Of a DNA stretch of 64,000 nt, positions 1 through 64,000 are shown in pieces. Where the stretch lies: positions 1 through 64,000 of the forward strand of contig JAQTMR010000005.1 of the NCBI GenBank assembly GCA_028714255.1, written 5' to 3'. The notes under the pieces were generated by a model that searched no databases, had not been told where the DNA came from, and was given only the letters and a program-made list of their open reading frames with translations. The first letter of the stretch is position 1. Each line of letters begins with the position of its first letter. The DNA is from Phycisphaerae bacterium (GTDB lineage: Bacteria > Planctomycetota > Phycisphaerae > Sedimentisphaerales > Anaerobacaceae). Position numbers and translations under genes: made by a program.

Positions 1-746
1 ATCTGGAAAAGCTGATACTCGAACCTCGCCACGTTGAGGTGCAGGTGATAGCTGATAATGAAGGTAATGGGCTGCACTTTTACGAAAGAGACTGCACCAT
101 TCAGCGCCGGCACCAGAAAATGATTGAAGAGTCACCTTGTCCGGTCCTCGAAGAGCGTGACAGAAATGAGCTTTGCAATTCCGCCTTGAGGATTATAAAA
201 CAAGCCAAGTATGTAAACGCTGCGACAGTTGAGTTTATTCTGGATGCGGATAAAAAGTTTTATTTCATCGAGGTCAACAGGCGCATTCAGGTCGAACATC
301 CGGTTACTGAAATGGTTACGGGGCACGATTTGATTAAGTGGCAGCTGAGAATCGCTGCCGGCGAACCTATAGAATTAAGTCAGCGAGAAATCAAACATGA
401 AGGCGTAGCAATTGAGTGCCGGATTAACGCGGAGGACCCTGCAAATAACTTTACCCCTTCTCCGGGTGTGATTACCAGATACATTCCTCCCGGCGGCCCC
501 GGTGTCAGACTCGATACGCACGTATGTCAGGGCTGGAATGTTTCGACAAGTTATGATTCGATGATTGCCAAGCTTATCGTCCATCAAAGGACGCGGACCG
601 AAGCCATTGCCACAATGAAAAGGGCTTTGGGGGAATTTGTCATCGAGCCGATAAAGACCACCATCCCGGCTTGTCTGAATATTATCTCGCATAACCTTTT
701 CGCCAAAAACAAAATCGATACAGGCTTCGTCGAACGGCACTTCTAA
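1..746 (+). CDS. accC: Biotin carboxylase subunit of acetyl-CoA carboxylase, 3' part
   Basis: Carboxylates the biotin of the carrier protein BCCP with ATP and bicarbonate, the first step of fatty-acid synthesis. The frame is open from base 3 at the window edge, so the N-terminal biotin carboxylase domain and most of the ATP-grasp lie outside. Visible are the ATP-grasp end with the PRHVEVQV stretch, the catalytic [14 protein letters not shown] block, and the C-terminal carboxylase domain ([13 protein letters not shown], then [11 protein letters not shown]). The accB gene usually sits just upstream, beyond the edge. The stop is followed after 67 bases by a peptidase gene with its own strong ribosome site, so cotranscription is possible but not shown. 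Pyruvate or propionyl carboxylase subunits are alternatives; the short tail after the carboxylase domain favours stand-alone AccC. Confidence 0.93.
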
Positions 747-813
747 GTATGGTTTTGGCAATCTTAGTGATAGGGTACATTGTTTAAGTTTCACCAATAT
801 AGAGGAGGAACTA

Positions 814-2271
814 ATGAAACGTTTACATTCAGTCGCGGGATTATCATTTTTTCTGATTGTGCTGCTTGCGGGCAGAGTCGAGGCCGGCAGGGATGAAGTT
901 TCCGGCTTTGTCGCCGAAAAATTTGCGCCTAATGGAGCAGCCCAGGGTCTGAAAGACCAAAATATCGAAGTTATGCAAAAGGCATTCGACAGCAATTCAC
1001 ACTATCGGCAAATGCAAAATGCCGCGACTGTTACCGCTATCGATAAGCTGGCGCTTAATCGTAAGGTTGTTATCGGTATCGACAATTCTTTTTCCTGCAA
1101 GCTTGATGACTGGTCGGTAACCGATCAGAAGATGTCAGGCCGATGCTGGATATTCGCCGGGACCAATCTGTTGCGTGTTGGCGCAATGAAAAAAATGAAC
1201 CTCACGGAGTTTGAGTTCAGCCAGAGCTACATATTCTTCTGGGACAAAATCGAGCGTGCCAATTACTTTCTCGAGTCAATCATCGATACGGCGGCCAAGC
1301 CTGACGGCGACCGCACAGTTGACTTTCTGCTGGACAATGTTATCAGTGACGGTGGGCAGTGGGATATGTTCATCGGTGTTGTCAAAAAATACGGTCTTGT
1401 TCCGAAGTCCGCGATGCCGGAAAGTGAAAGCTCTTCGCACAGCTATTTAATGAACAAGGCCCTTGAGGCTGAATTGCGGGAAGGCGCAAAGCAATTACGC
1501 GATTTGCATTCCAAGGGGGCTACCGCTGAGGATTTGCAGGCAGCCAAGCAGAAAATCCTGTCAGTTGTCTATCGAATCCTGAGTATCCATATGGGCACGC
1601 CGCCGAAGCAGTTTGATTGGCAATGGCGCGACAAGGATAACGAGTTTCATCGCGATGGCCTGATGACTCCGCAGGAGTTTGCCAAAAAGTATATAACTCT
1701 GGATTTGGATGAGTATGTTTGTCTGGTGAATGACCCGAGGCCGACGAATCCATTCGGCAGGACTTACACCGTTGCTTATCTGGGTAATATAGTCGGCGGT
1801 AAGCCGGTTAGATATTTGAATGTTGATATAGATACGATGAAAAATATTGCTATGCGTACACTGCTTGATGGTGAGCCGGTATGGTTTGGATGCGACTGCA
1901 GTCCGCATATGGAAAGCGACCTCGGACTTTGGGACGCAAAGTTGTTCGATTACGAGGGTGTCTATGGCACCAGCTTTAATTTAAACAAGGCTGCTCGGCT
2001 CATCTACCACCAGAGCAGGATGAACCACGCTATGTTGTTTACGGGTGTTGATGTTGTCGATAACAAGCCGAGGCGTTGGCGGGTAGAGAACAGCTGGAGC
2101 GACGAGAAGGGCAAAAAGGGCTTCTTTATAATGGACGACTCATGGTTTGACGAGTTTATGTTCGAGGTTGCAGCTAAGAAGAGTTATTTGCCGGAGAATT
2201 TACAGAAGGCACTCGAACTTGAGCCTGTCGTTTTGCCTCCCTGGGACCCGATGGGGTCGCTCGCAAATTAG
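814..2271 (+). CDS. Exported C1B cysteine aminopeptidase (bleomycin hydrolase/PepC type)
   Basis: A papain-fold peptidase of the bleomycin hydrolase/aminopeptidase C family, 485 residues, close to the family's 440-480 plus an export signal. Catalytic residues are visible: oxyanion Gln105, nucleophile Cys111 in SGRCWIFA, His405 in NHAMLFTG, and Asn426 in VENSWS. Classic PepC is cytosolic and hexameric; here residues 1-24 form a signal peptide (basic MKR, hydrophobic core, cut near VEA-G), so this copy is probably periplasmic and digests imported peptides. The start is set by AGAGGAGGAAC six bases upstream of the ATG. The large insertion typical of C1B enzymes lies between the Cys and His. Family assignment is firm; localisation is inferred from the signal peptide. 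Confidence 0.9.
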   Translation: MKRLHSVAGLSFFLIVLLAGRVEAGRDEVSGFVAEKFAPNGAAQGLKDQNIEVMQKAFDSNSHYRQMQNAATVTAIDKLALNRKVVIGIDNSFSCKLDDWSVTDQKMSGRCWIFAGTNLLRVGAMKKMNLTEFEFSQSYIFFWDKIERANYFLESIIDTAAKPDGDRTVDFLLDNVISDGGQWDMFIGVVKKYGLVPKSAMPESESSSHSYLMNKALEAELREGAKQLRDLHSKGATAEDLQAAKQKILSVVYRILSIHMGTPPKQFDWQWRDKDNEFHRDGLMTPQEFAKKYITLDLDEYVCLVNDPRPTNPFGRTYTVAYLGNIVGGKPVRYLNVDIDTMKNIAMRTLLDGEPVWFGCDCSPHMESDLGLWDAKLFDYEGVYGTSFNLNKAARLIYHQSRMNHAMLFTGVDVVDNKPRRWRVENSWSDEKGKKGFFIMDDSWFDEFMFEVAAKKSYLPENLQKALELEPVVLPPWDPMGSLAN

Positions 2272-2305
2272 TTGTTGCCGGCTTTGATGCGAAGGGGTTA
2301 AGCGA

Positions 2306-3583
2306 TTATTTCTCTAACCGTGTTAAATCCTCGTAGGTTTCGCGTCTTCTTATAACCGTAAATTCTTCACCGTTGACCAGTACCTCGGCAGGGCGGGGGC
2401 GAGCGTTGTAGTTGCTGCTCATGGTAAAGCCATAAGCACCGGCGGTAAAGATACTTAGTAAGTCTCCGCGTTTGACCGGCGGCAGGGCCCTGTCCTTTGC
2501 GAAGAAATCCGCGCCTTCACAGATAGGGCCGACCACATCCACGACCTCTGTGCCTGCCAATTGCAAATCTTTGTGCCGGCAGGATGGTACGAATTCCTTA
2601 TCGACTTTTGCAGGCCAAATAAAGTGGAACGCATTATACAACGGCGGGCGAATTAAATCGTTCATACCCGCATCTACTATGACGAATCTTTTGGAGCCGC
2701 TGCTTTTCAAATATAAAACCTGTGTTACGAGAATCGCTGCGTTAGCGGCGATACTCGCGCCGGGTTCGAGGATAAGTTTCAAGTTCCTGCCTTTTAACAT
2801 CGGCACAATCGCAGCAGCGTAGTCCTCGGCAGAAGGGGCAGTTCCAGTGGTGTAATCGGCTCCATAGCCGCCGCCCATATCTATCGCTTCGATAGTGAAA
2901 CCATCCTTTCGCAGTTGGTCGATTAAGACAAGGGCTTTTTTAATCGCTTCAACATAAGGTTCAACGGTTTTTCCGGCAGAACCCAAATGTATGTGGATTG
3001 CACAGAGTTTGACCGCCTTATTTTTCCCGTAATCAGCGAAGACTTTTCGTGCGCGTTCAATATCAACGCCGAACTTGGTTTCCTTTTTTCCGGTGGTGGT
3101 ATATGTATGGGTTTTGGGGTCAACATCAGGGTTGATTCTCAGAGCGGCCTTGGGACATTTACCCTGCTGGGTCGCCAGATGAATCAGATTTTCCATCTCG
3201 GCTTCCGACTCGATATTGAAGTAGCCTATCCCTGCGTTTAATGCTTCGATTATTTCCTTGTCTGTTTTGCCGACGCCTGCGTAAACGATTTTTGACGGCT
3301 CCCCGCCTGCCTGCAGGGTACGATATAATTCTCCGCCGCTGACGATGTCGAAGCCGCTGCCGGCCTCGGCCAAAATCTTCAGGATGTTTATATTGCCGCA
3401 GGCCTTGACGGAATAACAGACAGTCGTATCAAGCTGGCTGTAAGCCTTTTGAACCTTCTGCAGGTGGTTTGTGAAGGTGGCCTTGCTGTAGATATAGACC
3501 GGCGTGCCGATTTTTGCAATTATCCTTTCGACTTCTGTATTTTCCGCAAACAGCTTGCCGTTTTTATAACAAAAGTAGTCCAT
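2306..3583 (-). CDS. lysA: Diaminopimelate decarboxylase
   Basis: PLP enzyme of fold type III that decarboxylates meso-diaminopimelate to L-lysine, the last step of lysine synthesis. It is 425 residues, normal for LysA. Lys60 in YSVKAC is the Schiff-base lysine; DMGGGYG (phosphate binding), LEPGASIAANA and the CEGADFFAKDR block that carries the substrate-binding Cys of the partner active site are present. The usual HIGSQ motif reads HLGSAGKT, a modest deviation. It stands alone on the minus strand, convergent with the peptidase gene, with a good promoter directly upstream at 3633-3660. No leader element was seen in the 50 bases between promoter and start. Confidence 0.95.
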   Translation of the reverse strand: MDYFCYKNGKLFAENTEVERIIAKIGTPVYIYSKATFTNHLQKVQKAYSQLDTTVCYSVKACGNINILKILAEAGSGFDIVSGGELYRTLQAGGEPSKIVYAGVGKTDKEIIEALNAGIGYFNIESEAEMENLIHLATQQGKCPKAALRINPDVDPKTHTYTTTGKKETKFGVDIERARKVFADYGKNKAVKLCAIHIHLGSAGKTVEPYVEAIKKALVLIDQLRKDGFTIEAIDMGGGYGADYTTGTAPSAEDYAAAIVPMLKGRNLKLILEPGASIAANAAILVTQVLYLKSSGSKRFVIVDAGMNDLIRPPLYNAFHFIWPAKVDKEFVPSCRHKDLQLAGTEVVDVVGPICEGADFFAKDRALPPVKRGDLLSIFTAGAYGFTMSSNYNARPRPAEVLVNGEEFTVIRRRETYEDLTRLEK

Positions 3584-3632
3584 AATGTTACTCGAAAAAC
3601 ATACCTCAATATTAACGATTGGTTAAGCAAAC

Positions 3633-3660
3633 AGTATAGGAAATACGGAGCTAATTGCAA
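3633..3660 (-). promoter_or_regulatory. Sigma70-type promoter of lysA
   Basis: Read on the minus strand: TTGCAA (3660-3655), 16-base spacer, TATACT (3638-3633). Transcription would begin near 3626, about 43 bases before the lysA ATG. Confidence 0.55.
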
Positions 3661-3707
3661 GGGGGCAGTTGACTGGTGTTGTTCTTGAATTTATAAATAC
3701 AAAAAGC

Positions 3708-3746
3708 AAAATGGAGGGTTCCCTTTTTGAGAGAACCCTCCATTTT
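3708..3746 (-). terminator. Rho-independent terminator of the Lys/Ala-rich peptide gene
   Basis: A perfect 14-bp stem, 3708-3721 pairing with 3733-3746, with an 11-base loop. On the minus strand it begins 28 bases after the peptide stop codon and is followed by a T-rich tract, so it ends that transcript. The A/T flanks make it potentially bidirectional. Confidence 0.85.
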
Positions 3747-3773
3747 TACGTAACTTGTTACGGCATTGTTACG

Positions 3774-3845
3774 TTATTTTTTCTTCTTGGCTTTCTTTGC
3801 TACTTTCTTCTTTGCTGCTTTCTTTTTAGCTTTTTTCTTTGCCAT
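3774..3845 (-). CDS. Lys/Ala-rich micro-peptide (23 residues)
   Basis: A 23-residue peptide made only of Met, Ala, Lys and one Val: it begins MAKKKAKKKAA and ends KKAKKKK, about 65% Lys. A near-perfect ribosome site, AAAGGAGGTGAC, sits seven bases before the ATG, and a strong terminator follows the stop by 28 bases, so this is a complete monocistronic unit rather than a chance frame. The composition matches the Lys/Ala tails of bacterial histone H1-like and AlgP-type proteins, which bind nucleic acid; DNA or RNA binding is therefore the natural guess, but no domain exists to prove it. Many short-ORF cut-offs would miss it. Other possibilities are a ribosome-associated or polyanion-binding peptide. 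Confidence 0.75.
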   Translation of the reverse strand: MAKKKAKKKAAKKKVAKKAKKKK

Positions 3846-4405
3846 TATTTTGTCACCTCCTTTAGGCTAATTAAATCCTTATCATATTTCAGGTCAGCTT
3901 CAACTAAGATGAAGCCAAACTACATTGGAAAAATCTTATCAAACAAACAATTAATGTTCATCTTACATTTTTTATCGTCCAGATGTTTAGAAATTCTTCA
4001 TAAAAATTTTTGCCATCGGTGTTTTACATAGCTCCTCGTATCGTTTATCATACTTCATCTGTGAGATGATGAAACTTGTTTTTGCTGCGGCGAAAGTTTT
4101 TATTCGAACTCCGAGCGAGATTGAATTTTTTAGTTGAGTGGATAAAATGTTTTTTGTGATTATCCGGGTTAAAGCGGTTTATTGCAGCTTATTCGGCGGT
4201 TTTAACGCATTTGATTGCAAGAGAAACAGTTTCCATTTTTGTCAACCATATATATTTTCAGAAACTGCGAAGTGTGGAAGCAGGGTAAAAGTTGATTTGC
4301 TTTTTATGAGCATTTGCTGTTTTGTCGGCGTTTTTTACCGCTGGAAGTTTTTTTAATTTTTTTGTAATATTTTTTAAATAACCAACAATTTGGCTGTTAG
4401 TTTTT
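3846..4405. other. 560-base gap without a confident gene
   Basis: AT-rich sequence between the divergent micro-peptide gene and nadD. It must hold both promoters, but I see no convincing -35/-10 pair. A minus-strand frame at 3987-4058 (23 codons, starting MKYDKRYEE) and a plus-strand frame at 4138-4356 are open, but neither has a ribosome site. Confidence 0.4.
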
Positions 4406-5038
4406 ATGATTAAGAAGAAAATAGCATTGTTTGGCGGAACGTTTGACCCGGTTCATCTTGGTCATACTGCTGTTGCGGCAGCGGCAGCGGAGCATATCGG
4501 CGCAGAGAAAATCGTCTTTATTCCTGCAAAGCGCTCACCTCTTAAGACATCTTTGCCACAGGTGAAAGATGATGACCGCCTGGCTATGATAGCCCTTGCG
4601 ATTGCCGACGATGAGAAGTTTCTGTTGAGTGATTATGAATTGAGAAAGACCAGACCCAGCTATACCCTGGAAACTGTGAGGTACTTCCAGGCTGATTACA
4701 GTGGCGAAGCCCTGATTTATTGGCTCATAGGTGCTGACAGTATTGATGAGTTATCACGCTGGTATGGGATATCAGAACTGATTGACGAGTGTAATTTAAG
4801 TGTAATGTTCAGAGCCGGTTGTAAGCCTCCCAATTTTACGAAGTTCGAGGATATTTGGGGTGCTGCCCGCGTTGAGAAACTTCAGAAAAATATTATCCAG
4901 ACGCCTCTGATTGATATAAGCAGCACCGAAATTCGAAACAGATTAGTTGCCGGGGGGGATGTTACCGATATGCTTGCACCGGCGGTTGCCGATTATATCC
5001 GCGAACACGGCCTTTATCAGTCCGGGGCAAAGAGTTAG
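4406..5038 (+). CDS. nadD: Nicotinate-nucleotide adenylyltransferase
   Basis: Transfers AMP from ATP to nicotinate mononucleotide to give deamido-NAD, the shared late step of NAD synthesis. The nucleotidyltransferase signature is at the N-terminus: GGTFDPVHLGH with His17 and His20 of the HxGH motif, followed by FIPAKRSPLK and, near the C-terminus, ISSTEIRNRL (the SSTxIR motif). At 210 residues it is full length. There is no clear ribosome site before the ATG; the upstream 560 bases hold no gene, so it is probably transcribed alone. It converges with hypB, with only three bases between stop codons. The pairing with rsfS seen in many bacteria is absent here. Confidence 0.94.
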   Translation: MIKKKIALFGGTFDPVHLGHTAVAAAAAEHIGAEKIVFIPAKRSPLKTSLPQVKDDDRLAMIALAIADDEKFLLSDYELRKTRPSYTLETVRYFQADYSGEALIYWLIGADSIDELSRWYGISELIDECNLSVMFRAGCKPPNFTKFEDIWGAARVEKLQKNIIQTPLIDISSTEIRNRLVAGGDVTDMLAPAVADYIREHGLYQSGAKS

Positions 5039-5041
5039 TCA

Positions 5042-5713
5042 TCAGCCCCTTATATTCTTTACCGATTCTTCAAGCCAGTTGTACCATTCGGCCATACCCT
5101 TGCCGGTTCTGGCAGATACCGGGAAAATCGCGATGTCTTTATTCAGTTTACTCGCGTCAGCTTTTGCGCGTTCGATATCAAAATCAACCTGTGTCCCTGC
5201 TTCCAACAGGTCGATTTTGTTTATAAGAAGCACTTTTGATTTTGCGAATATGGCAGGATACTTCGCCGGCTTGTCATCACCTTCAGCGACCGACAGTACG
5301 GCTATCTTGCCCCATTCGCCCAATTCGAAGGCCGAGGGGCAAACCAGGTTTCCAACGTTCTCTATAAAAATCAAATCCAAGGTGCTGATAAGCAGATTTT
5401 CCAGTGCGTTACTAACCTGGGCTGCGGATAAATGGCACGAACCGCCAGTTTCTATTTGAATCGCCGGTGCTTCGGTTGCTTTTATTCTTTTGGCATCGAG
5501 GTCGGTTTGAATATCGCCTTCAATGACGCCGATTTTAATTTTATCTTTCAGCTCGGTTATCGTTCTGACCAGAATCGTTGTCTTGCCAGAACCGGGCGAG
5601 GATATCATGTTCAGGCACAGTTTTTTCTGTTCGGCCAGGAATTGGCTGTTTTTAAGGGCGTATTCTTCGTTTGCGATAAGGATTTTCTTTCCGATATCGA
5701 CTATTTTTTTCAT
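5042..5713 (-). CDS. hypB: Hydrogenase nickel-insertion GTPase HypB
   Basis: SIMIBI-class GTPase that, with HypA, loads nickel into the large subunit of [NiFe] hydrogenase. Visible are the P-loop SSPGSGKTT (about residues 38-46), the EGDIQTDLDA switch region, the metal site GGSCHLSA, the FIENVGNLVCP block and NKIDLL for guanine recognition. The His-rich N-terminal nickel store of some HypBs is absent, so this is the plain 223-residue form. It is the last gene of the minus-strand hyp operon, four bases after hypA. UreG is related but lacks the GGSCHL arrangement; context settles HypB. Confidence 0.95.
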   Translation of the reverse strand: MKKIVDIGKKILIANEEYALKNSQFLAEQKKLCLNMISSPGSGKTTILVRTITELKDKIKIGVIEGDIQTDLDAKRIKATEAPAIQIETGGSCHLSAAQVSNALENLLISTLDLIFIENVGNLVCPSAFELGEWGKIAVLSVAEGDDKPAKYPAIFAKSKVLLINKIDLLEAGTQVDFDIERAKADASKLNKDIAIFPVSARTGKGMAEWYNWLEESVKNIRG

Positions 5714-5717
5714 TGTG

Positions 5718-6062
5718 TTACTCCGTTTCGAATTCTATTTCTTCGAGTATCAGGGGTGCATCGGGCAATAAGTCAAACTGCTCGCTTTCGCACTTCGGGC
5801 ATTTCGGCCGGCAGATTTCAAATTCGAAGGTTTCGCTGCAGTTCCTGCATTTACCCTGGATAGGTTTATGTTCTATTTCCAGCTTCATGCCTTCGCACGG
5901 TGTGCCTTTGGCAATGGCGTCGAAAGCAAAGCGGATTATTTCATCATTGACGGTGTTGAGCATACCGCAGCTGATTTTCGCGGAGACCGGCTTTGCGTTT
6001 TGTTTCGTACTTTCAGCGGAAATAGTCTTTAGCAGGCTCTCTGCAACCATCGTTTCGTGCAT
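5718..6062 (-). CDS. hypA: Hydrogenase maturation nickel metallochaperone HypA
   Basis: Small nickel and zinc protein that passes nickel to hydrogenase with HypB. The start is taken at the ATG encoding MHE because His2 is the conserved nickel ligand and this ATG overlaps the hypE stop as TGATG; an ATG two codons further upstream (6068) is the alternative. The structural zinc site is two CxxC motifs, CRNC and CPKC, about residues 70-90. About 114 residues, normal for the family. It lies between hypE and hypB in a tightly packed operon, so translation is probably coupled to hypE. Confidence 0.94.
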   Translation of the reverse strand: MHETMVAESLLKTISAESTKQNAKPVSAKISCGMLNTVNDEIIRFAFDAIAKGTPCEGMKLEIEHKPIQGKCRNCSETFEFEICRPKCPKCESEQFDLLPDAPLILEEIEFETE

Positions 6063-7078
6063 CAGCATATCCTCGGCAGTTCTCGTCCGTATGGCATTTG
6101 AACAATTCTTCTACCGCCGATTTTGGTTATCATTTCCACCACAGGTACATCGCAGGTCTGGACAACCTCGCCGATTATACTGGCCTCTTTGCCGAGGCCG
6201 TTTCCCCTGCAAATGTTCAGGCAGTCATCGGCTGACTCCGCCGAGACAACCGCAACGAGTTTGCCTTCATTTGCGATATTGAGCACATCAAAACCCAACA
6301 TATCAGCAGCAGCCTGAACCGTTGGATTGATTGGTATTTCGGTTTCGTCGATTTCGATGCTAAAAGCACTTGCCCGACAGATTTCGTTAAGTGTCGCGGC
6401 CAGTCCTCCTCTGGTGGGGTCCCGCATAAATTTTACGCTCTGGCCTTTTCCCAGCAGTTGTCGCGATAGTTTGGCTATACTTGCGCAGTCGCTTTTGAGT
6501 TTTGATTGAAATTTAATGCCTTCCCGCTGTGAGATAATTGTCATGCCATGGTCGCCTATTGTGCCGCTGATGATAATTTTATCACCTGCCTCGATTCTGT
6601 TGGGCCCTAAATCTATGCCTGTTAACCGCGTTCCAATCCCGGCGGTATTTATGAAAATTTTATCAGCAGCGCCTGCTTCGACCGTTTTGGTATCGCCGGT
6701 GACGATATCAACATCGTTTTGGCGGGCTGTTTCGCCGATGCTGGTTAAAATCTTCTCCAGCAGTTCAAATTCAAAACCTTCTTCGATTATGAGCGACAAA
6801 GACAAGGCAGCGGGCACCGAGCCTGCAACTGCCAAATCGTTTATTGTTCCGCAGACGGCCAATTTCCCGATATCTCCGCCGTTAAAAAACAACGGCTTGA
6901 CAACATAGCTGTCCGTTGTGAAACATATCGAGCTGGAAGCGAGGTTCAGTTTTGCCGAATCGGACAATTCTGCGAGGACGTCGTTTTTGAATCCTGGGAG
7001 GATATGATGCCGGATTAGTTCATCGCTCAATTGCCCGCCGCCGCCGTGCGCAAGTAGGATTTTATCACCCTTTTTCAT
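6062..7078 (-). CDS. hypE: Hydrogenase maturation protein HypE (cyanide-ligand synthesis)
   Basis: Takes the carbamoyl group from HypF on its C-terminal cysteine and dehydrates it, with ATP, to a thiocyanate that becomes the CN ligands of the [NiFe] site. The C-terminus is PRIC, exactly the conserved PRxC with the acceptor Cys last. The PurM/AIR-synthase fold is shown by HGGGGQLSDELI near the N-terminus, DSYVV, VCGTINDLAV, GDTKTVE and RDPTRGGLA. The start is the ATG of MKKGDK, overlapping the hypD stop as TAATG; a longer frame upstream lies entirely in hypD and carries no HypE similarity. 338 residues, as expected. Confidence 0.96.
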   Translation of the reverse strand: MKKGDKILLAHGGGGQLSDELIRHHILPGFKNDVLAELSDSAKLNLASSSICFTTDSYVVKPLFFNGGDIGKLAVCGTINDLAVAGSVPAALSLSLIIEEGFEFELLEKILTSIGETARQNDVDIVTGDTKTVEAGAADKIFINTAGIGTRLTGIDLGPNRIEAGDKIIISGTIGDHGMTIISQREGIKFQSKLKSDCASIAKLSRQLLGKGQSVKFMRDPTRGGLAATLNEICRASAFSIEIDETEIPINPTVQAAADMLGFDVLNIANEGKLVAVVSAESADDCLNICRGNGLGKEASIIGEVVQTCDVPVVEMITKIGGRRIVQMPYGRELPRIC

Positions 7079-8154
7079 TACGCCTGTTTCTTTCGGCCGT
7101 ACTTGAACCATGCTGCGCAGGGACCCTCGGAGCTTACCATACAGGGGCCGACCGGCGCCCGGGGGGTGCAGCTTTTCGCGAACAACTGGCATTGCTGCGG
7201 TTCTATTAGTCCGCAAAGCACTTCTCCGCATCGACAGCCATCTCTTTCCCCGCCTTGCGTTTCGACTATGTTGAATCGTTTGAATGCGTCGAATCGACTG
7301 TATTTATCTTTTAGTTTCAGTGCGCTTTTCTCAATTTTTCCCAGGCCGCGCCAGTAACCATCCGCCACATCGAAACACTCATCGATAATTTTTTGTGCTG
7401 CGGGGTTACCTTTTTCGGTAACGACGGCGGTGTATATGGATTTCAATTCCGGCTTACCTGCGTTGAGCTGACGGCATATTTCCGCCAGCCCTTCGATTAT
7501 TTGCATCGGCTCGAAGCCTGCTACTACGCAGGGCCGGTTGAAATCTTCCACAATCTCCGCAAAAGCGCCGTAGCCGATTATCACACTTACATGCCCCGGA
7601 CAGAGAAAACCATCTATCTTATTGTTTTTCTCAGACAGCAGAATCCGCATCGCAGGCACTACCACTTTATGCCCGCTCAAAATAGAGAAATTATCAATAC
7701 CTTGCGCTGCTGCTTCTTTCACAGCTATAGCCGTGGCAGGGGCGGTCGTTTCAAAACCTACCGCAACGAACACAATTTCTTTTCCGGGATTATCTTTTGC
7801 CAATTGCAGAGCATCTTCACTGCTCAGGACTATCTTTACATTGTTGTTCGTTTTTTTTGTTTCGAGCGATCCGCCTTTGCCGGGGACGCGAATCATATCG
7901 CCGTAGGTGGCGATTAGGCAGTCATCGCGCTCGGCCAGTGCTAAAACAGCGTCGATATAGCTCTGGTCGGTAACGCAGACCGGACAGCCCGGCCCGGATA
8001 AAAGTTTTATTTTTTCCGGCAGCGTTGACCTCAGGCCGCAGCGGAAAATGGAGACCGTATGAGTGCCGCAGACCTCCATTATATTAACTTGTCGTCCCAG
8101 CGTTTGGCACGCTGAACTCATAGCGGTTTGTGCTCTATAGATTCTCTCAAGCAT
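7078..8154 (-). CDS. hypD: Hydrogenase maturation protein HypD
   Basis: Iron-sulfur scaffold that, with HypC, holds the Fe(CN)2CO unit while it is built. Hallmarks are MEVCGTHT near residue 28, GPGCPVCVT, and the C-terminal cysteines GCRCGEVLCG, CxxxxxSC and GPC that carry the [4Fe-4S] cluster and redox thiols. At 358 residues it is full length. It starts 11 bases after hypC and overlaps hypE by one base. All motif cysteines appear intact, so the protein should be functional. Confidence 0.96.
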   Translation of the reverse strand: MLERIYRAQTAMSSACQTLGRQVNIMEVCGTHTVSIFRCGLRSTLPEKIKLLSGPGCPVCVTDQSYIDAVLALAERDDCLIATYGDMIRVPGKGGSLETKKTNNNVKIVLSSEDALQLAKDNPGKEIVFVAVGFETTAPATAIAVKEAAAQGIDNFSILSGHKVVVPAMRILLSEKNNKIDGFLCPGHVSVIIGYGAFAEIVEDFNRPCVVAGFEPMQIIEGLAEICRQLNAGKPELKSIYTAVVTEKGNPAAQKIIDECFDVADGYWRGLGKIEKSALKLKDKYSRFDAFKRFNIVETQGGERDGCRCGEVLCGLIEPQQCQLFAKSCTPRAPVGPCMVSSEGPCAAWFKYGRKKQA

Positions 8155-8165
8155 AGAAGTTAAAT

Positions 8166-8408
8166 TTACCCTGAAATTTTATTCGACGTATCGTTGAATT
8201 CATCTATTTCGGCGATGAGTTGCCAGGTCTTTTTTGCTTCTTCCTCCTCGATAAGTGAAATGGCAAAGCCGGCGTGTACCAGCACCAAATCTCCCAATTT
8301 GGCTGTTGGCAGCAGGGTAGTCCTGGCCCGATACCGGTTGCCCATTGCGTCAACAACCGCGTTTTCACCCTTTAGTTCGACTATTCTTGCCGGTATAGCT
8401 AAACACAT
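8166..8408 (-). CDS. hypC: Hydrogenase maturation chaperone HypC/HupF
   Basis: Chaperone that carries the Fe(CN)2CO precursor between HypD and the hydrogenase large subunit. The N-terminus MCLAIPARI supplies the essential Cys2, and GDLVLVHAGFAIS is the conserved beta-barrel strand. 80 residues. There is no clear ribosome site upstream: the sequence immediately 5' (8417-8445) is repeat text that borders the inserted cassette, so the native link to hypF seems to have been broken and rebuilt. Confidence 0.94.
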   Translation of the reverse strand: MCLAIPARIVELKGENAVVDAMGNRYRARTTLLPTAKLGDLVLVHAGFAISLIEEEEAKKTWQLIAEIDEFNDTSNKISG

Positions 8409-8416
8409 GATTCGTA

Positions 8417-8445
8417 TCCCGTGACCCGTGTCCAGTGACTCGCAG
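8417..8445. repeat. GTGACCCGTG/GTGACTCG repeat text upstream of hypC
   Basis: Reads CCCGTGACCCGTG...GTGACTCG on the plus strand. The same words occur in inverted orientation at 9301-9326. The two copies bracket the cassette of two AT-rich genes inserted between hypF and hypC. Confidence 0.5.
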
Positions 8446-8456
8446 CTAATGGCTGG

Positions 8457-8810
8457 TCAGAGGGCATTAATAAGATTAACAAGCATTCTACTTTCATGAT
8501 TTAAATCTTCCGCTAAATCATCCAATTCCTTTTTTGTTATGTACTTTCTCCGGTTCGCGATAATCGACTGGGTGTCCAATTCGGCACACGACCCCAATGA
8601 TATGCGAAGAAACTGCCTATATTCATTAGTATGGCCTCTTACGAATCCCTCTGAAACATTTGACGGGATTGACACAGAAGCCTTCCTTATTTGAAGGGTC
8701 AAACCGTACAATTCTTCTTTTGGGAATTTAGCCGTAAATTCATAAACTTTGTCAACTATTTCGATACCTTTTTGCCAAACCTTCAAATCTTTATAATCTT
8801 TTACCTTCAT
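8457..8810 (-). CDS. Four-helix bundle protein (S23/23S rRNA intervening-sequence family)
   Basis: Member of the family first seen as an ORF inside intervening sequences of 23S rRNA genes, now widespread as free-standing genes of unproven function; the pentameric four-helix bundle is thought to bind nucleic acid. Hallmarks are the N-terminal DYKDLKVWQKG, LYGLTLQIRKASVSIPSNVSEG (here spread over residues 54-75) and the FLRISLGSCAELDTQ helix. 117 residues, normal length. GC is visibly lower than in the hyp genes on either side, and it does not belong to the hyp pathway. Together with the membrane gene upstream it forms a foreign cassette in the operon. No clear ribosome site. Confidence 0.85.
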   Translation of the reverse strand: MKVKDYKDLKVWQKGIEIVDKVYEFTAKFPKEELYGLTLQIRKASVSIPSNVSEGFVRGHTNEYRQFLRISLGSCAELDTQSIIANRRKYITKKELDDLAEDLNHESRMLVNLINAL

Positions 8811-8817
8811 TTATCTC

Positions 8818-9243
8818 TTATTTCAATATGAACTTTTCAAATCCTTCCAGAGAAATCTTTCCACCCCAAAGGTCTCTTCTCATTGCCAGAGCTACTTTGT
8901 AAAAACAGCCTTGTGACGGATTTTGTATAAAATCGTATGTTTTTTGAAGAACTTCTTCTGATGCATAGAGAATCATGTTATTCCATTCTAATTTCAATTC
9001 GTATATTAAATCTTCTTTGTTTTTTATATATTCTCTTCCATGCAAATGTAACATCTGTCTATTCTTTTCAAAATCTAATACGCTAAGCATAAGTATTATT
9101 ACGCATTTATATCGAGTTTCTTTAAATTCTTGTTTCTGTAATAATTTGCTGCTCTTTCGTTCCCATAGAATACGGAATAAATGCCCCAATATACCGCCAA
9201 TTCCAAGAAGAGTCAGTACACTGAGGATGTTTTCGATATTCAT
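8818..9243 (-). CDS. Small membrane-anchored protein of unknown function
   Basis: 141 residues with one N-terminal membrane segment (about 5-25, ILSVLTLLGIGGILGHLF) and a charged, helical cytoplasmic part. I do not recognise a family; the layout (one anchor, then LWERK and a helical domain) resembles small uncharacterised proteins of phage and defence-like cassettes. GGAG sits five bases before the ATG, a good ribosome site. The gene ends eight bases before the four-helix bundle gene, so the pair is probably cotranscribed and moved together. Low GC compared with hypF and hypC supports recent arrival. Confidence 0.6.
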   Translation of the reverse strand: MNIENILSVLTLLGIGGILGHLFRILWERKSSKLLQKQEFKETRYKCVIILMLSVLDFEKNRQMLHLHGREYIKNKEDLIYELKLEWNNMILYASEEVLQKTYDFIQNPSQGCFYKVALAMRRDLWGGKISLEGFEKFILK

Positions 9244-9288
9244 TTTAACTCCAATAGCAAAAATTCAAGTTGCAAACAGTGAGAACCA

Positions 9289-11643
9289 CTAACTTCGGGC
9301 CACGAGCGACGGGTCACGAGTCACGGTTCTTGCGGCGATTGCCGCCTGGCCGATAGATATTCCCCCGTCATTGGACGGGAACTCTTGGTTAAATAATACG
9401 AAAAATTTGTTTTTCTTCAAGAGTTTAATCAAACAGTTTGCCAAATATCGATTACAAAACACCCCGCCGCTTAGTGCGACCAGTTTTAGTCCGGAGCTTT
9501 CTCTCGCGGCTTTGGCCATCTCCAGCAGGGCGGCAGCAACGGTGTTGTGGAACTTTGCCGAGATAATGCCTTCGTCAATTCTTTCTTGAATCTCGGCAAT
9601 TATCTGTTTTATCATTTTATGTAAATCAAGCTGCAGCGGCTCATTGGCTTTTTTAATAAGCTTGAAGTTGTAGTGTTCTTCGATGTTATCTTTGGCAATA
9701 GCCTCAAGGGCGATTGGCAGTTGTGCGTCAAAATGATTGCAGTTGCCCCGTCCAAGCATAGCTGCGACGGCATCGAAGACTCGGCCAAGACTCGATGTTT
9801 CTATGGTGTTTATTCCCTTATCAATTTGCGAGAGAATAATCTGCTGTTTATTTGCATCCGGCTCGATTCGCTCAAGCAGCCAGTTGAATTTCTCTAATTC
9901 GAAATCGTCCCCATAGGTTTTTTTCAGCAGTCCGAGCAAAGGTCTTATAGCTTCTTTACTTGCCTTATCCGCACCGGCCAGAGGGTAATAAGCTAAATGG
10001 CCGAGTCGCTCGAATTTCTCTAATGTCACTATCATGCACTCGCAGCCCCAAATCGCTCCGTCTGTCCCGTAGCCCGTGCCGTCGGCGACGAGCCCAATAG
10101 CCGGGCCGTTCTGGTTATGCTCAACCAGAACAGATGCGATGTGTGCCCAGTGGTGCTGGACCTGGATTGTCTTAACATCCGGCAGCGAAAGGGCGTATTG
10201 AGTTGACAAATATCCAGGGTGAAGGTCACATACGACGACCTTAGGCTCGACTTCGAACAACTTCCGCAAATGTTCAATTGAATTTATATAATGGTGATAA
10301 ACTTCCGCATCCTCTAAATCGCCTATGTGTTCGCTGCATATAAGCTGATTTTGTTTTGCAAAGCAGAAGGTGTTTTTCATATCAGCACCCGCAGCAAACA
10401 CATCGCTCCGGCAGTTTTCTTCGATAAGGACGGGCCTTGGCGCATATCCTCTGGCTCTTCTCAGCAGGGTCGGCCGCTCATCTGCAAAATGGACAATCGA
10501 ATCGTCAACCTGTCGATAAATTTCTCTATCGTGCATCAAAAAGGCATCCGCAACGCCGCCGAGTTTCTTCAATGCCTGCTCATTTTTGCAAATCAACGGC
10601 TCATCCGAGATGTTGCCGCTGGTCATTACTAAAACTTTTATACCCCTCGCCGCGATGCGACCGCGTCGCAGCGGGTCGGCAAAGAGCAGGTAGTGCAGCG
10701 GGGCATAACAAAGCATAAAACCGAGAGTGTTGACGCCTTCTGCAACCGAAGGAGCTATGGCTGAGCCTTCTTTTTGGGGTAGTAACACAATCGGGCTTTG
10801 AGGGTTTTTTAGCTGCCTTTCAGCCGATTCGCTTACGGTTGCATATTCTTTTATGTTTTGAATTGAAGCTGCCATCATAGCAAATGGCTTGTGGTCTCTT
10901 CTCTTTCGTTCTCGCAGTCTCCTCACTGCCTTGTCATTAAGTGCATCAACGGATAAGTGAAATCCGCCGAGGCCTTTTATTGCCACAATTTTCCCATCCA
11001 GAAGTAAACGTGTGGTTTCGGCGATTACTTTCTCGGTTTCCGTTTCTATTGTTTTGCCTTTTGTATCTGTCAGCCATATTTTTGGCCCGCAAGCGGGACA
11101 GGCAACCGGCTGAGCGTGAAAACGCCGGTCAGATACGTCTTTATATTGAGCGGCACACTTATTGCACATATCAAAAACCGACATAGTTGTATTGCGTCTA
11201 TCGTATGGAATGGTTTTGACTATCGAATATCTCGGCCCGCAGTTAGTGCAGTTTATAAACGGATACCGGAGCCGGAAATCTTTTTTATCGGCCATTTCCG
11301 CAAGGCAATCTTTGCAGACGGCCATATCAGCTGTTACCTGCGACAGGGCTGTCCCTTCAGACTCGCTGGCTTTGATTGTGAATTTCTCTTCCCCCTCGAT
11401 TAATGCTATATCGATTGCTTTATATGATTTTATTTCTGCCAATGCCGGCTTGTCTGCACCCTGCAATCGTGCTGAAAATTCGGCTATTTTTTCTTTTGCC
11501 CCCTGTAATTCTATTGTTACGCCCTTCGTGTCGTTATAGACAAAGCCTGTAAGCCCTAACCGGCTGGCTATTTTGTGTGCAGCGGGCCTAAACCCGACTC
11601 CCTGAATCCGTCCTGTTATAAGTATTCTTTGCCTTTTAATCAA
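9289..11643 (-). CDS. hypF: Carbamoyltransferase HypF
   Basis: Makes thiocarboxamide on HypE from carbamoyl phosphate and ATP. Domains in order: acylphosphatase (GRIQGVGFRP, residues 11-20), two zinc fingers with CKDC/CTNC and CNKC/CPAC, a YrdC-like domain (KGLGGFHLSVDA onward), and the Kae1-like carbamoyltransferase with VQHHWAHIASV and LSGGVFCNRYL. 784 residues. The start is TTG, since no ATG or GTG precedes the acylphosphatase motif in frame. The last dozen residues (TVTRDPSLVARS) are not family sequence; they are encoded by repeat text at 9301-9326 that has replaced the native end just after the conserved ISIGQAAIAA. The motifs are intact, so the enzyme is probably active. Confidence 0.95.
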   Translation of the reverse strand: MIKRQRILITGRIQGVGFRPAAHKIASRLGLTGFVYNDTKGVTIELQGAKEKIAEFSARLQGADKPALAEIKSYKAIDIALIEGEEKFTIKASESEGTALSQVTADMAVCKDCLAEMADKKDFRLRYPFINCTNCGPRYSIVKTIPYDRRNTTMSVFDMCNKCAAQYKDVSDRRFHAQPVACPACGPKIWLTDTKGKTIETETEKVIAETTRLLLDGKIVAIKGLGGFHLSVDALNDKAVRRLRERKRRDHKPFAMMAASIQNIKEYATVSESAERQLKNPQSPIVLLPQKEGSAIAPSVAEGVNTLGFMLCYAPLHYLLFADPLRRGRIAARGIKVLVMTSGNISDEPLICKNEQALKKLGGVADAFLMHDREIYRQVDDSIVHFADERPTLLRRARGYAPRPVLIEENCRSDVFAAGADMKNTFCFAKQNQLICSEHIGDLEDAEVYHHYINSIEHLRKLFEVEPKVVVCDLHPGYLSTQYALSLPDVKTIQVQHHWAHIASVLVEHNQNGPAIGLVADGTGYGTDGAIWGCECMIVTLEKFERLGHLAYYPLAGADKASKEAIRPLLGLLKKTYGDDFELEKFNWLLERIEPDANKQQIILSQIDKGINTIETSSLGRVFDAVAAMLGRGNCNHFDAQLPIALEAIAKDNIEEHYNFKLIKKANEPLQLDLHKMIKQIIAEIQERIDEGIISAKFHNTVAAALLEMAKAARESSGLKLVALSGGVFCNRYLANCLIKLLKKNKFFVLFNQEFPSNDGGISIGQAAIAARTVTRDPSLVARS
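9301..9326. repeat. Inverted partner of the GTGACCCGT repeat, inside the hypF 3' end
   Basis: Its complement reads CCGTGACTCGTGACCCGT, the same words as at 8417-8445 in opposite orientation. It supplies the last codons and defines the stop of hypF, and marks the distal border of the inserted cassette. Confidence 0.5.
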
Positions 11644-11712
11644 AACTTTGGGCCTTTACCTTATCTAACTTGTTTTTATACGCACCTTTCGTATAAACAG
11701 TTCTTCCGGGAC

Positions 11713-11741
11713 ATTATAGTTAGGTAATGTCAGGATGGCAA
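11713..11741 (-). promoter_or_regulatory. Sigma70-type promoter of the hyp operon
   Basis: Minus strand: TTGCCA (11741-11736), 17-base spacer, perfect TATAAT (11718-11713). It would start transcription near 11706, about 63 bases before hypF. No Fnr- or RpoN-type site was noticed. Confidence 0.65.
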
Positions 11742-11781
11742 TTACACCTTATTCTGGTAATAGAAGCGGCGAAAATTTTAT

Positions 11782-11810
11782 TTGCCTCAAGCGTACTTTT
11801 CTGTTAATAT
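11782..11810 (+). promoter_or_regulatory. Promoter of tRNA-Ala
   Basis: TTGCCT, 17-base spacer, TAATAT. It lies 14 bases before the mature tRNA 5' end. Confidence 0.45.
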
Positions 11811-11823
11811 TACTTCTTACTTC

Positions 11824-11896
<73 letters not shown>

Positions 11897-11966
11897 TTTC
11901 CGGAAAAGGGGGGCGGGATAATTTATTCAGCACCACTCAATTTGAATTTCGATACTAAGTGTGGTG

Positions 11967-12428
11967 TTAATCATTTTCGCAGTAGAGCCACTTTTCATCG
12001 GTTAATTCATAATCGACGATTTCATCAGGACGGAAGAATAAGTTGATTTCGTATTCGGCTGATTCGGGACTATCTGAACTGTGAACGAGGTTATACCTTG
12101 TTGAACAGCTAAAATCGCCGCGAATAGTACCCATCTGAGCCTCGAAACCAGAGGTTGCACCAATTATCTTCCGTGTTATGTCTATAACATTCCTGGCTTC
12201 CCAGACTATTACAAGGACTGGAGATGAAGAAAGAAGCTTTGTTAGAGGTTCAAAGAACGGTTTGCCCTTGTGGACGGCATAGACTTTGCGAGACAGCTCT
12301 TCAGGGACTTGCATAAATTTTGCGGCGACGATTTTGGCGGCCTTGTTTTCGAACCGTTGGATTATTTCACCGACCAAGCGCCGCTGAATACCGTCTGGTT
12401 TGATAATAATTAAAGTACGCTCTGTCAT
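11967..12428 (-). CDS. ndk: Nucleoside diphosphate kinase
   Basis: Balances nucleoside triphosphate pools by phosphotransfer through an active-site histidine. The signature NLVHSSDSPESAEYEI carries that His, and TLIIIKPDGIQRRLVGEII starts the ferredoxin-like fold. 153 residues from the ATG of MTERT, the usual start; an ATG two codons upstream (12434) is equally open. The C-terminus (DEKWLYCEND) is typical of the longer bacterial form. It is monocistronic, convergent with tRNA-Ala. Confidence 0.95.
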   Translation of the reverse strand: MTERTLIIIKPDGIQRRLVGEIIQRFENKAAKIVAAKFMQVPEELSRKVYAVHKGKPFFEPLTKLLSSSPVLVIVWEARNVIDITRKIIGATSGFEAQMGTIRGDFSCSTRYNLVHSSDSPESAEYEINLFFRPDEIVDYELTDEKWLYCEND

Positions 12429-12491
12429 TCTCATATGTCAGCGATTGTTCCTTATTTTTTCAGGTCACAAGTCTAACGGCGACTTACACGG

Positions 12492-13178
12492 CTATATTCC
12501 TCGTGGGACAATGTAAATCTCAACCCGCCTGTTCTGCGGAGTGCCAACCATATTCGGCTCGTTTGGCACAATGGGCCTGTATTCCCCGAACCCCCGCACA
12601 CTTACCCGCTCAGGGATAATGCCGTTGTTTGTCATAACATTAAATACCGATATCGCTCTATGAACTGAAAGATACAAATTCGAAGGATGCTTGGCGAGGG
12701 TCACATGGTTTAAGATAGGCTGGTTGTCGGTATGGCCGGCAATTATAATATCGAATACTTTTGCCTGCTCGGTATTTAAGATTTTGCACAGCGACTTGAG
12801 CATCTCTGCTCCGGCAGGCTCTACCTCGGCACTTCCTCCGGCGAAAAGACTGCTCTTGAATTTGACAGCGCTTCTGTTCGACTCAAAGGTTACAAGGTCG
12901 CTGCCCCCGGCCCAGTCTTCGAGCATAGAGATAAGTTCAGCCGGCAGTTGGGTGGTGCCTGGTAACTGTTTTCGCATAGTCTCTATTAATGTGATTTTAT
13001 TTGCGAGCTCCGCTTTGAGAACATCGTTTCTCTGCTGCAAGTTACCTGTTGTGGTCTGCAACTGGCTTTCAAGCTCTCTTATGTGTTTTTCCTGCCCGGA
13101 GTTTTGGAGTTTGAGGCCGAGCGCAACCGCCGAAGAAATGATCGCAAGAATAATAGCCACGACTAATCCGAGCCGCAT
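12492..13178 (-). CDS. OmpA/MotB-type peptidoglycan-binding protein, inner-membrane anchored
   Basis: 228 residues: one N-terminal membrane segment (VVAIILAIISSAVALGLKL), a coiled coil (about 30-70) and an OmpA C-like domain (about 105-228) with IIAGHTDNQP, the NLYLSVHRAISV helix, VSVRGFGEYRP and NRRVEIYIVP, which bind diaminopimelate of peptidoglycan. It resembles MotB in layout but has no proton-channel Asp in the membrane segment, and no MotA is adjacent. It is a tandem paralogue of the next gene (13264-14040), with the two OmpA domains clearly similar. Probable job: tethering the envelope to the wall. Confidence 0.85.
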   Translation of the reverse strand: MRLGLVVAIILAIISSAVALGLKLQNSGQEKHIRELESQLQTTTGNLQQRNDVLKAELANKITLIETMRKQLPGTTQLPAELISMLEDWAGGSDLVTFESNRSAVKFKSSLFAGGSAEVEPAGAEMLKSLCKILNTEQAKVFDIIIAGHTDNQPILNHVTLAKHPSNLYLSVHRAISVFNVMTNNGIIPERVSVRGFGEYRPIVPNEPNMVGTPQNRRVEIYIVPRGI

Positions 13179-13263
13179 TTTGTGTTCCTTTCAAGCAAGT
13201 CGGTCTGTAGATTCCCCTGCACGCGGTATTGTCCGCGTATCAAACGTCTTCGCAAGAGTTGGA

Positions 13264-14040
13264 CTACATTCCCTGCGGGACAATATAAATCTCGACTCGT
13301 CTATTTTGAGCGTTGCCTTTTTTGTTGGGCGTATTCGGTGCGATAGGTCGGAATTCACCGAAACCTCGTACGCTCAGACGCTCCGAACTTACGCCGTTGT
13401 TTGCCATTATATCCAGCACGGATATTGCCCTATGGGCCGAAAGGTGCCAGTTGGTCGGATGTTTTACACGAGTATCAGGTTTGCCTATACGAATATCGTC
13501 GGTATGGCCGGCAATTATAATGTCAAATTTAAGACCCTGTTCCGAGTCCAGGATTTTACATAGCGACTTGACTACTTCGCCGGCAGCAGGTGCCACCTCG
13601 TCACTGGCAACCTCGAAAAGCAAATCGCTCTTGAACTTAACTATCCCTCGACTCGAATCATACTCGACCATTTCCTTGTCTTTGGCAAAATCTTCCAGCA
13701 TGGTGCTCAACTCCACCGGCAGGGATGCCCCGCCGGAAATCAATTGCTGCTGCATAGAAGCAATCAGTTCTTTCTTTTTCGCGAGGTCCTCTTCGAGCGC
13801 AGCAATTTTTTGCTGCAACGTACCTATCTCAACGCCGCCGCGGCCTTCGGCAGATTCAAGTTGCCTTTGTAACTGATCGAGTTTGACCCGGGCAGTTTGT
13901 ACTTCGCTCTCAAGTTCCGCTATTCGTTTCTGCTGTGTGGCGTTCTGGATTTTACAGTCCTTAAGCTCTGCGTTACAACCACTCGTCAGTACTATAAAAG
14001 CACATGAAATTAAAACTACCGAAAGTTTGACAGTTCGCAT
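13264..14040 (-). CDS. OmpA-family lipoprotein with coiled coil
   Basis: 258 residues. A lipobox (VLTSGC) gives a predicted lipoprotein with the mature Cys at 22. A long coiled coil (about 30-95) follows, then an OmpA C-like domain with IIAGHTDDIR, HLSAHRAISVLDI, LSVRGFGEFRP and NRRVEIYIVP. It acts like Pal: an outer-membrane lipoprotein gripping peptidoglycan. Its neighbour 12492-13178 has the same plan with a membrane segment instead of a lipobox, as if one gene duplicated and the copies were assigned to the two membranes. An inverted repeat (14105-14111 with 14121-14127) lies in its upstream region and could be an operator. Confidence 0.87.
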   Translation of the reverse strand: MRTVKLSVVLISCAFIVLTSGCNAELKDCKIQNATQQKRIAELESEVQTARVKLDQLQRQLESAEGRGGVEIGTLQQKIAALEEDLAKKKELIASMQQQLISGGASLPVELSTMLEDFAKDKEMVEYDSSRGIVKFKSDLLFEVASDEVAPAAGEVVKSLCKILDSEQGLKFDIIIAGHTDDIRIGKPDTRVKHPTNWHLSAHRAISVLDIMANNGVSSERLSVRGFGEFRPIAPNTPNKKGNAQNRRVEIYIVPQGM

Positions 14041-14244
14041 CGTTCCATCCTTTCAAAGAAATTCGCGACGGATAAATTTCCTGTTGTCCGTCCTATAAGA
14101 TATACACAGTTTTTAGCTGTAAACTGTTATAACCAGCCAGTTCCTTAGTTTTCAGCTACGCCCATAAATAAAGCCTATTTGTATTTGTTCGTCAAGAATA
14201 AACTTTTCAAAATTGTGAGGCGGGTTTTCCTGTTTTGCGCAGCA

Positions 14245-14279
14245 AAACGGCCCTTCTGTTTGCACAGGAAGGGCCGTTT
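14245..14279 (-). terminator. Terminator downstream of the HTH membrane protein gene
   Basis: A 12-bp GC-rich stem (14245-14256 with 14268-14279) sits 22 bases past the stop of the gene at 14301. The A/T ends make it usable from either side; the minus-strand operon is the natural client. Confidence 0.8.
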
Positions 14280-14300
14280 GAAATTGACTTTTAGAGGGTC

Positions 14301-15326
14301 TTAATCGCTTTTACTTTCCGGTTCCGCCGGCGGGGCTTCTTCGGTTTTCTTGCCTTTTCTGGCCTTCTTGGCTTTTTTCTCTTTCTTTACTTTTTCCTTC
14401 TTAACCGCTGTTTTTCCGCCTGTACCTTTGCTGCTGAGCATAAAAGCCACTCCGATTATCAAGCCCGATGCCACAGCCGCTCCAATGACAATGTACCATA
14501 TCATACTTTGTATAGCGGTCAAAGCTGATGGCATCATATTGTTGAAACCTGCCACTGCCACTATCGCAGTGTAAATAACGGCCAGCAGCGGCAAAAACAA
14601 CATAATACCCAGAGCGTTACTCATCACGTCCGGTGCCGTCTCTGCGTATGCCTGGACCATTACCGGTGCTCCGGTAGTAAGTTCCGGTTCAACAAGCCCT
14701 GTTGCGTCCGGCATCAGTTGTTCCGCCGCGGCGGCTACCTCAACCGCTGAAGCCTCAGCGGCTTCTTTTTTGCCATCGCCTTCCGGTGTGTAAATTTCAT
14801 CAAGAATACCGCCCAGTGAAGTGTCATCGGCCTGCAGCGAAAGGTCTAACAATCCTGAGCCGCTGCCGAAGGTGTCCAGATTTACGTCTTCTTCGATTTC
14901 TTCCAGAGATGCTTCGCCTGAGGTAGCTTTTGTTTCGCCCAATATATCATCTGCTAATGACCCTGCATCCGATACGGCTTTGGTCTCGCTAAGGGTATCG
15001 TCTGCCAGTTTGTAATCGTCATCTGCTTCACCGAGGACTTCGATTCCTTTACCTGTCATAGCGGTGCTGTCTGCTCCGTCCGATTCATCTTTTTCCGGTG
15101 CCAGGGAAATTTCATCTTCATCTGGCATCTGTTTCGCTGAAGCTTTTTTCGATGTCGCCATACTTGTATCGGACATCAGCGATTCTACCTCATCGACCTT
15201 AAACAGCAGATTCGAGCCGTCACGAAACTCACGCAGCCTGCCCTGTTTGATTATCTCTTTTACTTCTTCCTCTGTTTTGTTGAGCTTCGCACTAACCTCT
15301 TGTAATGAATAAAACATACCAGCCAT
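14301..15326 (-). CDS. Membrane-anchored protein with N-terminal excisionase/MerR-like HTH
   Basis: 341 residues with an unusual plan. Residues 3-50 (YSLQEVSAKLNKTEEE, then KQGRLREFRDGSNLLF and VDEVESLM) match the winged-helix HTH_17 layout of excisionase-type DNA binders. A long acidic, low-complexity region (55-215) with two similar ADDIL/ADDTL-GETKA units follows, then two hydrophobic segments (about 235-260 and 270-295) and a Lys-rich tail (VKKEKVKKEKKAKKARKGKK). I do not recognise a named family. Such an HTH in front of membrane segments suggests a tethered regulator or a scaffold in which the HTH fold binds protein. It shares an operon with the next gene upstream, seven bases apart. Confidence 0.7.
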   Translation of the reverse strand: MAGMFYSLQEVSAKLNKTEEEVKEIIKQGRLREFRDGSNLLFKVDEVESLMSDTSMATSKKASAKQMPDEDEISLAPEKDESDGADSTAMTGKGIEVLGEADDDYKLADDTLSETKAVSDAGSLADDILGETKATSGEASLEEIEEDVNLDTFGSGSGLLDLSLQADDTSLGGILDEIYTPEGDGKKEAAEASAVEVAAAAEQLMPDATGLVEPELTTGAPVMVQAYAETAPDVMSNALGIMLFLPLLAVIYTAIVAVAGFNNMMPSALTAIQSMIWYIVIGAAVASGLIIGVAFMLSSKGTGGKTAVKKEKVKKEKKAKKARKGKKTEEAPPAEPESKSD

Positions 15327-15332
15327 ATTTAC

Positions 15333-15830
15333 TTATTCTCCTGAAGAGTTTGTCTTATTATTTTCTTCACTTTGCCCTTCCAGTTGGCTATTGAAATATC
15401 GGTTATTTGGCTCATTGACTTCTGCAGTATTTACGCCTAAATCTTCTTGTTTTTTCGGACGTTCGTTTGCGTCTTTCTTTTCCAGAAGCATCTTTACCTG
15501 CTCCGGCTTAGGCTCATCTGTATTGTATTGTTCCAGCAGTCTGTCGTATTGCCAGCTTCGGGCAGCCAATAACTTCAATCGGCTATAGGCCGGACCTCGG
15601 CTGTTCAACTCATATATCCACAGAGTCTGGTTGGCCGTATCTACCATCGCCAACCCATACCTTTCTCGGTCGATTTGCATGGGAACTACCATAATTTTAC
15701 AGTTGCTGTCCGCTTGCGGTTCTGCCTGGGCATTTGCCGGCAGCTTATTGCCCGCGAAAAATAGAGCAAGCACACCCAAAATAACAAACATCGACAGCGC
15801 TAATCGCTTTTCCATACTGGATACTATCAC
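15333..15830 (-). CDS. Small exported or membrane-anchored protein, unknown function
   Basis: 165 residues; an N-terminal hydrophobic segment (LALSMFVILGVLALFFAG) is either a signal anchor or a signal peptide cut near NAQA. The middle reads like a small beta domain (CKIMVVPMQIDRERYGLAMVDT, NQTLWIYELNSRG spread over 43-85); the C-terminal half is charged and disordered. No family is recognised. The GTG at 15830 is preferred because GGAG lies eight bases before it; the ATG at 15815 is the alternative. It is the first gene of a two-gene operon driven by the promoter at 15868-15895. Confidence 0.6.
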   Translation of the reverse strand: MIVSSMEKRLALSMFVILGVLALFFAGNKLPANAQAEPQADSNCKIMVVPMQIDRERYGLAMVDTANQTLWIYELNSRGPAYSRLKLLAARSWQYDRLLEQYNTDEPKPEQVKMLLEKKDANERPKKQEDLGVNTAEVNEPNNRYFNSQLEGQSEENNKTNSSGE

Positions 15831-15867
15831 CCTTTAGACTCCACTCCCCAAATAATAGCTCCTACAA

Positions 15868-15895
15868 ATTATACGTAATATTTATGCAAATGCAA
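15868..15895 (-). promoter_or_regulatory. Promoter of the 15830-14301 operon
   Basis: Minus strand: TTGCAT (15895-15890), 16-base spacer, perfect TATAAT (15873-15868). Confidence 0.6.
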
Positions 15896-15980
15896 GCTAT
15901 TTTTGCCTAAAAAGCCGTTGTTTAATCCCTAAAGGCTTGTTTCTCGGACCTTTTATACTTATCTCAAAAATACGATTTTA

Positions 15981-16009
15981 TTGCAATAATCGGCTTTTTC
16001 GTATAGAAT
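15981..16009 (+). promoter_or_regulatory. Promoter of tRNA-Pro (and possibly the bio genes)
   Basis: TTGCAA, 17-base spacer, TAGAAT, 31 bases upstream of the tRNA. No separate promoter is obvious in the 79 bases between the tRNA and bioB, so read-through into bioB is plausible. Confidence 0.55.
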
Positions 16010-16039
16010 GCCCCGACTGATGGGCGTTATTTCGCTTTT

Positions 16040-16114
16040 CGGGGTGTAGCTCAGCTTGGCTAGAGCGCCTGGTTTGGGACCAGGAGGCCGTAGGTTCGAA
16101 TCCTATCACCCCGA
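16040..16114 (+). tRNA. tRNA-Pro (anticodon TGG)
   Basis: 75 bases: acceptor CGGGGTG/CACCCCG plus discriminator A, anticodon stem CCTGG/CCAGG with loop TTTGGGA, T arm with TTCGAAT. CCA is not encoded. Reads CCA and wobble codons. Confidence 0.95.
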
Positions 16115-16193
16115 TTGGTTTGCCGTTTCTCTCCCCAAAACAGCTTCTAATATCGGTAGTCCCCTCATAAAAAATGGAAATTATCGAGCTGCG

Positions 16194-17165
16194 ATGCTAA
16201 AATGGCCGGCGATTTATAGTGAGCTTGTCGAATCTATTATGGATACTGCTACAAAAGATAATATTAAAACTTTTTTAAATGCTCCTTTGCAAGAGCTTAT
16301 CCGCCAAGCCAATGAAGTAAGAAAACAGCACATCGGCAATAAACTGGAGCTGTGCAGTATCTTAAATGCCAGGTCGGGCCTTTGCTCCGAAGACTGCAAA
16401 TTCTGCGCCCAATCGGCAAGGCATCATTCGGATGTACCGAGCTATCCGCTGAAAGATAAAAGAGAAATTGTCAACGCCGCACAAAAAGCCAAAGACATCG
16501 GCGCAGTAAAGTTCGGAATTGTAACCAGCGGAAACCGCCTGACGGATAAAGAGCTGAATGTGATTGCGCAGGCGGTATCGGAAATAAAAGACAAAATCGG
16601 TGTTGCTGTATGTGCGTCACTGGGAGCTCTGGAAAAATCGCAGTTGACTCTTCTCAAAGAGGCCGGGCTTTCACGCTATCATCATAATATCGAAACATCC
16701 CGCCGATTTTACCCGAGCATTGTGTCAACGCATAGCTTCGACGAAAGAATCAAGACCATAAAATTCGCTAAGCAGGCCGGACTCGAAGTTTGCACCGGCG
16801 GCATAATCGGAATGGGCGAGACCTGGCAGGATAGAATCGATATGGCTTGTACTTTGAAAGATTTGGATGTTGATTCGGTTCCTCTTAATATATTAATCTC
16901 GATTAAGGGGACACCCCTCGAATCTGTCACGCCTTTGTCAGCCGATGACGCTGTCAGGACAATATGTATTTTCAGAATTATATTAAAAGATAAAACTATC
17001 AAAATCGCCGCCGGCAGAGAGGCGATTTTCAAAGATTCGCAGCTTAAGGCGTTTACTGCCGGCGCCAACGGAATGCTTATAGGCGGGTATCTGACCGTCA
17101 AAGGCGCAAATCTCGATGCTGATTACGCCCTCATCGAAGAGATAAAAAGAATATGGACAGAATAG
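16194..17165 (+). CDS. bioB: Biotin synthase
   Basis: Radical SAM enzyme inserting sulfur into dethiobiotin. The cluster motif is CSEDCKFC (Cys64, 68, 71 from this start), preceded by ILNARSGL and followed by CAQSARHHSD; HHNIETS and the GGIIGMGET block are also standard. 323 residues. The frame is open back into tRNA-Pro, but nothing upstream of residue 20 matches the family; ATGs at 16194 and 16239 are both possible, neither with a clear ribosome site. Its end overlaps bioF by 13 bases, a coupled operon bioB-bioF-bioA. bioD is not in the window. Confidence 0.94.
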   Translation: MLKWPAIYSELVESIMDTATKDNIKTFLNAPLQELIRQANEVRKQHIGNKLELCSILNARSGLCSEDCKFCAQSARHHSDVPSYPLKDKREIVNAAQKAKDIGAVKFGIVTSGNRLTDKELNVIAQAVSEIKDKIGVAVCASLGALEKSQLTLLKEAGLSRYHHNIETSRRFYPSIVSTHSFDERIKTIKFAKQAGLEVCTGGIIGMGETWQDRIDMACTLKDLDVDSVPLNILISIKGTPLESVTPLSADDAVRTICIFRIILKDKTIKIAAGREAIFKDSQLKAFTAGANGMLIGGYLTVKGANLDADYALIEEIKRIWTE

Positions 17166-18313
17166 ATGATTTTCTGGCGCAAAGGAAAGCGGATGGCCTC
17201 TTGAGGGTCTTAAGACCTGCCGATTCGCGCAGGGCAGGCAAAATTTATTACGGCGGCACCGAGCTGTTCGATTTTTCATCCAACGATTACCTGGCCCTGT
17301 CGGACCACCCGAGACTCAAAGAAGCTTCTAAAAAGGCGGTTGATTCTTTGGGCGTAAGCGCTTCAGCGTCACGGCTTTTAAGCGGCGACCTCAAAATCCA
17401 CCATCAACTTGAGGACAGGGTAGCTGAATTCAAAGGCAAAGAAAGCGCTTTAGTTTTCAACACAGGCTATCAGGCTAACGTGGGAATCATAAGCGCACTA
17501 TACGACAAAGGCGATGCTGTTTTTTGTGATAGATTAAGTCACGCCAGCATAATAGATGCGGTACGTCAGTCTGGGGCCAGACTTTTTCGCTTCAACCATA
17601 ACGATTTGGACCATCTCGAGTCCATACTGAAAAAAGAAAGCAGTAAATTCAAAAATCGCCTTATAGTTACCGAAACCGTTTTCAGTATGGATGGTGACAA
17701 ACCGCCGTTAAGAGAGCTTGTAGATATAAAAGATAGATACGATTGCCTTCTTATGGTTGACGAAGCGCACGCCACTGGAATTTTCGGCCCAAATGGCGCA
17801 GGCGTCCTCGAAGAGCAGGGCTTGTCCAGCCGCGTAGAGTTGATAATGGGGACGTTCAGCAAGGCCCTGGGCAGTTTCGGGGCGTATCTTGCCTGCTCGG
17901 AAAAAGTGAAACAATATCTCGTAAATTCCTGCAGAAGTTTTATTTATTCTACCGCTCTGCCGCCGGCGGTTATTGCGGCTAATATCGAGGCATTGAATAT
18001 CGTAAGAGATGAACCCGTTCGCAGGCAGACTCTGCTTACCAACGCGGATTTCTTTCGCACCCGCCTACGCGAGGATGGATTCGATGTAACAGGCTCATCT
18101 CAGATAGTCCCTTTGATTGTGGCTGATAGCAACAGGGCGGTTCGTCTTAGCGGTGAGCTTCAGAAAAGCGGGTTTTGGGTACTTCCCATAAGGCCGCCTA
18201 CCGTCCCCAAGGGCCAGGCAAGATTGAGGTTCTCGCTTACTTGCCATCATACTAAAGAGCTTTTGGGAAAACTCGCCGAGCGGATTGTCGAGGGTTTACA
18301 AAGTGAAAAATAA
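17153..18313 (+). CDS. bioF: 8-amino-7-oxononanoate synthase
   Basis: PLP enzyme of the alpha-oxoamine synthase family joining pimeloyl thioester and L-alanine. Seen: FSSNDYLALS, GSxSRLLSGD-type stretch SASRLLSGDLKIH, FNTGYQANVG, VDEAHATGIFGPNG and the PLP-lysine region GTFSKALGSFG. 386 residues, full length. It starts inside the end of bioB and its own end overlaps the start of bioA. Related enzymes (Kbl, HemA, SPT) are excluded mainly by context with bioB and bioA. Confidence 0.94.
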   Translation: MDRIDDFLAQRKADGLLRVLRPADSRRAGKIYYGGTELFDFSSNDYLALSDHPRLKEASKKAVDSLGVSASASRLLSGDLKIHHQLEDRVAEFKGKESALVFNTGYQANVGIISALYDKGDAVFCDRLSHASIIDAVRQSGARLFRFNHNDLDHLESILKKESSKFKNRLIVTETVFSMDGDKPPLRELVDIKDRYDCLLMVDEAHATGIFGPNGAGVLEEQGLSSRVELIMGTFSKALGSFGAYLACSEKVKQYLVNSCRSFIYSTALPPAVIAANIEALNIVRDEPVRRQTLLTNADFFRTRLREDGFDVTGSSQIVPLIVADSNRAVRLSGELQKSGFWVLPIRPPTVPKGQARLRFSLTCHHTKELLGKLAERIVEGLQSEK

Positions 18314-19655
18314 AGAAACCAACTGGATAAAAAAAGATTTGCGGCATATCTGGCACCCCTATACACAGATGAAGGACTGCCAAAAATATCCTCCAATCCT
18401 GATAGAAAAAGCCAAAGGCGTCAAATTATACGATGATAAAGGAAACTTTTATTACGACACGATATCCAGTTGGTGGTGTAATGTTCACGGCCATAACCAT
18501 CCGAAAATAAAAGCGGCGATTAAAAAACAGTTAAATTCTCTCGACCATACATTGCTTGCCGGCTTTACCCATAAGCCCGCAATCCTTTTAGCCGAGAAGC
18601 TTGTTTCTATCACCCCTAAAAACCTAACCAGGGTCTTTTTCTCCGACAATGGCTCAACCGCCGTCGAGACCGCTCTTAAATTGTCTTTTCAATACTGGCG
18701 CAACATCGGCCGCAAAACTAAAACAAAATTCCTGTCCCTCGACCTTGCTTACCACGGCGACACTATCGGTGCGATGAGCCTCGGCGGCGATACCATGTTC
18801 AGCAGGGCGTTCAATGCCTTGTGTTTCGATTCCTTTAAGGTGCCAGCTCCTTATTGTTATCGCTGCCCGCTCGGCAAACAAAGAACTTCCTGCAATATCG
18901 ATTGCATAAAGCCGTTGCAAAACACCTTAAAAAAGCACAGGGACAAAATAGCCGCTGTTATTTTGGAACCTCTCCTGTTAGCGGCAGGGGGGATGATTGT
19001 TTATCCTGTCGAATATCTCAAGCAGGCTGCCATCCTTGCCAAAAAATACAATGTTCACTTAATCCTCGATGAGGTCGCTACCGGCTTTGGCCGAACAGGT
19101 AAAATGTTTGCCTGCCAGCACGCTTCTATCGAGCCGGATTTTATCTGTCTCTCAAAGGCGATAACTTCAGGGACACTGCCCTTTGCGGCGACCTTGACCA
19201 CCGACAAAATCTACAACGCTTTTTACGACGATTACGAAAAATTCAAGACCTTTTATCATGGCCATACCTATACCGCGAACCCTATCGGCTGTGCCGCCGC
19301 ACTGGCAACTCTCGAAATCTTTGAGCTGGGAAAAACCTTGCAGAAAGTAAAAAAACTTGTCCCGATATTTCATAAGGGTATGGAAAAATTCAAGCAGTTA
19401 CCTTTTGTTGGTGACGTAAGATGTATCGGTATGGTAGGGGCTTTGGAATTGGTTAAAGACAAAAAAACGAAGAAGCCGTTTGATATCAAAGAAAGAATCG
19501 GCCAACAAATCTTTCAAAAAGGCCTGGAAGAGCACCTCATCCTGCGCCCTTTAGGCAATGTCATCTATCTCTTTCTGCCCCTTGGCATAACGAAATCCCA
19601 ATTGAATGACATTCTTAAGAGAACGTTCAAGGTTGTCGCGAATCTTAGTTATTAG
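18303..19655 (+). CDS. bioA: Adenosylmethionine-8-amino-7-oxononanoate aminotransferase
   Basis: Class III PLP aminotransferase that converts KAPA to DAPA with SAM as amino donor. The N-terminal LRHIWHPYTQMKD and the SSWWCNVHGHNHP stretch are characteristic of BioA, as is LDEVATGFGRTGKMFACQ; the PLP lysine lies in CLSKAITSG. The start chosen is GTG at 18303, with GAGGG eight bases upstream, overlapping bioF by 11 bases; a TTG at 18285 is an alternative. About 450 residues. It converges with glmS, three bases apart. Confidence 0.93.
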   Translation: MKNKETNWIKKDLRHIWHPYTQMKDCQKYPPILIEKAKGVKLYDDKGNFYYDTISSWWCNVHGHNHPKIKAAIKKQLNSLDHTLLAGFTHKPAILLAEKLVSITPKNLTRVFFSDNGSTAVETALKLSFQYWRNIGRKTKTKFLSLDLAYHGDTIGAMSLGGDTMFSRAFNALCFDSFKVPAPYCYRCPLGKQRTSCNIDCIKPLQNTLKKHRDKIAAVILEPLLLAAGGMIVYPVEYLKQAAILAKKYNVHLILDEVATGFGRTGKMFACQHASIEPDFICLSKAITSGTLPFAATLTTDKIYNAFYDDYEKFKTFYHGHTYTANPIGCAAALATLEIFELGKTLQKVKKLVPIFHKGMEKFKQLPFVGDVRCIGMVGALELVKDKKTKKPFDIKERIGQQIFQKGLEEHLILRPLGNVIYLFLPLGITKSQLNDILKRTFKVVANLSY

Positions 19656-19658
19656 GTG

Positions 19659-21518
19659 TTACTCGACCGTAACGCTTTTCGCGAGGTTCCGGGGTTTGTC
19701 AACGTCATGGCCTCGCAGCACTGCTGCGTGATACGCCAGAAGCTGCAGCGGAATAACGGTCAGCATCGGCTGCAATAGTTCCGGTGCATCGGGGATAGCA
19801 ATTAAATGGTCGGCGAGTTGCTTGATGTTTTCATCGCCTTCGGTTGCGACAACGATAGTTTTTCCGCCGCGTGCCTTGACCTCTTCGATGTTGCCTAATA
19901 TTTTTTCATATTGCGGCCCAGCTGTCGCTATAAAAACCGCAGGCATGCCATCGCTTATCAATGCAATCGGTCCGTGTTTCATCTCCGCAGCGGGCAGGCC
20001 CTCTGCGTGGATATAGCTTATCTCTTTCAGCTTCAAGGCTCCTTCGAGCGCAACCGGATAGTTAAAGCCGCGCCCCAGGAAGAGCCAGTTTTCCCTGTCG
20101 ATATTAGCCGCGGCAATCTTCTTTATACTGTCGGACTGTTCGAGTATCCTGCTTATCTTCCCCGGTATCAGGGAGAGTTCCTTGATGCATGTCCCCGCCT
20201 CGCTGTTGCTGAGGTTCTTTCTTCTGCCCAGTTCAATCGCCATCATCGTCAGCACCGCTACCTGCGCGGTGAACGCCTTTGTGCTGGCGACTCCTATTTC
20301 AGGGCCGGCGTGTAAATATATCCCCGCATCAGTTGCCCTGGCAATTGATGAGCCTACGACGTTAACAATACCCAGTACCGTTGCGCCGCGTTCCTTCGCC
20401 TCTTCTATCGCCGCCAGGGTATCGGCCGTTTCTCCCGATTGGCTTATTGCGATAACTACTGTCCCGTCTTCGATAATCGGATTTCGGTATCTGAACTCAC
20501 TGGCGTATTCGGTCTCTGTCGTAATCCGTGCCAGGTGCTCGAACAGAAATTCGCCGACTAAAGCCGCGTGAAACGCCGTCCCGCACGCGGTCATAATCAG
20601 TCGTTTAATGTGTGTCATTTCACGCAGATAGCTGGCTATACCGCCGAGTTTAATTTTGTTCTCTTTGACATCGATTCGACCGCCCATGCACGTGCTCAGC
20701 GCCGCCGGCTGCTCGAAAATCTCCTTAAGCATATGGTGCTCGAAACCGCCGAGTTCGATTTGCTCCAGCGAGAATTCAATCTCCTGCAGCTCGTTCGTTA
20801 CGCTTACGTTATCGAGCGTTTTCGTTCTAAACCCGTCCGAGGTGATGATTACCATTTCATTGTCACTCGGGTATATCGCTTGTTTTGTATGCTCTACAAT
20901 CGCCGAAGCATCAGAGGCCAGAATATATTCGTTATCGCCAACCCCGAGAATCAGGGGACTACCCTTTTTCGCCCCGATGAGCATATCCGGGAAATCGCTG
21001 CACACAATCGCCAGCCCGTATGTTCCGCTCAATTCCCTTAGTGCGTGCTGGACCGCCCATTCGAATTTGTTCTGACCGTTGCTATTTGTCTTATCTTTGC
21101 TTTTGGCATAGAAATAGCCAATCATGTTTGATATCACTTCGGTATCGGTTTCGCTTGCAAAAGTGGCTCCCTCGCTTTTTAGCCACGTCTTCAGCGTCCC
21201 GTAGTTTTCGATAATGCCGTTATGAACTACCGCGATTTTACCGGTATAATCCAAATGGGGATGTGCGTTGATGGTAGTCGGTGCGCCGTGGGTGGCCCAT
21301 CGTGTATGACCGATGCCGAGTGTCTCACTGCTGTCGGGCTTATCTAATATCTCTTCGAGGGCGCTTATTCTGCCGCTGCATTTTTTAACTTTTATTTTGC
21401 CTCCGCTCAACAGCCCTACGCCGGCCGAATCGTATCCACGATATTCAAGACGCTTCAGTCCCTCTATGAGAGTCGGCTGGGCGCTATTTTTACCTAAATA
21501 AGCTACTATACCGCACAT
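19659..21518 (-). CDS. glmS: Glutamine--fructose-6-phosphate aminotransferase (isomerizing)
   Basis: First step of UDP-GlcNAc synthesis. The N-terminal Ntn glutaminase domain begins with the nucleophile Cys2 (MCGIVAYLG) and contains RLEYRGYDSAG and GHTRWATHG; two SIS domains follow (ACGTAFHAAL, SQSGETADT, then EGALKLKEISYIHAEG) and the end is PRNLAKSVTVE, the family's canonical C-terminus. 619 residues. GAAGGG lies ten bases before the ATG. The leader is about 100 bases; it is too short and shows no similarity to a glmS ribozyme that I can recognise. Confidence 0.96.
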   Translation of the reverse strand: MCGIVAYLGKNSAQPTLIEGLKRLEYRGYDSAGVGLLSGGKIKVKKCSGRISALEEILDKPDSSETLGIGHTRWATHGAPTTINAHPHLDYTGKIAVVHNGIIENYGTLKTWLKSEGATFASETDTEVISNMIGYFYAKSKDKTNSNGQNKFEWAVQHALRELSGTYGLAIVCSDFPDMLIGAKKGSPLILGVGDNEYILASDASAIVEHTKQAIYPSDNEMVIITSDGFRTKTLDNVSVTNELQEIEFSLEQIELGGFEHHMLKEIFEQPAALSTCMGGRIDVKENKIKLGGIASYLREMTHIKRLIMTACGTAFHAALVGEFLFEHLARITTETEYASEFRYRNPIIEDGTVVIAISQSGETADTLAAIEEAKERGATVLGIVNVVGSSIARATDAGIYLHAGPEIGVASTKAFTAQVAVLTMMAIELGRRKNLSNSEAGTCIKELSLIPGKISRILEQSDSIKKIAAANIDRENWLFLGRGFNYPVALEGALKLKEISYIHAEGLPAAEMKHGPIALISDGMPAVFIATAGPQYEKILGNIEEVKARGGKTIVVATEGDENIKQLADHLIAIPDAPELLQPMLTVIPLQLLAYHAAVLRGHDVDKPRNLAKSVTVE

Positions 21519-21627
21519 TTATGTTCCCTTCAGTTGCAGAAAGTTATCTTCTTAAATCGGCAAAAAACACCGCTACCCTGATGCCAATATGAAATATACT
21601 GCGATGAATTTGCTTTTGTTCCCAGCC

Positions 21628-21656
21628 ATTATAGAAAAATCCGCTTCGCCCCTCAA
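21628..21656 (-). promoter_or_regulatory. Promoter of glmS
   Basis: Minus strand: TTGAGG (21656-21651), 17-base spacer, perfect TATAAT (21633-21628), giving an approximately 100-base leader. Confidence 0.6.
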
Positions 21657-21693
21657 ATTAATTCCACTTAATCGACTAATAAATTGTTCTTAT

Positions 21694-21722
21694 TTGACGT
21701 TCCGACAATTATGTAGCATAAT
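21694..21722 (+). promoter_or_regulatory. Promoter of hisH-hisF, predicted leaderless
   Basis: TTGACG, 17-base spacer, CATAAT. The -10 ends six bases before the hisH ATG, so the transcript should begin at or next to that ATG. Confidence 0.6.
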
Positions 21723-21728
21723 ACGCTT

Positions 21729-22346
21729 ATGCTGGTTGTTATTGATTATAACGTGGGAAACGTAAAAAGCGTATGCAACGCGTTTCGTAATATCGGCTGC
21801 GAGTCGAAGTTAAGCTGCCGCCCCGAGGACATTGAAAAGGCCGACGGGCTGGTTTTGCCCGGTGTCGCGGCTTTCGGCTACGCCGTAAGCGCATTGGGCA
21901 CCCTGGCCGAACTGGTAAAAAAGCTCGCTTTGGCCGGCAAACCCCTGCTCGGTATTTGTGTCGGCTACCAGATGCTTTTCGACCAAAGCTCGGAATACGG
22001 CCCGCACAAGGGACTCGGATTAATCTCAGGCAATGTCGTCCCTGTCCCTGATACCCAGGTAATTCCCCATATGGGCTGGAACCTTGTGAAGATGCCGCCT
22101 GATATGAATTTGTTCGCAGGCCTGCCGGAAGAAAAACATTTCTATTTCGCGCACTCTTTCTATGCTGATGTTGCCGATGCCGGCGCAAAAATAGCCTATA
22201 CCGATTATGGTTTCCAATTGCCCGCTTCGGTACAGAAGGGGACTATCTACGGCACGCAGTTTCACCCGGAAAAAAGCGGCAAAGCAGGCCTGAATGTTTT
22301 GAAGAATTTCGCTCAAATTTGTGAACAGAGCCCCGAACGTAAGTGA
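21729..22346 (+). CDS. hisH: Imidazole glycerol phosphate synthase, glutaminase subunit
   Basis: Class I glutamine amidotransferase that feeds ammonia to HisF in histidine and AICAR formation. The start [11 protein letters not shown], the nucleophile loop [10 protein letters not shown], and the catalytic [10 protein letters not shown] (His and Glu) are all present. 205 residues. There is no ribosome site before the ATG and the promoter leaves no room for a leader. hisF starts 14 bases downstream. No other his genes are in the window. Confidence 0.95.
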
Positions 22347-22360
22347 GGGGGTTACTACTT

Positions 22361-23125
22361 ATGCTGACAAAAAGAATTATTCCTTGTTTGGATGTTAAAG
22401 ACAACCGTGTTGTCAAGGGCGTCAATTTCCTGAACCTCCGTGACGCAGGCGACCCCGTTGAGCTGGGCAAAAGATACAGCGACGAAGGCGCAGATGAGCT
22501 GGTCTTTCTCGATATCACCGCCACCATTCGCTCCCGCAAAACAATCGTCGAACTTGTCGAAAAAGTCGCCGAAAATGTCTTCATCCCATTCACCGTGGGT
22601 GGTGGTATCAACTCAGTTGACCAGATTGACGAGCTGCTCCGCAGTGGTGCCGAAAAAGTATCCCTCAATACCGCTGCCGTTCAGAATCCAAACCTTCTAT
22701 CTGAAGCTGCTCAGCGTTTCGGAAACCAGTGTGTAGTTCTCGCCATTGATGCCCGGCGCAGCAAGGAAAGAAAAGGACATTGGCAGGTAACCGTTAAAGC
22801 CGGCTCAGAACCTACCGGCCTTGATGTTGTCGAATGGGCGGTCAAAGCTGAAAAGCTCGGAGCAGGTGAAATACTGCTGACCAGTATGGACGCTGATGGT
22901 ACCAAAGCCGGCTACGATAACGAACTGAATAAAGCCGTCTCCGACGCCGTCAACATTCCTGTAATCGCATCAGGCGGGGCGGGGGAGCTTGAGCACCTTT
23001 ACGACGCCGTTGTAAAAGGCGGTGCGGATGCCGTCCTTATGGCCTCAATCACGCACTTTGAAAACTACACCATAACCCAGATGAAAGAATACCTCGCATC
23101 GCGAGGTATTCCTATGAACCTGTAA
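22361..23125 (+). CDS. hisF: Imidazole glycerol phosphate synthase, cyclase subunit
   Basis: TIM-barrel partner of HisH. Catalytic Asp residues lie in [12 protein letters not shown] (near residue 9-12) and VLAIDARR (near 130); [13 protein letters not shown], the phosphate-binding FTVGGGI, and IASGGAG are present. 254 residues. The ATG of MLTKRIIP is chosen, with GAGGGGG nine bases upstream; a GTG six codons earlier overlaps hisH and is unlikely. It converges with glnA, with no spacer between stop codons. Confidence 0.95.
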
Positions 23126-24454
23126 TCAGAACGTATCCAAATACGTCTCGATTTCCCAGTTGGTGACCTGCTTCTTGAACTCGCCCCACTCTTTTGTCTT
23201 TATGTCGATATATCTTCCAAGAAGGTGTTCCCCAAGGGCCTCTCGGATAGTTTTATCTTTTTTCAGTTCCTCCATCGCCTCCTGCAATGACGTCGGCAGG
23301 GCATCGATGTTTTTGCGAACCCGGCTTTCATCATCGAGACTGTATATATCTTCTTCGACCGGCTCCGGAGGCATCAGGTTATTTTTAATACCCTCCATAC
23401 CAGCTTTCAGCATAACCGCGAACGCCAGATACGGATTACACGCGGGGTCAGGGCAGCGAAGCTCTATCCTTGCTGCTTCCGGCTTTGCCTTGAACCATTT
23501 CGGAATACGCAAAAGCGCGGAGCGGTTCATCGCGGCCCAGGTAACATATACAGGCGCCTCATAGCCGGTAACCAATCTTTTGTATGAATTCACCGTCGGA
23601 CAGAGAATCGCGCACATTGCTCCGATATGTTTTATCTGACCCGCAATAAAACTATACGCAGTCTTCGACAAATTGTATTTATGCTCCTTGTCATAAAAGG
23701 CGTTTGCTTTCTTTTTGGTATCATACAGACTTTGATGTATATGCATACCCGAGCCGGCCCTGCCCATTACCGGCTTCGGCATAAACGTAGCGTGCATATT
23801 GTGCATTTGTGCTATCTTCTTGGCACAGTACTTTAACGTCAGCACCTTGTCCGCTATATCTACACAACTGCCGTAACGGAAATCTATTTCGTATTGTCCA
23901 ATGCCTACCTCGTGATGAGACGCTTCGACATTGATTCCGAAATTTTCAAGTGCCCCGACTATCTTTTTTAGCACCTTGTACCCTTCGTGCGAGGAAAGGT
24001 CGAAATAGCCGCTGTAATCTATAGGCGTTGTCCTTTTTTCGCCGTCTGTTCTGAACAGATAAAATTCCGGCTCAGGCCCGACGTTATATTCGAATCCTTC
24101 CTTTGCCGCCTTGGCGGCCGCCTGTTTAAGAATATACCTCGGGTCGCCTCCGAAGGGCTTGCCGTCCGCACTATAAATATCGCATATCAGCCTGGCGCTC
24201 TTGCCGTCTTCTGAAAGCCACGGCACAATGGCGTATGTTGTCGCATCTGGCTTCAAAAACAAATCGCTCTCCTGAATTCGCGCAAATCCCTCGACAGAAG
24301 AACCGTCGAACCATACCCCGTCCCTTAGGGCCTCCTCTAATCTTTCGACAGGGGTAATGACCTCTTTTATCACGCCTAATAAATCCGTAAATTGCAGCGT
24401 AATAAATTTTATATCGTCTTTTTTGACTTGCTCTAAAATCTTGCCGGCTTCCAT
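23126..24454 (-). CDS. glnA: Type I glutamine synthetase (GSI-alpha-like)
   Basis: Makes glutamine from glutamate, ammonia and ATP; a dodecamer. Motifs: DGSSVEGF, the metal/glutamate-binding GPEPEFYLF, HHEVGIGQYEID, the ATP-binding MPKPVMGRAGSGMHIHQS, and ELRCPDPACNPY. At 442 residues it matches the shorter alpha type, and the adenylylation Tyr motif of the beta type (NLYDLP) is absent: the region reads EDIYSLDDES. Feedback or protein-protein control is therefore more likely than adenylylation. AAAGGAG lies five bases before the ATG. It sits beside glmS and hisH, two glutamine consumers. Confidence 0.95.
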   Translation of the reverse strand: MEAGKILEQVKKDDIKFITLQFTDLLGVIKEVITPVERLEEALRDGVWFDGSSVEGFARIQESDLFLKPDATTYAIVPWLSEDGKSARLICDIYSADGKPFGGDPRYILKQAAAKAAKEGFEYNVGPEPEFYLFRTDGEKRTTPIDYSGYFDLSSHEGYKVLKKIVGALENFGINVEASHHEVGIGQYEIDFRYGSCVDIADKVLTLKYCAKKIAQMHNMHATFMPKPVMGRAGSGMHIHQSLYDTKKKANAFYDKEHKYNLSKTAYSFIAGQIKHIGAMCAILCPTVNSYKRLVTGYEAPVYVTWAAMNRSALLRIPKWFKAKPEAARIELRCPDPACNPYLAFAVMLKAGMEGIKNNLMPPEPVEEDIYSLDDESRVRKNIDALPTSLQEAMEELKKDKTIREALGEHLLGRYIDIKTKEWGEFKKQVTNWEIETYLDTF

Positions 24455-24536
24455 TGAATCTCCTTTGTGCTTTACTTACTTTCTGCCTTTTGGTTGTGTT
24501 ATTTTCGTTTTTACGCCCAAAAGTGCAAGATAAATC

Positions 24537-25127
24537 TTATCCCTTTTTAGCGGAGTCATAATCTGTTTTTAGAATTCCATAGGCTTCCAAATCTTCAAAC
24601 ATATTTTCTTTCTTGATATGTTTTCTCAATCGGCCTTCGTATAACATCCCGATTGCCTGCATGACCCGGCCTGATGCGGAGTTTCGTTTGAAATGATGCG
24701 CATAGATACGCTGAAGTTTCAGTTCCTCGAAACCATATCTCAAAACCGCTTTGGCCGCTTCAGTACAGTAGCCGTTGTTCCAGAAGGGCGTACCTATCCA
24801 ATATCCCAGTTCAGCATTTTCATACTCCTTGTTGATGGTTAAGCCGGTCGCTCCTATCAAATAACCTTGTTTAAGCTCGGTAATGGCGAAATTGACCAAC
24901 TCACCTTGTTCGAACTTTCCACGGTGCGTGCCAATCCACTTTTCCGCTACGCCATCCTCGTAAGGATGCGGTATGCGAAGCGTCATTGATGCGATGGCCT
25001 TGTCGCCAGCCAGATGTTGAACATCGCTGGCGTCCTCGACTGCGAATCCTCTCAGTATAAGACGCTCGGTTTCAATCAGAGGATATTGCCTTGTTTGGTC
25101 CCATCGATATTTATATTTTGTTTCCAT
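24537..25127 (-). CDS. GNAT acetyltransferase, RimJ/RimL-like
   Basis: 196 residues of the Acetyltransf_3 type: TERLILRGFAVEDASDV at the N-terminus, the central ELGYWIGTPFWNNGYCTEAAKAV motif spread over 126-148 that binds acetyl-CoA, and NSASGRVMQAIGM near the end. Relatives acetylate ribosomal protein N-termini or small substrates; substrate cannot be called here. It is 18 bases downstream of a second GNAT gene on the same strand, probably one operon, and 82 bases upstream of glnA. Confidence 0.85.
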   Translation of the reverse strand: METKYKYRWDQTRQYPLIETERLILRGFAVEDASDVQHLAGDKAIASMTLRIPHPYEDGVAEKWIGTHRGKFEQGELVNFAITELKQGYLIGATGLTINKEYENAELGYWIGTPFWNNGYCTEAAKAVLRYGFEELKLQRIYAHHFKRNSASGRVMQAIGMLYEGRLRKHIKKENMFEDLEAYGILKTDYDSAKKG

Positions 25128-25145
25128 TTTTTGCTCCAGGTTATT

Positions 25146-25568
25146 TTAAGGCGCAATAACTTTCGACAGAACTTTTAAGTCTGTTCGTTCAGTCCAGCCG
25201 ATTTTTTCCAAGAACTCTCGGCCTATGACATTATCGGCAAAAACAAACGTATTGCATTTCCGAATACCGAGCATCCGCAGCTTGCTTATTACTTTCTCTA
25301 CCAATAGTTTGCCTGTACCTTTATTGCGGTACTCTTCAGCCACGGCCAGATGGTGCAGGTACCCTCGCCGGCCGTCGTGTCCGCATAATACCGCACCGAC
25401 GACTTTACCTTTTTCAAATGCTGCGAAGCTAAGTCTTGGATTACGCTGGAGATATATACCGATTCTTTCCTGCGTATCGACATCTTTGTCCAGTCCGACT
25501 CCCTCGGCGCTCTGCCAAAGCGAGAATATCTCCTGGTAATGTTCTATTTTCAGTTCTGTAATTTCCAT
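25146..25568 (-). CDS. GNAT acetyltransferase
   Basis: 140 residues. The acetyl-CoA loop reads YRNKGTGKLLVEKV, preceded by HHLAVAEE, with a substrate half beginning ITELKIEHYQEIFSLW. The start is the ATG at 25568 with GGGAGG six bases upstream; a longer frame begins inside the terminator hairpin at 25613-25650 and is not credible. Substrate unknown. The similarity to EF-type small-molecule acetyltransferases suggests a single-domain enzyme. It precedes the RimJ-like gene. Confidence 0.83.
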   Translation of the reverse strand: MEITELKIEHYQEIFSLWQSAEGVGLDKDVDTQERIGIYLQRNPRLSFAAFEKGKVVGAVLCGHDGRRGYLHHLAVAEEYRNKGTGKLLVEKVISKLRMLGIRKCNTFVFADNVIGREFLEKIGWTERTDLKVLSKVIAP

Positions 25569-25612
25569 AATTGCCTCCCTTACCTTTGCTCTTGGCCGAT
25601 TTTGCCAAATAA

Positions 25613-25650
25613 AAAAGCCTTCCAGGATTTCTTTGCCCTGGAAGGCTTTT
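25613..25650 (-). terminator. Terminator after the 50-residue small protein gene
   Basis: Perfect 14-bp stem (25613-25626 with 25637-25650), ten-base loop, followed on the minus strand by TTTTTTATTT. It separates the small gene upstream from the GNAT pair downstream. Confidence 0.85.
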
Positions 25651-25678
25651 ATTAAAATCAAAAGATATTAAATTCCTT

Positions 25679-25831
25679 CTACGGGCTGTTCTCCTTAATT
25701 CCTACGACGCCATTATTAAGGCCGATGTACATTATTTCTGTCCAGGCAAATGACCTTGTCGGGCGCGCATACTTCACGCCTGCCAGTGGGCTGGCCGGAT
25801 GTTTCTGCTTATGTTTTACTTGTTTGTTCAT
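25679..25831 (-). CDS. Small protein of 50 residues, unknown function
   Basis: A 50-codon frame starting MNKQVKHKQK and ending GIKENSP, with an ordered-looking middle (YARPTRSFAWTEIMYIGLNN). It is bounded by a strong terminator 28 bases after the stop, which has no other natural client, and lies in an otherwise empty interval between GH5 and the GNAT genes. There is no clear ribosome site before the ATG, which weakens the call. The basic N-terminus and aromatic core would suit a small nucleic-acid or membrane-surface binding protein, but nothing is recognisable. Confidence 0.5.
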   Translation of the reverse strand: MNKQVKHKQKHPASPLAGVKYARPTRSFAWTEIMYIGLNNGVVGIKENSP

Positions 25832-25946
25832 TGGAAAAAACTTTCGTCAAAACCTGAAACCAAAAACTCTACCAAAAACACTTACCTTCTGTCAAGGATA
25901 AATGAAAAAATCTGTAACAGTTTTAAATCAGCTATATGTCCCTGAT

Positions 25947-26999
25947 TTATTCCTTAGGCGGTATCAGGGCATTATGAATCGGCTCGAACCATTTATCTTC
26001 CAACACTTTATAGACGACGAAGTCCGAATCGAACTGCCAGTATGTCCAGCTGAAGCCGAATTCTTCTGCCGTTCGCGCCACAGCAGAAGTGTAGCGAACG
26101 CGGGAATCTATATCGCCTTTGTCATACGCACCGAACTCGCCCAGCAATATCGGCCTGTTATGTTTCTTCGCCCATTTTTGCGCCACAGTAAAATCATTAA
26201 CAATTATTTTTTTCTCTCTTTCCGTACCGAGCCATTTTATGCCGGTTTTGCTTTTATTGCTTGACCACGCCGCACCCTGATGTGTGAAAGAGTGAGGCTC
26301 GTAGTAGTGAATAGTCACGATGATATTGCGGTCGTCCTCCGGCAGCTCAAGTTTATTCAGAACTCCTATCCGGTTAAAGACCCCCGGGCCTATAACCACT
26401 GTTCGCGTCGGATTACTTTCCCGAACAATCGCCAGAGCCTCCTTTAAGTACTCATTCCATAATTCTGGTGTAAGTTTTCTTGCTGGCTCATTCAGCAGCT
26501 CAAAAATAACGTTCTCGGATGCATCCTTGAAATGCGGTGCCGCTTGTTTCCAGAACGCCAAAAACTTGTCCTTATTGTTGTTGGGGTCTTTACTCATTGT
26601 TTCATACTCGTGCATATCCAGAATTACCATCAAGTCGTTCTTCAGGGCGTTCTCTACTGCCCAGTCTGCAACCTCGAACCATGAATTCTTCAGGGTATAT
26701 GGGGCAGTTGCTTCCATATGCGCAAAGGGATACAGATTAATTCGTACCGAACTAAATCCGCCTTCCTTTATGGTTTTGAAGAATTTCTCTTTGAAGCGGG
26801 CCTGTTCTCTCGATTTCCATATCGGGTCATAACCGATGATATTGACTCCTCTGCCGATTTTCTTGTTCTGCTCAAAAGCGTCCATTTGCTTTACTCCGGT
26901 GGCACAACCCGTTGCCAGTGTCAAAATCATCATAGCTAAAAACATGCCTAAGACGGTCTTGTATGACTGAAATCTGCGGTTGTTACTTTTGTTGTTCAT
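25947..26999 (-). CDS. GH5-type glycoside hydrolase lipoprotein
   Basis: 350 residues. A lipobox (LATGC, Cys32) after a hydrophobic segment predicts a lipoprotein. The (beta/alpha)8 cellulase-family fold shows GRGVNIIGYD, SVRINLYPF, VILDMHEYE, the acid/base Glu171 in FELLNEPA, HYYEP, and the nucleophile Glu288 in ILLGEFGAY. GH5 enzymes cut beta-1,4-glucans or mannans. The divergent neighbour is a beta-mannosidase, so an endo-beta-mannanase or manno-oligosaccharide role is the best guess; cellulase activity is the alternative. It has a strong promoter at 27050-27078. Confidence 0.88.
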   Translation of the reverse strand: MNNKSNNRRFQSYKTVLGMFLAMMILTLATGCATGVKQMDAFEQNKKIGRGVNIIGYDPIWKSREQARFKEKFFKTIKEGGFSSVRINLYPFAHMEATAPYTLKNSWFEVADWAVENALKNDLMVILDMHEYETMSKDPNNNKDKFLAFWKQAAPHFKDASENVIFELLNEPARKLTPELWNEYLKEALAIVRESNPTRTVVIGPGVFNRIGVLNKLELPEDDRNIIVTIHYYEPHSFTHQGAAWSSNKSKTGIKWLGTEREKKIIVNDFTVAQKWAKKHNRPILLGEFGAYDKGDIDSRVRYTSAVARTAEEFGFSWTYWQFDSDFVVYKVLEDKWFEPIHNALIPPKE

Positions 27000-27049
27000 T
27001 ATTGAGTCCTTCCTAAAGATTATAAAACCTGAAATTAAAATTCCGAGGC

Positions 27050-27078
27050 ATTATAATAAATACTGGTTTAATAGACAA
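27050..27078 (-). promoter_or_regulatory. Promoter of the GH5 gene
   Basis: Minus strand: TTGTCT (27078-27073), 17-base spacer, perfect TATAAT (27055-27050), about 45 bases of leader. Confidence 0.6.
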
Positions 27079-27120
27079 CCCTTTTTGCCAAAGCTTATGA
27101 ACTGCTAAAAGTGAATTTTG

Positions 27121-27148
27121 TTGTAAGGCGGTCTGTGTGGAATATAAT
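27121..27148 (+). promoter_or_regulatory. Promoter of the GH2 gene
   Basis: TTGTAA, 16-base spacer, perfect TATAAT. The two glycosidase promoters are back to back in 100 bases, which would suit shared control. Confidence 0.6.
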
Positions 27149-27186
27149 TGTTACCGTTTATTATACCAAAAAAGGAATGGCTCTCG

Positions 27187-29703
27187 ATGTCTAAAGTATC
27201 TGTGGATTTGACGGGAAGATGGAAATTTAAGGAATATCCTGTGTCGGCGCGGAGAATACGCGATTTGGACTCAGCGGATTGGCTGGAAACGAATGTTCCC
27301 TGCTCGATTTTCGGCAGTTTAATTGTAGCCGGGCAGATAAAGCAAAGTGACATTGACGCTCGGCCGGAAGAATTCTGCTGGGTCAGCGAAAAGCCGTGGA
27401 TATACAGAAAGACTTTTGATGTGCCGGATGAATTACTTGGTAGCGACCGGGTTGAGCTGGTCTTTGACGGGTTGGATACGATAGCCGGCATTTGGCTCAA
27501 CGGCAAACTCATCGGCAAAACGAACAATATGTTCGTTCCATTTCGGTTTGATGTAACTAAATTTCTTAAAGCGAAAAATAATTCGTTGTTGGTCAAATTC
27601 GAGCCCGCAATCCAATACGCCAAAAGATTAATGGACCGATATACGACGTTCAGCGAATCAGACTTTAACAATCCGTATCGCGTTTATATAAGAAAGGCAC
27701 AATACCAGTTCGGCTGGGACTGGTGCCCGCCTCTACCGGGCTGCGGAATTTGGCGGGCAGTTCGTCTCGAAGGCACCGCGAAAAGCCGAATAGCCGACCT
27801 GCACGTCAGTACGGTGGACTGCAATAAACGTTTCGCGGATGTTAAAATCGCGGTAAAATTGGACACAGTGGCGGAAGAAGAATTTCTTTGTAGGCTGACT
27901 TTGTCCTGCAGGGAGCAGGTAATAGAGCACAATTTGGTTTTCGATAGAGGCGAGGAATCTCAATCGACGGTGATACGTATTGAAAACCCGCAGCTTTGGT
28001 GGCCTGCGGGCTATGGGCGACAGAGCCTTTATAATCTTGAACTTGTGCTGTTGGCCGGCGATGAGATTATAGACAGGTTGCAGAAAAGAATCGGGATAAG
28101 GACGGCGAAGGTAAACCTTTCGCCGGACGAATATGGGGACAAGTTTCAGTTCGAGATAAACGGCCGGCCGGTATTTGCCAAAGGGGCGAACTGGGTGCCG
28201 CCGTCGATATTTGCAGGCCAGCTCGACCACAGCGATTATAAAAGACTTCTGTTTGCCGCAGCGGGGGCCAATATGAATATGCTGCGAGTATGGGGCGGGG
28301 GATATTATGAGGCCGAAGAGTTTTACGAACTTTGCAGCGAGCTTGGCATAATGGTTTGGCAGGATTTTATGTTCGCCTGCGCCTATTATCCCGACAGACA
28401 ATGGTTTCTGGATGAGGTGGAGAAGGAAGCGGCCATAACCATAAAGCGGCTGCGGAACCATCCGTGTCTTGTTTTATGGTGCGGGAACAATGAAATCGAC
28501 TGGCTGCACCACCGCGGCTGTCTTGGAAAGGGGAAAAAACTTTACGGCAAAGCGATTTATCATCGGCTTTTGCCGCAAGTTGCCGCGGAGCTGGATGCTG
28601 ATACCGATTACATACCGACGACGCCGCTGGGTGGAAAAAAGGAATTCGAAACCGGCCGAACACTGACAACACATAATTGGGACATATGGTCGGGCCATCA
28701 GCCGGTCCGTCAATACCAATGCAAGCCTGAAGATATGCCGCGATTTGTTACTGAATTCGGGATGCAATCGATGCCGGGTATGGAAACCGTCAGAAAATTT
28801 TGTCCGGCGGAACAATTGCGCATCGGCAGCTACCCGATAGAAAAACACAACTATCAAGTGGACGGCAGCAGCCGATTATACCGCTATATGGGCGATTTAT
28901 TTGGTGCCGCGGAGAGTATTGAGGAGTTTGTTTATTTCTCACAAGTTACGCAGGCCCGCGGGATAAAGACTTACGTCGAACATTTAAGGGCCCACAACTA
29001 CAGGAACAGCGGCGTATTATTTTGGCAGCTTAATGATTGCTGCCCTGCGGTAAGCTGGTCCGCAATTGACGTAGCGGGCGAACCGAAGGCGCTTTATTAT
29101 TACGCAAAGCGGTTTTTCTCGAATTTACTGATAGCGGTTGTGTCCGAGCCGGTAAAAGCGCCGTTCGATTTGCCATTGGGATTGCGACCGCTGGCAGTTG
29201 CGGTAATAAACGACAGCGAACAGCCGGTAACCGCCACGCTGAATTGTCGTCTGATTGATTTATTCGGGCATCTGTTAGACCAGATTGCGCTTCCCGTAGC
29301 GATTGGGCCGTTTAGTACATTGTCCCTGACTAAACTTGCCAAAACGATTATTTCACCTGCCAATCCGGAGAAAAGCTGCCTGCATATTATTTTAGACAAA
29401 GACGGAGAAAAAATCGCAGAAAAGCTGTTCTTCTACTTGCCTGATAAATATATCGACTGGCCCAAAGCAGAAATCAGCAGGAGCTTTTCTCGAATGACCG
29501 AGAAACGATGGACGCTGAAACTAAAATCAAACGCGATTGCAAGAGACGTGCAAATAAGCGCCTCCGCGGCGGTACAATTCAGTGATAATTTCATAGACTT
29601 GATACCGCCGAATGAGTTTGAGATAACAATCGATTGTGAACACCGCGCAAGACGTGATACCTCTTCAATTGAATCGGTCTTGCAGCTGCGCTGCTTTAAA
29701 TAG
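27187..29703 (+). CDS. GH2 beta-mannosidase
   Basis: Removes terminal beta-mannose from manno-oligosaccharides. 838 residues: N-terminal sugar-binding jelly roll (LTGRWKFKEYP, PWIYRKTFDVP, FDGLDTIAGIWLNGK), an immunoglobulin-like domain (NPQLWWPAGYG), then the TIM barrel with acid/base Glu436 in WCGNNEIDW and nucleophile Glu523 in VTEFGMQSMP, and C-terminal beta domains. The family-specific stretch FGWDWCPPLPGCGIWR identifies the mannosidase subgroup of GH2 rather than galactosidase or glucuronidase. No signal peptide, so cytoplasmic. The ATG at 27187 is chosen, with AAGGA upstream; a TTG 13 codons earlier falls in the promoter. Confidence 0.92.
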   Translation: MSKVSVDLTGRWKFKEYPVSARRIRDLDSADWLETNVPCSIFGSLIVAGQIKQSDIDARPEEFCWVSEKPWIYRKTFDVPDELLGSDRVELVFDGLDTIAGIWLNGKLIGKTNNMFVPFRFDVTKFLKAKNNSLLVKFEPAIQYAKRLMDRYTTFSESDFNNPYRVYIRKAQYQFGWDWCPPLPGCGIWRAVRLEGTAKSRIADLHVSTVDCNKRFADVKIAVKLDTVAEEEFLCRLTLSCREQVIEHNLVFDRGEESQSTVIRIENPQLWWPAGYGRQSLYNLELVLLAGDEIIDRLQKRIGIRTAKVNLSPDEYGDKFQFEINGRPVFAKGANWVPPSIFAGQLDHSDYKRLLFAAAGANMNMLRVWGGGYYEAEEFYELCSELGIMVWQDFMFACAYYPDRQWFLDEVEKEAAITIKRLRNHPCLVLWCGNNEIDWLHHRGCLGKGKKLYGKAIYHRLLPQVAAELDADTDYIPTTPLGGKKEFETGRTLTTHNWDIWSGHQPVRQYQCKPEDMPRFVTEFGMQSMPGMETVRKFCPAEQLRIGSYPIEKHNYQVDGSSRLYRYMGDLFGAAESIEEFVYFSQVTQARGIKTYVEHLRAHNYRNSGVLFWQLNDCCPAVSWSAIDVAGEPKALYYYAKRFFSNLLIAVVSEPVKAPFDLPLGLRPLAVAVINDSEQPVTATLNCRLIDLFGHLLDQIALPVAIGPFSTLSLTKLAKTIISPANPEKSCLHIILDKDGEKIAEKLFFYLPDKYIDWPKAEISRSFSRMTEKRWTLKLKSNAIARDVQISASAAVQFSDNFIDLIPPNEFEITIDCEHRARRDTSSIESVLQLRCFK

Positions 29704-29716
29704 ACACTTTACCAAA

Positions 29717-31606
29717 TTAAAACCTGGAACGGGGGTCGCTCTCATCCCTCCGCTCATCCTGCACCGGAGAGTACAGGCGTTGACCTGCTTGGCCTTCCCA
29801 GCCTCGCAAAGGTTCCTTTGGTTCTTTTTCAGCTCTTTTGATTTCGTTAAACTTACTCAGCAAAGATTCGGCCCAATATCTCGTTTTAGTGGGCAAGTGT
29901 TCTATATTTTTTCCGTCAAAACTGTAAAGCATATCAAGAAAATGCCTGGCGTGCAGATTGTTTCCGCCCGACCAGTCATTTACAGGGACAATATCAACCA
30001 AAACTGCGCCGGTAGCGTAATTTACTGTCTTAGGGACTGTAACTGCCCTTTGTTCTTCATCCTCTGTAATCTTATATTCGCCAGCTTCCCCTATGACTTC
30101 TCCCTGCTTGACCATAAAGTCTTTACTGTACCAATAGCCCAATACATATTTGGAGACCTGAACTGTTACAGTCATGGTGGCTTCCTGTACGTCACGCGGG
30201 AAGATGTATAACGTCTCGGGAATATTCACGGTCTCTGTTGTGTCAGAAAATTTACTCCATAAAACGACCTTGTTCTTCAGCGATTTGTCCTGCTCGCCGA
30301 ACTGATTTGTTCCTGCTATAGGATTAAAAACACCAAGCCGAATTCTATATCGGTAGCTCTCGCCTGGTTCGGCAGTATCATCATGTGCCCAGAATAATAA
30401 TGGCTCGTCCATTCCGGTGAAGTCCGTACTCTCTGTAATTGAAATCTCATTAAATCCCTGATAAATATCCTCTATTGTAATTGAAACCTCTTTGCCTTTT
30501 TGAGGACGCTCATTTCCGAGGTCTCGCTCAGTTTTTCTCGATGGTGTTCTTCTCGCAGTCACAGGTGCAGCTCCTCTTTCTCCTCTGCTCTCTGTTGGTG
30601 TTCTCCCGCTTGTTGCAGAGCGAGTATCTGTCGGCGTTGTTCTGCCTTGTCGCTCCGGGCGTTTTCCTTCACGCTCTTCTCTTTTTTCAGCAGCAGCTTC
30701 ACGCCTTTCTATTACATTCCTCTCTCTCTGATAATCTGTATATTTTCTGTGTAATGAAGGAGGAAACCACTCTTCTTTTGCGGAGGCAATCTGATAAGCA
30801 TCCGGCTGCAAGAGGTCCATTTTCACTTTCGCATCATCAAATTGAAGAATACGTACTTTTACCCCGCCGGCCGGCAAATCGTTGACATATTCTACAATCT
30901 TGAACATCTCTTTGCGAGGGTCTATCTTGCTTCGAGGCACAGTTTGCCAATCGCTCCAACTGCCGTCGGAAAGCAACTTCTGTCTTTGTAATTGCACGGC
31001 CGCAAAGACAGGATTGGCAAGACGCCGGTTACGCCAATCCTGCGGAATGTGCTCACCGGCGAAACATTCATGAAATCTTTTATATAATCCCGAAACGTTA
31101 AATTTGGCCTCCACAGTAACGAAGTCAATATCATTTGGCTCGCTATTACTTTGGTCATAAACATTTTCCGTACCGGCCTCTTCCTTGGGTACATAAGCCA
31201 CTGCCCTGATGTGCTCGACTGAGACCTCGTTGACTTCGCCAATCAGCGGGATACGATATGCTTTGTTGTCACTTATGCCCCTTGAACTGATAACAGGCTG
31301 CGGCAGGCTGAGGCCGATGTCAATGTCGCTTATGGCTGAGTCTAACAGAGCAATAAACTTATCGGCCTGTGGTTGGTATGGCTGCCCCGGCTCAGGCTTG
31401 CGATTCAGCCTCATCTCCAAAGCATCGGTCTGTTTGCTTATGTGATTATCAATACTACCGGCGTCAAACTTGTCATTGTCATATTTGACGTAATTTGGAC
31501 TGAACAGGACACGGGTAATAAAAAGCCAAAAGCACACGAGCCCGACAACTACCAGGACTATTTTCTCAACATGTTCTTCGAAAAAGTTGCTGTCTTTTTT
31601 ACTCAT
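29717..31606 (-). CDS. Large membrane-anchored protein of the PilM-PilN operon, unknown function
   Basis: 629 residues. A short cytoplasmic start (MSKKDSNFFEEHVEK), one membrane segment (about 17-36), then a large periplasmic part. Residues about 305-385 are disordered and rich in Arg, Glu, Ser and Thr (EKREEREGKRPERQ, SATSGRTPTESRG). The C-terminal half looks folded, with beta-sandwich-like stretches (AEPGESYRYRIRLGVFNP) and GAVLVDIVPVNDW. I do not recognise a family. As third gene after the PilM-PilN fusion and a PilO-like protein it occupies the place of PilP, so a pilus or secretion alignment role is inferred. Convergent with the GH2 gene, 13 bases apart. Confidence 0.7.
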   Translation of the reverse strand: MSKKDSNFFEEHVEKIVLVVVGLVCFWLFITRVLFSPNYVKYDNDKFDAGSIDNHISKQTDALEMRLNRKPEPGQPYQPQADKFIALLDSAISDIDIGLSLPQPVISSRGISDNKAYRIPLIGEVNEVSVEHIRAVAYVPKEEAGTENVYDQSNSEPNDIDFVTVEAKFNVSGLYKRFHECFAGEHIPQDWRNRRLANPVFAAVQLQRQKLLSDGSWSDWQTVPRSKIDPRKEMFKIVEYVNDLPAGGVKVRILQFDDAKVKMDLLQPDAYQIASAKEEWFPPSLHRKYTDYQRERNVIERREAAAEKREEREGKRPERQGRTTPTDTRSATSGRTPTESRGERGAAPVTARRTPSRKTERDLGNERPQKGKEVSITIEDIYQGFNEISITESTDFTGMDEPLLFWAHDDTAEPGESYRYRIRLGVFNPIAGTNQFGEQDKSLKNKVVLWSKFSDTTETVNIPETLYIFPRDVQEATMTVTVQVSKYVLGYWYSKDFMVKQGEVIGEAGEYKITEDEEQRAVTVPKTVNYATGAVLVDIVPVNDWSGGNNLHARHFLDMLYSFDGKNIEHLPTKTRYWAESLLSKFNEIKRAEKEPKEPLRGWEGQAGQRLYSPVQDERRDESDPRSRF

Positions 31607-31628
31607 ATCAAATGTCTCGAATAACGCT

Positions 31629-32861
31629 TCAACGCCTTACGTTTTCCACTTGTTCTGCCGTATTTTGCAGTGGTTCTTTGATCAATTCCGGCTTGATATC
31701 ATCGTAGCCTTTTTTGTCAAAAACATATTCACAAATTAAATCCAGTTCTACTACTGCATCCTCACCGTAGCGGTAGAGATAGTGAGTTGCATTCTCCCGG
31801 TCAATTGGACTGATATTACTCTCTAAAACCGTTATTTGATTGTGTTTGAAAACACGCTCTTGTTCCTCACCGGAAAAACCTCTGAACTTATGCTGTTTGG
31901 CGCTGCAAAGTTTTTGCATAAACGGCAAAATAGCCTTCGTATCAACCACCACCACAACATGAAAATGCACAACATCAATATCATCATTGCAAAACCTTCC
32001 CGTGTGAGGCTCCGCAATCGCATTTTTACTCGAGAGAACATAACTGGGCCTTGTGGCCGCCTTTCCGCCGTCTGTCTTTTTGCCGGCTTCGAAGTTTACA
32101 GCCATAAGACGTTTTACCGGTGATGTGAAAACGCTATCCGAGCCGGTATTCAGAGAATCTATCGTATCGATAATATCTTCGATGACCCAATAACCTAACT
32201 GCCAATACCAGCAATCTTCAACTGCCGCATCTATTCCGGTGTATTCGTATTCTTCCCAGAATTCGTATCCGCTCAAATCCGTCGGAACGGCATAAACAAA
32301 CGCAGACTGCGCCTTCTCTCGACAGAGGACATCTGTTATTGTAGCCTCGACCTCGCTTCGCTTTTCCGTCCCTTCTTCGAAACCCTGACGAGAAGAACCC
32401 TGCAAACCTTTCCGCAACTCGGCTTCCGTGGGACAACTGAGAGCATTTATATTGGCAATTAGTCTATCTGCCGACCTGCGAAATTGCTGGCCGAATTGCC
32501 CGAAAATCAACGTAGAGGGGTCCTTAGGAGCAGGAAATATCTTATAACTTAACAACGGCCTTTGACTGCTTTGCCTGGCAAAAACTTCTGTCTGATTGGC
32601 GTCTCTCTCGTATTTCTGCTGATACTCCTGCTCAATCTCCCATTGGTTTCGGGAAACGGCGCTTTCACTCAGGCTCTGAATGTTTCTGCCCAGAGAAATA
32701 CTTTCTCTTTCTATCTGTTTCTTGAGCTTGGTGCTCATCAATTGGGTGGGTACAAAAAGAAGCACCGCAACCACGGTTATAATAACCGGCAGTATCAGCG
32801 ACGAATAGTTCCTGAGAAAACTTAATTTCTGTATAACATCTTTAAATTTGGGGATATCCAT
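31629..32861 (-). CDS. Bitopic membrane protein in the PilO position
   Basis: 410 residues: a short cytoplasmic leader, one membrane segment (LILPVIITVVAVLLFVP, about 22-40), a coiled coil (about 42-95), then a periplasmic domain. The end (VVHFHVVVVVDTKAILPFMQKLC and the following strands, about 290-320) has the rhythm of the ferredoxin-like fold of PilO/GspM. It is twice the length of normal PilO. Position directly behind the PilM-PilN fusion supports the PilO comparison, but sequence alone does not prove it. It lies 48 bases after pilM and 22 before the next gene. Confidence 0.7.
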   Translation of the reverse strand: MDIPKFKDVIQKLSFLRNYSSLILPVIITVVAVLLFVPTQLMSTKLKKQIERESISLGRNIQSLSESAVSRNQWEIEQEYQQKYERDANQTEVFARQSSQRPLLSYKIFPAPKDPSTLIFGQFGQQFRRSADRLIANINALSCPTEAELRKGLQGSSRQGFEEGTEKRSEVEATITDVLCREKAQSAFVYAVPTDLSGYEFWEEYEYTGIDAAVEDCWYWQLGYWVIEDIIDTIDSLNTGSDSVFTSPVKRLMAVNFEAGKKTDGGKAATRPSYVLSSKNAIAEPHTGRFCNDDIDVVHFHVVVVVDTKAILPFMQKLCSAKQHKFRGFSGEEQERVFKHNQITVLESNISPIDRENATHYLYRYGEDAVVELDLICEYVFDKKGYDDIKPELIKEPLQNTAEQVENVRR

Positions 32862-32909
32862 TTCAACTCACTAATCTATTTTGATTCAGCTGTTTTACTG
32901 TATTGAGCC

Positions 32910-35195
32910 TCAAAAGTCATCGGATTCGGTTTCCCTTCTTTCTTGGCTTCTTTCGTCCCTCTCAGGAGCCATGGTTTCATCAGGCTCCTTAACCTCGTTA
33001 GTTTCTTTAATCGATTCGGTTTCCTCGGTGTTATTCAGTGCGCCTTTCCAGACAAATTTAACGTCTAATTTAAACCAGTGGTCATTGACCTCGTAAACGG
33101 CTTTGCCTGACTTGTCGAGTTTCCTTTTTCCGTCCTCGTTTAACTCTGCGACCTTACTGATAGTCTCCCTTGTCATAGGGTCAATTAAAGCCAGCTCATC
33201 GTTTTCTTCCGCATCAGTATTGCTGACACCTATCCCCGCAGGCATTGCGGCTTCCAAAGAAACTTCACCTGTCTCCAGTTTGAAATGTTCAATTTCAGCT
33301 TTTTTATACAGTTCAAACTGATTTTTCCAGTCAACAACATCGTCAAGATGCAGCAGTCGGGTAACAACTCCCCACTTATTAGGCTCGCCTTCCACTCCGG
33401 GAGGGTCCATCAACTCATTTATGTTCTTATAGGGGCTATAGCCGGTGAGGGTTACCACAAATCCGGGCAGGCTTTCAGCTTCTTCCTGGCTCCCTGCAGA
33501 GGGAATTGTTCTTTGTGAACGTGTCATTCGGCTGCTTTGGGGTGATACTTCGCTCCTCCTGTCGCGGATAGAGGCATCAGACCGTCCCGCAAGAGACCTG
33601 TAATCAACAGCTTCGGCTTTATTACTTCTCTGTGTAAAATCTGTGGCTTTGAACTGTGCGGAAGCAATATCACTTGTGAAGTAAGCTGACATGCCTGTTA
33701 CGAATATCTGCTTTCGCTCCTTGCGGGGAGTTTTCAGGACCGTTTCTATATCATCGTTGGCGAAAGCCCCATAAAGTTCTTTTTGTTCGGCATTATTTTT
33801 TTCGTTAGGCAAAACGGAAATTATGGTTTGATGTAATAAAGGAACGACGTCGCGATAATCAAAAAGTTTAAGTTCTTTTTCTATTATTGCTTCGGACTGC
33901 ATGCCCTTGCTTTGCTCGTCTTTGAGCTTCTCATCGGCCTGCTTGGCAGCGTTAACGATATTGTTGATTTTTTGTCGAACTTGATTGTTATTTGCATAAT
34001 TCATTTTGTCCAGGAAGGTCCGCCCGAAGCACATAAGCGAAACCAGCAATATTGCCGATGCTGCGGCAATAAAATACTTGGTTTTAGCCGCCCAAACCAT
34101 TGACCTGGCGACACTGCGGGGCAGCAAATTACTTTCTATTCTGGCCTGGCCCAAACCTTGCAAAGCAAGGCCGTAAACAATACCAAAATCGCAGACACTT
34201 TCATGAAATTTCGCCGCGGAAACATCAGGGCTTATCGTGAGTTTCTTGAAAGAATCCGGTATTTCAACAGGCATCTGCAGCGTTTGCCGTAAGTACTGAA
34301 GCAGCCCGCGCATCTTCGCTCCGCCGCCCAATGCGATAATCTTCACTATCTTGGTATTTGGATTAGAACTGGTATAAAAGCCCAGAGACCGCTGGATTTC
34401 AGAGGCCAAATCCGTGAAAATCGGCTTCATCGCCTGGAATACCTGCCGGGCGTATTTGCTCATCGGGGCGGTGCGTTTCAGTTTTTCCGCTTTTTCGAAA
34501 TTAAGCTTAAACGTCTCCGCTATCGCCCTGGTAAAAGCATTGCCTCCCATCGGAACACATCTTTGCCAGACTGTCGAGGGCGTGCAGACGACCAAATCGC
34601 TGTTTTCAGCGCCTATGTCGAGAATAACGGTAGCTTGATTTTCGGATTTGCCCAAATCAGCATGGTCGTACAATAAGTAGTTATACAAAGCCATCGGTGA
34701 CATCTGAACATAGCTGACCTTCACGTTTTCTCTGGCAAAATGCTCCAGCACCGAGTTGACTACCTCGCTTTTGACCGCGAAGATACCAACTTTTGTTTCG
34801 GAGCCGTCGGCCTCCGTCATCAACTGCCAGTCCCACTGCACGTCATTGATATCGAAGGGAATCTGCTGGGCAGCCTCGAACTTGACGATTTCAGGTATGC
34901 GCTTCTGCTCGACGGGCGGAAGTTTAACGAACCGTGCGAAACTGTTCTGGCTCGGTACGGAAACAATTACATCGTCCTTGCCCAAATCGTTCTGCTTGAC
35001 GAACTGGCGCAGACTTAGCGCAATCAGCTCGTCTCTTTCCGCTGCTTTTATTCCGCTTCCGGTGAGAACTTTGCCGTGCTGGATATTGTCGAAACCGATT
35101 ACCTCAACAGCGTTCCCCGCGAGTCTTAATCGCAGTGCTTTCAGAGAGCTATTGCCTATATCTATTGCCCAAACCGAACCGTATTCCGACGCCAT
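32910..35195 (-). CDS. pilM: PilM-PilN fusion protein of a type IV pilus-like machine
   Basis: 761 residues. Residues 1-350 are a complete PilM, the actin-like cytoplasmic ATPase of the pilus alignment complex: IDIGNSSLKAL, KFEAAQQIPFD, ILDIGAENSDL, GGNAFTRAIAETF and IIALGGGAKMRGLL. At 353-360 it continues directly with IESNLLPR, resembling the INLLP motif at the start of PilN, which normally sits in the PilM groove as a separate protein; a membrane segment (374-395), a coiled coil and a periplasmic domain follow. Residues about 495-560 are disordered and Ser/Arg-rich. The ATG of MASEYG is used, with AAAGG upstream; a TTG two codons earlier is possible. Confidence 0.88.
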   Translation of the reverse strand: MASEYGSVWAIDIGNSSLKALRLRLAGNAVEVIGFDNIQHGKVLTGSGIKAAERDELIALSLRQFVKQNDLGKDDVIVSVPSQNSFARFVKLPPVEQKRIPEIVKFEAAQQIPFDINDVQWDWQLMTEADGSETKVGIFAVKSEVVNSVLEHFARENVKVSYVQMSPMALYNYLLYDHADLGKSENQATVILDIGAENSDLVVCTPSTVWQRCVPMGGNAFTRAIAETFKLNFEKAEKLKRTAPMSKYARQVFQAMKPIFTDLASEIQRSLGFYTSSNPNTKIVKIIALGGGAKMRGLLQYLRQTLQMPVEIPDSFKKLTISPDVSAAKFHESVCDFGIVYGLALQGLGQARIESNLLPRSVARSMVWAAKTKYFIAAASAILLVSLMCFGRTFLDKMNYANNNQVRQKINNIVNAAKQADEKLKDEQSKGMQSEAIIEKELKLFDYRDVVPLLHQTIISVLPNEKNNAEQKELYGAFANDDIETVLKTPRKERKQIFVTGMSAYFTSDIASAQFKATDFTQRSNKAEAVDYRSLAGRSDASIRDRRSEVSPQSSRMTRSQRTIPSAGSQEEAESLPGFVVTLTGYSPYKNINELMDPPGVEGEPNKWGVVTRLLHLDDVVDWKNQFELYKKAEIEHFKLETGEVSLEAAMPAGIGVSNTDAEENDELALIDPMTRETISKVAELNEDGKRKLDKSGKAVYEVNDHWFKLDVKFVWKGALNNTEETESIKETNEVKEPDETMAPERDERSQERRETESDDF

Positions 35196-35239
35196 AACCA
35201 ACCTTTACAATTTAAGGTCCAAACAGGTTTTGAATGATG

Positions 35240-35268
35240 TTGTAAGCTCGCTTCAACAATTATATATT
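35240..35268 (+). promoter_or_regulatory. Promoter of mtaB, predicted leaderless
   Basis: TTGTAA, 17-base spacer, TATATT. The -10 ends eight bases before the mtaB ATG, which has no ribosome site. Confidence 0.5.
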
Positions 35269-35276
35269 ACCATACT

Positions 35277-36674
35277 ATGAAAACTTTTGCCATAACTACA
35301 ATCGGCTGCAAGGTCAATCAGTACGAAAGCCAGCAGATTCGGGAACTGCTCGAGCAGCTCGGACTAAACCAGCTCGAAACATCGCAACTCGACGCTGATT
35401 TGGTTGTTATCAATACCTGCTGCGTAACCCGAACCGCCTCTGCAAAAAGCCGACAACGCATCCATAGAGTCCGGAAATCAAACCCTGACTCCAAGATAGT
35501 CGTTTGCGGCTGCCTGCCTGCGATAAAAACAGGCGAACTGACCAACCCTGGCAAAAATGTCCAGCTAATTAATCATCGAGAAACCATAGCTGAAACTTTA
35601 AGCCAAATAGTCAATGGCAAAGCCGATGCTTTTAGCTCCCAAAACCTCCAACCGAAGCAAGACACCACAATTAAAGCAGAAAACAGCTCTGAAATCAAGC
35701 TTAAAAACAAATTAGCTAAACAGCCAAAACTCGCCCAATTAACATCGTTTAAGGGCCATACAAGGGCTTTTCTTAAAATTCAGGATGGCTGTGACGGATA
35801 TTGCAGCTATTGTATCGTGCCTAAAACCCGTCCTGTTATTAGCAGTAAATCCCCTGATGCGGCCTTGCGGGAAGCACAGGCACTTGCCGACGCTGGCCAT
35901 AAGGAAATTGTTCTAACTGGTATATTTATCGGCGCTTATGGCCAAAAAAGCGTTCGGCGAAAAAGCTGGCCCGGCCGGCAGAACGACAAATTGGCCGATT
36001 TGCTCGATGAAATGGTAAAAATACCGAATCTGGCGAGGATTCGGGTCAGCTCGCTTGAGCCTGCTGATGTAACGCCAAGGCTGCTCGATAGTTTCGCGGG
36101 CAGTTGTAAGATTATGCCGCACCTGCACTTATCGCTTCAGTCAGGCTCTAATGCCGTTCTAAAAAGGATGTGCAGACAATACACAGCAGACGAATCAAAA
36201 GAGAAAATCGAATTAATCAAAAATCGGCTCGACAGGCCCGCTATCACTACTGATATCATCGTTGGTTTTCCGGGCGAGACCGATGCGGACTTCGAGGATA
36301 CGGTCGAGTTGGCTAAGGAATCGGGCTTTGCGAAGATGCATGTTTTTAGTTTTTCGGCCAGGCCAGGCACAGCGGCGGCTTGCTTGCCAGAGGCTTCGCC
36401 CCGAGGCGAGCAAGGTACTATAGATAATGAGGTTATAAAGAATCGTTCGCAAATATTGTGCGAATTGGATAAGGAATTGGGTTTCGAATTTCGGCAGCAA
36501 TTTGTTGGCGAGTCGGCTGAAATTTTAGTGGAAAACAGTATCGGCAGACGCAAGGGAAGAAGCGAACGATACTTTATGGTCGAGCTGGAAAAGTCGGACG
36601 GAAATCCTCGGCAGGGGGAAGTAGTTAAAGTTAAACTAATTAAAAACACCGTAAATGGGCTGATTGGGCGGTAG
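35277..36674 (+). CDS. mtaB: tRNA t6A37 methylthiotransferase MtaB
   Basis: Adds a methylthio group to t6A37 of tRNAs reading ANN codons. 465 residues. N-terminal UPF0004 domain: GCKVNQYES (Cys11), INTCCVT (Cys48) and GCLP (Cys79) hold one [4Fe-4S] cluster; CDGYCSYC (Cys172, 176, 179) holds the radical SAM cluster; a TRAM domain closes the protein. GCKVNQYES is the MtaB signature, separating it from MiaB and RimO. An 11-residue stretch after FSARPGTAAACL is encoded by a hairpin (36383-36414) and may be an in-frame repeat insertion. Confidence 0.92.
   Translation: MKTFAITTIGCKVNQYESQQIRELLEQLGLNQLETSQLDADLVVINTCCVTRTASAKSRQRIHRVRKSNPDSKIVVCGCLPAIKTGELTNPGKNVQLINHRETIAETLSQIVNGKADAFSSQNLQPKQDTTIKAENSSEIKLKNKLAKQPKLAQLTSFKGHTRAFLKIQDGCDGYCSYCIVPKTRPVISSKSPDAALREAQALADAGHKEIVLTGIFIGAYGQKSVRRKSWPGRQNDKLADLLDEMVKIPNLARIRVSSLEPADVTPRLLDSFAGSCKIMPHLHLSLQSGSNAVLKRMCRQYTADESKEKIELIKNRLDRPAITTDIIVGFPGETDADFEDTVELAKESGFAKMHVFSFSARPGTAAACLPEASPRGEQGTIDNEVIKNRSQILCELDKELGFEFRQQFVGESAEILVENSIGRRKGRSERYFMVELEKSDGNPRQGEVVKVKLIKNTVNGLIGR
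36383..36414. repeat. Hairpin-forming stretch inside mtaB
   Basis: CTTGC pairs with GCAAG at the ends, with an inner stem GCTTCGCC/GGCGAGC (one bulge). It encodes LPEASPRGEQ in a loop where the family is variable. It resembles a REP-like palindrome that landed in frame. Confidence 0.35.
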
Positions 36675-36704
36675 GGGCCGACCTGTGTGTCTGGCTAACT
36701 CTAC

Positions 36705-38294
36705 TTAACTGCCACTAAGAATCGCTATGGGATAGCGATCGGGTAATACAATTTCTGAGGTGTCTATAATTTCGTTTATCAAATCGTTACTTATTTTAAT
36801 TGCTTTTTCTTCATCAATTTTGGCAAGCTCAATTACTTTTTCAGCATCCTCATTATCAATTTCTTCAAATTGTTTTTGGTTCGGACACAAACTCTCATTT
36901 AGGTCGCCTGGTTCGAATTTATCCAATTCGTCGCCATAGCTTCGTTTATTAGTTTTTATTATCCTTTGTCCTATATCGCTTAATAAATACACAAACAACT
37001 TGTTTACCAGTTGTTGACCAAATATATTAGGGTAAAATGAATGGAAGCATGTAAAATTTATTGCTGTTGTAAAATTTCGTATTACTTTTAATCGTCCCCG
37101 ATTAAACACGCCAAATAAAATCGGAGCAGGTTTTCTACTTTCGATTTTATACCAGGTGTTTCTTGTTTTCGTCAGATACCTCTCGTGATATCCACGTTTT
37201 TCACCTTCGTTTATGTATTGTTGTATTTCTTGCTTTTTATGATCTTTTACATCTAAACAATATACTGGCTTATCTGTGCTATACAGTTTGTCAAAATCAT
37301 ACTCAGTAAATACTGCCTTGCGTATTTGATAACTTTTTGTGATGCATTTACAAATGTTATTTTCGTCCAGTTTCCACTTTTCGATTTTTGATTTTGTTAA
37401 CGCAAAAAAATCATTAGCTCCAGTAGCAATGCCCCTCGTAAAAGTGCCATAAAGAGAGAATTTACAAAAATCATTTGGAAATTTCTCTTCAGAGAATAAC
37501 GATAATATAATAGGCGTCCACTTTTTATTATATGGCAAATCCGAAGAAAAGATTTCCTTCTGATAGAAATTACTCGCATCAGATATTTTGTCAATTTCTT
37601 CATTTTCTTTGATAGCCGTTATTTTTATAGCTTCATCTTTTCCATCGTTTTTACAAAGAAGCACGCAAACCGTTGTTGTTGCATCCGGGAAAATTTCTTT
37701 TTCATTTGAAAAGATTATTATTTGCTTTAGGAGATGATTTTCGAGGAGGCATTTTTTAATCTCTTTTCCATAACCCGCATTAAAGAACTCAAACGGCATA
37801 ATATATGCTAAGTTGCCGCCAGTTTTAAGCTCTTTTAAGGACTTGACAAGAAATACAGAAGAGATGTTAGAGTAGCCAACAAGCTTTTTGCCTATTTTCT
37901 CTTCAATTCTCGGTAATATATCATGGCGCTTGAGAAATTTCTGGAACCTCATATATGGAGGATTGCAAATGATACTGTCAAAACGACCAGTTTCAACTTC
38001 AAGATAATCACTATTTATAATTCGGAGGCCTGGATCTATTATGTTATGATCAAGATAATCAAGAATATGGGGGTCAATCTCGTATCCTGTGAACATAATT
38101 TGATTGTTTGGATTTAGATTTTTTACTTCATCATAAAAAACCCCCAAACCGAATGCAGGGTCCAATATTGTTTTCGGATCATCTTTCATAACCCATGTTG
38201 CCATGAGTCGTGCAACAAGGGGTGGCGTAAAAAACTGGCCATAATCTTTCCTATGATTAAGCGGGATTTCCTCTATATATTTTGATTCACGCAT
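36705..38294 (-). CDS. Type II N6-adenine DNA methyltransferase
   Basis: About 529 residues, Eco57I/TaqI-like. SAM motif I reads ILDPAFGLGVF, the catalytic motif IV is NPPY in IICNPPYMRFQ, with YGQFFTPPLVARLMATW before it as in gamma-class enzymes; the C-terminal half is the target-recognition region. GC is well below the flanking mtaB. The start at 38294 is preferred because AAGGG lies ten bases before it and the ATG overlaps the nuclease stop; an ATG three codons earlier (38303) is open too. It forms a restriction-modification pair with the gene upstream. Size and layout resemble M.AccI, a tentative comparison. Confidence 0.88.
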   Translation of the reverse strand: MRESKYIEEIPLNHRKDYGQFFTPPLVARLMATWVMKDDPKTILDPAFGLGVFYDEVKNLNPNNQIMFTGYEIDPHILDYLDHNIIDPGLRIINSDYLEVETGRFDSIICNPPYMRFQKFLKRHDILPRIEEKIGKKLVGYSNISSVFLVKSLKELKTGGNLAYIMPFEFFNAGYGKEIKKCLLENHLLKQIIIFSNEKEIFPDATTTVCVLLCKNDGKDEAIKITAIKENEEIDKISDASNFYQKEIFSSDLPYNKKWTPIILSLFSEEKFPNDFCKFSLYGTFTRGIATGANDFFALTKSKIEKWKLDENNICKCITKSYQIRKAVFTEYDFDKLYSTDKPVYCLDVKDHKKQEIQQYINEGEKRGYHERYLTKTRNTWYKIESRKPAPILFGVFNRGRLKVIRNFTTAINFTCFHSFYPNIFGQQLVNKLFVYLLSDIGQRIIKTNKRSYGDELDKFEPGDLNESLCPNQKQFEEIDNEDAEKVIELAKIDEEKAIKISNDLINEIIDTSEIVLPDRYPIAILSGS

Positions 38295-39345
38295 TAATAA
38301 CATCCCTTATGAAGATTTTGCTGTCGAGATAGCCTTTACCACCTTCAAAGGTAACATAGAACAGTAAGCGGCCCCTGTCTAACTCTTTCAGGGCGGATTT
38401 GTGTTCAGGCATATCAATCTTTCCAAGGATTTCTTTTCCGATTTGTATGTTTATCTTTATGGTGGTTTTGCCTTGATTTTTTACATCTCTTTCAATCGAG
38501 AAATTATTGCCGTCATGGTTATCATTTGAGACTAGGGTTAAGATGTCTTTGAAGGATATTGTATATGCTTTATCAAAGAATACCTGCAAGTAGAAGTGTT
38601 TGACATTATATTTTTGTATCCATCTGTTTACAAGAGCGATATCTTCCATTTTTGGAGTAATGCTTAAGTAGTCACGTTTATGCAGTATTTTTATATTTTC
38701 TTTTAGTCTTCTCAATAACGATGTTAAATTTCTTAACTCTTCTGTTAATGACCATGAAGGACACCGGAAGTCTAATTCTCTAAAGGTATCATTTGTAGCG
38801 GTTGAAATGAGATTGTATATTGTTTCATTTTTACGCCTCAACAGATTTCCCATATCAGTGCCTAAAATTGCATCTCTAATTTCAGTGCATCTATTAATGG
38901 ATAGTTCTTGCCTATCTCGCATGAACGCAGAATATTTGTCTGCTAAAAACGAGCTTGATCTAACCTCTATCGCGGCAACCGCTTGAATTATGTTCTCATC
39001 ATTTTCAATATCAACAGTTCTATCAGGAAAATCACTGACCTTAAATATTAGAATATCCGGCCGTTTACCTATAGCATTAAGCTCATTCTGATAATTCGTA
39101 TAAAAATCAGCAAATCCATCATCCCCAGCTGCTATTGATTCAGAACGTCCATATTCGACAGCGAAATAATCGTTTGAGTATTCATTGATTGCCTTAAAGA
39201 CAATTTTCTCCGCCCAGTCTCCTTGTTCTTTGTTTGTGAGAAATTCGGAGTTTGCCATTGTTGGTGGGCGGCCAATCATTTGTATCTCAGTATTGATCTC
39301 CAGTGGTGATTGGCTAATTAGATTAAGAATGTCATCCTTGTACAT
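38287..39345 (-). CDS. Putative type II restriction endonuclease, AccI-like
   Basis: 352 residues. A PD-(D/E)xK core is suggested by KRPDILIF followed about 30 residues later by AAIEVRSSSFLADKYS, where Glu is in the right place and Arg replaces the usual Lys. The IEVRSSSF strand recalls the AccI family, which cuts GTMKAC, but I cannot confirm the specificity. GAGGGAG lies five bases before the ATG. The stop overlaps the methyltransferase start region, the usual arrangement of a mobile R-M module. Low GC supports horizontal arrival. Confidence 0.72.
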   Translation of the reverse strand: MYKDDILNLISQSPLEINTEIQMIGRPPTMANSEFLTNKEQGDWAEKIVFKAINEYSNDYFAVEYGRSESIAAGDDGFADFYTNYQNELNAIGKRPDILIFKVSDFPDRTVDIENDENIIQAVAAIEVRSSSFLADKYSAFMRDRQELSINRCTEIRDAILGTDMGNLLRRKNETIYNLISTATNDTFRELDFRCPSWSLTEELRNLTSLLRRLKENIKILHKRDYLSITPKMEDIALVNRWIQKYNVKHFYLQVFFDKAYTISFKDILTLVSNDNHDGNNFSIERDVKNQGKTTIKINIQIGKEILGKIDMPEHKSALKELDRGRLLFYVTFEGGKGYLDSKIFIRDVINA

Positions 39346-39470
39346 ATACGCTCCCTCTTATTTTAGGATGGAAGGTGAAGTTAATATTGGTTTGCGTCCA
39401 TTTGTATAAATCCTTTAGAAACTAGATATCGGAGATATTGTAAACTATGAGAAAAGGACATGCAAGGTGA

Positions 39471-39623
39471 TTAATATATGAACTTCTTGTGCTGCCTTCT
39501 GCTCGGATATCTCTTTTTTCGTATGTCTTCGAAATACTCACTGGTTGTTTCCTCGTCGCGGCATCCGGCAGCACTACGCAATTTTTTCTTGATTTTTGCC
39601 TGAAAATATGTTAAAATTCCCAC
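39471..39623 (-). CDS. Possible 50-residue protein upstream of the R-M genes
   Basis: GTG-started frame MGILTYFQAK... ending RRQHKKFIY. The middle, AAGCRDEETTSEYFEDI, has the mixed composition of real protein and the codons look natural, but there is no clear ribosome site. It lies 125 bases upstream of the restriction gene on the same strand, where a controller protein could be expected, yet no HTH is visible. It may instead be the 3' remnant of a longer gene or a repeat. Confidence 0.3.
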   Translation of the reverse strand: MGILTYFQAKIKKKLRSAAGCRDEETTSEYFEDIRKKRYPSRRQHKKFIY

Positions 39624-39699
39624 CCTGTACACAGCGTAGTGCAGGGCAAACCGCCCAGATAGGGCAAGTCTTCAGGCCAGTTGGCCTAATCAACAACCA

Positions 39700-40130
39700 A
39701 TTTTTCTTCGTGTTTTGGTGACTTAGTGGCTAAAAAAATCCATCGTAATCCTGTTATCCTGTCCAAAAGTATTCTTTGTGTCTTAGGGTCTTCGTGGCAG
39801 AAACTCAACTTGTCCGCCGAAGCCTTGGCGATGGCGGATGCCTCTGTCAACTTAGGTAGCATTTATTTAAGTAATCAGTTTAATCTGGGCAATCTGTGGT
39901 TAAGATTCAATCAATCAAAAATAACAAATTATGCAAAACAAACCCAATTTTTCAAAAAGTCAAATACTTGTAACATTATTAAAAACAACGAATTACAACG
40001 AGAAAACTGCTTTGGACACTTGGTCAAAACGAACCCAAACGAACCCAATTTATCCTGAACGCAGTCGAAGGGTTTGTGGTAAGGAAGACGGCAGTAACAT
40101 TGTCAAGCCTGGCAAAACTGCTTTTTCAGC
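39700..40130. repeat. Block of dispersed repeat text
   Basis: Made of phrases such as TTCGTGTTTTGGTGACTTAG, CTTTGTGTCTTAGGGTCTTC, and CCTGAACGCAGTCGAAGGG (40053-40071), plus a stretch that reads QNKPNFSKSQ in one frame. These are the kind of short intergenic families that pepper planctomycete genomes. The open frames across it are not credible genes. Confidence 0.5.
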
Positions 40131-40180
40131 TTATTAATGGGGATTGATAAGAATTTATCTCAAGAAATTTCAGATTTTCA

Positions 40181-40210
40181 TTGACAAATTCGGTATTAAT
40201 CGAGTAGATT
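40181..40210 (+). promoter_or_regulatory. Promoter of the PEP-CTERM protein gene
   Basis: TTGACA, 18-base spacer, TAGATT. The resulting leader is about 170 bases, long for this window; no riboswitch was recognised in it. Confidence 0.5.
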
Positions 40211-40391
40211 ATATCTTTAGCGACGGGAGGATATTCATCACGATTCTAATCAGCTAATCGGTCGCAAGAGTTGGTGTTTAAGACAGATAAGCAGCGGTGA
40301 TGTTTAGTTATAAAAGCACTTTTTGGGCGGGCAGAATACTCTTTTGATCTAATTCACAGGAAAAGCTTTGAATTGATGAAAGGAGAATAGT

Positions 40392-41234
40392 ATGGTCGGA
40401 CAGACAGGTTTTCACCGCAAATCAAAACTTTTTTTAGCTATGTTTCTGGTCTTCGCCGTAGTGACATTGCAGGGGGTTGACGCTCTGGCTGTTTTTTCGC
40501 CGGACATTTCAATCACCGGTAACGTAGAATACGACACGGGATTCGCTGATTCATATAGAGCGAGTCTTACGGGCGGCTTTTCGAAGACGGCTGGAGGCGC
40601 GGTGACTAACAGCACCTTCAACGTAGCGGCCGTTACGGGCGGTAATCCGCTTGCGGGTACGTTGACCAGTATTGGTGATGGTTTCGGTTTCAGTGCAAAT
40701 GGGGCAGGTAATTTGACAGTTAATGATGAATCGGAATTCGCGGCGGGTTTTGATATGATGTTAAACATTACCAATAACTCGTTAACGTTCCCCTACTGGA
40801 TTACCTTTAACCTCAATTTCAGCAACTCCGTGACATCATCAGGAGCTGATACCTACACCTCTTCGGAGTTTACTCTTGATGACCCGACCGGCGAGATTTT
40901 CTTCACGGACCTGCTTTCCGACGCGGCTAATGGAAACGAGGTCGGTGGTGTCTCGGTTGGCGGTTACGGAGGCAATTTGAACGATTCAGGGACCCCTTCC
41001 TTTACCAAATTGCTCGGGCCGGGGGAGACCTGGTTCTACGACGGGGCTTTTACAATGGAAGGCGGGGCCTACGAAAATCCTTCGAGTTGCTCCGGGGGCT
41101 TCAGTGCCAATTTCACTGTGACCGATGTGACTCAAGTGGTTCCTGAACCGGCAACGGCGATTCTGATTAGTATCGGAGCGGCTTGTGCTAATCGCATGCG
41201 GCGGCGCAGGGGGCCGCGGTCGAGGACGGAATAA
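40392..41234 (+). CDS. PEP-CTERM sorting-domain protein
   Basis: 280 residues. An N-terminal signal peptide (LFLAMFLVFAVVTLQGVDALA) leads a beta-rich, Gly/Ser/Thr-rich extracellular domain with few charged residues; the C-terminus has VVPEPATAILISIGAACANRMRRRR, a textbook PEP-CTERM tripartite signal (VPEP, hydrophobic helix, Arg cluster) processed by an exosortase. AAAGGAG lies six bases before the ATG. It is followed 32 bases later by a secreted tail-collar protein, probably cotranscribed. Function is likely as surface or matrix material; no enzyme motif is present. Confidence 0.9.
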   Translation: MVGQTGFHRKSKLFLAMFLVFAVVTLQGVDALAVFSPDISITGNVEYDTGFADSYRASLTGGFSKTAGGAVTNSTFNVAAVTGGNPLAGTLTSIGDGFGFSANGAGNLTVNDESEFAAGFDMMLNITNNSLTFPYWITFNLNFSNSVTSSGADTYTSSEFTLDDPTGEIFFTDLLSDAANGNEVGGVSVGGYGGNLNDSGTPSFTKLLGPGETWFYDGAFTMEGGAYENPSSCSGGFSANFTVTDVTQVVPEPATAILISIGAACANRMRRRRGPRSRTE

Positions 41235-41266
41235 TTTTTTTACTCTTAGGGAAAGGAGAAATAGAG

Positions 41267-41863
41267 ATGTTTGATAAAGGATTTTCATTCACTCTTCTTG
41301 TTGTGCTGGCTGCCGGAATGGGATGGAGCGCAGTCGCAACCGCATCAGCAGACCCGTTTCTCGGCGAGATAATGCTCGTTCCATATAACTATGCGCCTCG
41401 CGACTGGGCGTTTTGCAATGGCCAGTTATTGTCCATTGCTGAGAACCCGGCCCTGTTCTCCCTGCTTGGGACCACTTATGGCGGAGACGGGCACAGCACT
41501 TTTGGCATTCCGGACCTGCGGGGTCGCGTGCCGATACATGCGGGTACCGGACTTGGACTGACAAATCGCCGTTTGGGTGATAGGGGCGGATATGAGGCGG
41601 TAGTGCTGACCGTTCCCCAAATGCCTGCGCACAGCCACAACGCACAGGGATATTCTGGGGACGGCAATCAAGAAGGGCCCGGCGGCAATGTCTGGGCGAA
41701 GAAAGACAGGAATGACGACTATTCTTCCCAGGATCCCAATGTGGCGATGAGCGTCAAGGCAATCGGCAGTGCCGGAGGAGGCCAGCCGCATGAGAATATG
41801 CAGCCTTATCTGGTACTGAATTACGTGATTGCCCTGCAGGGGGATTACCCGCCACGTAATTGA
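41267..41863 (+). CDS. Secreted phage tail-collar domain protein (MdpB-like)
   Basis: 198 residues. After a signal peptide (LLVVLAAGMGWSAVATASA) comes the tail-collar domain of microcystin-dependent-protein type: GEIMLVPYNYAPRDWAFCNG, LFSLLGTTYGGDG, FGIPDLRGRVPIHAG, then PQMPAHSHNA and the C-terminal PYLVLNYVIAL. Most relatives lack a signal peptide and are phage-tail-like or fibre tips. Here export by Sec plus the PEP-CTERM neighbour suggest a surface appendage or adhesin. AAAGGAG precedes the ATG. A terminator follows at 41911. Confidence 0.9.
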   Translation: MFDKGFSFTLLVVLAAGMGWSAVATASADPFLGEIMLVPYNYAPRDWAFCNGQLLSIAENPALFSLLGTTYGGDGHSTFGIPDLRGRVPIHAGTGLGLTNRRLGDRGGYEAVVLTVPQMPAHSHNAQGYSGDGNQEGPGGNVWAKKDRNDDYSSQDPNVAMSVKAIGSAGGGQPHENMQPYLVLNYVIALQGDYPPRN

Positions 41864-41910
41864 TAATCGACTGCACGGATTGTTGTTGGCGAAGATTTTT
41901 TGATATTAGG

Positions 41911-41939
41911 AAGCCGGGCGGTTGCGTCCGGCTTTTTTT
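41911..41939 (+). terminator. Terminator after the tail-collar gene
   Basis: AAGCCGG (41911-41917) pairs with CCGGCTT (41928-41934), followed by a T run to 41939. It ends the PEP-CTERM/tail-collar transcript. Confidence 0.85.
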
Positions 41940-42023
41940 GTACGTGTGGGGACAAGGGTACCCATGCTTTTATATTTAATTACGTCAGTCTGTCAGTAAG
42001 AACTCTTGTGAAGGAGCGTTTCA

Positions 42024-42989
42024 ATGAAAACGGCCCGGTTTTTAGTCTTTGGTTTAGGTGTTCTTTTCATTTTGAACTTTGCTCAGGCAGAAGATGAGCC
42101 GTCGGCGGATTTGGTTAAGGCGCAAAAAGCGATGGCAGAGAAAGACTATGACGAAGCATTCGCCGGATATATGAAGGCCGCAGAGGACCAAAACGATGCG
42201 CTGGCTCAGTTTACGGTGGGCCTGTTTTACCAGAATGGATGGGGACGGCCCGCATCTCCGGCAAAGGCCTACGTCTGGTTTGAAAAAGCTGCTTTGGGTG
42301 GAATCCCGGCCGCTCAACATTTCCTGGGCGATTACCTGGTTGCAGGTGTTTACTGTAAGGCTGACCCAGCAAAAGCTGCCCTGTGGTATGAGAAAGCAGC
42401 GGCGCTCGGACACTATATCTCGCTGTGTTCGCTTGCCGAGCTTTATATGACAGGAACAGGCGTAGAAAAGAATCCTGTCAAGGCTATCGCGCTGTGCCGG
42501 GAAGCTGCGGAGAAAGGCTCGGTGCCGGCACAAGTCCGGCTGGGGATGTTTTTACTGGATGGTGACGAGTCCATCCGGGATTACGCCGAGGCATATCGCT
42601 GGTTTGAGATAGCGGCGGAAAACAACTTGCCTGAAGCCCAGTATTATTTGGGCGTGATGCATCGTGATGGGCTGGGAAGGCCCAAGGAGTTGAAGGCCGG
42701 GCGGTACTGGTTTGAGAGCGCGGCAAGCCTGAAATACGGGCCGGCATATTTGCCTGTGGGTGAGCTTTACTTTAACGGCCCGGTGGACCCGAATACCGGA
42801 AAGCTCTCCGCCGGCGACCTGGCAAAAGCGTATCTGTGGCTTTCGGCGGCAGAGCGAGAGGCTAAAGAGCCGGAAGAAAAAAAACAAGTCAACGAATTAC
42901 TGGAAAAGGTTGACCGCATAATGCCGGAATCATGGAAGCCTGGTCTGGACGCAAAAGTGGATGCACATTTTTCAACGAGCAACTTATAG
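42024..42989 (+). CDS. Exported Sel1-like repeat protein
   Basis: 321 residues with a signal peptide (FLVFGLGVLFILNFAQA) and about six Sel1/TPR-like helical repeats of roughly 36 residues, each with the A-x-x-x-x-G-x-x-Y and A-x-x-W-[FY]-x-x-A-A pattern (AQFTVGLFYQNGWG, KAYVWFEKAALGG, ALWYEKAAALGH, AYRWFEIAAENN). Such repeats mediate protein-protein contacts, often in envelope stress or secretion. AAGGAG lies seven bases before the ATG. It is probably monocistronic, after a terminator. No partner is evident. Confidence 0.9.
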   Translation: MKTARFLVFGLGVLFILNFAQAEDEPSADLVKAQKAMAEKDYDEAFAGYMKAAEDQNDALAQFTVGLFYQNGWGRPASPAKAYVWFEKAALGGIPAAQHFLGDYLVAGVYCKADPAKAALWYEKAAALGHYISLCSLAELYMTGTGVEKNPVKAIALCREAAEKGSVPAQVRLGMFLLDGDESIRDYAEAYRWFEIAAENNLPEAQYYLGVMHRDGLGRPKELKAGRYWFESAASLKYGPAYLPVGELYFNGPVDPNTGKLSAGDLAKAYLWLSAAEREAKEPEEKKQVNELLEKVDRIMPESWKPGLDAKVDAHFSTSNL

Positions 42990-42998
42990 ATACGGATA

Positions 42999-43025
42999 TG
43001 GATTCCGCATCAAGTGCGGAATGAC
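42999..43025. repeat. REP-like palindrome
   Basis: ATTCCGC-ATCAAGT-GCGGAAT followed by GACAG, the common pattern of dispersed bacterial REP-like elements. It lies in the gap between the convergent Sel1 and waaA genes and could act as a terminator stem. Confidence 0.5.
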
Positions 43026-43095
43026 AGATTGATATGCAGGAATAACCCCATTAGAGCAGACGACACTCTAAGCAATGGGGCGGGCAAAAAAGACA

Positions 43096-44472
43096 TCAGT
43101 CATCGAGAAGAGTAGCGATTTGGTCGATGGTTTTTTTAGTCGCGCCCTGATTTTCGCGGATTACGTTTTGGCCATTATGGGCGATTTTTTCGGTGAAGCT
43201 CGGCTCGGCGAGACACTTTTGCATTGTGTCGAGCAGGTCCTGTTTGTCTTTGACCATAATGCCAGCCTGCGCGGCCAAGATGGCGTCGGCAGTCTGCTGG
43301 AAGTTGTGAATCGACGGGCCGAAGATGGTGCATTTGCCGAGCGCGGCTGCTTCTATTATATCCGAGCCTCCCATTGGAACAAGAGACCGGCCAGCGAAGA
43401 TTATGGAGGCGAGCGAATAGAATTTTCGCAGGTCACCCATCGTGTCGCCGAGGATGACATTTATGATTGATGAATTATGATTTATGATTTTTTTCTCTGT
43501 GTCCTCTGTGCTTTGTGGATTACCGCTCCATAACTGTCGCGGCTCTGTGGCGTTTTTCTTTATCTCGCTATACCGAATCAATTCAAATCCATCCCGTTTG
43601 ATTAAATCTGCGACTTCGTTGAAGCGTTCTGGTTTGCGGGGGACGATAGCCAGCCTTAAATCCTCGAATTGTTTTTGTTCGATGAGCTGTTTATAGACAT
43701 CGAGAATAATTTCTTCTTCGCCCGGGCCTGTTGCACCGGCGACCCATAACCGAGTTTTGAGTTTTGAGTTTTGAGTTCTTAGGTTCAGTTGTTCGGCGAG
43801 GGTGTCCGCGCCATCGACCTTATCGGTGATTTGGGCGGTGTCGTATTTGAGTGAGCCTGTGACGGATACTCTTTGGGGACGGCAGCCGATTTCTATGAAG
43901 CGCTGAGCGTATTCGTCCGTCTGTGCGAGGACGAGGCTTAACCTTTTGAACATTTCTTTAGCGAGCGATTTAATCTTTTTGTATCTGGAGAAACTTCTAT
44001 TTGTTAGTCGGCCATTAACCACGACGACGGGGGTTTTTAGTTTGTCGGCGATGAGGACGAAATTTGGCCAGACTTCAAGTTCCATCAGGATGCAGATAGC
44101 CGGCTGGATTCCTCGGAAGGCGCGGCGCATTATGGTGGAGAAATCGAGCGGGAAGTAAAAGACTTTATGGTTTTGGCCGAAGACGGTTGTTGCACGGGCG
44201 AAGCCTGTGTCGGTGGTTACGCTTATTACGATTTCGAAATTGGGGAATCTTTTTTCAAGTTCTTTGACGATGCTTCTTGCGGCGTTGACTTCGCCGAGGC
44301 TTACGGCGTGGAGCCAGATACATTTTTTCAGTGCGGGGTCTTTGCGGGCGATTTTGCCGAAGCGGTTGGGCCAGCCTGAACGGTACCGCTTGTATCTGGC
44401 CATCCTGTACAGGACGGTTGGAGTTATTGCCGCAGCGAGCAGCAGATATACAGAGTCGATAATGAATCTCAT
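43096..44472 (-). CDS. waaA: 3-deoxy-D-manno-octulosonic acid (Kdo) transferase
   Basis: GT30 enzyme that adds Kdo to lipid A precursor at the inner membrane. An N-terminal anchor (1-22), WLHAVSLGEV with catalytic Glu61, VISVTTDTG, PLDFSTIMRRA, ILMELEVWPNF, VVVNGRLTNRS, VTGSLKYD, GATGPGEEE, and VPMGGSDIIEAAALGK are canonical. At 458 residues it exceeds the usual 420-430 because of two inserted stretches, about residues 231-240 and 305-337, whose DNA is dispersed repeat text. Both fall in loops, so activity may survive. Promoter spacing predicts a leaderless transcript. Presence implies an LPS outer membrane. Confidence 0.92.
   Translation of the reverse strand: MRFIIDSVYLLLAAAITPTVLYRMARYKRYRSGWPNRFGKIARKDPALKKCIWLHAVSLGEVNAARSIVKELEKRFPNFEIVISVTTDTGFARATTVFGQNHKVFYFPLDFSTIMRRAFRGIQPAICILMELEVWPNFVLIADKLKTPVVVVNGRLTNRSFSRYKKIKSLAKEMFKRLSLVLAQTDEYAQRFIEIGCRPQRVSVTGSLKYDTAQITDKVDGADTLAEQLNLRTQNSKLKTRLWVAGATGPGEEEIILDVYKQLIEQKQFEDLRLAIVPRKPERFNEVADLIKRDGFELIRYSEIKKNATEPRQLWSGNPQSTEDTEKKIINHNSSIINVILGDTMGDLRKFYSLASIIFAGRSLVPMGGSDIIEAAALGKCTIFGPSIHNFQQTADAILAAQAGIMVKDKQDLLDTMQKCLAEPSFTEKIAHNGQNVIRENQGATKKTIDQIATLLDD
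43462..43560. repeat. Repeat-derived in-frame insertion in waaA (33 codons)
   Basis: Reads on the minus strand as CGCCACAGAGCCGCGACAG, CCACAAAGCACAGAGGACAC, then AATCATAAATCATAATTCAT: the intergenic repeat text of this kind of genome. It encodes NATEPRQLWSGNPQSTEDTE and a following NHNSSIIN stretch, which the family lacks. Confidence 0.6.
43753..43782. repeat. Second repeat-derived insertion in waaA (10 codons)
   Basis: Minus strand AAGAACTCAAAACTCAAAAC, a direct repeat of AACTCAA. It encodes RTQNSKLKT between the helix after DTLAEQLN and the conserved VAGATGPGEEE strand. Confidence 0.5.
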
Positions 44473-44479
44473 TGTTCAG

Positions 44480-44508
44480 ATGATATTTGGAAATCGCTGA
44501 TTTGTCAA
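44480..44508 (-). promoter_or_regulatory. Promoter of waaA, predicted leaderless
   Basis: Minus strand: TTGACA (44508-44503), 17-base spacer, TATCAT (44485-44480). Expected start near 44473, next to the ATG at 44472. Confidence 0.6.
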
Positions 44509-44583
44509 TCAGAAGACGGGCCTGAAAAAAGCGTCCGGCGAGACGCTGACGCCAGAAAGGGAGGCGGAACCAGATATATATAC

Positions 44584-44612
44584 TTGACTTGTATGTCGTT
44601 TTGGCGTAATAA
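44584..44612 (+). promoter_or_regulatory. Promoter of tRNA-Arg
   Basis: TTGACT, 17-base spacer, TAATAA, 17 bases before the tRNA. It may also drive the ABC exporter behind it. Confidence 0.55.
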
Positions 44613-44628
44613 GTAACATCAGGAATTT

Positions 44629-44702
<74 letters not shown>

Positions 44703-44737
44703 ATTGTTTTTTTCCCGGGAGAACAGAAGGGATTCTT

Positions 44738-46951
44738 ATGAAGGCATTTAATAGAATATTTAAGTATATCCTGCCGCAATGGCCGAGGATTGTCGTTGTT
44801 GTTATAAGCGCAATTCTGGTTTCTATTCTGTTATCTCTTAGTTTTATGACTGTGATACCGCTGCTAAAGGTAATGATGAATGAGGAGGGGCTGCACGGCT
44901 GGGTTGACAGGAAAAGCTGTAATATATCTTACGGGCTGGATTTTTATGTTCCTAATATTACTGATGTGAGCAGCACCGACAACCAGGATATTATTAATCA
45001 GCTTCAGGTAACCAAAGTTACAAAGGGAAGTATTGCCGATGCGGCGGGGCTAAAAGTCGGCGACAGAATCATCGAGGCAGGCAATGCTTTAATCGGGTCT
45101 AATCTGGAAAGTAACCCTGTCCGAGCACCAAAACTGTTGCAGGAGTTAGCTACAGTAAAGGACAACCTGATTACATTAAAGGTGAAACGTTTTGTTCCTG
45201 ACGGAATGCCTGAAGTTATGACAATGGCGATAAGCACTGCCGAGGATACTGCCTACATTGACAGTTTAGGCTGGTCGGGTATGGAGCGAATGAAGTTTAA
45301 TGCCGGTGCAAGGCTTATGAAATATGCACAATTGGCACTTAGCAGATTGCCCAGAGAGCAGAGCAGTGAAAATCAGACAAAAGCCATAATGTTTCTTATA
45401 ATCGGAGTCGGGATTATTACGGTTATTCGCTGCCTGGCAAAGTATTATCAAAGTTTTCTTGCTGAAAAAGTTGTGCAGGTTGGGATAAATCATTTGCGTA
45501 GGGATGCCTTCGAGCACGTTTTGAATATGCCGATGGGTTTTTTCGCCAATGAAAGGCCCAGTGATACCGTTAGCAGGCTGGTGCGTGACACCGGCGCGAT
45601 GGGCAACGGCATAAAAATAATGCTCGGTAAAGCTTTGCGTGAGCCTCTCAACGCGGCAGCTATGCTGGGAATGGCCGCTTACATAGACTGGAAGTTAACA
45701 CTTATTTTTCTCGGCGGTGCGCCGCCGACACTTTGGCTGGCAGGTACGCTGGGAAGAAAAATGAAAAGGGCTTCAAGAAAATCTCTTGTGGCGTGGTCGC
45801 AAATGCTCGCAAAACTGCAGGAGACAATGGAAAGCCTTAAAGTGGTTAAAGTATATAACCAGCAGAAATATGAGAAGAATATCTTTGAACACATAAATCA
45901 AAGCCTGTTGAAGCAATTGCTTAGAATTTCAAGTGTGGATGCAGCTACACAGCCTGTGCTGGAAGTTCTTGGAATGGCGGCAGGTTCTGTTGCACTTCTA
46001 TTCGGTGCAAGCTGGGTGGCGCAGAAGAAACTGGAAGGCCCTGAGTTTCTGGCGCTGCTGATTTTACTTGGGGCGGCTGCGGAAGCAGTACGAAAGACAA
46101 GCGATATCTGGAACAAGATTCAGGAGGCAAATGCTGCTGCGGAGAGAGTTTTTTCTATAATGGACCAGCCTTTAGAGCCGCAAAAGGAGGGAGCGGTAGA
46201 AATGGCGTCTCTTAAGAACACGATTGTATTTAAAGATATTGTATTTAGCTATCCGGGTTCCGAGAGGCCTGTTCTTAATGGAATCAATCTGTCGGTAAAA
46301 GCCGGTCATAATATTGCCCTGGTAGGGCCAAATGGGTCGGGCAAGACAACGCTGGCAAATCTGTTGCCGAGGTTTTATGACCCAGACAGCGGGCAGGTTT
46401 TTATAGACGGTGAAGACATACGAGATGCGACACTGTTTAGTTTGCGAAGTCAAATTGGGATGGTTACGCAAAATGTAGTGACATTCAACGATACCATAGC
46501 GGCGAATATCGCATACGGCAAGCCCGGGGCCAGCAGAGAAGAAATAGTTGCCGCGGCGGAACGGGCGTTCGCTCACGAGTTTATTTCTCCGCTGCCTAAC
46601 GGTTATGATACGATTATCGGTGAGCAGGGGGCCGGTCTTAGCGGAGGCCAATTGCAGAGAATCGTCATAGCCAGGGCAATTTTGAGAAACCCTGCAATTT
46701 TGATTTTCGATGAGGCCACCAGTCAGGTTGATGCCGACAGCGAAGCGAAGATTCACCAGGCCATCGAAGAAATTATGCATGACAGAACGTGTTTTATAAT
46801 CGCCCATCGGTTCAGCACCATCATTAGTGCGGATGTGATAGTGGTAATGGATAAGGGCAAAATCATCGCCCAGGGCCAGCACGAGAAGCTAATGCAGAGT
46901 TGCTCATTGTATCAAAGTTTGTATGAAACCCAGATGATAACGCTGGAATGA
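44738..46951 (+). CDS. MsbA-like ABC exporter with a PDZ domain in its first periplasmic loop
   Basis: 737 residues, a full half-transporter. The first membrane helix (about 18-45) is followed not by a short loop but by about 190 residues holding a PDZ domain (85-150: VTKVTKGSIADAAGLKVGDR and VKRFVP); the other five helices come after 215. The ATPase has Walker A GPNGSGKTTL, signature LSGGQLQRI, Walker B ILIFDEATSQVD and the H-loop IIAHRFST. MsbA and relatives flip lipid A-core; the waaA gene next door supports a lipid or glycolipid substrate. The ATG at 44738 with AAGGG upstream is chosen; earlier in-frame codons lie in tRNA-Arg. Confidence 0.9.
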   Translation: MKAFNRIFKYILPQWPRIVVVVISAILVSILLSLSFMTVIPLLKVMMNEEGLHGWVDRKSCNISYGLDFYVPNITDVSSTDNQDIINQLQVTKVTKGSIADAAGLKVGDRIIEAGNALIGSNLESNPVRAPKLLQELATVKDNLITLKVKRFVPDGMPEVMTMAISTAEDTAYIDSLGWSGMERMKFNAGARLMKYAQLALSRLPREQSSENQTKAIMFLIIGVGIITVIRCLAKYYQSFLAEKVVQVGINHLRRDAFEHVLNMPMGFFANERPSDTVSRLVRDTGAMGNGIKIMLGKALREPLNAAAMLGMAAYIDWKLTLIFLGGAPPTLWLAGTLGRKMKRASRKSLVAWSQMLAKLQETMESLKVVKVYNQQKYEKNIFEHINQSLLKQLLRISSVDAATQPVLEVLGMAAGSVALLFGASWVAQKKLEGPEFLALLILLGAAAEAVRKTSDIWNKIQEANAAAERVFSIMDQPLEPQKEGAVEMASLKNTIVFKDIVFSYPGSERPVLNGINLSVKAGHNIALVGPNGSGKTTLANLLPRFYDPDSGQVFIDGEDIRDATLFSLRSQIGMVTQNVVTFNDTIAANIAYGKPGASREEIVAAAERAFAHEFISPLPNGYDTIIGEQGAGLSGGQLQRIVIARAILRNPAILIFDEATSQVDADSEAKIHQAIEEIMHDRTCFIIAHRFSTIISADVIVVMDKGKIIAQGQHEKLMQSCSLYQSLYETQMITLE

Positions 46952-47059
46952 TACCCTCGGCGGGGAAAATAGACAGCCAAAAGCAAGGCAAGTTCGGTAT
47001 CATTGTGATAGTGTGGTTGAATGCGGGCGAATAGCGGGGATGGATTTGTTTTTATCTTA

Positions 47060-47956
47060 TTAAATCCTGCCTGAGCCGATAAGTGTTTTTAGTATCAGCG
47101 ACTTTGTCCAGTATATTAATGACTTAATATTCGGGTGCCGGCGAAAAGACTGACTGAGCAGTCGGTTCGCTTCTTCATACATCCCTTCGATGATTGCACA
47201 TCGGCCGGCTCTATAGCCTTCCTGGCTGAGTCTCTTCATTGCCCGAGAGCGAGGTATTAACTTTTCACCGCCGCCGTTGAAGTAGAAATCCTCAAGGACA
47301 TCAAATTCGACCTTGCGATTAGCAAATGAACGGACAGAGACATTGCCTTTATGACGTCTTCTTTTGAAAGTCGGCCCTTCGACCGAGATGAACTTATAGT
47401 TGACGGACAACTTTAACAAGAGTTTGTAAAAAGCACAGCACTTTAGAGACGCATCAAAACCACCAAACTCTTCATAAAACTTTTTAGGACATATCATCCC
47501 ACAAGAGTGAACATAAATAAACTCGAACAATTCCGCTGCGATATTACCTGACGGTAACGAACGTTGTTTTCGCTTTACATACCTGCCTTTTTCATCAATG
47601 CCCACGTGTGCCCCATAGGCAATTACATCGGGTCCGTGCGCTTCAACCGCTTTCATTAACCTTTCAATAGTATCCGGGAATAAAAGGTCGTCGGAATCGA
47701 CGAATGTAATATATTCTCCCTGCGCAAGTTCGATTAGTTTGTTTCGCGCAGCATATTGGCCTATGTGGTTTACCCAATAATACCTGACGTTATAACCGCT
47801 CTTGTTGAGCATTTCTTCGGTGCCGTCTGTCGAGCCATCATCGACCACGACAATCTCGTAGTCTTTGCAGGTCTGAGAAAGCACGCTCTCAAGCGTTTCT
47901 CTTAGATAGACTTTTCGGTTGTGGGTGGGTATGAGAACGCTAACTTTAGGAGCCAT
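47060..47956 (-). CDS. Family 2 glycosyltransferase
   Basis: 298 residues, GT-A fold. The nucleotide-sugar part reads SVLIPTHNRKVYLRETLESV, IVVVDDGSTDGTEE and the metal-binding FVDSDDLLFPDT; the C-terminal part has no membrane helix. Inverting transferases of this type add sugars to O-antigen or surface glycans; donor and acceptor are not predictable. It stands alone on the minus strand, divergent from a methyltransferase and near a 65-base remnant of a second GT2 gene (49031-49095). Confidence 0.87.
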   Translation of the reverse strand: MAPKVSVLIPTHNRKVYLRETLESVLSQTCKDYEIVVVDDGSTDGTEEMLNKSGYNVRYYWVNHIGQYAARNKLIELAQGEYITFVDSDDLLFPDTIERLMKAVEAHGPDVIAYGAHVGIDEKGRYVKRKQRSLPSGNIAAELFEFIYVHSCGMICPKKFYEEFGGFDASLKCCAFYKLLLKLSVNYKFISVEGPTFKRRRHKGNVSVRSFANRKVEFDVLEDFYFNGGGEKLIPRSRAMKRLSQEGYRAGRCAIIEGMYEEANRLLSQSFRRHPNIKSLIYWTKSLILKTLIGSGRI

Positions 47957-48099
47957 AGTGAAGTCCGAAACTTACCATGTTATTAACCATCACTAACAAA
48001 TATTTCATCCTGGCTGTTTTAGAGTCCACAGCATTTAAGATACATTACTAACAGATACTGATTTTGCAAGCAGTAATTAGTTATTTTTCTTCAATCCCT

Positions 48100-48129
48100 T
48101 GATGTATTGCCAAGGGTAACGATATACTC
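48100..48129 (+). promoter_or_regulatory. Candidate promoter of the methyltransferase gene
   Basis: TTGATG, 18-base spacer, TATACT, about 108 bases before the ATG at 48244. Confidence 0.45.
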
Positions 48130-48243
48130 AAGGCTGGTAATCTAAAAAGATTTGCTGGTAGTCGTGAAAGCGGTATGATATATTTTTGCGCAATTGCTGA
48201 TTATGGGAAGTTGTTAGTGGTAAAAGAGAAAGAGTATATAGTC

Positions 48244-49032
48244 ATGTCATATAAACCGGATGCTTCGCAAAAGGTTTTGGATAAGTATAAGATTCAAGAT
48301 TACCAGTACAGCTTTCCTTATCATCACATTCCTCATTTTGACAACGAAGGCGTTGGGGTGTGCTTTCTAACGCTACGCTGGGGATTCGAATATCTCTGCT
48401 ATTTGGGCCATATCCGCGAACTTGTCTATTCCCTTGCTCCTTCATCGGTACTCGATGTTGGCTGCGGGGACGGACGTTTAATCGGTATGCTTGACTGCGG
48501 GATTGAACGCAGGGTAGGCGTTGACCCATCCGAACAAGCTATTGGTTTCGCCAGGGCGTTTCACCATGATGTCGAGTTTTTATCTATTGGCGCAGAGGGA
48601 TTGAAAGAGACGTTCGATGTAGTTTTGGCAGTAGAGGTCTTGGAGCATATCCCGGATGACCAAATCAATACGTTCTTAAAGACGCTGGATGAACGAGCCA
48701 ACAGGAATGGTTATGTTGTTATATCCGTTCCCACAACTGTTGTCCCTGTGCGTAAGAAACACTACCGCCATTATGATTTGAACCTGCTCCAAAAACAGCT
48801 TGAAGAAGCCGGCGTACATTTGGATATTGTCAGCGTCGAATATGTGTATAAGAAGAGCCGATTTGTTAAACAGTACTTGAAATTTACCGAGAATTATTAC
48901 TGGTTTATGGAATTGAGAGCGCTGAACCGTTTGATGTGGAACTACGTGTGGAAACGATTGCGTAAGGCAGATGAAAAACACGGCCAACACCTTGTTGTGG
49001 TTCTCCGAAAAAGCGACGCCGGCATGCCTTAG
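48244..49032 (+). CDS. Class I SAM-dependent methyltransferase
   Basis: 262 residues. Motif I VLDVGCGDGRLIG and the later VVLAVEVLEHIP and NRNGYVVISVPTT pattern match the ubiquinone/menaquinone-like Methyltransf_11/23 group common in surface-sugar clusters; the C-terminal helical part (HYRHYDLNLLQKQLEEAG) would bind the acceptor. The ATG at 48244 is chosen as it starts the recognisable domain; codons up to 48175 remain open without a ribosome site. Substrate unknown, probably a glycan or its lipid carrier. The 3' end abuts a broken GT2 gene. Confidence 0.8.
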   Translation: MSYKPDASQKVLDKYKIQDYQYSFPYHHIPHFDNEGVGVCFLTLRWGFEYLCYLGHIRELVYSLAPSSVLDVGCGDGRLIGMLDCGIERRVGVDPSEQAIGFARAFHHDVEFLSIGAEGLKETFDVVLAVEVLEHIPDDQINTFLKTLDERANRNGYVVISVPTTVVPVRKKHYRHYDLNLLQKQLEEAGVHLDIVSVEYVYKKSRFVKQYLKFTENYYWFMELRALNRLMWNYVWKRLRKADEKHGQHLVVVLRKSDAGMP

Positions 49033-49095
49033 CGTTTGTTTTGCGCCATTTGTCGAGCCATCGTCAAGTACGGCGATTTCATAGTCTTTATCTTA
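49031..49095 (-). pseudogene. Remnant of a GT2 glycosyltransferase gene
   Basis: Minus strand reads DKDYEIAVLDDGSTNGAKQT, the conserved second strand of GT2 enzymes (compare KDYEIVVVDDGSTDGTEE in the intact gene at 47060). A stop lies just upstream in frame and the methyltransferase gene overlaps the other end, so only about 20 codons survive. It is not a copy of the neighbouring GT2; the residues differ. Confidence 0.75.
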
Positions 49096-49111
49096 TGCTG
49101 CGGAATAACGT

Positions 49112-50125
49112 TTACCGGTTCGAATACATGGCATCATAATATTTCTGGTAGTCGCCGGAGACAATGTTTGTCAGCCATTTATTATTTTGTAGGAACCAAT
49201 CTATCGTTTTGTTGATTCCTTCCTCGAAGTTTACCGAAGGTTCCCATTTCAGGTTTGTCATTATTTTTTTTGCTTCGATTGCGTATCGTCTGTCGTGGCC
49301 GGGTCTGTCTTTTACGTGTTTAATCAGTGATTTCGGTTTTTTGAGCCTGTCGAGGATTAGGGAGACTACTTCGAGATTTGTTTTTTCGTTGCAGCCTCCG
49401 ATGTTATAGATTTGACCGGGCGGGGCTTCAGATAAGACCATCCATATAGCGGTGCAGTGGTCATATACGAACAGCCAGTCTCGTACCTGTAGGCCGTCGC
49501 CGTAAACGGGCAGGTCTTTATCTTTCAGCGCGTTGTTAATCATAAGCGGAATCATTTTTTCGGGGAACTGATATTGGCCGTAGTTGTTCGAGCATCTTGT
49601 GATGTTATATTTCAGGCCCCATGTATGGCCGAAGGCTTTGACCAGATGGTCGGCGGCGGCCTTGCTGGCCGAGTATGGCGAATTGGGAGAGAGAGGTGTG
49701 TCTTCGGTGAATTTGCCGGTTGGGCCGAGTTCGCCGTAAACCTCGTCGGTCGAAATTTGAACGAACCGCTCTAATTTTTTGTCGCGGGCGGCTTCGAGCA
49801 GAGTTAATGTACCAACGACGTTTGTTTCTATAAAGACCTTCGGTTCAGATATTGAGCGGTCCACGTGACTTTCGGCGGCAAAATTAATAATAGCATCTAT
49901 TTTATGTTCGTTGATAATTTTTTCTATCAGGGGGCCGTCGCAGATGTCGCCTTTGACGAATTTGTGGTTGGGGTGGTTCTCGAAGCCGGCGAGATTTTCG
50001 AGATTGCCGGCGTAGGTGAGCTTGTCGAGATTTACGATGAAGCAATCGGGATGCTCGGAAAGCGCCATCCGAACGAAATTGCTTCCGATGAAACCTGCTC
50101 CTCCAGTAACCAGGATTTTTTTCAT
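49112..50125 (-). CDS. rfbB: dTDP-glucose 4,6-dehydratase
   Basis: Second enzyme of dTDP-rhamnose synthesis. Extended SDR: TGGAGFIGSNF for NAD, INFAAESHVDRS, the catalytic STDEVYG and YSASKAAAD (Tyr and Lys), and TRCSNNYGQYQFPEK. 337 residues. It is the last gene of the rfbA-C-D-B operon and overlaps rfbD by four bases (ATGA). The set rfbA, C, D, B is complete, so TDP-L-rhamnose for a surface glycan can be made here. Confidence 0.94.
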   Translation of the reverse strand: MKKILVTGGAGFIGSNFVRMALSEHPDCFIVNLDKLTYAGNLENLAGFENHPNHKFVKGDICDGPLIEKIINEHKIDAIINFAAESHVDRSISEPKVFIETNVVGTLTLLEAARDKKLERFVQISTDEVYGELGPTGKFTEDTPLSPNSPYSASKAAADHLVKAFGHTWGLKYNITRCSNNYGQYQFPEKMIPLMINNALKDKDLPVYGDGLQVRDWLFVYDHCTAIWMVLSEAPPGQIYNIGGCNEKTNLEVVSLILDRLKKPKSLIKHVKDRPGHDRRYAIEAKKIMTNLKWEPSVNFEEGINKTIDWFLQNNKWLTNIVSGDYQKYYDAMYSNR

Positions 50126-50964
50126 AAGGTCTCCAAAAAACGTTCCAACGATACCTGCCAGGGCTTAATCGGCTCATCGAGCAGGGCACTTATTTTGCCG
50201 CAGTCGAAGCAACTATTAAGCGGCCTTTTTGCGGCGGCAGGGAAATCAGCGGTTTTACAACTGTTTAAATCCACGGACATATTAAGTTTATCAAAAATGA
50301 ATTTTGCCATTTCAAACCGGCTGACGTATCCTGCACCTGCAAAATGGAACAGGCTCTGAGGTTTTTTCTGCAGCAATTTGCAAATTGCCCCGGCAACTTC
50401 GGTCGTAGCTGTGGGCGAGCCTATCTGGTCGTCAACAACTTTCAAGGTTTTACCAGCTTTGGCGAGTTTAACCATCTTGGCCACGAAATTATTGCCGGCG
50501 GAACCATAAGTCCATTCGACACGCATTATACAATTGGAGCAGCGACTTTCAATTAAAAGCTGTTCGCCTTTTAGTTTGCTTGCTCCATAGGCGTTTATCG
50601 GATTTGTTTTGTCAGTTTCGGTATAGGGTTTGTCAGAAGCGCCATCGAAGACGAAGTCTGTGCTGATATGAAGTACCCATACGCCCGCTTTTTCGGCGGC
50701 AAGGCCGAGCTTGCCTACGGCTTCGGCATTGACTTTGTATGCCAATTCGGTTTGGCTTTCGGCTTTTTCGACATTGGTATAGGCGGCGCAGTTAATTACG
50801 GCATCGATGCCTTCGAGAGCGTTGGAGAGGTAGTTTTGGTTTGTGATATCGAACTCGGGCAGGTCAAGCACGGTCGCATCGAGCTTATGCTGCTGACAAG
50901 CGAGGGCCAAGTCTGAGCCGAGCATTCCTTTGCCGCCCAAGATGGCGATTTTGTTATTAGCCAT
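50122..50964 (-). CDS. rfbD: dTDP-4-dehydrorhamnose reductase
   Basis: Last step to dTDP-L-rhamnose. SDR of the RmlD type: ILGGKGMLGSDLA, AVINCAAYTNVEKAES, HISTDFVFDG, YGASKLKGE, and RVEWTYGSAGNNF. 280 residues. The true start is the ATG of MANNKI, eight bases inside rfbC; a longer upstream frame begins with low-complexity MTTPTPTNSVPTP that lies in rfbC and is rejected. Its stop overlaps the start of rfbB. Confidence 0.93.
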   Translation of the reverse strand: MANNKIAILGGKGMLGSDLALACQQHKLDATVLDLPEFDITNQNYLSNALEGIDAVINCAAYTNVEKAESQTELAYKVNAEAVGKLGLAAEKAGVWVLHISTDFVFDGASDKPYTETDKTNPINAYGASKLKGEQLLIESRCSNCIMRVEWTYGSAGNNFVAKMVKLAKAGKTLKVVDDQIGSPTATTEVAGAICKLLQKKPQSLFHFAGAGYVSRFEMAKFIFDKLNMSVDLNSCKTADFPAAAKRPLNSCFDCGKISALLDEPIKPWQVSLERFLETL

Positions 50965-51484
50965 CCTTACGCGTCCAATCGTAGGGGATATGGTTGTCGT
51001 GGGGGTGGGTACGGAATTCGTCGGGGTTGGAGTAGTCATACATTTCAGAAACTACGTTTACGATGTAGGCTACGGTATCGCTGACGCACATCCAGCCATG
51101 CTGAACGCCCGGCGGGATGCGGACTACTCCGGGAGATAGCTCACCGAGATAGAGCTGGTTAACGTTTTGATAAGTGGGCGAATCTTTGCGTTCGTCGTAG
51201 AGGGCGATTTTTACCATTCCCTTTATGACGTAGAACATATCTGTTTGTTTCTTGTGCCAGTGCCAGGCCTTTACGACGCCGGGGTTGGTTGTGGTGAAAT
51301 AAACCTGTCCGAATTTTTCGAACCATGGGTCGTCGGCCCTGATTATTTCTCCGAGCCAACCTCTCTCATCGTATAGCACTCTTGCGCGTCTAGCCTTTAC
51401 GCCTTCGATGAGTTTTCCTGAACCGCGGATAATCAGGTCTTCATCCGCAAAAACCGTTTTTAGTTCTGCTATTTTTTTTGTCAC
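50957..51484 (-). CDS. rfbC: RmlC-like cupin, probable dTDP-4-dehydrorhamnose 3,5-epimerase
   Basis: 175 residues of the RmlC cupin family. It occupies the rfbC slot between rfbA and rfbD. The usual RGLHYQ active-site motif is replaced by KAWHWHKKQTD, retaining a His in register, and the strand FYVIKGMVKIALYDERKDS and IPPGVQHGWM are family-like. The variant is known from archaeal and bacterial surface clusters and presumably epimerises a dTDP-4-keto-sugar. Start overlaps the rfbA stop by four bases. Confidence 0.82.
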   Translation of the reverse strand: MTKKIAELKTVFADEDLIIRGSGKLIEGVKARRARVLYDERGWLGEIIRADDPWFEKFGQVYFTTTNPGVVKAWHWHKKQTDMFYVIKGMVKIALYDERKDSPTYQNVNQLYLGELSPGVVRIPPGVQHGWMCVSDTVAYIVNVVSEMYDYSNPDEFRTHPHDNHIPYDWTRKDG

Positions 51485-52200
51485 TGCGGCGGCTCCTTTG
51501 CAACCAGTTCATTTGCTGTTAGTAAGGATTCAAACGTTCCCGCGTCGGTCCACCAGCCATCGAGGATATCATATTCGAGGAGACCTTTTTCTATATAGGC
51601 ATTGTTGACATCGGAGATTTCAAACTCGCGTCTGGCCGAGGGCTTGAGCGTTCGTATAATATCGAAAACAGAGTCATCGTAGAAATATACTCCTGTTACG
51701 GCGTAATCGGACTTTGGTTTTTCGGGTTTTTCGTCAATGGCGACAATTTTGCCATTGGATATTCTGGCGACTCCGAACCTCTGGGGGCTTGACACTTTTT
51801 TGAGGAGTATTCTTGCACCGGCTTTTTGGGAGGCGAATTTGTCAGCGTAGCTTTTCAGGTTGGCGTGAAAGATATTATCTCCGAGGATAACGGCGAGCCG
51901 CTGAGCGAAATTTTCAGCCAGTCCGAGTGCCTGAGCGATTCCGCCTGCCTCATCCTGGACACGGTAGGTGAACCGACAGCCGAACTCTCTGCCTGAACCG
52001 AGCAGTCCGACTACATCGCCCATATATTCAACGCCAGTTACGATTAGTATCTGTTTGATGCCAATCGAGGTCAGTTTCTCAATAGGGTAGTAAATCATAG
52101 GTTTCTGCCCGACGGGCAGCAGGTGCTTGTTTGTGACCTTGGTTAACGGCTTAAGCCTTGAGCCTGTGCCGCCGGCAAGAATAACGCCTCTTAGGTCCAT
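51481..52200 (-). CDS. rfbA: Glucose-1-phosphate thymidylyltransferase, short form
   Basis: First step: dTTP plus glucose-1-P to dTDP-glucose. GVILAGGTGSRLKPLTKVTN is the nucleotide-binding signature, with NKHLLPVGQKPMIYYPIEKL, GDNIFHANL and DEKPEKPKSDYAVTGVYFYD (residue runs shown as fragments). At 239 residues it is the short archaeal-like RmlA without the C-terminal allosteric extension. The ATG of MDLRGV is chosen (AAGGAA upstream); 21 earlier codons are leader. First gene of the operon, with a strong promoter at 52235-52263. Confidence 0.92.
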   Translation of the reverse strand: MDLRGVILAGGTGSRLKPLTKVTNKHLLPVGQKPMIYYPIEKLTSIGIKQILIVTGVEYMGDVVGLLGSGREFGCRFTYRVQDEAGGIAQALGLAENFAQRLAVILGDNIFHANLKSYADKFASQKAGARILLKKVSSPQRFGVARISNGKIVAIDEKPEKPKSDYAVTGVYFYDDSVFDIIRTLKPSARREFEISDVNNAYIEKGLLEYDILDGWWTDAGTFESLLTANELVAKEPPQ

Positions 52201-52234
52201 ACTTATTTCCTTACGAATAACCGCAATCCTATAG

Positions 52235-52263
52235 ATTCTAAAGCCCGCAAGCAAAAATGTCAA
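52235..52263 (-). promoter_or_regulatory. Promoter of the rfbA-C-D-B operon
   Basis: Minus strand: perfect TTGACA (52263-52258), 17-base spacer, TAGAAT (52240-52235). Confidence 0.65.
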
Positions 52264-52404
52264 CGACAGGTTGGAGGAAACAGGCCGGTTTTATGAAAAT
52301 TCTACCCGTCTGCAACGGTCAGAAACCCCAATGGCACTAAAAAAAACTTGATTATTGGTTATTGCAGGGGTATCATCTGCATTCGGCTCGACAGTAGGTT
52401 ACAG

Positions 52405-52515
52405 GTGAAATTATCCGAGACGGCCAGAAAACTAAAGGAGTGGTTCTCAACGGGTTTTATTGCAACCCACGGGGACGAAGTCTATCTTGTAAGAAAAAAG
52501 TACAACGGAGTATAA
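52405..52515 (+). pseudogene. Possible gene remnant, 36 codons
   Basis: Open from a GTG: VKLSETARKLKEWFSTGFIA, then THGDEVYLVRKKYNGV and stop. The amphipathic helix followed by GDEVYLVRKK resembles the C-terminal end of SAM methyltransferases in glycan clusters. It sits between two intact operons and has no start or ribosome site of its own. Confidence 0.35.
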
Positions 52516-52521
52516 TCTTTA

Positions 52522-53382
52522 GTGGACGGAGCACATAAAGAAGAAGAAAAATGGGACTTGGTTATCCAGCCGAGGAGGCTGTGGTTTGACCTTCACCTTC
52601 GTGACCTGTGGTGTTACAGAGACCTGGTTGGTCTTTTCGTCAAGCGGGATTTTGTTACGTTTTATAAGCAAACGGTGCTCGGGCCTCTTTGGTATATTAT
52701 TCAGCCTTTGTTGACCACCGTAGTTTTCACCGTGATTTTCGGAAAACTTGCGGGTATTCCAATGGATGGGGTTCCGCCGTTTCTTTTCCTTCTTGCGGGT
52801 AATGTTACCTGGGGGTATTTCGCAGGCTGTCTTAATGAGACATCGAATACATTCGTAAAGAACGCGGGCATTTTCGGCAAGGTGTATTTTCCGCGGCTGA
52901 CGGTTCCTGTTTCAGTAGTTATTATCAACCTGGTGAAATTCAGCATACAGTTTACCGTCTTTCTCTGTTTTTATGCCTATTTCATTGCAAGGGGAGCGGC
53001 TGTTCGGCCGACTTTTCTTCTTTTGCTGCTTCCTGTTTTAATCTTTCAAATGGCGGTTCTAAGCTTAGGTTCGGGTATTTTAATTTCAGCTCTTACTACC
53101 AAGTACCGAGACCTGACCTTTGTGATGACTTTTGCAGTACAGTTGTGGATGTATATTTCATCTGTGATTATTCCTGCATCGTCGATTCCAGAGAAATATC
53201 TGCCTATTTATATGCTTAATCCGATGGTCTCGGTGATAGAAATGTTCCGCTACGCTTTTTTCGGCCAAGGGGTTGTAGATGTTGTTTATATAGTTGTCAG
53301 TTGGGTAGTGACTTTAGCGATTCTGTCGGGTGGGATTATTCTGTTCAGCAGGGTTGAGAAGAGTTTTATGGATACGGTTTGA
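52522..53382 (+). CDS. wzm: ABC-2 polysaccharide export permease
   Basis: 286 residues with six membrane helices, Wzm/RfbA/KpsM type. The cytoplasmic amphipathic start WFDLHLRDLWCYRDLVGLFV, then FVTFYKQTVLGPLWYIIQPL, and WMYISSVIIPASSIPEKYL with the PVSVVIIN-like core, are typical of O-antigen exporters. GTG start at 52522 with CGGAG upstream. Only three bases separate it from the ATPase gene, so they form one transporter. Exports an undecaprenyl-linked glycan. Confidence 0.9.
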   Translation: MDGAHKEEEKWDLVIQPRRLWFDLHLRDLWCYRDLVGLFVKRDFVTFYKQTVLGPLWYIIQPLLTTVVFTVIFGKLAGIPMDGVPPFLFLLAGNVTWGYFAGCLNETSNTFVKNAGIFGKVYFPRLTVPVSVVIINLVKFSIQFTVFLCFYAYFIARGAAVRPTFLLLLLPVLIFQMAVLSLGSGILISALTTKYRDLTFVMTFAVQLWMYISSVIIPASSIPEKYLPIYMLNPMVSVIEMFRYAFFGQGVVDVVYIVVSWVVTLAILSGGIILFSRVEKSFMDTV

Positions 53383-53385
53383 GTT

Positions 53386-54714
53386 ATGCCGAATAAGGTC
53401 ATAAAAGTTGAGGGTCTTTCCAAGCGGTACCGTTACGGTGCAATCGGGCATGGGACCTTGTACAAGGATTTGGAGAGTTGGTGGGCGCGTATTCGCGGCA
53501 AAGAAGACCCTAATTTAAGGATTACGGAGCATATCGGGCCCGGCCTGGAGGGGGAATGGTTCTGGGCTCTGCGAGATGTTTCGTTTGAGGTGCAACAGGG
53601 TGAAGTGCTCGGGATTGTTGGGCGTAATGGGGCAGGCAAATCGACGCTTCTGAAGGTTATGTCGCGTGTTACGACGCCTACAAATGGAGTGATTAAAATC
53701 AAAGGCAGGGTCGCATCTTTGCTGGAGATAGGCACCGGATTTCACCAGGAACTGTCCGGCAGGGATAATATCTACCTTAACGGCGCGATTCTGGGGATGA
53801 CCAAGGCAGAGGTTCGCAGCAAATTCGATGAGATAGTCGATTTTTCAGGTCTTGAGAAGTTCATCGATACTCCGGTAAAACGATATTCTTCCGGGATGTA
53901 TGTTCGGCTGGCCTTTGCAGTGGCAGCGCATCTCGAGCCTGAGATTTTGTTTGTTGATGAGGTTCTGGCGGTCGGGGATGTTGAGTTTCAGAAAAAATGC
54001 CTCGGCAAGATGGAGGATGTCGCAAAAGAGGGACGCACGATACTGTTTGTAAGTCATAATATGGCGGCAATTCGCAGTTTGTGCCGGCGAACTATTCTGC
54101 TTGATAAAGGCGGGCTTTTGATGGACTCGGCTACGAACCAGGCGGTGGCGTATTATTTGAGCCAGAATCTTATTGAAGGTGCTGTAGCCTCGAAAGAGCA
54201 GATAGAATCGCGAATGGAAGGATTAATTCGCAGGAGAAATCCCTTTGTACGTTTTCGTGAGATTGCGCTGCTCGACCGGTCAGGGGCGACGAAAAGGTCG
54301 TTTCATTCGGATGAAGATATTATCGTATCGGTCAGCTTCGAATGCCTTCAACCAATTCCACAAATATATATCAGAGTGACGGTAGTCGATGAAAACGCGA
54401 TTCCTGTTCTGGAGAGCATCAATCTTGACGACCCAATCGCAACTCAAGACTCCAAACAATTTACACCGGGAGTTTATAATGCGTCTTGTGTTTTACCTAA
54501 AAACACTTTTGGTGGAAGACAGTTTTACCTCACAGTTCACCTGGTATATTTAAAGACAGAGCATGTTTTTGTAAATAAGATTCTTGAATTTGATGTTATT
54601 TTTAAGGGTTATAACAGCAGGTACGAAGTTACCGGCGACGTTTTTATCAGGCCTCAGTTATCGTGGACAATACAGCCAGGGTGTAGAGAGCAGTTAAATG
54701 CCAGTCCGAAATAA
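53386..54714 (+). CDS. wzt: ABC-type polysaccharide export ATPase with C-terminal glycan-binding domain
   Basis: 442 residues. The ATPase domain has GRNGAGKSTLLKVMSRVT (Walker A), YSSGMYVRLAFAVAAHLEPE (signature and helix), ILFVDEVLAVGD (Walker B) and the H-loop FVSHNMAAI. Residues about 270-442 form the beta-sandwich typical of Wzt proteins that recognise the terminal cap of the O-polysaccharide. The cap is often a methyl or nonulosonic residue, relevant to the methylases and Pse genes next door. Only three bases behind the permease. Confidence 0.9.
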   Translation: MPNKVIKVEGLSKRYRYGAIGHGTLYKDLESWWARIRGKEDPNLRITEHIGPGLEGEWFWALRDVSFEVQQGEVLGIVGRNGAGKSTLLKVMSRVTTPTNGVIKIKGRVASLLEIGTGFHQELSGRDNIYLNGAILGMTKAEVRSKFDEIVDFSGLEKFIDTPVKRYSSGMYVRLAFAVAAHLEPEILFVDEVLAVGDVEFQKKCLGKMEDVAKEGRTILFVSHNMAAIRSLCRRTILLDKGGLLMDSATNQAVAYYLSQNLIEGAVASKEQIESRMEGLIRRRNPFVRFREIALLDRSGATKRSFHSDEDIIVSVSFECLQPIPQIYIRVTVVDENAIPVLESINLDDPIATQDSKQFTPGVYNASCVLPKNTFGGRQFYLTVHLVYLKTEHVFVNKILEFDVIFKGYNSRYEVTGDVFIRPQLSWTIQPGCREQLNASPK

Positions 54715-54755
54715 ACTTTGGTATAAGTGCAAGCCTATTGCAAAGGAAAGTATTT

Positions 54756-55748
54756 ATGTTGAATGATAAAACAATTTTGATTACGGGTGGGACAGGTTCA
54801 TTCGGCCAGGCATTTGTGAAGAAGATACTCGCTGCCTATAAGCTGCGAAGAATCATTATATATTCGAGAGACGAATATAAGCAATATATGATGTGCAAGA
54901 AATTTACCGGCCATGAGGGACGATTGAGGTTTTTTCTGGGTGATATAAGAGATAAGAGCAGACTCTTGAGGGCTTTCGAAGGGGTGGATTATGTTGTGCA
55001 TGCCGCGGCCCTGAAGCAGGTTCCCGCGTTGGAATATAATCCGACTGAAGCGGTTAATACGAACGTGATGGGTGCAGACAATATAGTTGATGCCGCCATA
55101 GATAAAGGTGTGAAAAAAGTCGTAGCTCTTTCGACGGACAAAGCAGTTAATCCCATAAATCTGTACGGGGCAACGAAATTAGTCGCTGAAAAGATATTCA
55201 TAGCGGCGAATGCTTACGGCGGCGGCAGAGTTAAATTTTCGGTAGTCAGGTACGGCAATGTTATGGGGTCGCGAGGAAGCGTTATACCTTTCTTTATGGG
55301 TCTAAAAAACAGCGGCGTCAAAGAATTTCCCATAACCGATGAAAGGATGACCCGCTTTTGGATTACGCTGGAACAGGGGGTTGACCTTGTGCTGAAAGTT
55401 CTTGAAGAGGCAGAGGGCGGGGAGATATTTATTCCAAAGATTCCTTCTATGAATATAACCGATTTGGCAAAGGCGATTGAGCCGAACTGTACATTCAGAT
55501 ATACGGGGATAAGGCCCGGCGAAAAACTTCATGAAAGCCTGGTTTCGTATGACGAGGCACGCAACGTCAAGGAATTTGACGGTGTATATGTGATTCTGCC
55601 CCAGTTTTTCGAAAACCAGAAGGTCTGCAAAAAATACGATAAGTATCCTTCAGTTCCCGAAGGTTTTGTTTTTTGCAGCGATGGGAATGAAATGTATCTG
55701 AGTTGTGATGAACTTAGAAAAATAATAGAGGAAATGGAAGTTGGATAG
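54756..55748 (+). CDS. pseB: UDP-GlcNAc 4,6-dehydratase (inverting), PseB-like
   Basis: Begins pseudaminic acid synthesis: UDP-GlcNAc to UDP-4-keto-6-deoxy-L-AltNAc. 330 residues, extended SDR: TGGTGSFGQAFVKKIL, FLGDIRDKSRL, VHAAALKQVPALEYNP, ALSTDKAVNPINLYGATK and YGNVMGSRGSVIPFF are the PseB/FlaA1 pattern. The CapD/PglF non-inverting group is a longer membrane protein. The ATG of MLNDK is used with AAAGGAAAG upstream. Its end overlaps pseC by eight bases. First gene of a nonulosonate operon running to the window end. Confidence 0.92.
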   Translation: MLNDKTILITGGTGSFGQAFVKKILAAYKLRRIIIYSRDEYKQYMMCKKFTGHEGRLRFFLGDIRDKSRLLRAFEGVDYVVHAAALKQVPALEYNPTEAVNTNVMGADNIVDAAIDKGVKKVVALSTDKAVNPINLYGATKLVAEKIFIAANAYGGGRVKFSVVRYGNVMGSRGSVIPFFMGLKNSGVKEFPITDERMTRFWITLEQGVDLVLKVLEEAEGGEIFIPKIPSMNITDLAKAIEPNCTFRYTGIRPGEKLHESLVSYDEARNVKEFDGVYVILPQFFENQKVCKKYDKYPSVPEGFVFCSDGNEMYLSCDELRKIIEEMEVG

Positions 55749-56901
55749 ATTCATACCTTATGGCCACCAGAGTATAGAAGAAGATGACATCCGGGCCGTC
55801 GTTGAAACGCTGCGGTCCGATTTTCTTACACAAGGGCCCAAGGTGAAAGAGTTCGAGGAGTTGCTTGCCTCGTATTGCGGAGCGAAATATGCGGTGACAT
55901 TTTCTTCCGGGACGGCTGCGCTTCACGGTGCTTACTTTGCAGCCGGGGTTGGTGATGGGGACGAGCTAATAACATCTCCGCTTACTTTTTTGGCGACGGC
56001 CAATGCGGCCCTGTATTTGGGAGCTAAACCGGCATTTGTTGACATTGAGCCGGATACAGGCAACATTGACGCCGGGCTGATTGAGTCAGTGGTAACCGGC
56101 AAAACCAAGGTAATAGCGCCGGTGCATTTTGCCGGTCATCCTGCGGAGATGGAAAGAATAGCAGGTGTTGCCAAGAATCATAATTTGATAGTGATAGAAG
56201 ACGCCTGCCATGCTTTGGGGGCGAAATACAAAAACACAACCATCGGGGACTGTAAATACTCGGCTATGGCGGTATTCAGCTTTCATCCGGTTAAGTCAAT
56301 TACAACGGGAGAAGGCGGTGCGGTCTTGACGAATAGCAAAGAATATTATGAGAGGCTTGTTGTGTTCAGGCAGCACGGTGTTACAAAGGCCGACGATGCT
56401 TTTGTCAATAAAGACGAGAACGCCGGCCAATGGTATTATCAGATGCAGCACTTAGGCTATAATTACAGGCTGACGGATATTCAATGTGCGCTGGGGATTT
56501 CGCAGCTTAAAAAACTCGATAAATTTATCAGGGGAAGAAAACGTGTGGCAGACTCTTATAACCGGGCCTTTAAGGACAATTCCTTTTTTGATTTACCTGT
56601 AGAAAAAGATGGTGTGGAATCTGCGTGGCACCTGTACGCTATAAGATTGAAGGATGCGTATAAAAGTTCGAAGAAAAAGATATTCGAAGAATTACGTTTG
56701 CGTCAATTAGGTGTTCAGGTGCATTATATTCCGGTACACCTTCAGCCATACTATCAGCAGCTTGGTTACAGCAGGGATTTGTGCCCAAGAGTGAAGGATT
56801 TTTACGAGAGGCAAATCAGCATACCAATATACCCGGCGATTACTGATGAGGATATTGAGTACGTTATAAACAATATTCTGGACGTGCTTAAACACAGTTA
56901 A
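55741..56901 (+). CDS. pseC: UDP-4-amino-4,6-dideoxy-L-AltNAc transaminase, PseC-like
   Basis: PLP aminotransferase of the DegT/DnrJ/EryC1 family, 386 residues. PYGHQSIEEDDIRAVVETL at the start, TFSSGTAALHGAYFA, IEDACHALGAKY, the PLP lysine in FSFHPVKSITTGEGG, and YNYRLTDIQCALGISQL fit PseC. It uses a TTG start inside pseB with GAGGAAATGG upstream. Product is UDP-4-amino-4,6-dideoxy-N-acetyl-L-altrosamine; the next step, PseH acetylation, has no gene in the window. Confidence 0.92.
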   Translation: MDRFIPYGHQSIEEDDIRAVVETLRSDFLTQGPKVKEFEELLASYCGAKYAVTFSSGTAALHGAYFAAGVGDGDELITSPLTFLATANAALYLGAKPAFVDIEPDTGNIDAGLIESVVTGKTKVIAPVHFAGHPAEMERIAGVAKNHNLIVIEDACHALGAKYKNTTIGDCKYSAMAVFSFHPVKSITTGEGGAVLTNSKEYYERLVVFRQHGVTKADDAFVNKDENAGQWYYQMQHLGYNYRLTDIQCALGISQLKKLDKFIRGRKRVADSYNRAFKDNSFFDLPVEKDGVESAWHLYAIRLKDAYKSSKKKIFEELRLRQLGVQVHYIPVHLQPYYQQLGYSRDLCPRVKDFYERQISIPIYPAITDEDIEYVINNILDVLKHS

Positions 56902-56929
56902 ATTAACTTATAAATTCAGGGAAAAAGAG

Positions 56930-57583
56930 ATGGGAAAAACAACTGAACAAATTCGCATGTGGACAGGAGCTTTTGGTAAAGAATATACCGACCGCAATGC
57001 CCTTACCACGGAGCAGATGGACGAGGCATATAAGAAGCTTTATGGTGTAACCGGCACAGAGTTGTATCAGGAATTCCTGGGCGGTATGGATCGCTCGATC
57101 AAAATACTGGAGGTCGGTTCCAATATCGGCAACAAGCTGCTGGTGCTTCAGGGGCTGGGGTTCAGGAATTTGTATGGTATCGAGATAAGTAGTTATGCCA
57201 TTGAGCGAGCCAAAGTTAACACCAAGGGGATTAATATCATTCAGGCCAGTGCATTTGATATTCCTTTTAAGGATGGCTATTTTGATATTGTATTCACAGC
57301 CGGGGTTTTGATTCATATTGCGCCAGCAGATATAACAAGAGCACTTAAGGAGATACACAGGTGCAGCAGGGAGTATATCTGGGGGACTGAATATTACGCT
57401 GATAGTTATACCGAGGTCGAATACAGAGGGAACAGCAATCTCCTCTGGAAAACGGACTTTTCGAGTTTGTATCTTAATTCATTCGAAGATTTGGAACTTG
57501 TCAAAGAAAAGAAACTGAAGTATCTGGATAATGAGAACGTAGATACGATGTATCTTCTGAAGAAAGTCAAAGGTTCCAATTAA
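56930..57583 (+). CDS. Pseudaminic acid biosynthesis-associated methylase
   Basis: 217 residues, a class I methyltransferase found next to pse genes. Start TTEQIRMWTGAFGKEYTDRN is diagnostic of this small family; motif I is ILEVGSNIGNKLL (Ser-Asn in place of the usual Gly-Gly), with IIQASAFDIPFKDGYFDIVF and VLIHIAP. It is thought to methylate the nonulosonate or a precursor, but the reaction is unproven. Its stop overlaps the next ATG (TAATG), so the radical SAM gene is translationally coupled. Confidence 0.88.
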   Translation: MGKTTEQIRMWTGAFGKEYTDRNALTTEQMDEAYKKLYGVTGTELYQEFLGGMDRSIKILEVGSNIGNKLLVLQGLGFRNLYGIEISSYAIERAKVNTKGINIIQASAFDIPFKDGYFDIVFTAGVLIHIAPADITRALKEIHRCSREYIWGTEYYADSYTEVEYRGNSNLLWKTDFSSLYLNSFEDLELVKEKKLKYLDNENVDTMYLLKKVKGSN

Positions 57584-59574
57584 TGCACAGTCGTGGTGGC
57601 AAGTTGAAAATTTATTTATGCGATCTGGTCTATGACACCATAATGACGAATTATGTTGTGCCTTTGAATATTGGATATATTGGTTCAAGTGTTAAAGAAA
57701 AATATGCCGAGCAGGTAGATATTACAATTTTTAAGTATCCTAAGCAGCTCGAGGAAGCACTGCGTAATGTGCCTCCTGATATTCTCGGTTTAAGTCATTA
57801 CAGCTGGAACGACAGGCTCGACAATCTTTTTCTCAAGATGGTCAAACAGCTGAATCCGGATGTGATAACCGTAATGGGCGGTCCTCACATCAGAACTGAC
57901 GCGGACGGCATTAAGAACTACCTTACATCGCATCCTGCCCTTGATTATTATATTCCCTACGAGGGTGAAGAACCTTTTTCGGAGCTTGTTGGTGAAATTC
58001 TCGGAGGTTGTGGTTCGGAGAAGCCACCATGCGGTTGTGCCAGGATTATCGAGGGTGAGCTTATTTTTGAGCCGGTAATTTTTAAGGAGAAACCGAAAAT
58101 CATTGATTTGCCAAGTCCATACCTGTCAGGCTTGTTAGACCCTTTTCTGGCTGATTCTAAAATGATACCACTTTTAGAGACCAACCGCGGTTGTCCCTTC
58201 GGATGCGTGTATTGTACGTGGGGGATTGCGGCCCTTTCGAGAGTCCGCCAGAGAAAGCTTGATGTGATTTATGAAGAGATAGACTATGTTGCGGAAAAAT
58301 CTGTTGGGCAGGTCAACTGGATATTCTGCGATGCAAACTTTGGGATATTGCCTCGGGATTTAGATATAGCAAAAAGAGTTCGCAAAGTAATGGACAAGAA
58401 AGGGTATCCAATCAACGTGACGTTATGGCATTCCAAAAATACAGGCCAACGAAACGTTGAGATTGTGAAGGCTATCGGAGCCAAGGCAGGGAATATAGCC
58501 ATTCAGTCGGCTGATCCGGCAGTACTTGAGAATTGCGGGCGGGGTAATATTAAAGTAGAGGAGATAAGGAAACATATTACCTATTACAAGGACAGTAACT
58601 TAAAAGTTGCGACGGATATTTTGATAGGCCTGCCTGGCGAAAACGCTGAAAGCCATTTGCGAACACTTAATGAAGCGTTTGATATGGGTTTCGACCGGAT
58701 ATATCCATATAACATACGGTTGTTACCCGGTTCAAGATATGAAACCCCGGAATTCCGGCAAAAATACGGAGTGAAGACAAAATACAGACCTATTTTCGGT
58801 GCTTACGGTGTTTACGACGGGGAAATTGTGCTGGAAGTCGAAGAATCGGTTCGAGCTACGAACTCGATGACGGAAGAACAAATGGATGATTTTAAGGTGC
58901 TTCACTGGCTGATTTATTTTTGCTGGAATTCAGGTGTTTTTAAACCTGTTCTACTGTATGCACAGAAATGCGGATTAAACCCAGCAGCAATTTTACAAGC
59001 GGTTTCTTCGTCCAAGAATCGTCAGCCAAGAGAGTTATTCGATGATATGAAGAGCAAATCGATGGGTGAGTGGTTTCAATCGCCGGCCGAAATGGTCGAA
59101 TTCTACGGGGTGAAGGAAAACTATGAGAAATTGGTCGGCAGCTTTGCCAAACTGAATCAGCTTTATATTGCAATCGCTTACCAGAGGCCTGAGGTTGTTC
59201 AGAGTTTGCAAGATGAGATAATAGAAGTTGTAAGTACAGAGCTTAAAGCAAAAGGGTTGTATGACGAAGCTATTATGTCACTACTTGCAGATTTTTCCAG
59301 CAGGCTGGTTTGTAAAGATTTTTTACAGGGGGAATTTCATTTAAGGCGTAAATATCCGGGCGAGTTTTGCTCAATCGTGTTTAATGACATGAAACTGCTG
59401 GAGAAAGAGACTGTGGAGACGGAATTTTGTTTCCCTGAAGAGTGTGCAACCTTTTGCGAATTTCATTTAAAGCCTAACGGCCACAAAGACCTTTCCCTGC
59501 CGAACCTTGCGCGTTTTCTTGAGATTGGCGGAATGAATATGCTGACCAACAGGGTACAGGTAATCAGTAACTGA
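57583..59574 (+). CDS. B12-binding-domain radical SAM protein
   Basis: 663 residues. N-terminal Rossmann/B12-binding-like domain (1-140; VMGGPHIRTDADGI but no DxHxxG ligand), radical SAM core with NRGCPFGCVYC (Cys204, 208, 211) and a long C-terminal helical domain (about 430-663) with no recognised family. Relatives perform C-methylation or other difficult carbon chemistry on sugars, peptides or lipids; product not predictable. Placed between the Pse methylase and the cytidylyltransferase, so it probably modifies the nonulosonate, its glycan or the protein carrier. Confidence 0.85.
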   Translation: MHSRGGKLKIYLCDLVYDTIMTNYVVPLNIGYIGSSVKEKYAEQVDITIFKYPKQLEEALRNVPPDILGLSHYSWNDRLDNLFLKMVKQLNPDVITVMGGPHIRTDADGIKNYLTSHPALDYYIPYEGEEPFSELVGEILGGCGSEKPPCGCARIIEGELIFEPVIFKEKPKIIDLPSPYLSGLLDPFLADSKMIPLLETNRGCPFGCVYCTWGIAALSRVRQRKLDVIYEEIDYVAEKSVGQVNWIFCDANFGILPRDLDIAKRVRKVMDKKGYPINVTLWHSKNTGQRNVEIVKAIGAKAGNIAIQSADPAVLENCGRGNIKVEEIRKHITYYKDSNLKVATDILIGLPGENAESHLRTLNEAFDMGFDRIYPYNIRLLPGSRYETPEFRQKYGVKTKYRPIFGAYGVYDGEIVLEVEESVRATNSMTEEQMDDFKVLHWLIYFCWNSGVFKPVLLYAQKCGLNPAAILQAVSSSKNRQPRELFDDMKSKSMGEWFQSPAEMVEFYGVKENYEKLVGSFAKLNQLYIAIAYQRPEVVQSLQDEIIEVVSTELKAKGLYDEAIMSLLADFSSRLVCKDFLQGEFHLRRKYPGEFCSIVFNDMKLLEKETVETEFCFPEECATFCEFHLKPNGHKDLSLPNLARFLEIGGMNMLTNRVQVISN

Positions 59575-59624
59575 AAAAACTATAGCCAATGCTGGTTTAG
59601 TATGAATTTTCACAACGGGAACAA

Positions 59625-60467
59625 ATGCGAATAGGAGCTATCGTTCAAGCGAGGACATCTTCGACAAGGCTGCCGGGCAAGATTCTAATGGAACTGCCTT
59701 ACGGCGGCGGCGTAACTGCTTTGCAGCAGGTAATAAGAAGGTTAAAAAAATCGAAACGGCTGGGAGATATTATAGTTGCCACAACCACGGACGAGATAGA
59801 CGAAAAAATAGCCGGGTTAGCTGAGAAGGAAGACGTCAAATGGTTTAGGGGAAGTCCGGATGATGTATTGTCACGGTATTACCTGGCCGCAGAAGAAAAT
59901 GGTCTGGATATAATTGTGAGAATTACCAGCGACTGTCCGTGCACAGACCCCGGAATAGTGGATTGGGTGCTGGAAGAGCACCTGACTGCAAAAGCTGATT
60001 ACACATCAAATGGGCTGCGCAGAACATTTCCGGTTGGTATAGACGTAGAGATATTGAACTTTGAGGCGCTTAAGAAAGCTCATTTCGAGGCTGTGGAAGC
60101 TTTTGAAAGGGAACATGTTAGTCCGTACATATACAAGAGTAAGCCACATATGTTCAAAATCTGTGGAGTTCAGGCACCTGAGAAATTTTATGGTCCTGAT
60201 ATAAGAATTACGCTCGACACGAAAGAGGATTACACCCTGCTATGTGCGGTCTTCGATTGCCTCTATCCGGCAGATAAATTTTTTGGAATCGAGGACATCA
60301 TGAAGCTGTTTCGTGACAAGCCCTGGTTAGGCGATATTAACAAGAATGTGATTCAGAAAAAGATATTTGATTCGGTGGAGCAGGAGATTGAAGAAGCGGT
60401 GGGGATATTGGATTTGCAGGGTCTTAAACGGGCCAAGAAGTTTTTGGCGGAACATCTTCATAAATGA
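59625..60467 (+). CDS. SpsF/PseF-type cytidylyltransferase
   Basis: 280 residues. IGAIVQARTSSTRLPGKIL is the CTP-binding start typical of SpsF and PseF/NeuA-like enzymes; RITSDCPCTDPGIVDWVL carries metal-binding Asp residues, and YTSNGLRRTFPVGIDVEIL is characteristic of SpsF rather than PseF. The spore-coat SpsF family is often adjacent to pse genes and probably acts as the CMP-sugar synthetase. No ribosome site was found, but spacing to upstream and downstream genes is short. Confidence 0.85.
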   Translation: MRIGAIVQARTSSTRLPGKILMELPYGGGVTALQQVIRRLKKSKRLGDIIVATTTDEIDEKIAGLAEKEDVKWFRGSPDDVLSRYYLAAEENGLDIIVRITSDCPCTDPGIVDWVLEEHLTAKADYTSNGLRRTFPVGIDVEILNFEALKKAHFEAVEAFEREHVSPYIYKSKPHMFKICGVQAPEKFYGPDIRITLDTKEDYTLLCAVFDCLYPADKFFGIEDIMKLFRDKPWLGDINKNVIQKKIFDSVEQEIEEAVGILDLQGLKRAKKFLAEHLHK

Positions 60468-60551
60468 CAGGGTGTTGGCCGGGGATTAACAAGTTTCGAT
60501 ACGTCTAAACATCCTGGTAATTTACATGGTTTTTCCAAGGTTGGTGTAAGC

Positions 60552-61571
60552 ATGTCAAAGGGAAAACATAATGAAGATGCCGGCATTTCTGTTCTTTTTC
60601 ACGTTGAGGCAGGCGAGACTATAGGATTAGGCAACCTTTGCCGTTGCCGCTCCCTTGCGATTGAATTTATAGAATGTGCGGGTGCTGCTGTTACTGTGTC
60701 GTGTACGCGAAAAGACCTTGCACAATCCTCCTTAGGAGAATATGGAAGCAAGGTTGTTTGCCTTCAGCAGATTCCTGACAAAACATTTTTCGATGTGATA
60801 GTTATTGATGTTCCAAATTGTAGTTTAGAAGTACAGCAATCCCTAAAAAAAAATTGCAAGCTCCTTATCGGAATTGATGATTGGGGTATGGGGCCATATG
60901 TTTATGATATAATCATAAGACCGAATGTTTTAAATCTGAGCCGGCCTCAACTTCTCGAAGCGAACGCACAGATATGGCAGGGTAAAGACTACGTCATTCT
61001 CCATCCTGCATACGCAAAATTAGATATTACTTTTAAAGAGAAAGCAGAAGAAGTTCTGGTTTGCTTTGGCGGCAGTGACCCCTCAGGGCTTACTTTGCAG
61101 GTTCTGCCTATTCTGCTGCAAATTCTGTTTGGGGAAATCAAGGTTAATGTTGTCGTTGGAATGGAATGTGCCCAGTACGAGAAGATATGTAACTTAATAC
61201 AAGGCCACAGAAACATCGAAGTATTCCAGAGTCTGCCGAATTTGGCGGGGTTATTCAACGTTTGCGATACGGCTATTGTGTCAGGCGGGACATTGCTTTA
61301 TGAAGCGTGTGCCCTTGGTATTCCCGCTGTGGCTCTGGCACAGGAAACGGAGCAGCATGAGGAAACGAAAGTGTTTGCTGAAAAACAGGCCGTTCTCAGG
61401 CCTGAGGGTGGTTTGTATGCATCTGACGATGCGATTTCTAATGATATACAAAAAGTCTGCTTTAATACTGATGTTCGCAGGATGTTGTTTCAAAATGCCA
61501 AAGAGTGTGTATCGCGTGATGGTACACAGCGCATTGTGAAAAAGATAGTATGTAGCTTGGATGTGGATTAG
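60552..61571 (+). CDS. PseG-like UDP-sugar hydrolase homologue lacking the catalytic His
   Basis: 339 residues, GT-B fold like MurG. PseG normally removes UDP from UDP-2,4-diacetamido-trideoxy-altrose. The N-terminal motif should be IGxGHxxRC; here residues 24-31 read IGLGNLCR, with Asn28 where His17 of the Campylobacter enzyme is the general base, and the preceding RxD is HVE. The rest is typical: CFGGSDPSGLT, GHRNIEVFQSLPNLA, VSGGTLLYEACALGIPAVAL. Activity is doubtful, or the chemistry differs (for example a binding or transferase role). Normal size, so not a decaying gene. Confidence 0.82.
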   Translation: MSKGKHNEDAGISVLFHVEAGETIGLGNLCRCRSLAIEFIECAGAAVTVSCTRKDLAQSSLGEYGSKVVCLQQIPDKTFFDVIVIDVPNCSLEVQQSLKKNCKLLIGIDDWGMGPYVYDIIIRPNVLNLSRPQLLEANAQIWQGKDYVILHPAYAKLDITFKEKAEEVLVCFGGSDPSGLTLQVLPILLQILFGEIKVNVVVGMECAQYEKICNLIQGHRNIEVFQSLPNLAGLFNVCDTAIVSGGTLLYEACALGIPAVALAQETEQHEETKVFAEKQAVLRPEGGLYASDDAISNDIQKVCFNTDVRRMLFQNAKECVSRDGTQRIVKKIVCSLDVD

Positions 61572-61590
61572 GGATTAGGGATTGAACTTT

Positions 61591-61609
61591 GGAAAGTATC
61601 AAGCTTTCC
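61591..61609 (+). other. Small hairpin between the PseG-like and TylF-like genes
   Basis: GGAAAG/CTTTCC stem, seven-base loop, preceded by GGATTAGGGATTAGGGATTG, a tandem GGGATTA phrase (61565-61584). No T run follows, so termination is doubtful. It marks a boundary before a gene of lower GC. Confidence 0.35.
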
Positions 61610-61685
61610 AACAGAATTGAAACTTGAGAATGGCGTAAAAAAAATTAATCTAATATGAAAATAACTAAATCAGGAGATACTTAAA

Positions 61686-62474
61686 ATGCGTAGAATGGAA
61701 CAAGGAGATGCGAAAAAAAAGAAGATTGAGGTTCTTAGCTACAGCAAGACCGAAGAAGTTTCAATGAGAAAAAAGTTCTTGTCTTATTTTAAAAATTGTC
61801 CTATCCCTGACGAAGAAATCCTCTCTAATTTGGGATTATTTTTAAACAGACAAACTTTGTCACGGATGCTTTTCATGCACGAATTATACAAGCAGATAAT
61901 TAACGTTCATGGAATAATAGTTGAATTTGGAGTTAGATGGGGACAGAATCAGGCCCTGTTTTCTTCTTTTAGAGGGATGTATGAACCGTACAATTACAAT
62001 CGAAAAATAGTCGGTTTTGATACTTTCAGCGGCTATCCTGAAGTTTCCGATGAGGATGGGAATAACGAATTCATAAAGAAGGGAGCTTATAGCGTAACAG
62101 AGAACTATGAAGAATATCTTGAAGTGATATTGGATTATCATGAGAAAGAAAGTCCTATCTCCCATATAAAGAAGCATGAATTGGTAAAAGGAGATGCAAC
62201 CGTTGAAATAAAGAGGTATTTAGACGAAAACCCTGAAACAATTATAGCATTAGCATATTTTGACTTTGATATATATCCGCCTACAAAAAAATGTCTGGAG
62301 GCAATAATTGAAGGGGGACATGTCACAAAAGGAAGTGTAATAGGTTTTGACGAGTTAAACTGTCATGAATTCCCGGGAGAAACACGGGCGCTAAGGGAAG
62401 TTTTAGGATTAGATAAATATAAAATCAGGCGGGACGTATCGAATCCACTGACCTCATATATTGTAATCGAGTAG
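61686..62474 (+). CDS. TylF/MycF-like O-methyltransferase
   Basis: 262 residues. The domain begins near residue 60 and has GIIVEFGVRWGQNQALF (motif I), VGFDTFSGYPEVSDEDG, KGDATVEIKRYL and IALAYFDFDIYPPTKKCLEA with the metal-binding Asp pattern FDFD of the macrocin-O-methyltransferase group. Such enzymes methylate sugars of macrolides and, in surface clusters, glycan residues. CAGGAG lies seven bases before the ATG. GC is lower than in its neighbours, suggesting a separate origin. Confidence 0.8.
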   Translation: MRRMEQGDAKKKKIEVLSYSKTEEVSMRKKFLSYFKNCPIPDEEILSNLGLFLNRQTLSRMLFMHELYKQIINVHGIIVEFGVRWGQNQALFSSFRGMYEPYNYNRKIVGFDTFSGYPEVSDEDGNNEFIKKGAYSVTENYEEYLEVILDYHEKESPISHIKKHELVKGDATVEIKRYLDENPETIIALAYFDFDIYPPTKKCLEAIIEGGHVTKGSVIGFDELNCHEFPGETRALREVLGLDKYKIRRDVSNPLTSYIVIE

Positions 62475-62543
62475 GAAAGTGAAAAGGTAACTCACATATA
62501 GCTGTTTCAGCAAAATAAAAAATTCAGATATTTTTTGGCAGTC

Positions 62544-63605
62544 ATGGACATTAAGAAGCAGAACTTACAACCCTATAGTTTACCTAAAACAGAGGTCAGG
62601 CCTTTGTACGAGCTTCTTCCTTTTTCTGTCCCGTATTCTATGCATATTGACCCGGCGAATATTTGTAATTTCAGATGTAAGTTTTGCCCGACCGGTGATG
62701 ACAAGTTGTTAAAATCTATAGGTCGGCCGAAGGGTGTTATGAGCTATGAGTTGTATTGCAAGATTATTGACGACCTCAAGCTCCTGGTAGAAAAATTTGG
62801 TGATAAGTTAAAGAGACTTCATTTGTACAAGGACGGCGAGCCACTTATCAACAAAAGATTGGGTGAGATGGCTTATTATGCCAGGCAGAATCAGGTTACC
62901 ATGTCTATCGAAACCACATCAAACGGGGCACTGTTGACCGAAGAACGGGCCATCGAGTTGATTGAAGGGGGTTTTGATATAATTCGTATTTCTATAGAAC
63001 ATGTTACCTCAGAGGATTACAAAAGAATAACAGGTACTTACTCGGATTATGAGCAGATTAAAAAGAACGTGGCTTTTTTATATAAAGAAAGTGAGCGGAG
63101 GGGCGGCCGGTTAAAAATTCATACCAAAATTCTTGATGTCGGACTGAGCACTGCGCAAAAAGAGAAATTTATGGAGGATTTCGGTGCTGTTTCCCATACG
63201 ATTAATATAGACCAGTTAATGGGCTGGTCAAAATCAGGTACCAAGGACTTCACATTAGGAGTTTCAAGCTCGACCGGCATGAATGGTTTTAGCATGTTAA
63301 GAGACAGAAAGGTATGCCCGGAGGCTTTTTCCAAGCTCGCAGTGAACTTTGACGGGCGGGTATCCGTTTGTTGTGTGGATTGGAGTTATGGAACTATTGT
63401 TGGGGATTTGCGGAGTCAATGTCTGGCAGATGTATGGAACGGGCCCTTACTTCGGCGTTTCAGGTTGTTGCATTTACGAGGAGAGCGGAGAAAAATAGAG
63501 GCGTGTGCCGACTGTCAATACTTAATGGGTTTCCCTGAATATACAATGCTTGATGGTAAGGCTGAAGAATTACTTAAGATATACTCTGATATGGCGGGTT
63601 TATAA
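62544..63605 (+). CDS. Radical SAM protein with SPASM domain
   Basis: 353 residues. The core motif is CNFRCKFC (Cys41, 45, 48 after IDPANI), and the C-terminal SPASM region has CPEAFSKLAVNFDGRVSVCC and CADCQYLM, the extra cluster ligands. Family members modify peptides, sugars or anaerobic enzymes; the presence in a nonulosonate cluster suggests sugar dehydration or epimerisation. ATG at 62544 is chosen; a TTG three codons earlier is possible. It lies directly before the truncated methyltransferase gene (ATG at 63606, next base after the stop). Confidence 0.87.
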   Translation: MDIKKQNLQPYSLPKTEVRPLYELLPFSVPYSMHIDPANICNFRCKFCPTGDDKLLKSIGRPKGVMSYELYCKIIDDLKLLVEKFGDKLKRLHLYKDGEPLINKRLGEMAYYARQNQVTMSIETTSNGALLTEERAIELIEGGFDIIRISIEHVTSEDYKRITGTYSDYEQIKKNVAFLYKESERRGGRLKIHTKILDVGLSTAQKEKFMEDFGAVSHTINIDQLMGWSKSGTKDFTLGVSSSTGMNGFSMLRDRKVCPEAFSKLAVNFDGRVSVCCVDWSYGTIVGDLRSQCLADVWNGPLLRRFRLLHLRGERRKIEACADCQYLMGFPEYTMLDGKAEELLKIYSDMAGL

Positions 63606-64000
63606 ATGGATATGAAAGCAAGTTGGGACGATTTACATAAATTGCCGAGGTTCAGGCCTCAGTACCCGAACGAAGGTGTAGTCAGATTTTTATTTACTAA
63701 CTTTCCGACAAATAAGGAAAAAAGAAAAAATATTAAGATATTGGACCTCGGTTGTGGAGGCGGCAGACACGTAAAATTATTTGCCGAACAGGGATTTGAT
63801 ATAAGTGGTGTTGACTTCTCAAAGGAAGCAATAACCTATGTGAAAGAGATGCTAAAAAAACTCAATTTAAGCGCTGAATTACAGCAGGCAGATATGACCA
63901 ATCTGCCCTACGAGGACGATTCTTTTGACGGCATAGTCTCATTCGGTGTTTTTTATTATTCAGATTCTGCCGGTGCAAAAAAAGCAATAGACGAATTGCA
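63606..64000 (+). CDS. Class I SAM methyltransferase, 5' part
   Basis: Starts immediately after the SPASM gene stop and runs off the window with no stop. Starts MDMKASWDDLHKLPRFRPQY, then SAM motif I ILDLGCGGGRHVKLFAEQG, GVDFSKEAI, MTNLPYEDDSFDGIV and SFGVFYYSDS. This is the Methyltransf_11/25 type common in glycan clusters. It would be the fourth methyltransferase in the nonulosonate region and surroundings. Confidence 0.88.
   Translation, partial: MDMKASWDDLHKLPRFRPQYPNEGVVRFLFTNFPTNKEKRKNIKILDLGCGGGRHVKLFAEQGFDISGVDFSKEAITYVKEMLKKLNLSAELQQADMTNLPYEDDSFDGIVSFGVFYYSDSAGAKKAIDEL

Follow-up and report, generated by a model that had tools for sequence, protein, structure and literature searches.

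PseG splits UDP off an intermediate in the synthesis of pseudaminic acid, a bacterial surface sugar, and the substrate of PseI is a free sugar. In C. jejuni PseG, His17, Tyr78 and Asn255 are presumably the active-site residues that were studied in the structure of the enzyme; a check of the numbering on the sequence gave His, Tyr and Asn, respectively, at these three positions. PseG-type genes also serve other sugars, as shown by the requirement of spsG for legionaminic acid in B. subtilis, in a UDP-based pathway (PMC7439481). Regarding the use of Asn in place of a catalytic base, the inverting GT-B enzyme POFUT1 has no base and employs a tautomerising Asn, with Asn-to-Ala and Asn-to-Asp mutants being dead (PMC8631701).

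The window, a stretch of 64,000 nucleotides from a Phycisphaerae bacterium (source assembly of 2.41 Mb, 98.9% complete, in 39 contigs), contains part of a pseudaminic-type gene cluster (Table 1) that includes an open, full-length ORF of 339 amino acids whose translation includes ...HVEAGETIGLGNLCRCRSLA.... The gene content, a PEP-CTERM protein among others, likewise points to a phycisphaeral planctomycete. Comparison of its product with the PseG profile TIGR03590 revealed a clear match (E 1.4e-37), with a score of 129.8 bits that is under the curated equivalog cut-off of 153.55 bits. In addition, Asn28 aligns with the catalytic His17 of C. jejuni PseG (3hbm; phmmer E 7e-10), and the His/Asn column was identical in three alignments of differing composition. 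The sequence-only reading of this DNA had proposed a full-length PseG homologue with Asn at the position of the catalytic His, and both the profile match and the alignment with 3hbm, as well as the intact ORF, bear it out. It had also considered that an aligned His might be supplied from a shifted position; none was found within the motif of the PseG-like protein, and the residue that is His17 in its own numbering lies in the first strand, in a column that is usually Arg. The features of PseG equivalogs that this protein lacks are the His of the IGxGH motif and the counterparts of Tyr78 and Asn255 of the C. jejuni enzyme.

Table 1. Features of the PseG-like gene and its cluster. Positions are those of the window unless a contig (C5) is named.
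Feature	Position	Strand	Evidence or remark
PseB, UDP-GlcNAc 4,6-dehydratase (inverting)	54738..55748	+	TIGR03589, 494 bits, cut-off 407.75
PseC, transaminase	55741..56901	+	TIGR03588, 522 bits, cut-off 423.5
Pseudaminic-acid-associated methylase	56930..57583	+	TIGR03587, 191 bits, cut-off 112
B12-binding radical SAM protein, KedN5-like, possible C-methyltransferase	57583..59574	+	best NCBIfam 180 bits, cut-off 700
SpsF-like cytidylyltransferase, in the place of PseF	59625..60467	+	PF02348, E 2.1e-25
PseG-like protein, triad Asn28/Pro88/Glu267 for His17/Tyr78/Asn255	60552..61571	+	profile match, alignments, GT-B model
AAC, Asn28, catalytic-His position	60633..60635	+	translation, alignments
CCA, Pro88, Tyr78 position	60813..60815	+	translation, alignments
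GAG, Glu267, Asn255 position, beside invariant Gln268	61350..61352	+	translation, alignments
Putative class I methyltransferase, TylF-like by eye	61686..62474	+	L092 homologue, E 1e-51
Radical SAM/SPASM protein	62535..63605	+	PF04055, PF13186
Methyltransferase gene, start only (runs past window end)	63606..64000	+	
WbqC	C5:64268-64981 (L010 4268-4981), beyond window		adjoins PseI
PseI	C5:64985-66082, beyond window		TIGR03586, 461.7 bits, cut-off 340.25
KpsF-type arabinose-5-phosphate isomerase	C5:66112-67179 (L010 6112-7179)		after PseI

A structure model obtained from five aligned sequences showed a GT-B fold (pLDDT 75.8, pTM 0.76); a model from the single sequence was poor (pLDDT 37.9) and was left out of the analysis. 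Foldseek comparison of the model with known structures gave the C. jejuni PseG-UDP complex 3hbn as the best match (E 1.2e-11), the top matches being the UDP-bound and UDP-free forms of that enzyme. VIA-align placed many GT-B enzymes at similar Z values (18-20) and therefore does not single out PseG. Residues G173, G174, D176, E251 and Q268 of the UDP pocket, together with Asp86, were invariant in an alignment of 11 proteins that included the PseG-like protein. The invariance of the UDP pocket, combined with the altered triad, suggests that the nucleotide site has been kept and that the residues facing the sugar and the water have changed. The protein is related to C. jejuni PseG, carries the UDP-site residues GG.D/E251/Q268 and is encoded together with PseB, PseC and PseI, all of which assign it to the class of PseG-like proteins.

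Just one further PseG was found in the genus, in genome G001 (locus L094); it is canonical (His/Tyr/Asn) and lies in a syntenic cluster. The levels of identity between both clusters were 68.8% for the methylase, 66.5% for SpsF, 72.1% for PseI and 63.3% for KpsF, in contrast with 20.4% for PseG, and the PseG-like gene stands where PseG does in the genus-mate's cluster, between SpsF and PseI. The genes lying between PseG and PseI also differ between the two genomes, and the putative TylF-like methyltransferase, for which no Pfam match was found, falls in this differing region. Given neighbours that are 63-72% identical and a PseG that is only about 20% identical, the simplest account would be a swap of the PseG slot and the neighbouring tailoring genes, rather than loss of the His from a resident PseG. 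The description of a single His-to-Asn codon change in an otherwise intact PseG was misleading, since identity to the same-genus syntenic PseG is so low and Tyr78 and Asn255 have also been lost (replaced by Pro88 and Glu267, respectively).

Homologues with Asn at the catalytic-His position, which the sequence-only reading had suggested looking for, do exist in another phylum. When one genome per species (84,980 species) was scanned with a DNA pattern encoding the Asn form of the motif, 22 stretches matched, two of which (L060 and L063, both from Bacteroidales) correspond to true PseG homologues; this pattern would detect about 44% of the His-type PseGs in the sample (34/78), so it misses some. 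L060 and L063 are 44% identical, and each of them is the sole PseG of its genome. Both loci show the order PseB-PseC-PseF-PseG-PseI, accompanied by genes for an epimerase and an ATP-grasp enzyme and lacking PseH, and L082, a relative in the same type of cluster, has kept the His. Peptide patterns retrieved no close homologues of the PseG-like protein from the genome collection, a broader survey of the class did not turn up any Asn-bearing relative that is closer, and no match was obtained in phages. To judge from the sequences surveyed, Asn at this position is plainly rare.

In a tree built with the three trait columns masked, Asn requires two changes, and the rows carrying it formed one group in 0 of 200 bootstrap trees. 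L060 and L063 nest with the His-bearing L082 (100/100), apart from the PseG-like protein, which sits on a long branch without a close relative in a tree whose deep branches are weak. A single Asn clade was not formally rejected by the AU test (p 0.096), and two origins of Asn are favoured by these sequences, not proven.

Other substitutions in the motif were also observed. At locus L024 (G398:C30:4731-5249), a PseG-like protein carries Asp where the catalytic His would be (GTGDLLSC; triad Asp/Thr/His), and the short contig that encodes it has no PseI, PseB or PseC. The Arg of IGxGHxxR is replaced by Glu in L035 (GHLLEC) and by Gln in L082 (GHIYQS).

The covariation of the triad was surveyed in 85 aligned PseG-like proteins (82 + 3). 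The Tyr78/Asn255 pair was present in 62/85, and His17 was kept in every one of these (62/62); the remaining 23 proteins showed 19 His, 3 Asn and 1 Asp at position 17, counts that are biased because the Asn-targeted search, itself blind to positions 78 and 255, supplied two of the Asn proteins and the PseG-like protein was the starting point. Among 49 loci, PseH was found nearby in 20/31 with the pair vs 0/18 without it (Fisher P 3e-6), in 16/21 vs 0/5 when loci with a strong PseI match were considered (P 0.004), and WbqC in 2/31 vs 7/18 (P 0.008), these P values being rough since the loci are kin by descent and several lie on short contigs. Furthermore, some canonical PseGs, that of the genus-mate included, also lack a nearby PseH, and the association is confounded by phylogeny and by clusters for other nonulosonic acids. 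Among the loci lacking the pair, many encode divergent PseI and PseC proteins, and their products may be nonulosonic acids of other kinds.

A search of the PseG-like gene's own cluster revealed no PseH, and elsewhere in the genome only weak GNAT matches were obtained. A literature search for WbqC as a known acyltransferase gave nothing useful. Several further observations concern the composition of these clusters. Both genomes of the genus have the KpsF-type isomerase after PseI (L094 10933-11982 in the other one). A B12-dependent radical SAM protein, perhaps C-methylating the sugar, is present in pseudaminic-type clusters of the family (57583-59574 of the window; L093; L094 8356-10449). In PseH-less clusters of Bacteroidota, an ATP-grasp gene accompanies PseG and PseI (L060 6214-7347, L063 2923-5031, L083 4793-6001); its product, fused to the epimerase in L063, may attach another group to the 4-amine.

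The search for another hydrolase included a second PseG, as the sequence-only reading had advised; none was found in the genome, and the other weak match, L013, was rejected because it is MurG. The PseG-like protein itself does not qualify as MurG (TIGR01133, 26.9 bits vs a cut-off of 250.25). A NeuC-type hydrolase was found neither in the source genome nor in G542, and G543 gave a weak match below the cut-off. As PseI needs a free sugar, some hydrolase must act, and the PseG-like protein is the candidate at hand. The sequence-only reading had left two alternatives for the protein; hydrolysis carried out in a different way fits better, because of the need of PseI and because no PseG-type or NeuC-type alternative was found, whereas a sugar-binding or glycosyltransferase-like component fits worse.

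The explanation that we favour, and consider moderately probable, is that the PseG-like protein is a working UDP-sugar hydrolase with a changed substrate site, acting in a variant pseudaminic-type (nonulosonic acid) pathway. Sequence, conservation, synteny and the lack of a known alternative are observations, while the hydrolysis, its substrate and the action of Asn are inferences; the requirement of PseI, the precedent of the POFUT1 Asn and the fact that spsG serves another sugar all point in this direction. In such a pathway, PseB and PseC would produce UDP-4-amino-4,6-dideoxy-L-AltNAc, which would then be decorated by something other than PseH. The PseG-like enzyme would next free UDP from the decorated sugar, PseI would add three carbons from phosphoenolpyruvate, and the SpsF-like enzyme would activate the product with CMP. 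A divergent relative, along with the neighbouring tailoring genes, would have displaced the lineage's canonical PseG, with the UDP pocket being kept and His17/Tyr78/Asn255 changing to Asn/Pro/Glu to fit the substrate. Asn28 may hold the nucleophilic water in place or pass on its proton, in the manner of the POFUT1 Asn, perhaps with the help of Glu267.

It could be argued from the change of all three triad residues and from the long branch that the PseG-like protein no longer hydrolyses and now serves in binding, as a scaffold or in regulation, with UDP being released by another enzyme. We consider this unlikely, as no second PseG or NeuC-type enzyme was found in the genome, the UDP-site residues are conserved, and the two Asn-PseGs, despite being only 44% identical, keep the Asn in clusters that need the step. 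That function was lost recently, or that codon 28 was miscalled, is less likely still: AAC is one base from CAC and the gene is known from a single assembly, in 39 contigs, but the ORF is intact, the other two triad changes would be left unexplained, and Asn is independently present in the Bacteroidales homologues. Finally, a conversion into a glycosyltransferase that transfers the sugar moiety from UDP to an acceptor would suit the GT-B fold and the structural matches to MurG and other transferases, but it is very improbable in a protein far under the MurG cut-off (26.9 vs 250 bits) that takes the place of PseG between SpsF and PseI in the syntenic cluster, in a genome where PseI needs free sugar and the searches revealed no further hydrolase.

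If the PseG-like protein is an active hydrolase, as we favour, a UDP-sugar hydrolase thought to need His would run on Asn, a rare choice among GT-B enzymes. In that case, the loss of Tyr78 and Asn255 would be a sequence mark for clusters of nonulosonic acids that are not acetylated by PseH, and this mark could help to find new surface sugars. More tentatively, there might exist a class of PseG-like hydrolases without the catalytic His, in which Asn, with at least two origins, would act through amide tautomerisation or the positioning of water on UDP-sugars whose decoration comes from enzymes other than PseH, marking clusters for undescribed nonulosonic acids.

Compared with known systems, the PseG-like protein shares with C. 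jejuni PseG (3hbm, 3hbn; UDP-2,4-diacetamido-2,4,6-trideoxy-beta-L-altropyranose hydrolase) the GT-B fold, the UDP-site motifs, the IGxGxxxR motif and a cluster with PseB, PseC and PseI, and it differs in its identity of about 20%, the replacement of His17, Tyr78 and Asn255, the sub-equivalog score and the lack of a nearby PseH. The Bacteroidales proteins L060 and L063 resemble it in the Asn at the His position, the loss of the Tyr/Asn pair, their status as sole PseG and a PseB-PseC-PseF-PseI cluster without PseH. On the other hand, they are 23-24% identical to it, lie separately on the tree and have an ATP-grasp enzyme and an epimerase as neighbours, instead of WbqC and radical SAM proteins. 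By its description, B. subtilis SpsG is also similar, being PseG-type, needed for a nonulosonic acid and partnered by an spsF gene, in a pathway that differs in its SpsM, SpsC, SpsD and SpsE components (PMC7439481). As for POFUT1 (GT65), it is an inverting enzyme of GT-B fold that relies for catalysis on an Asn instead of a base (PMC8631701); in contrast, it is a protein O-fucosyltransferase for which no family relation is claimed.
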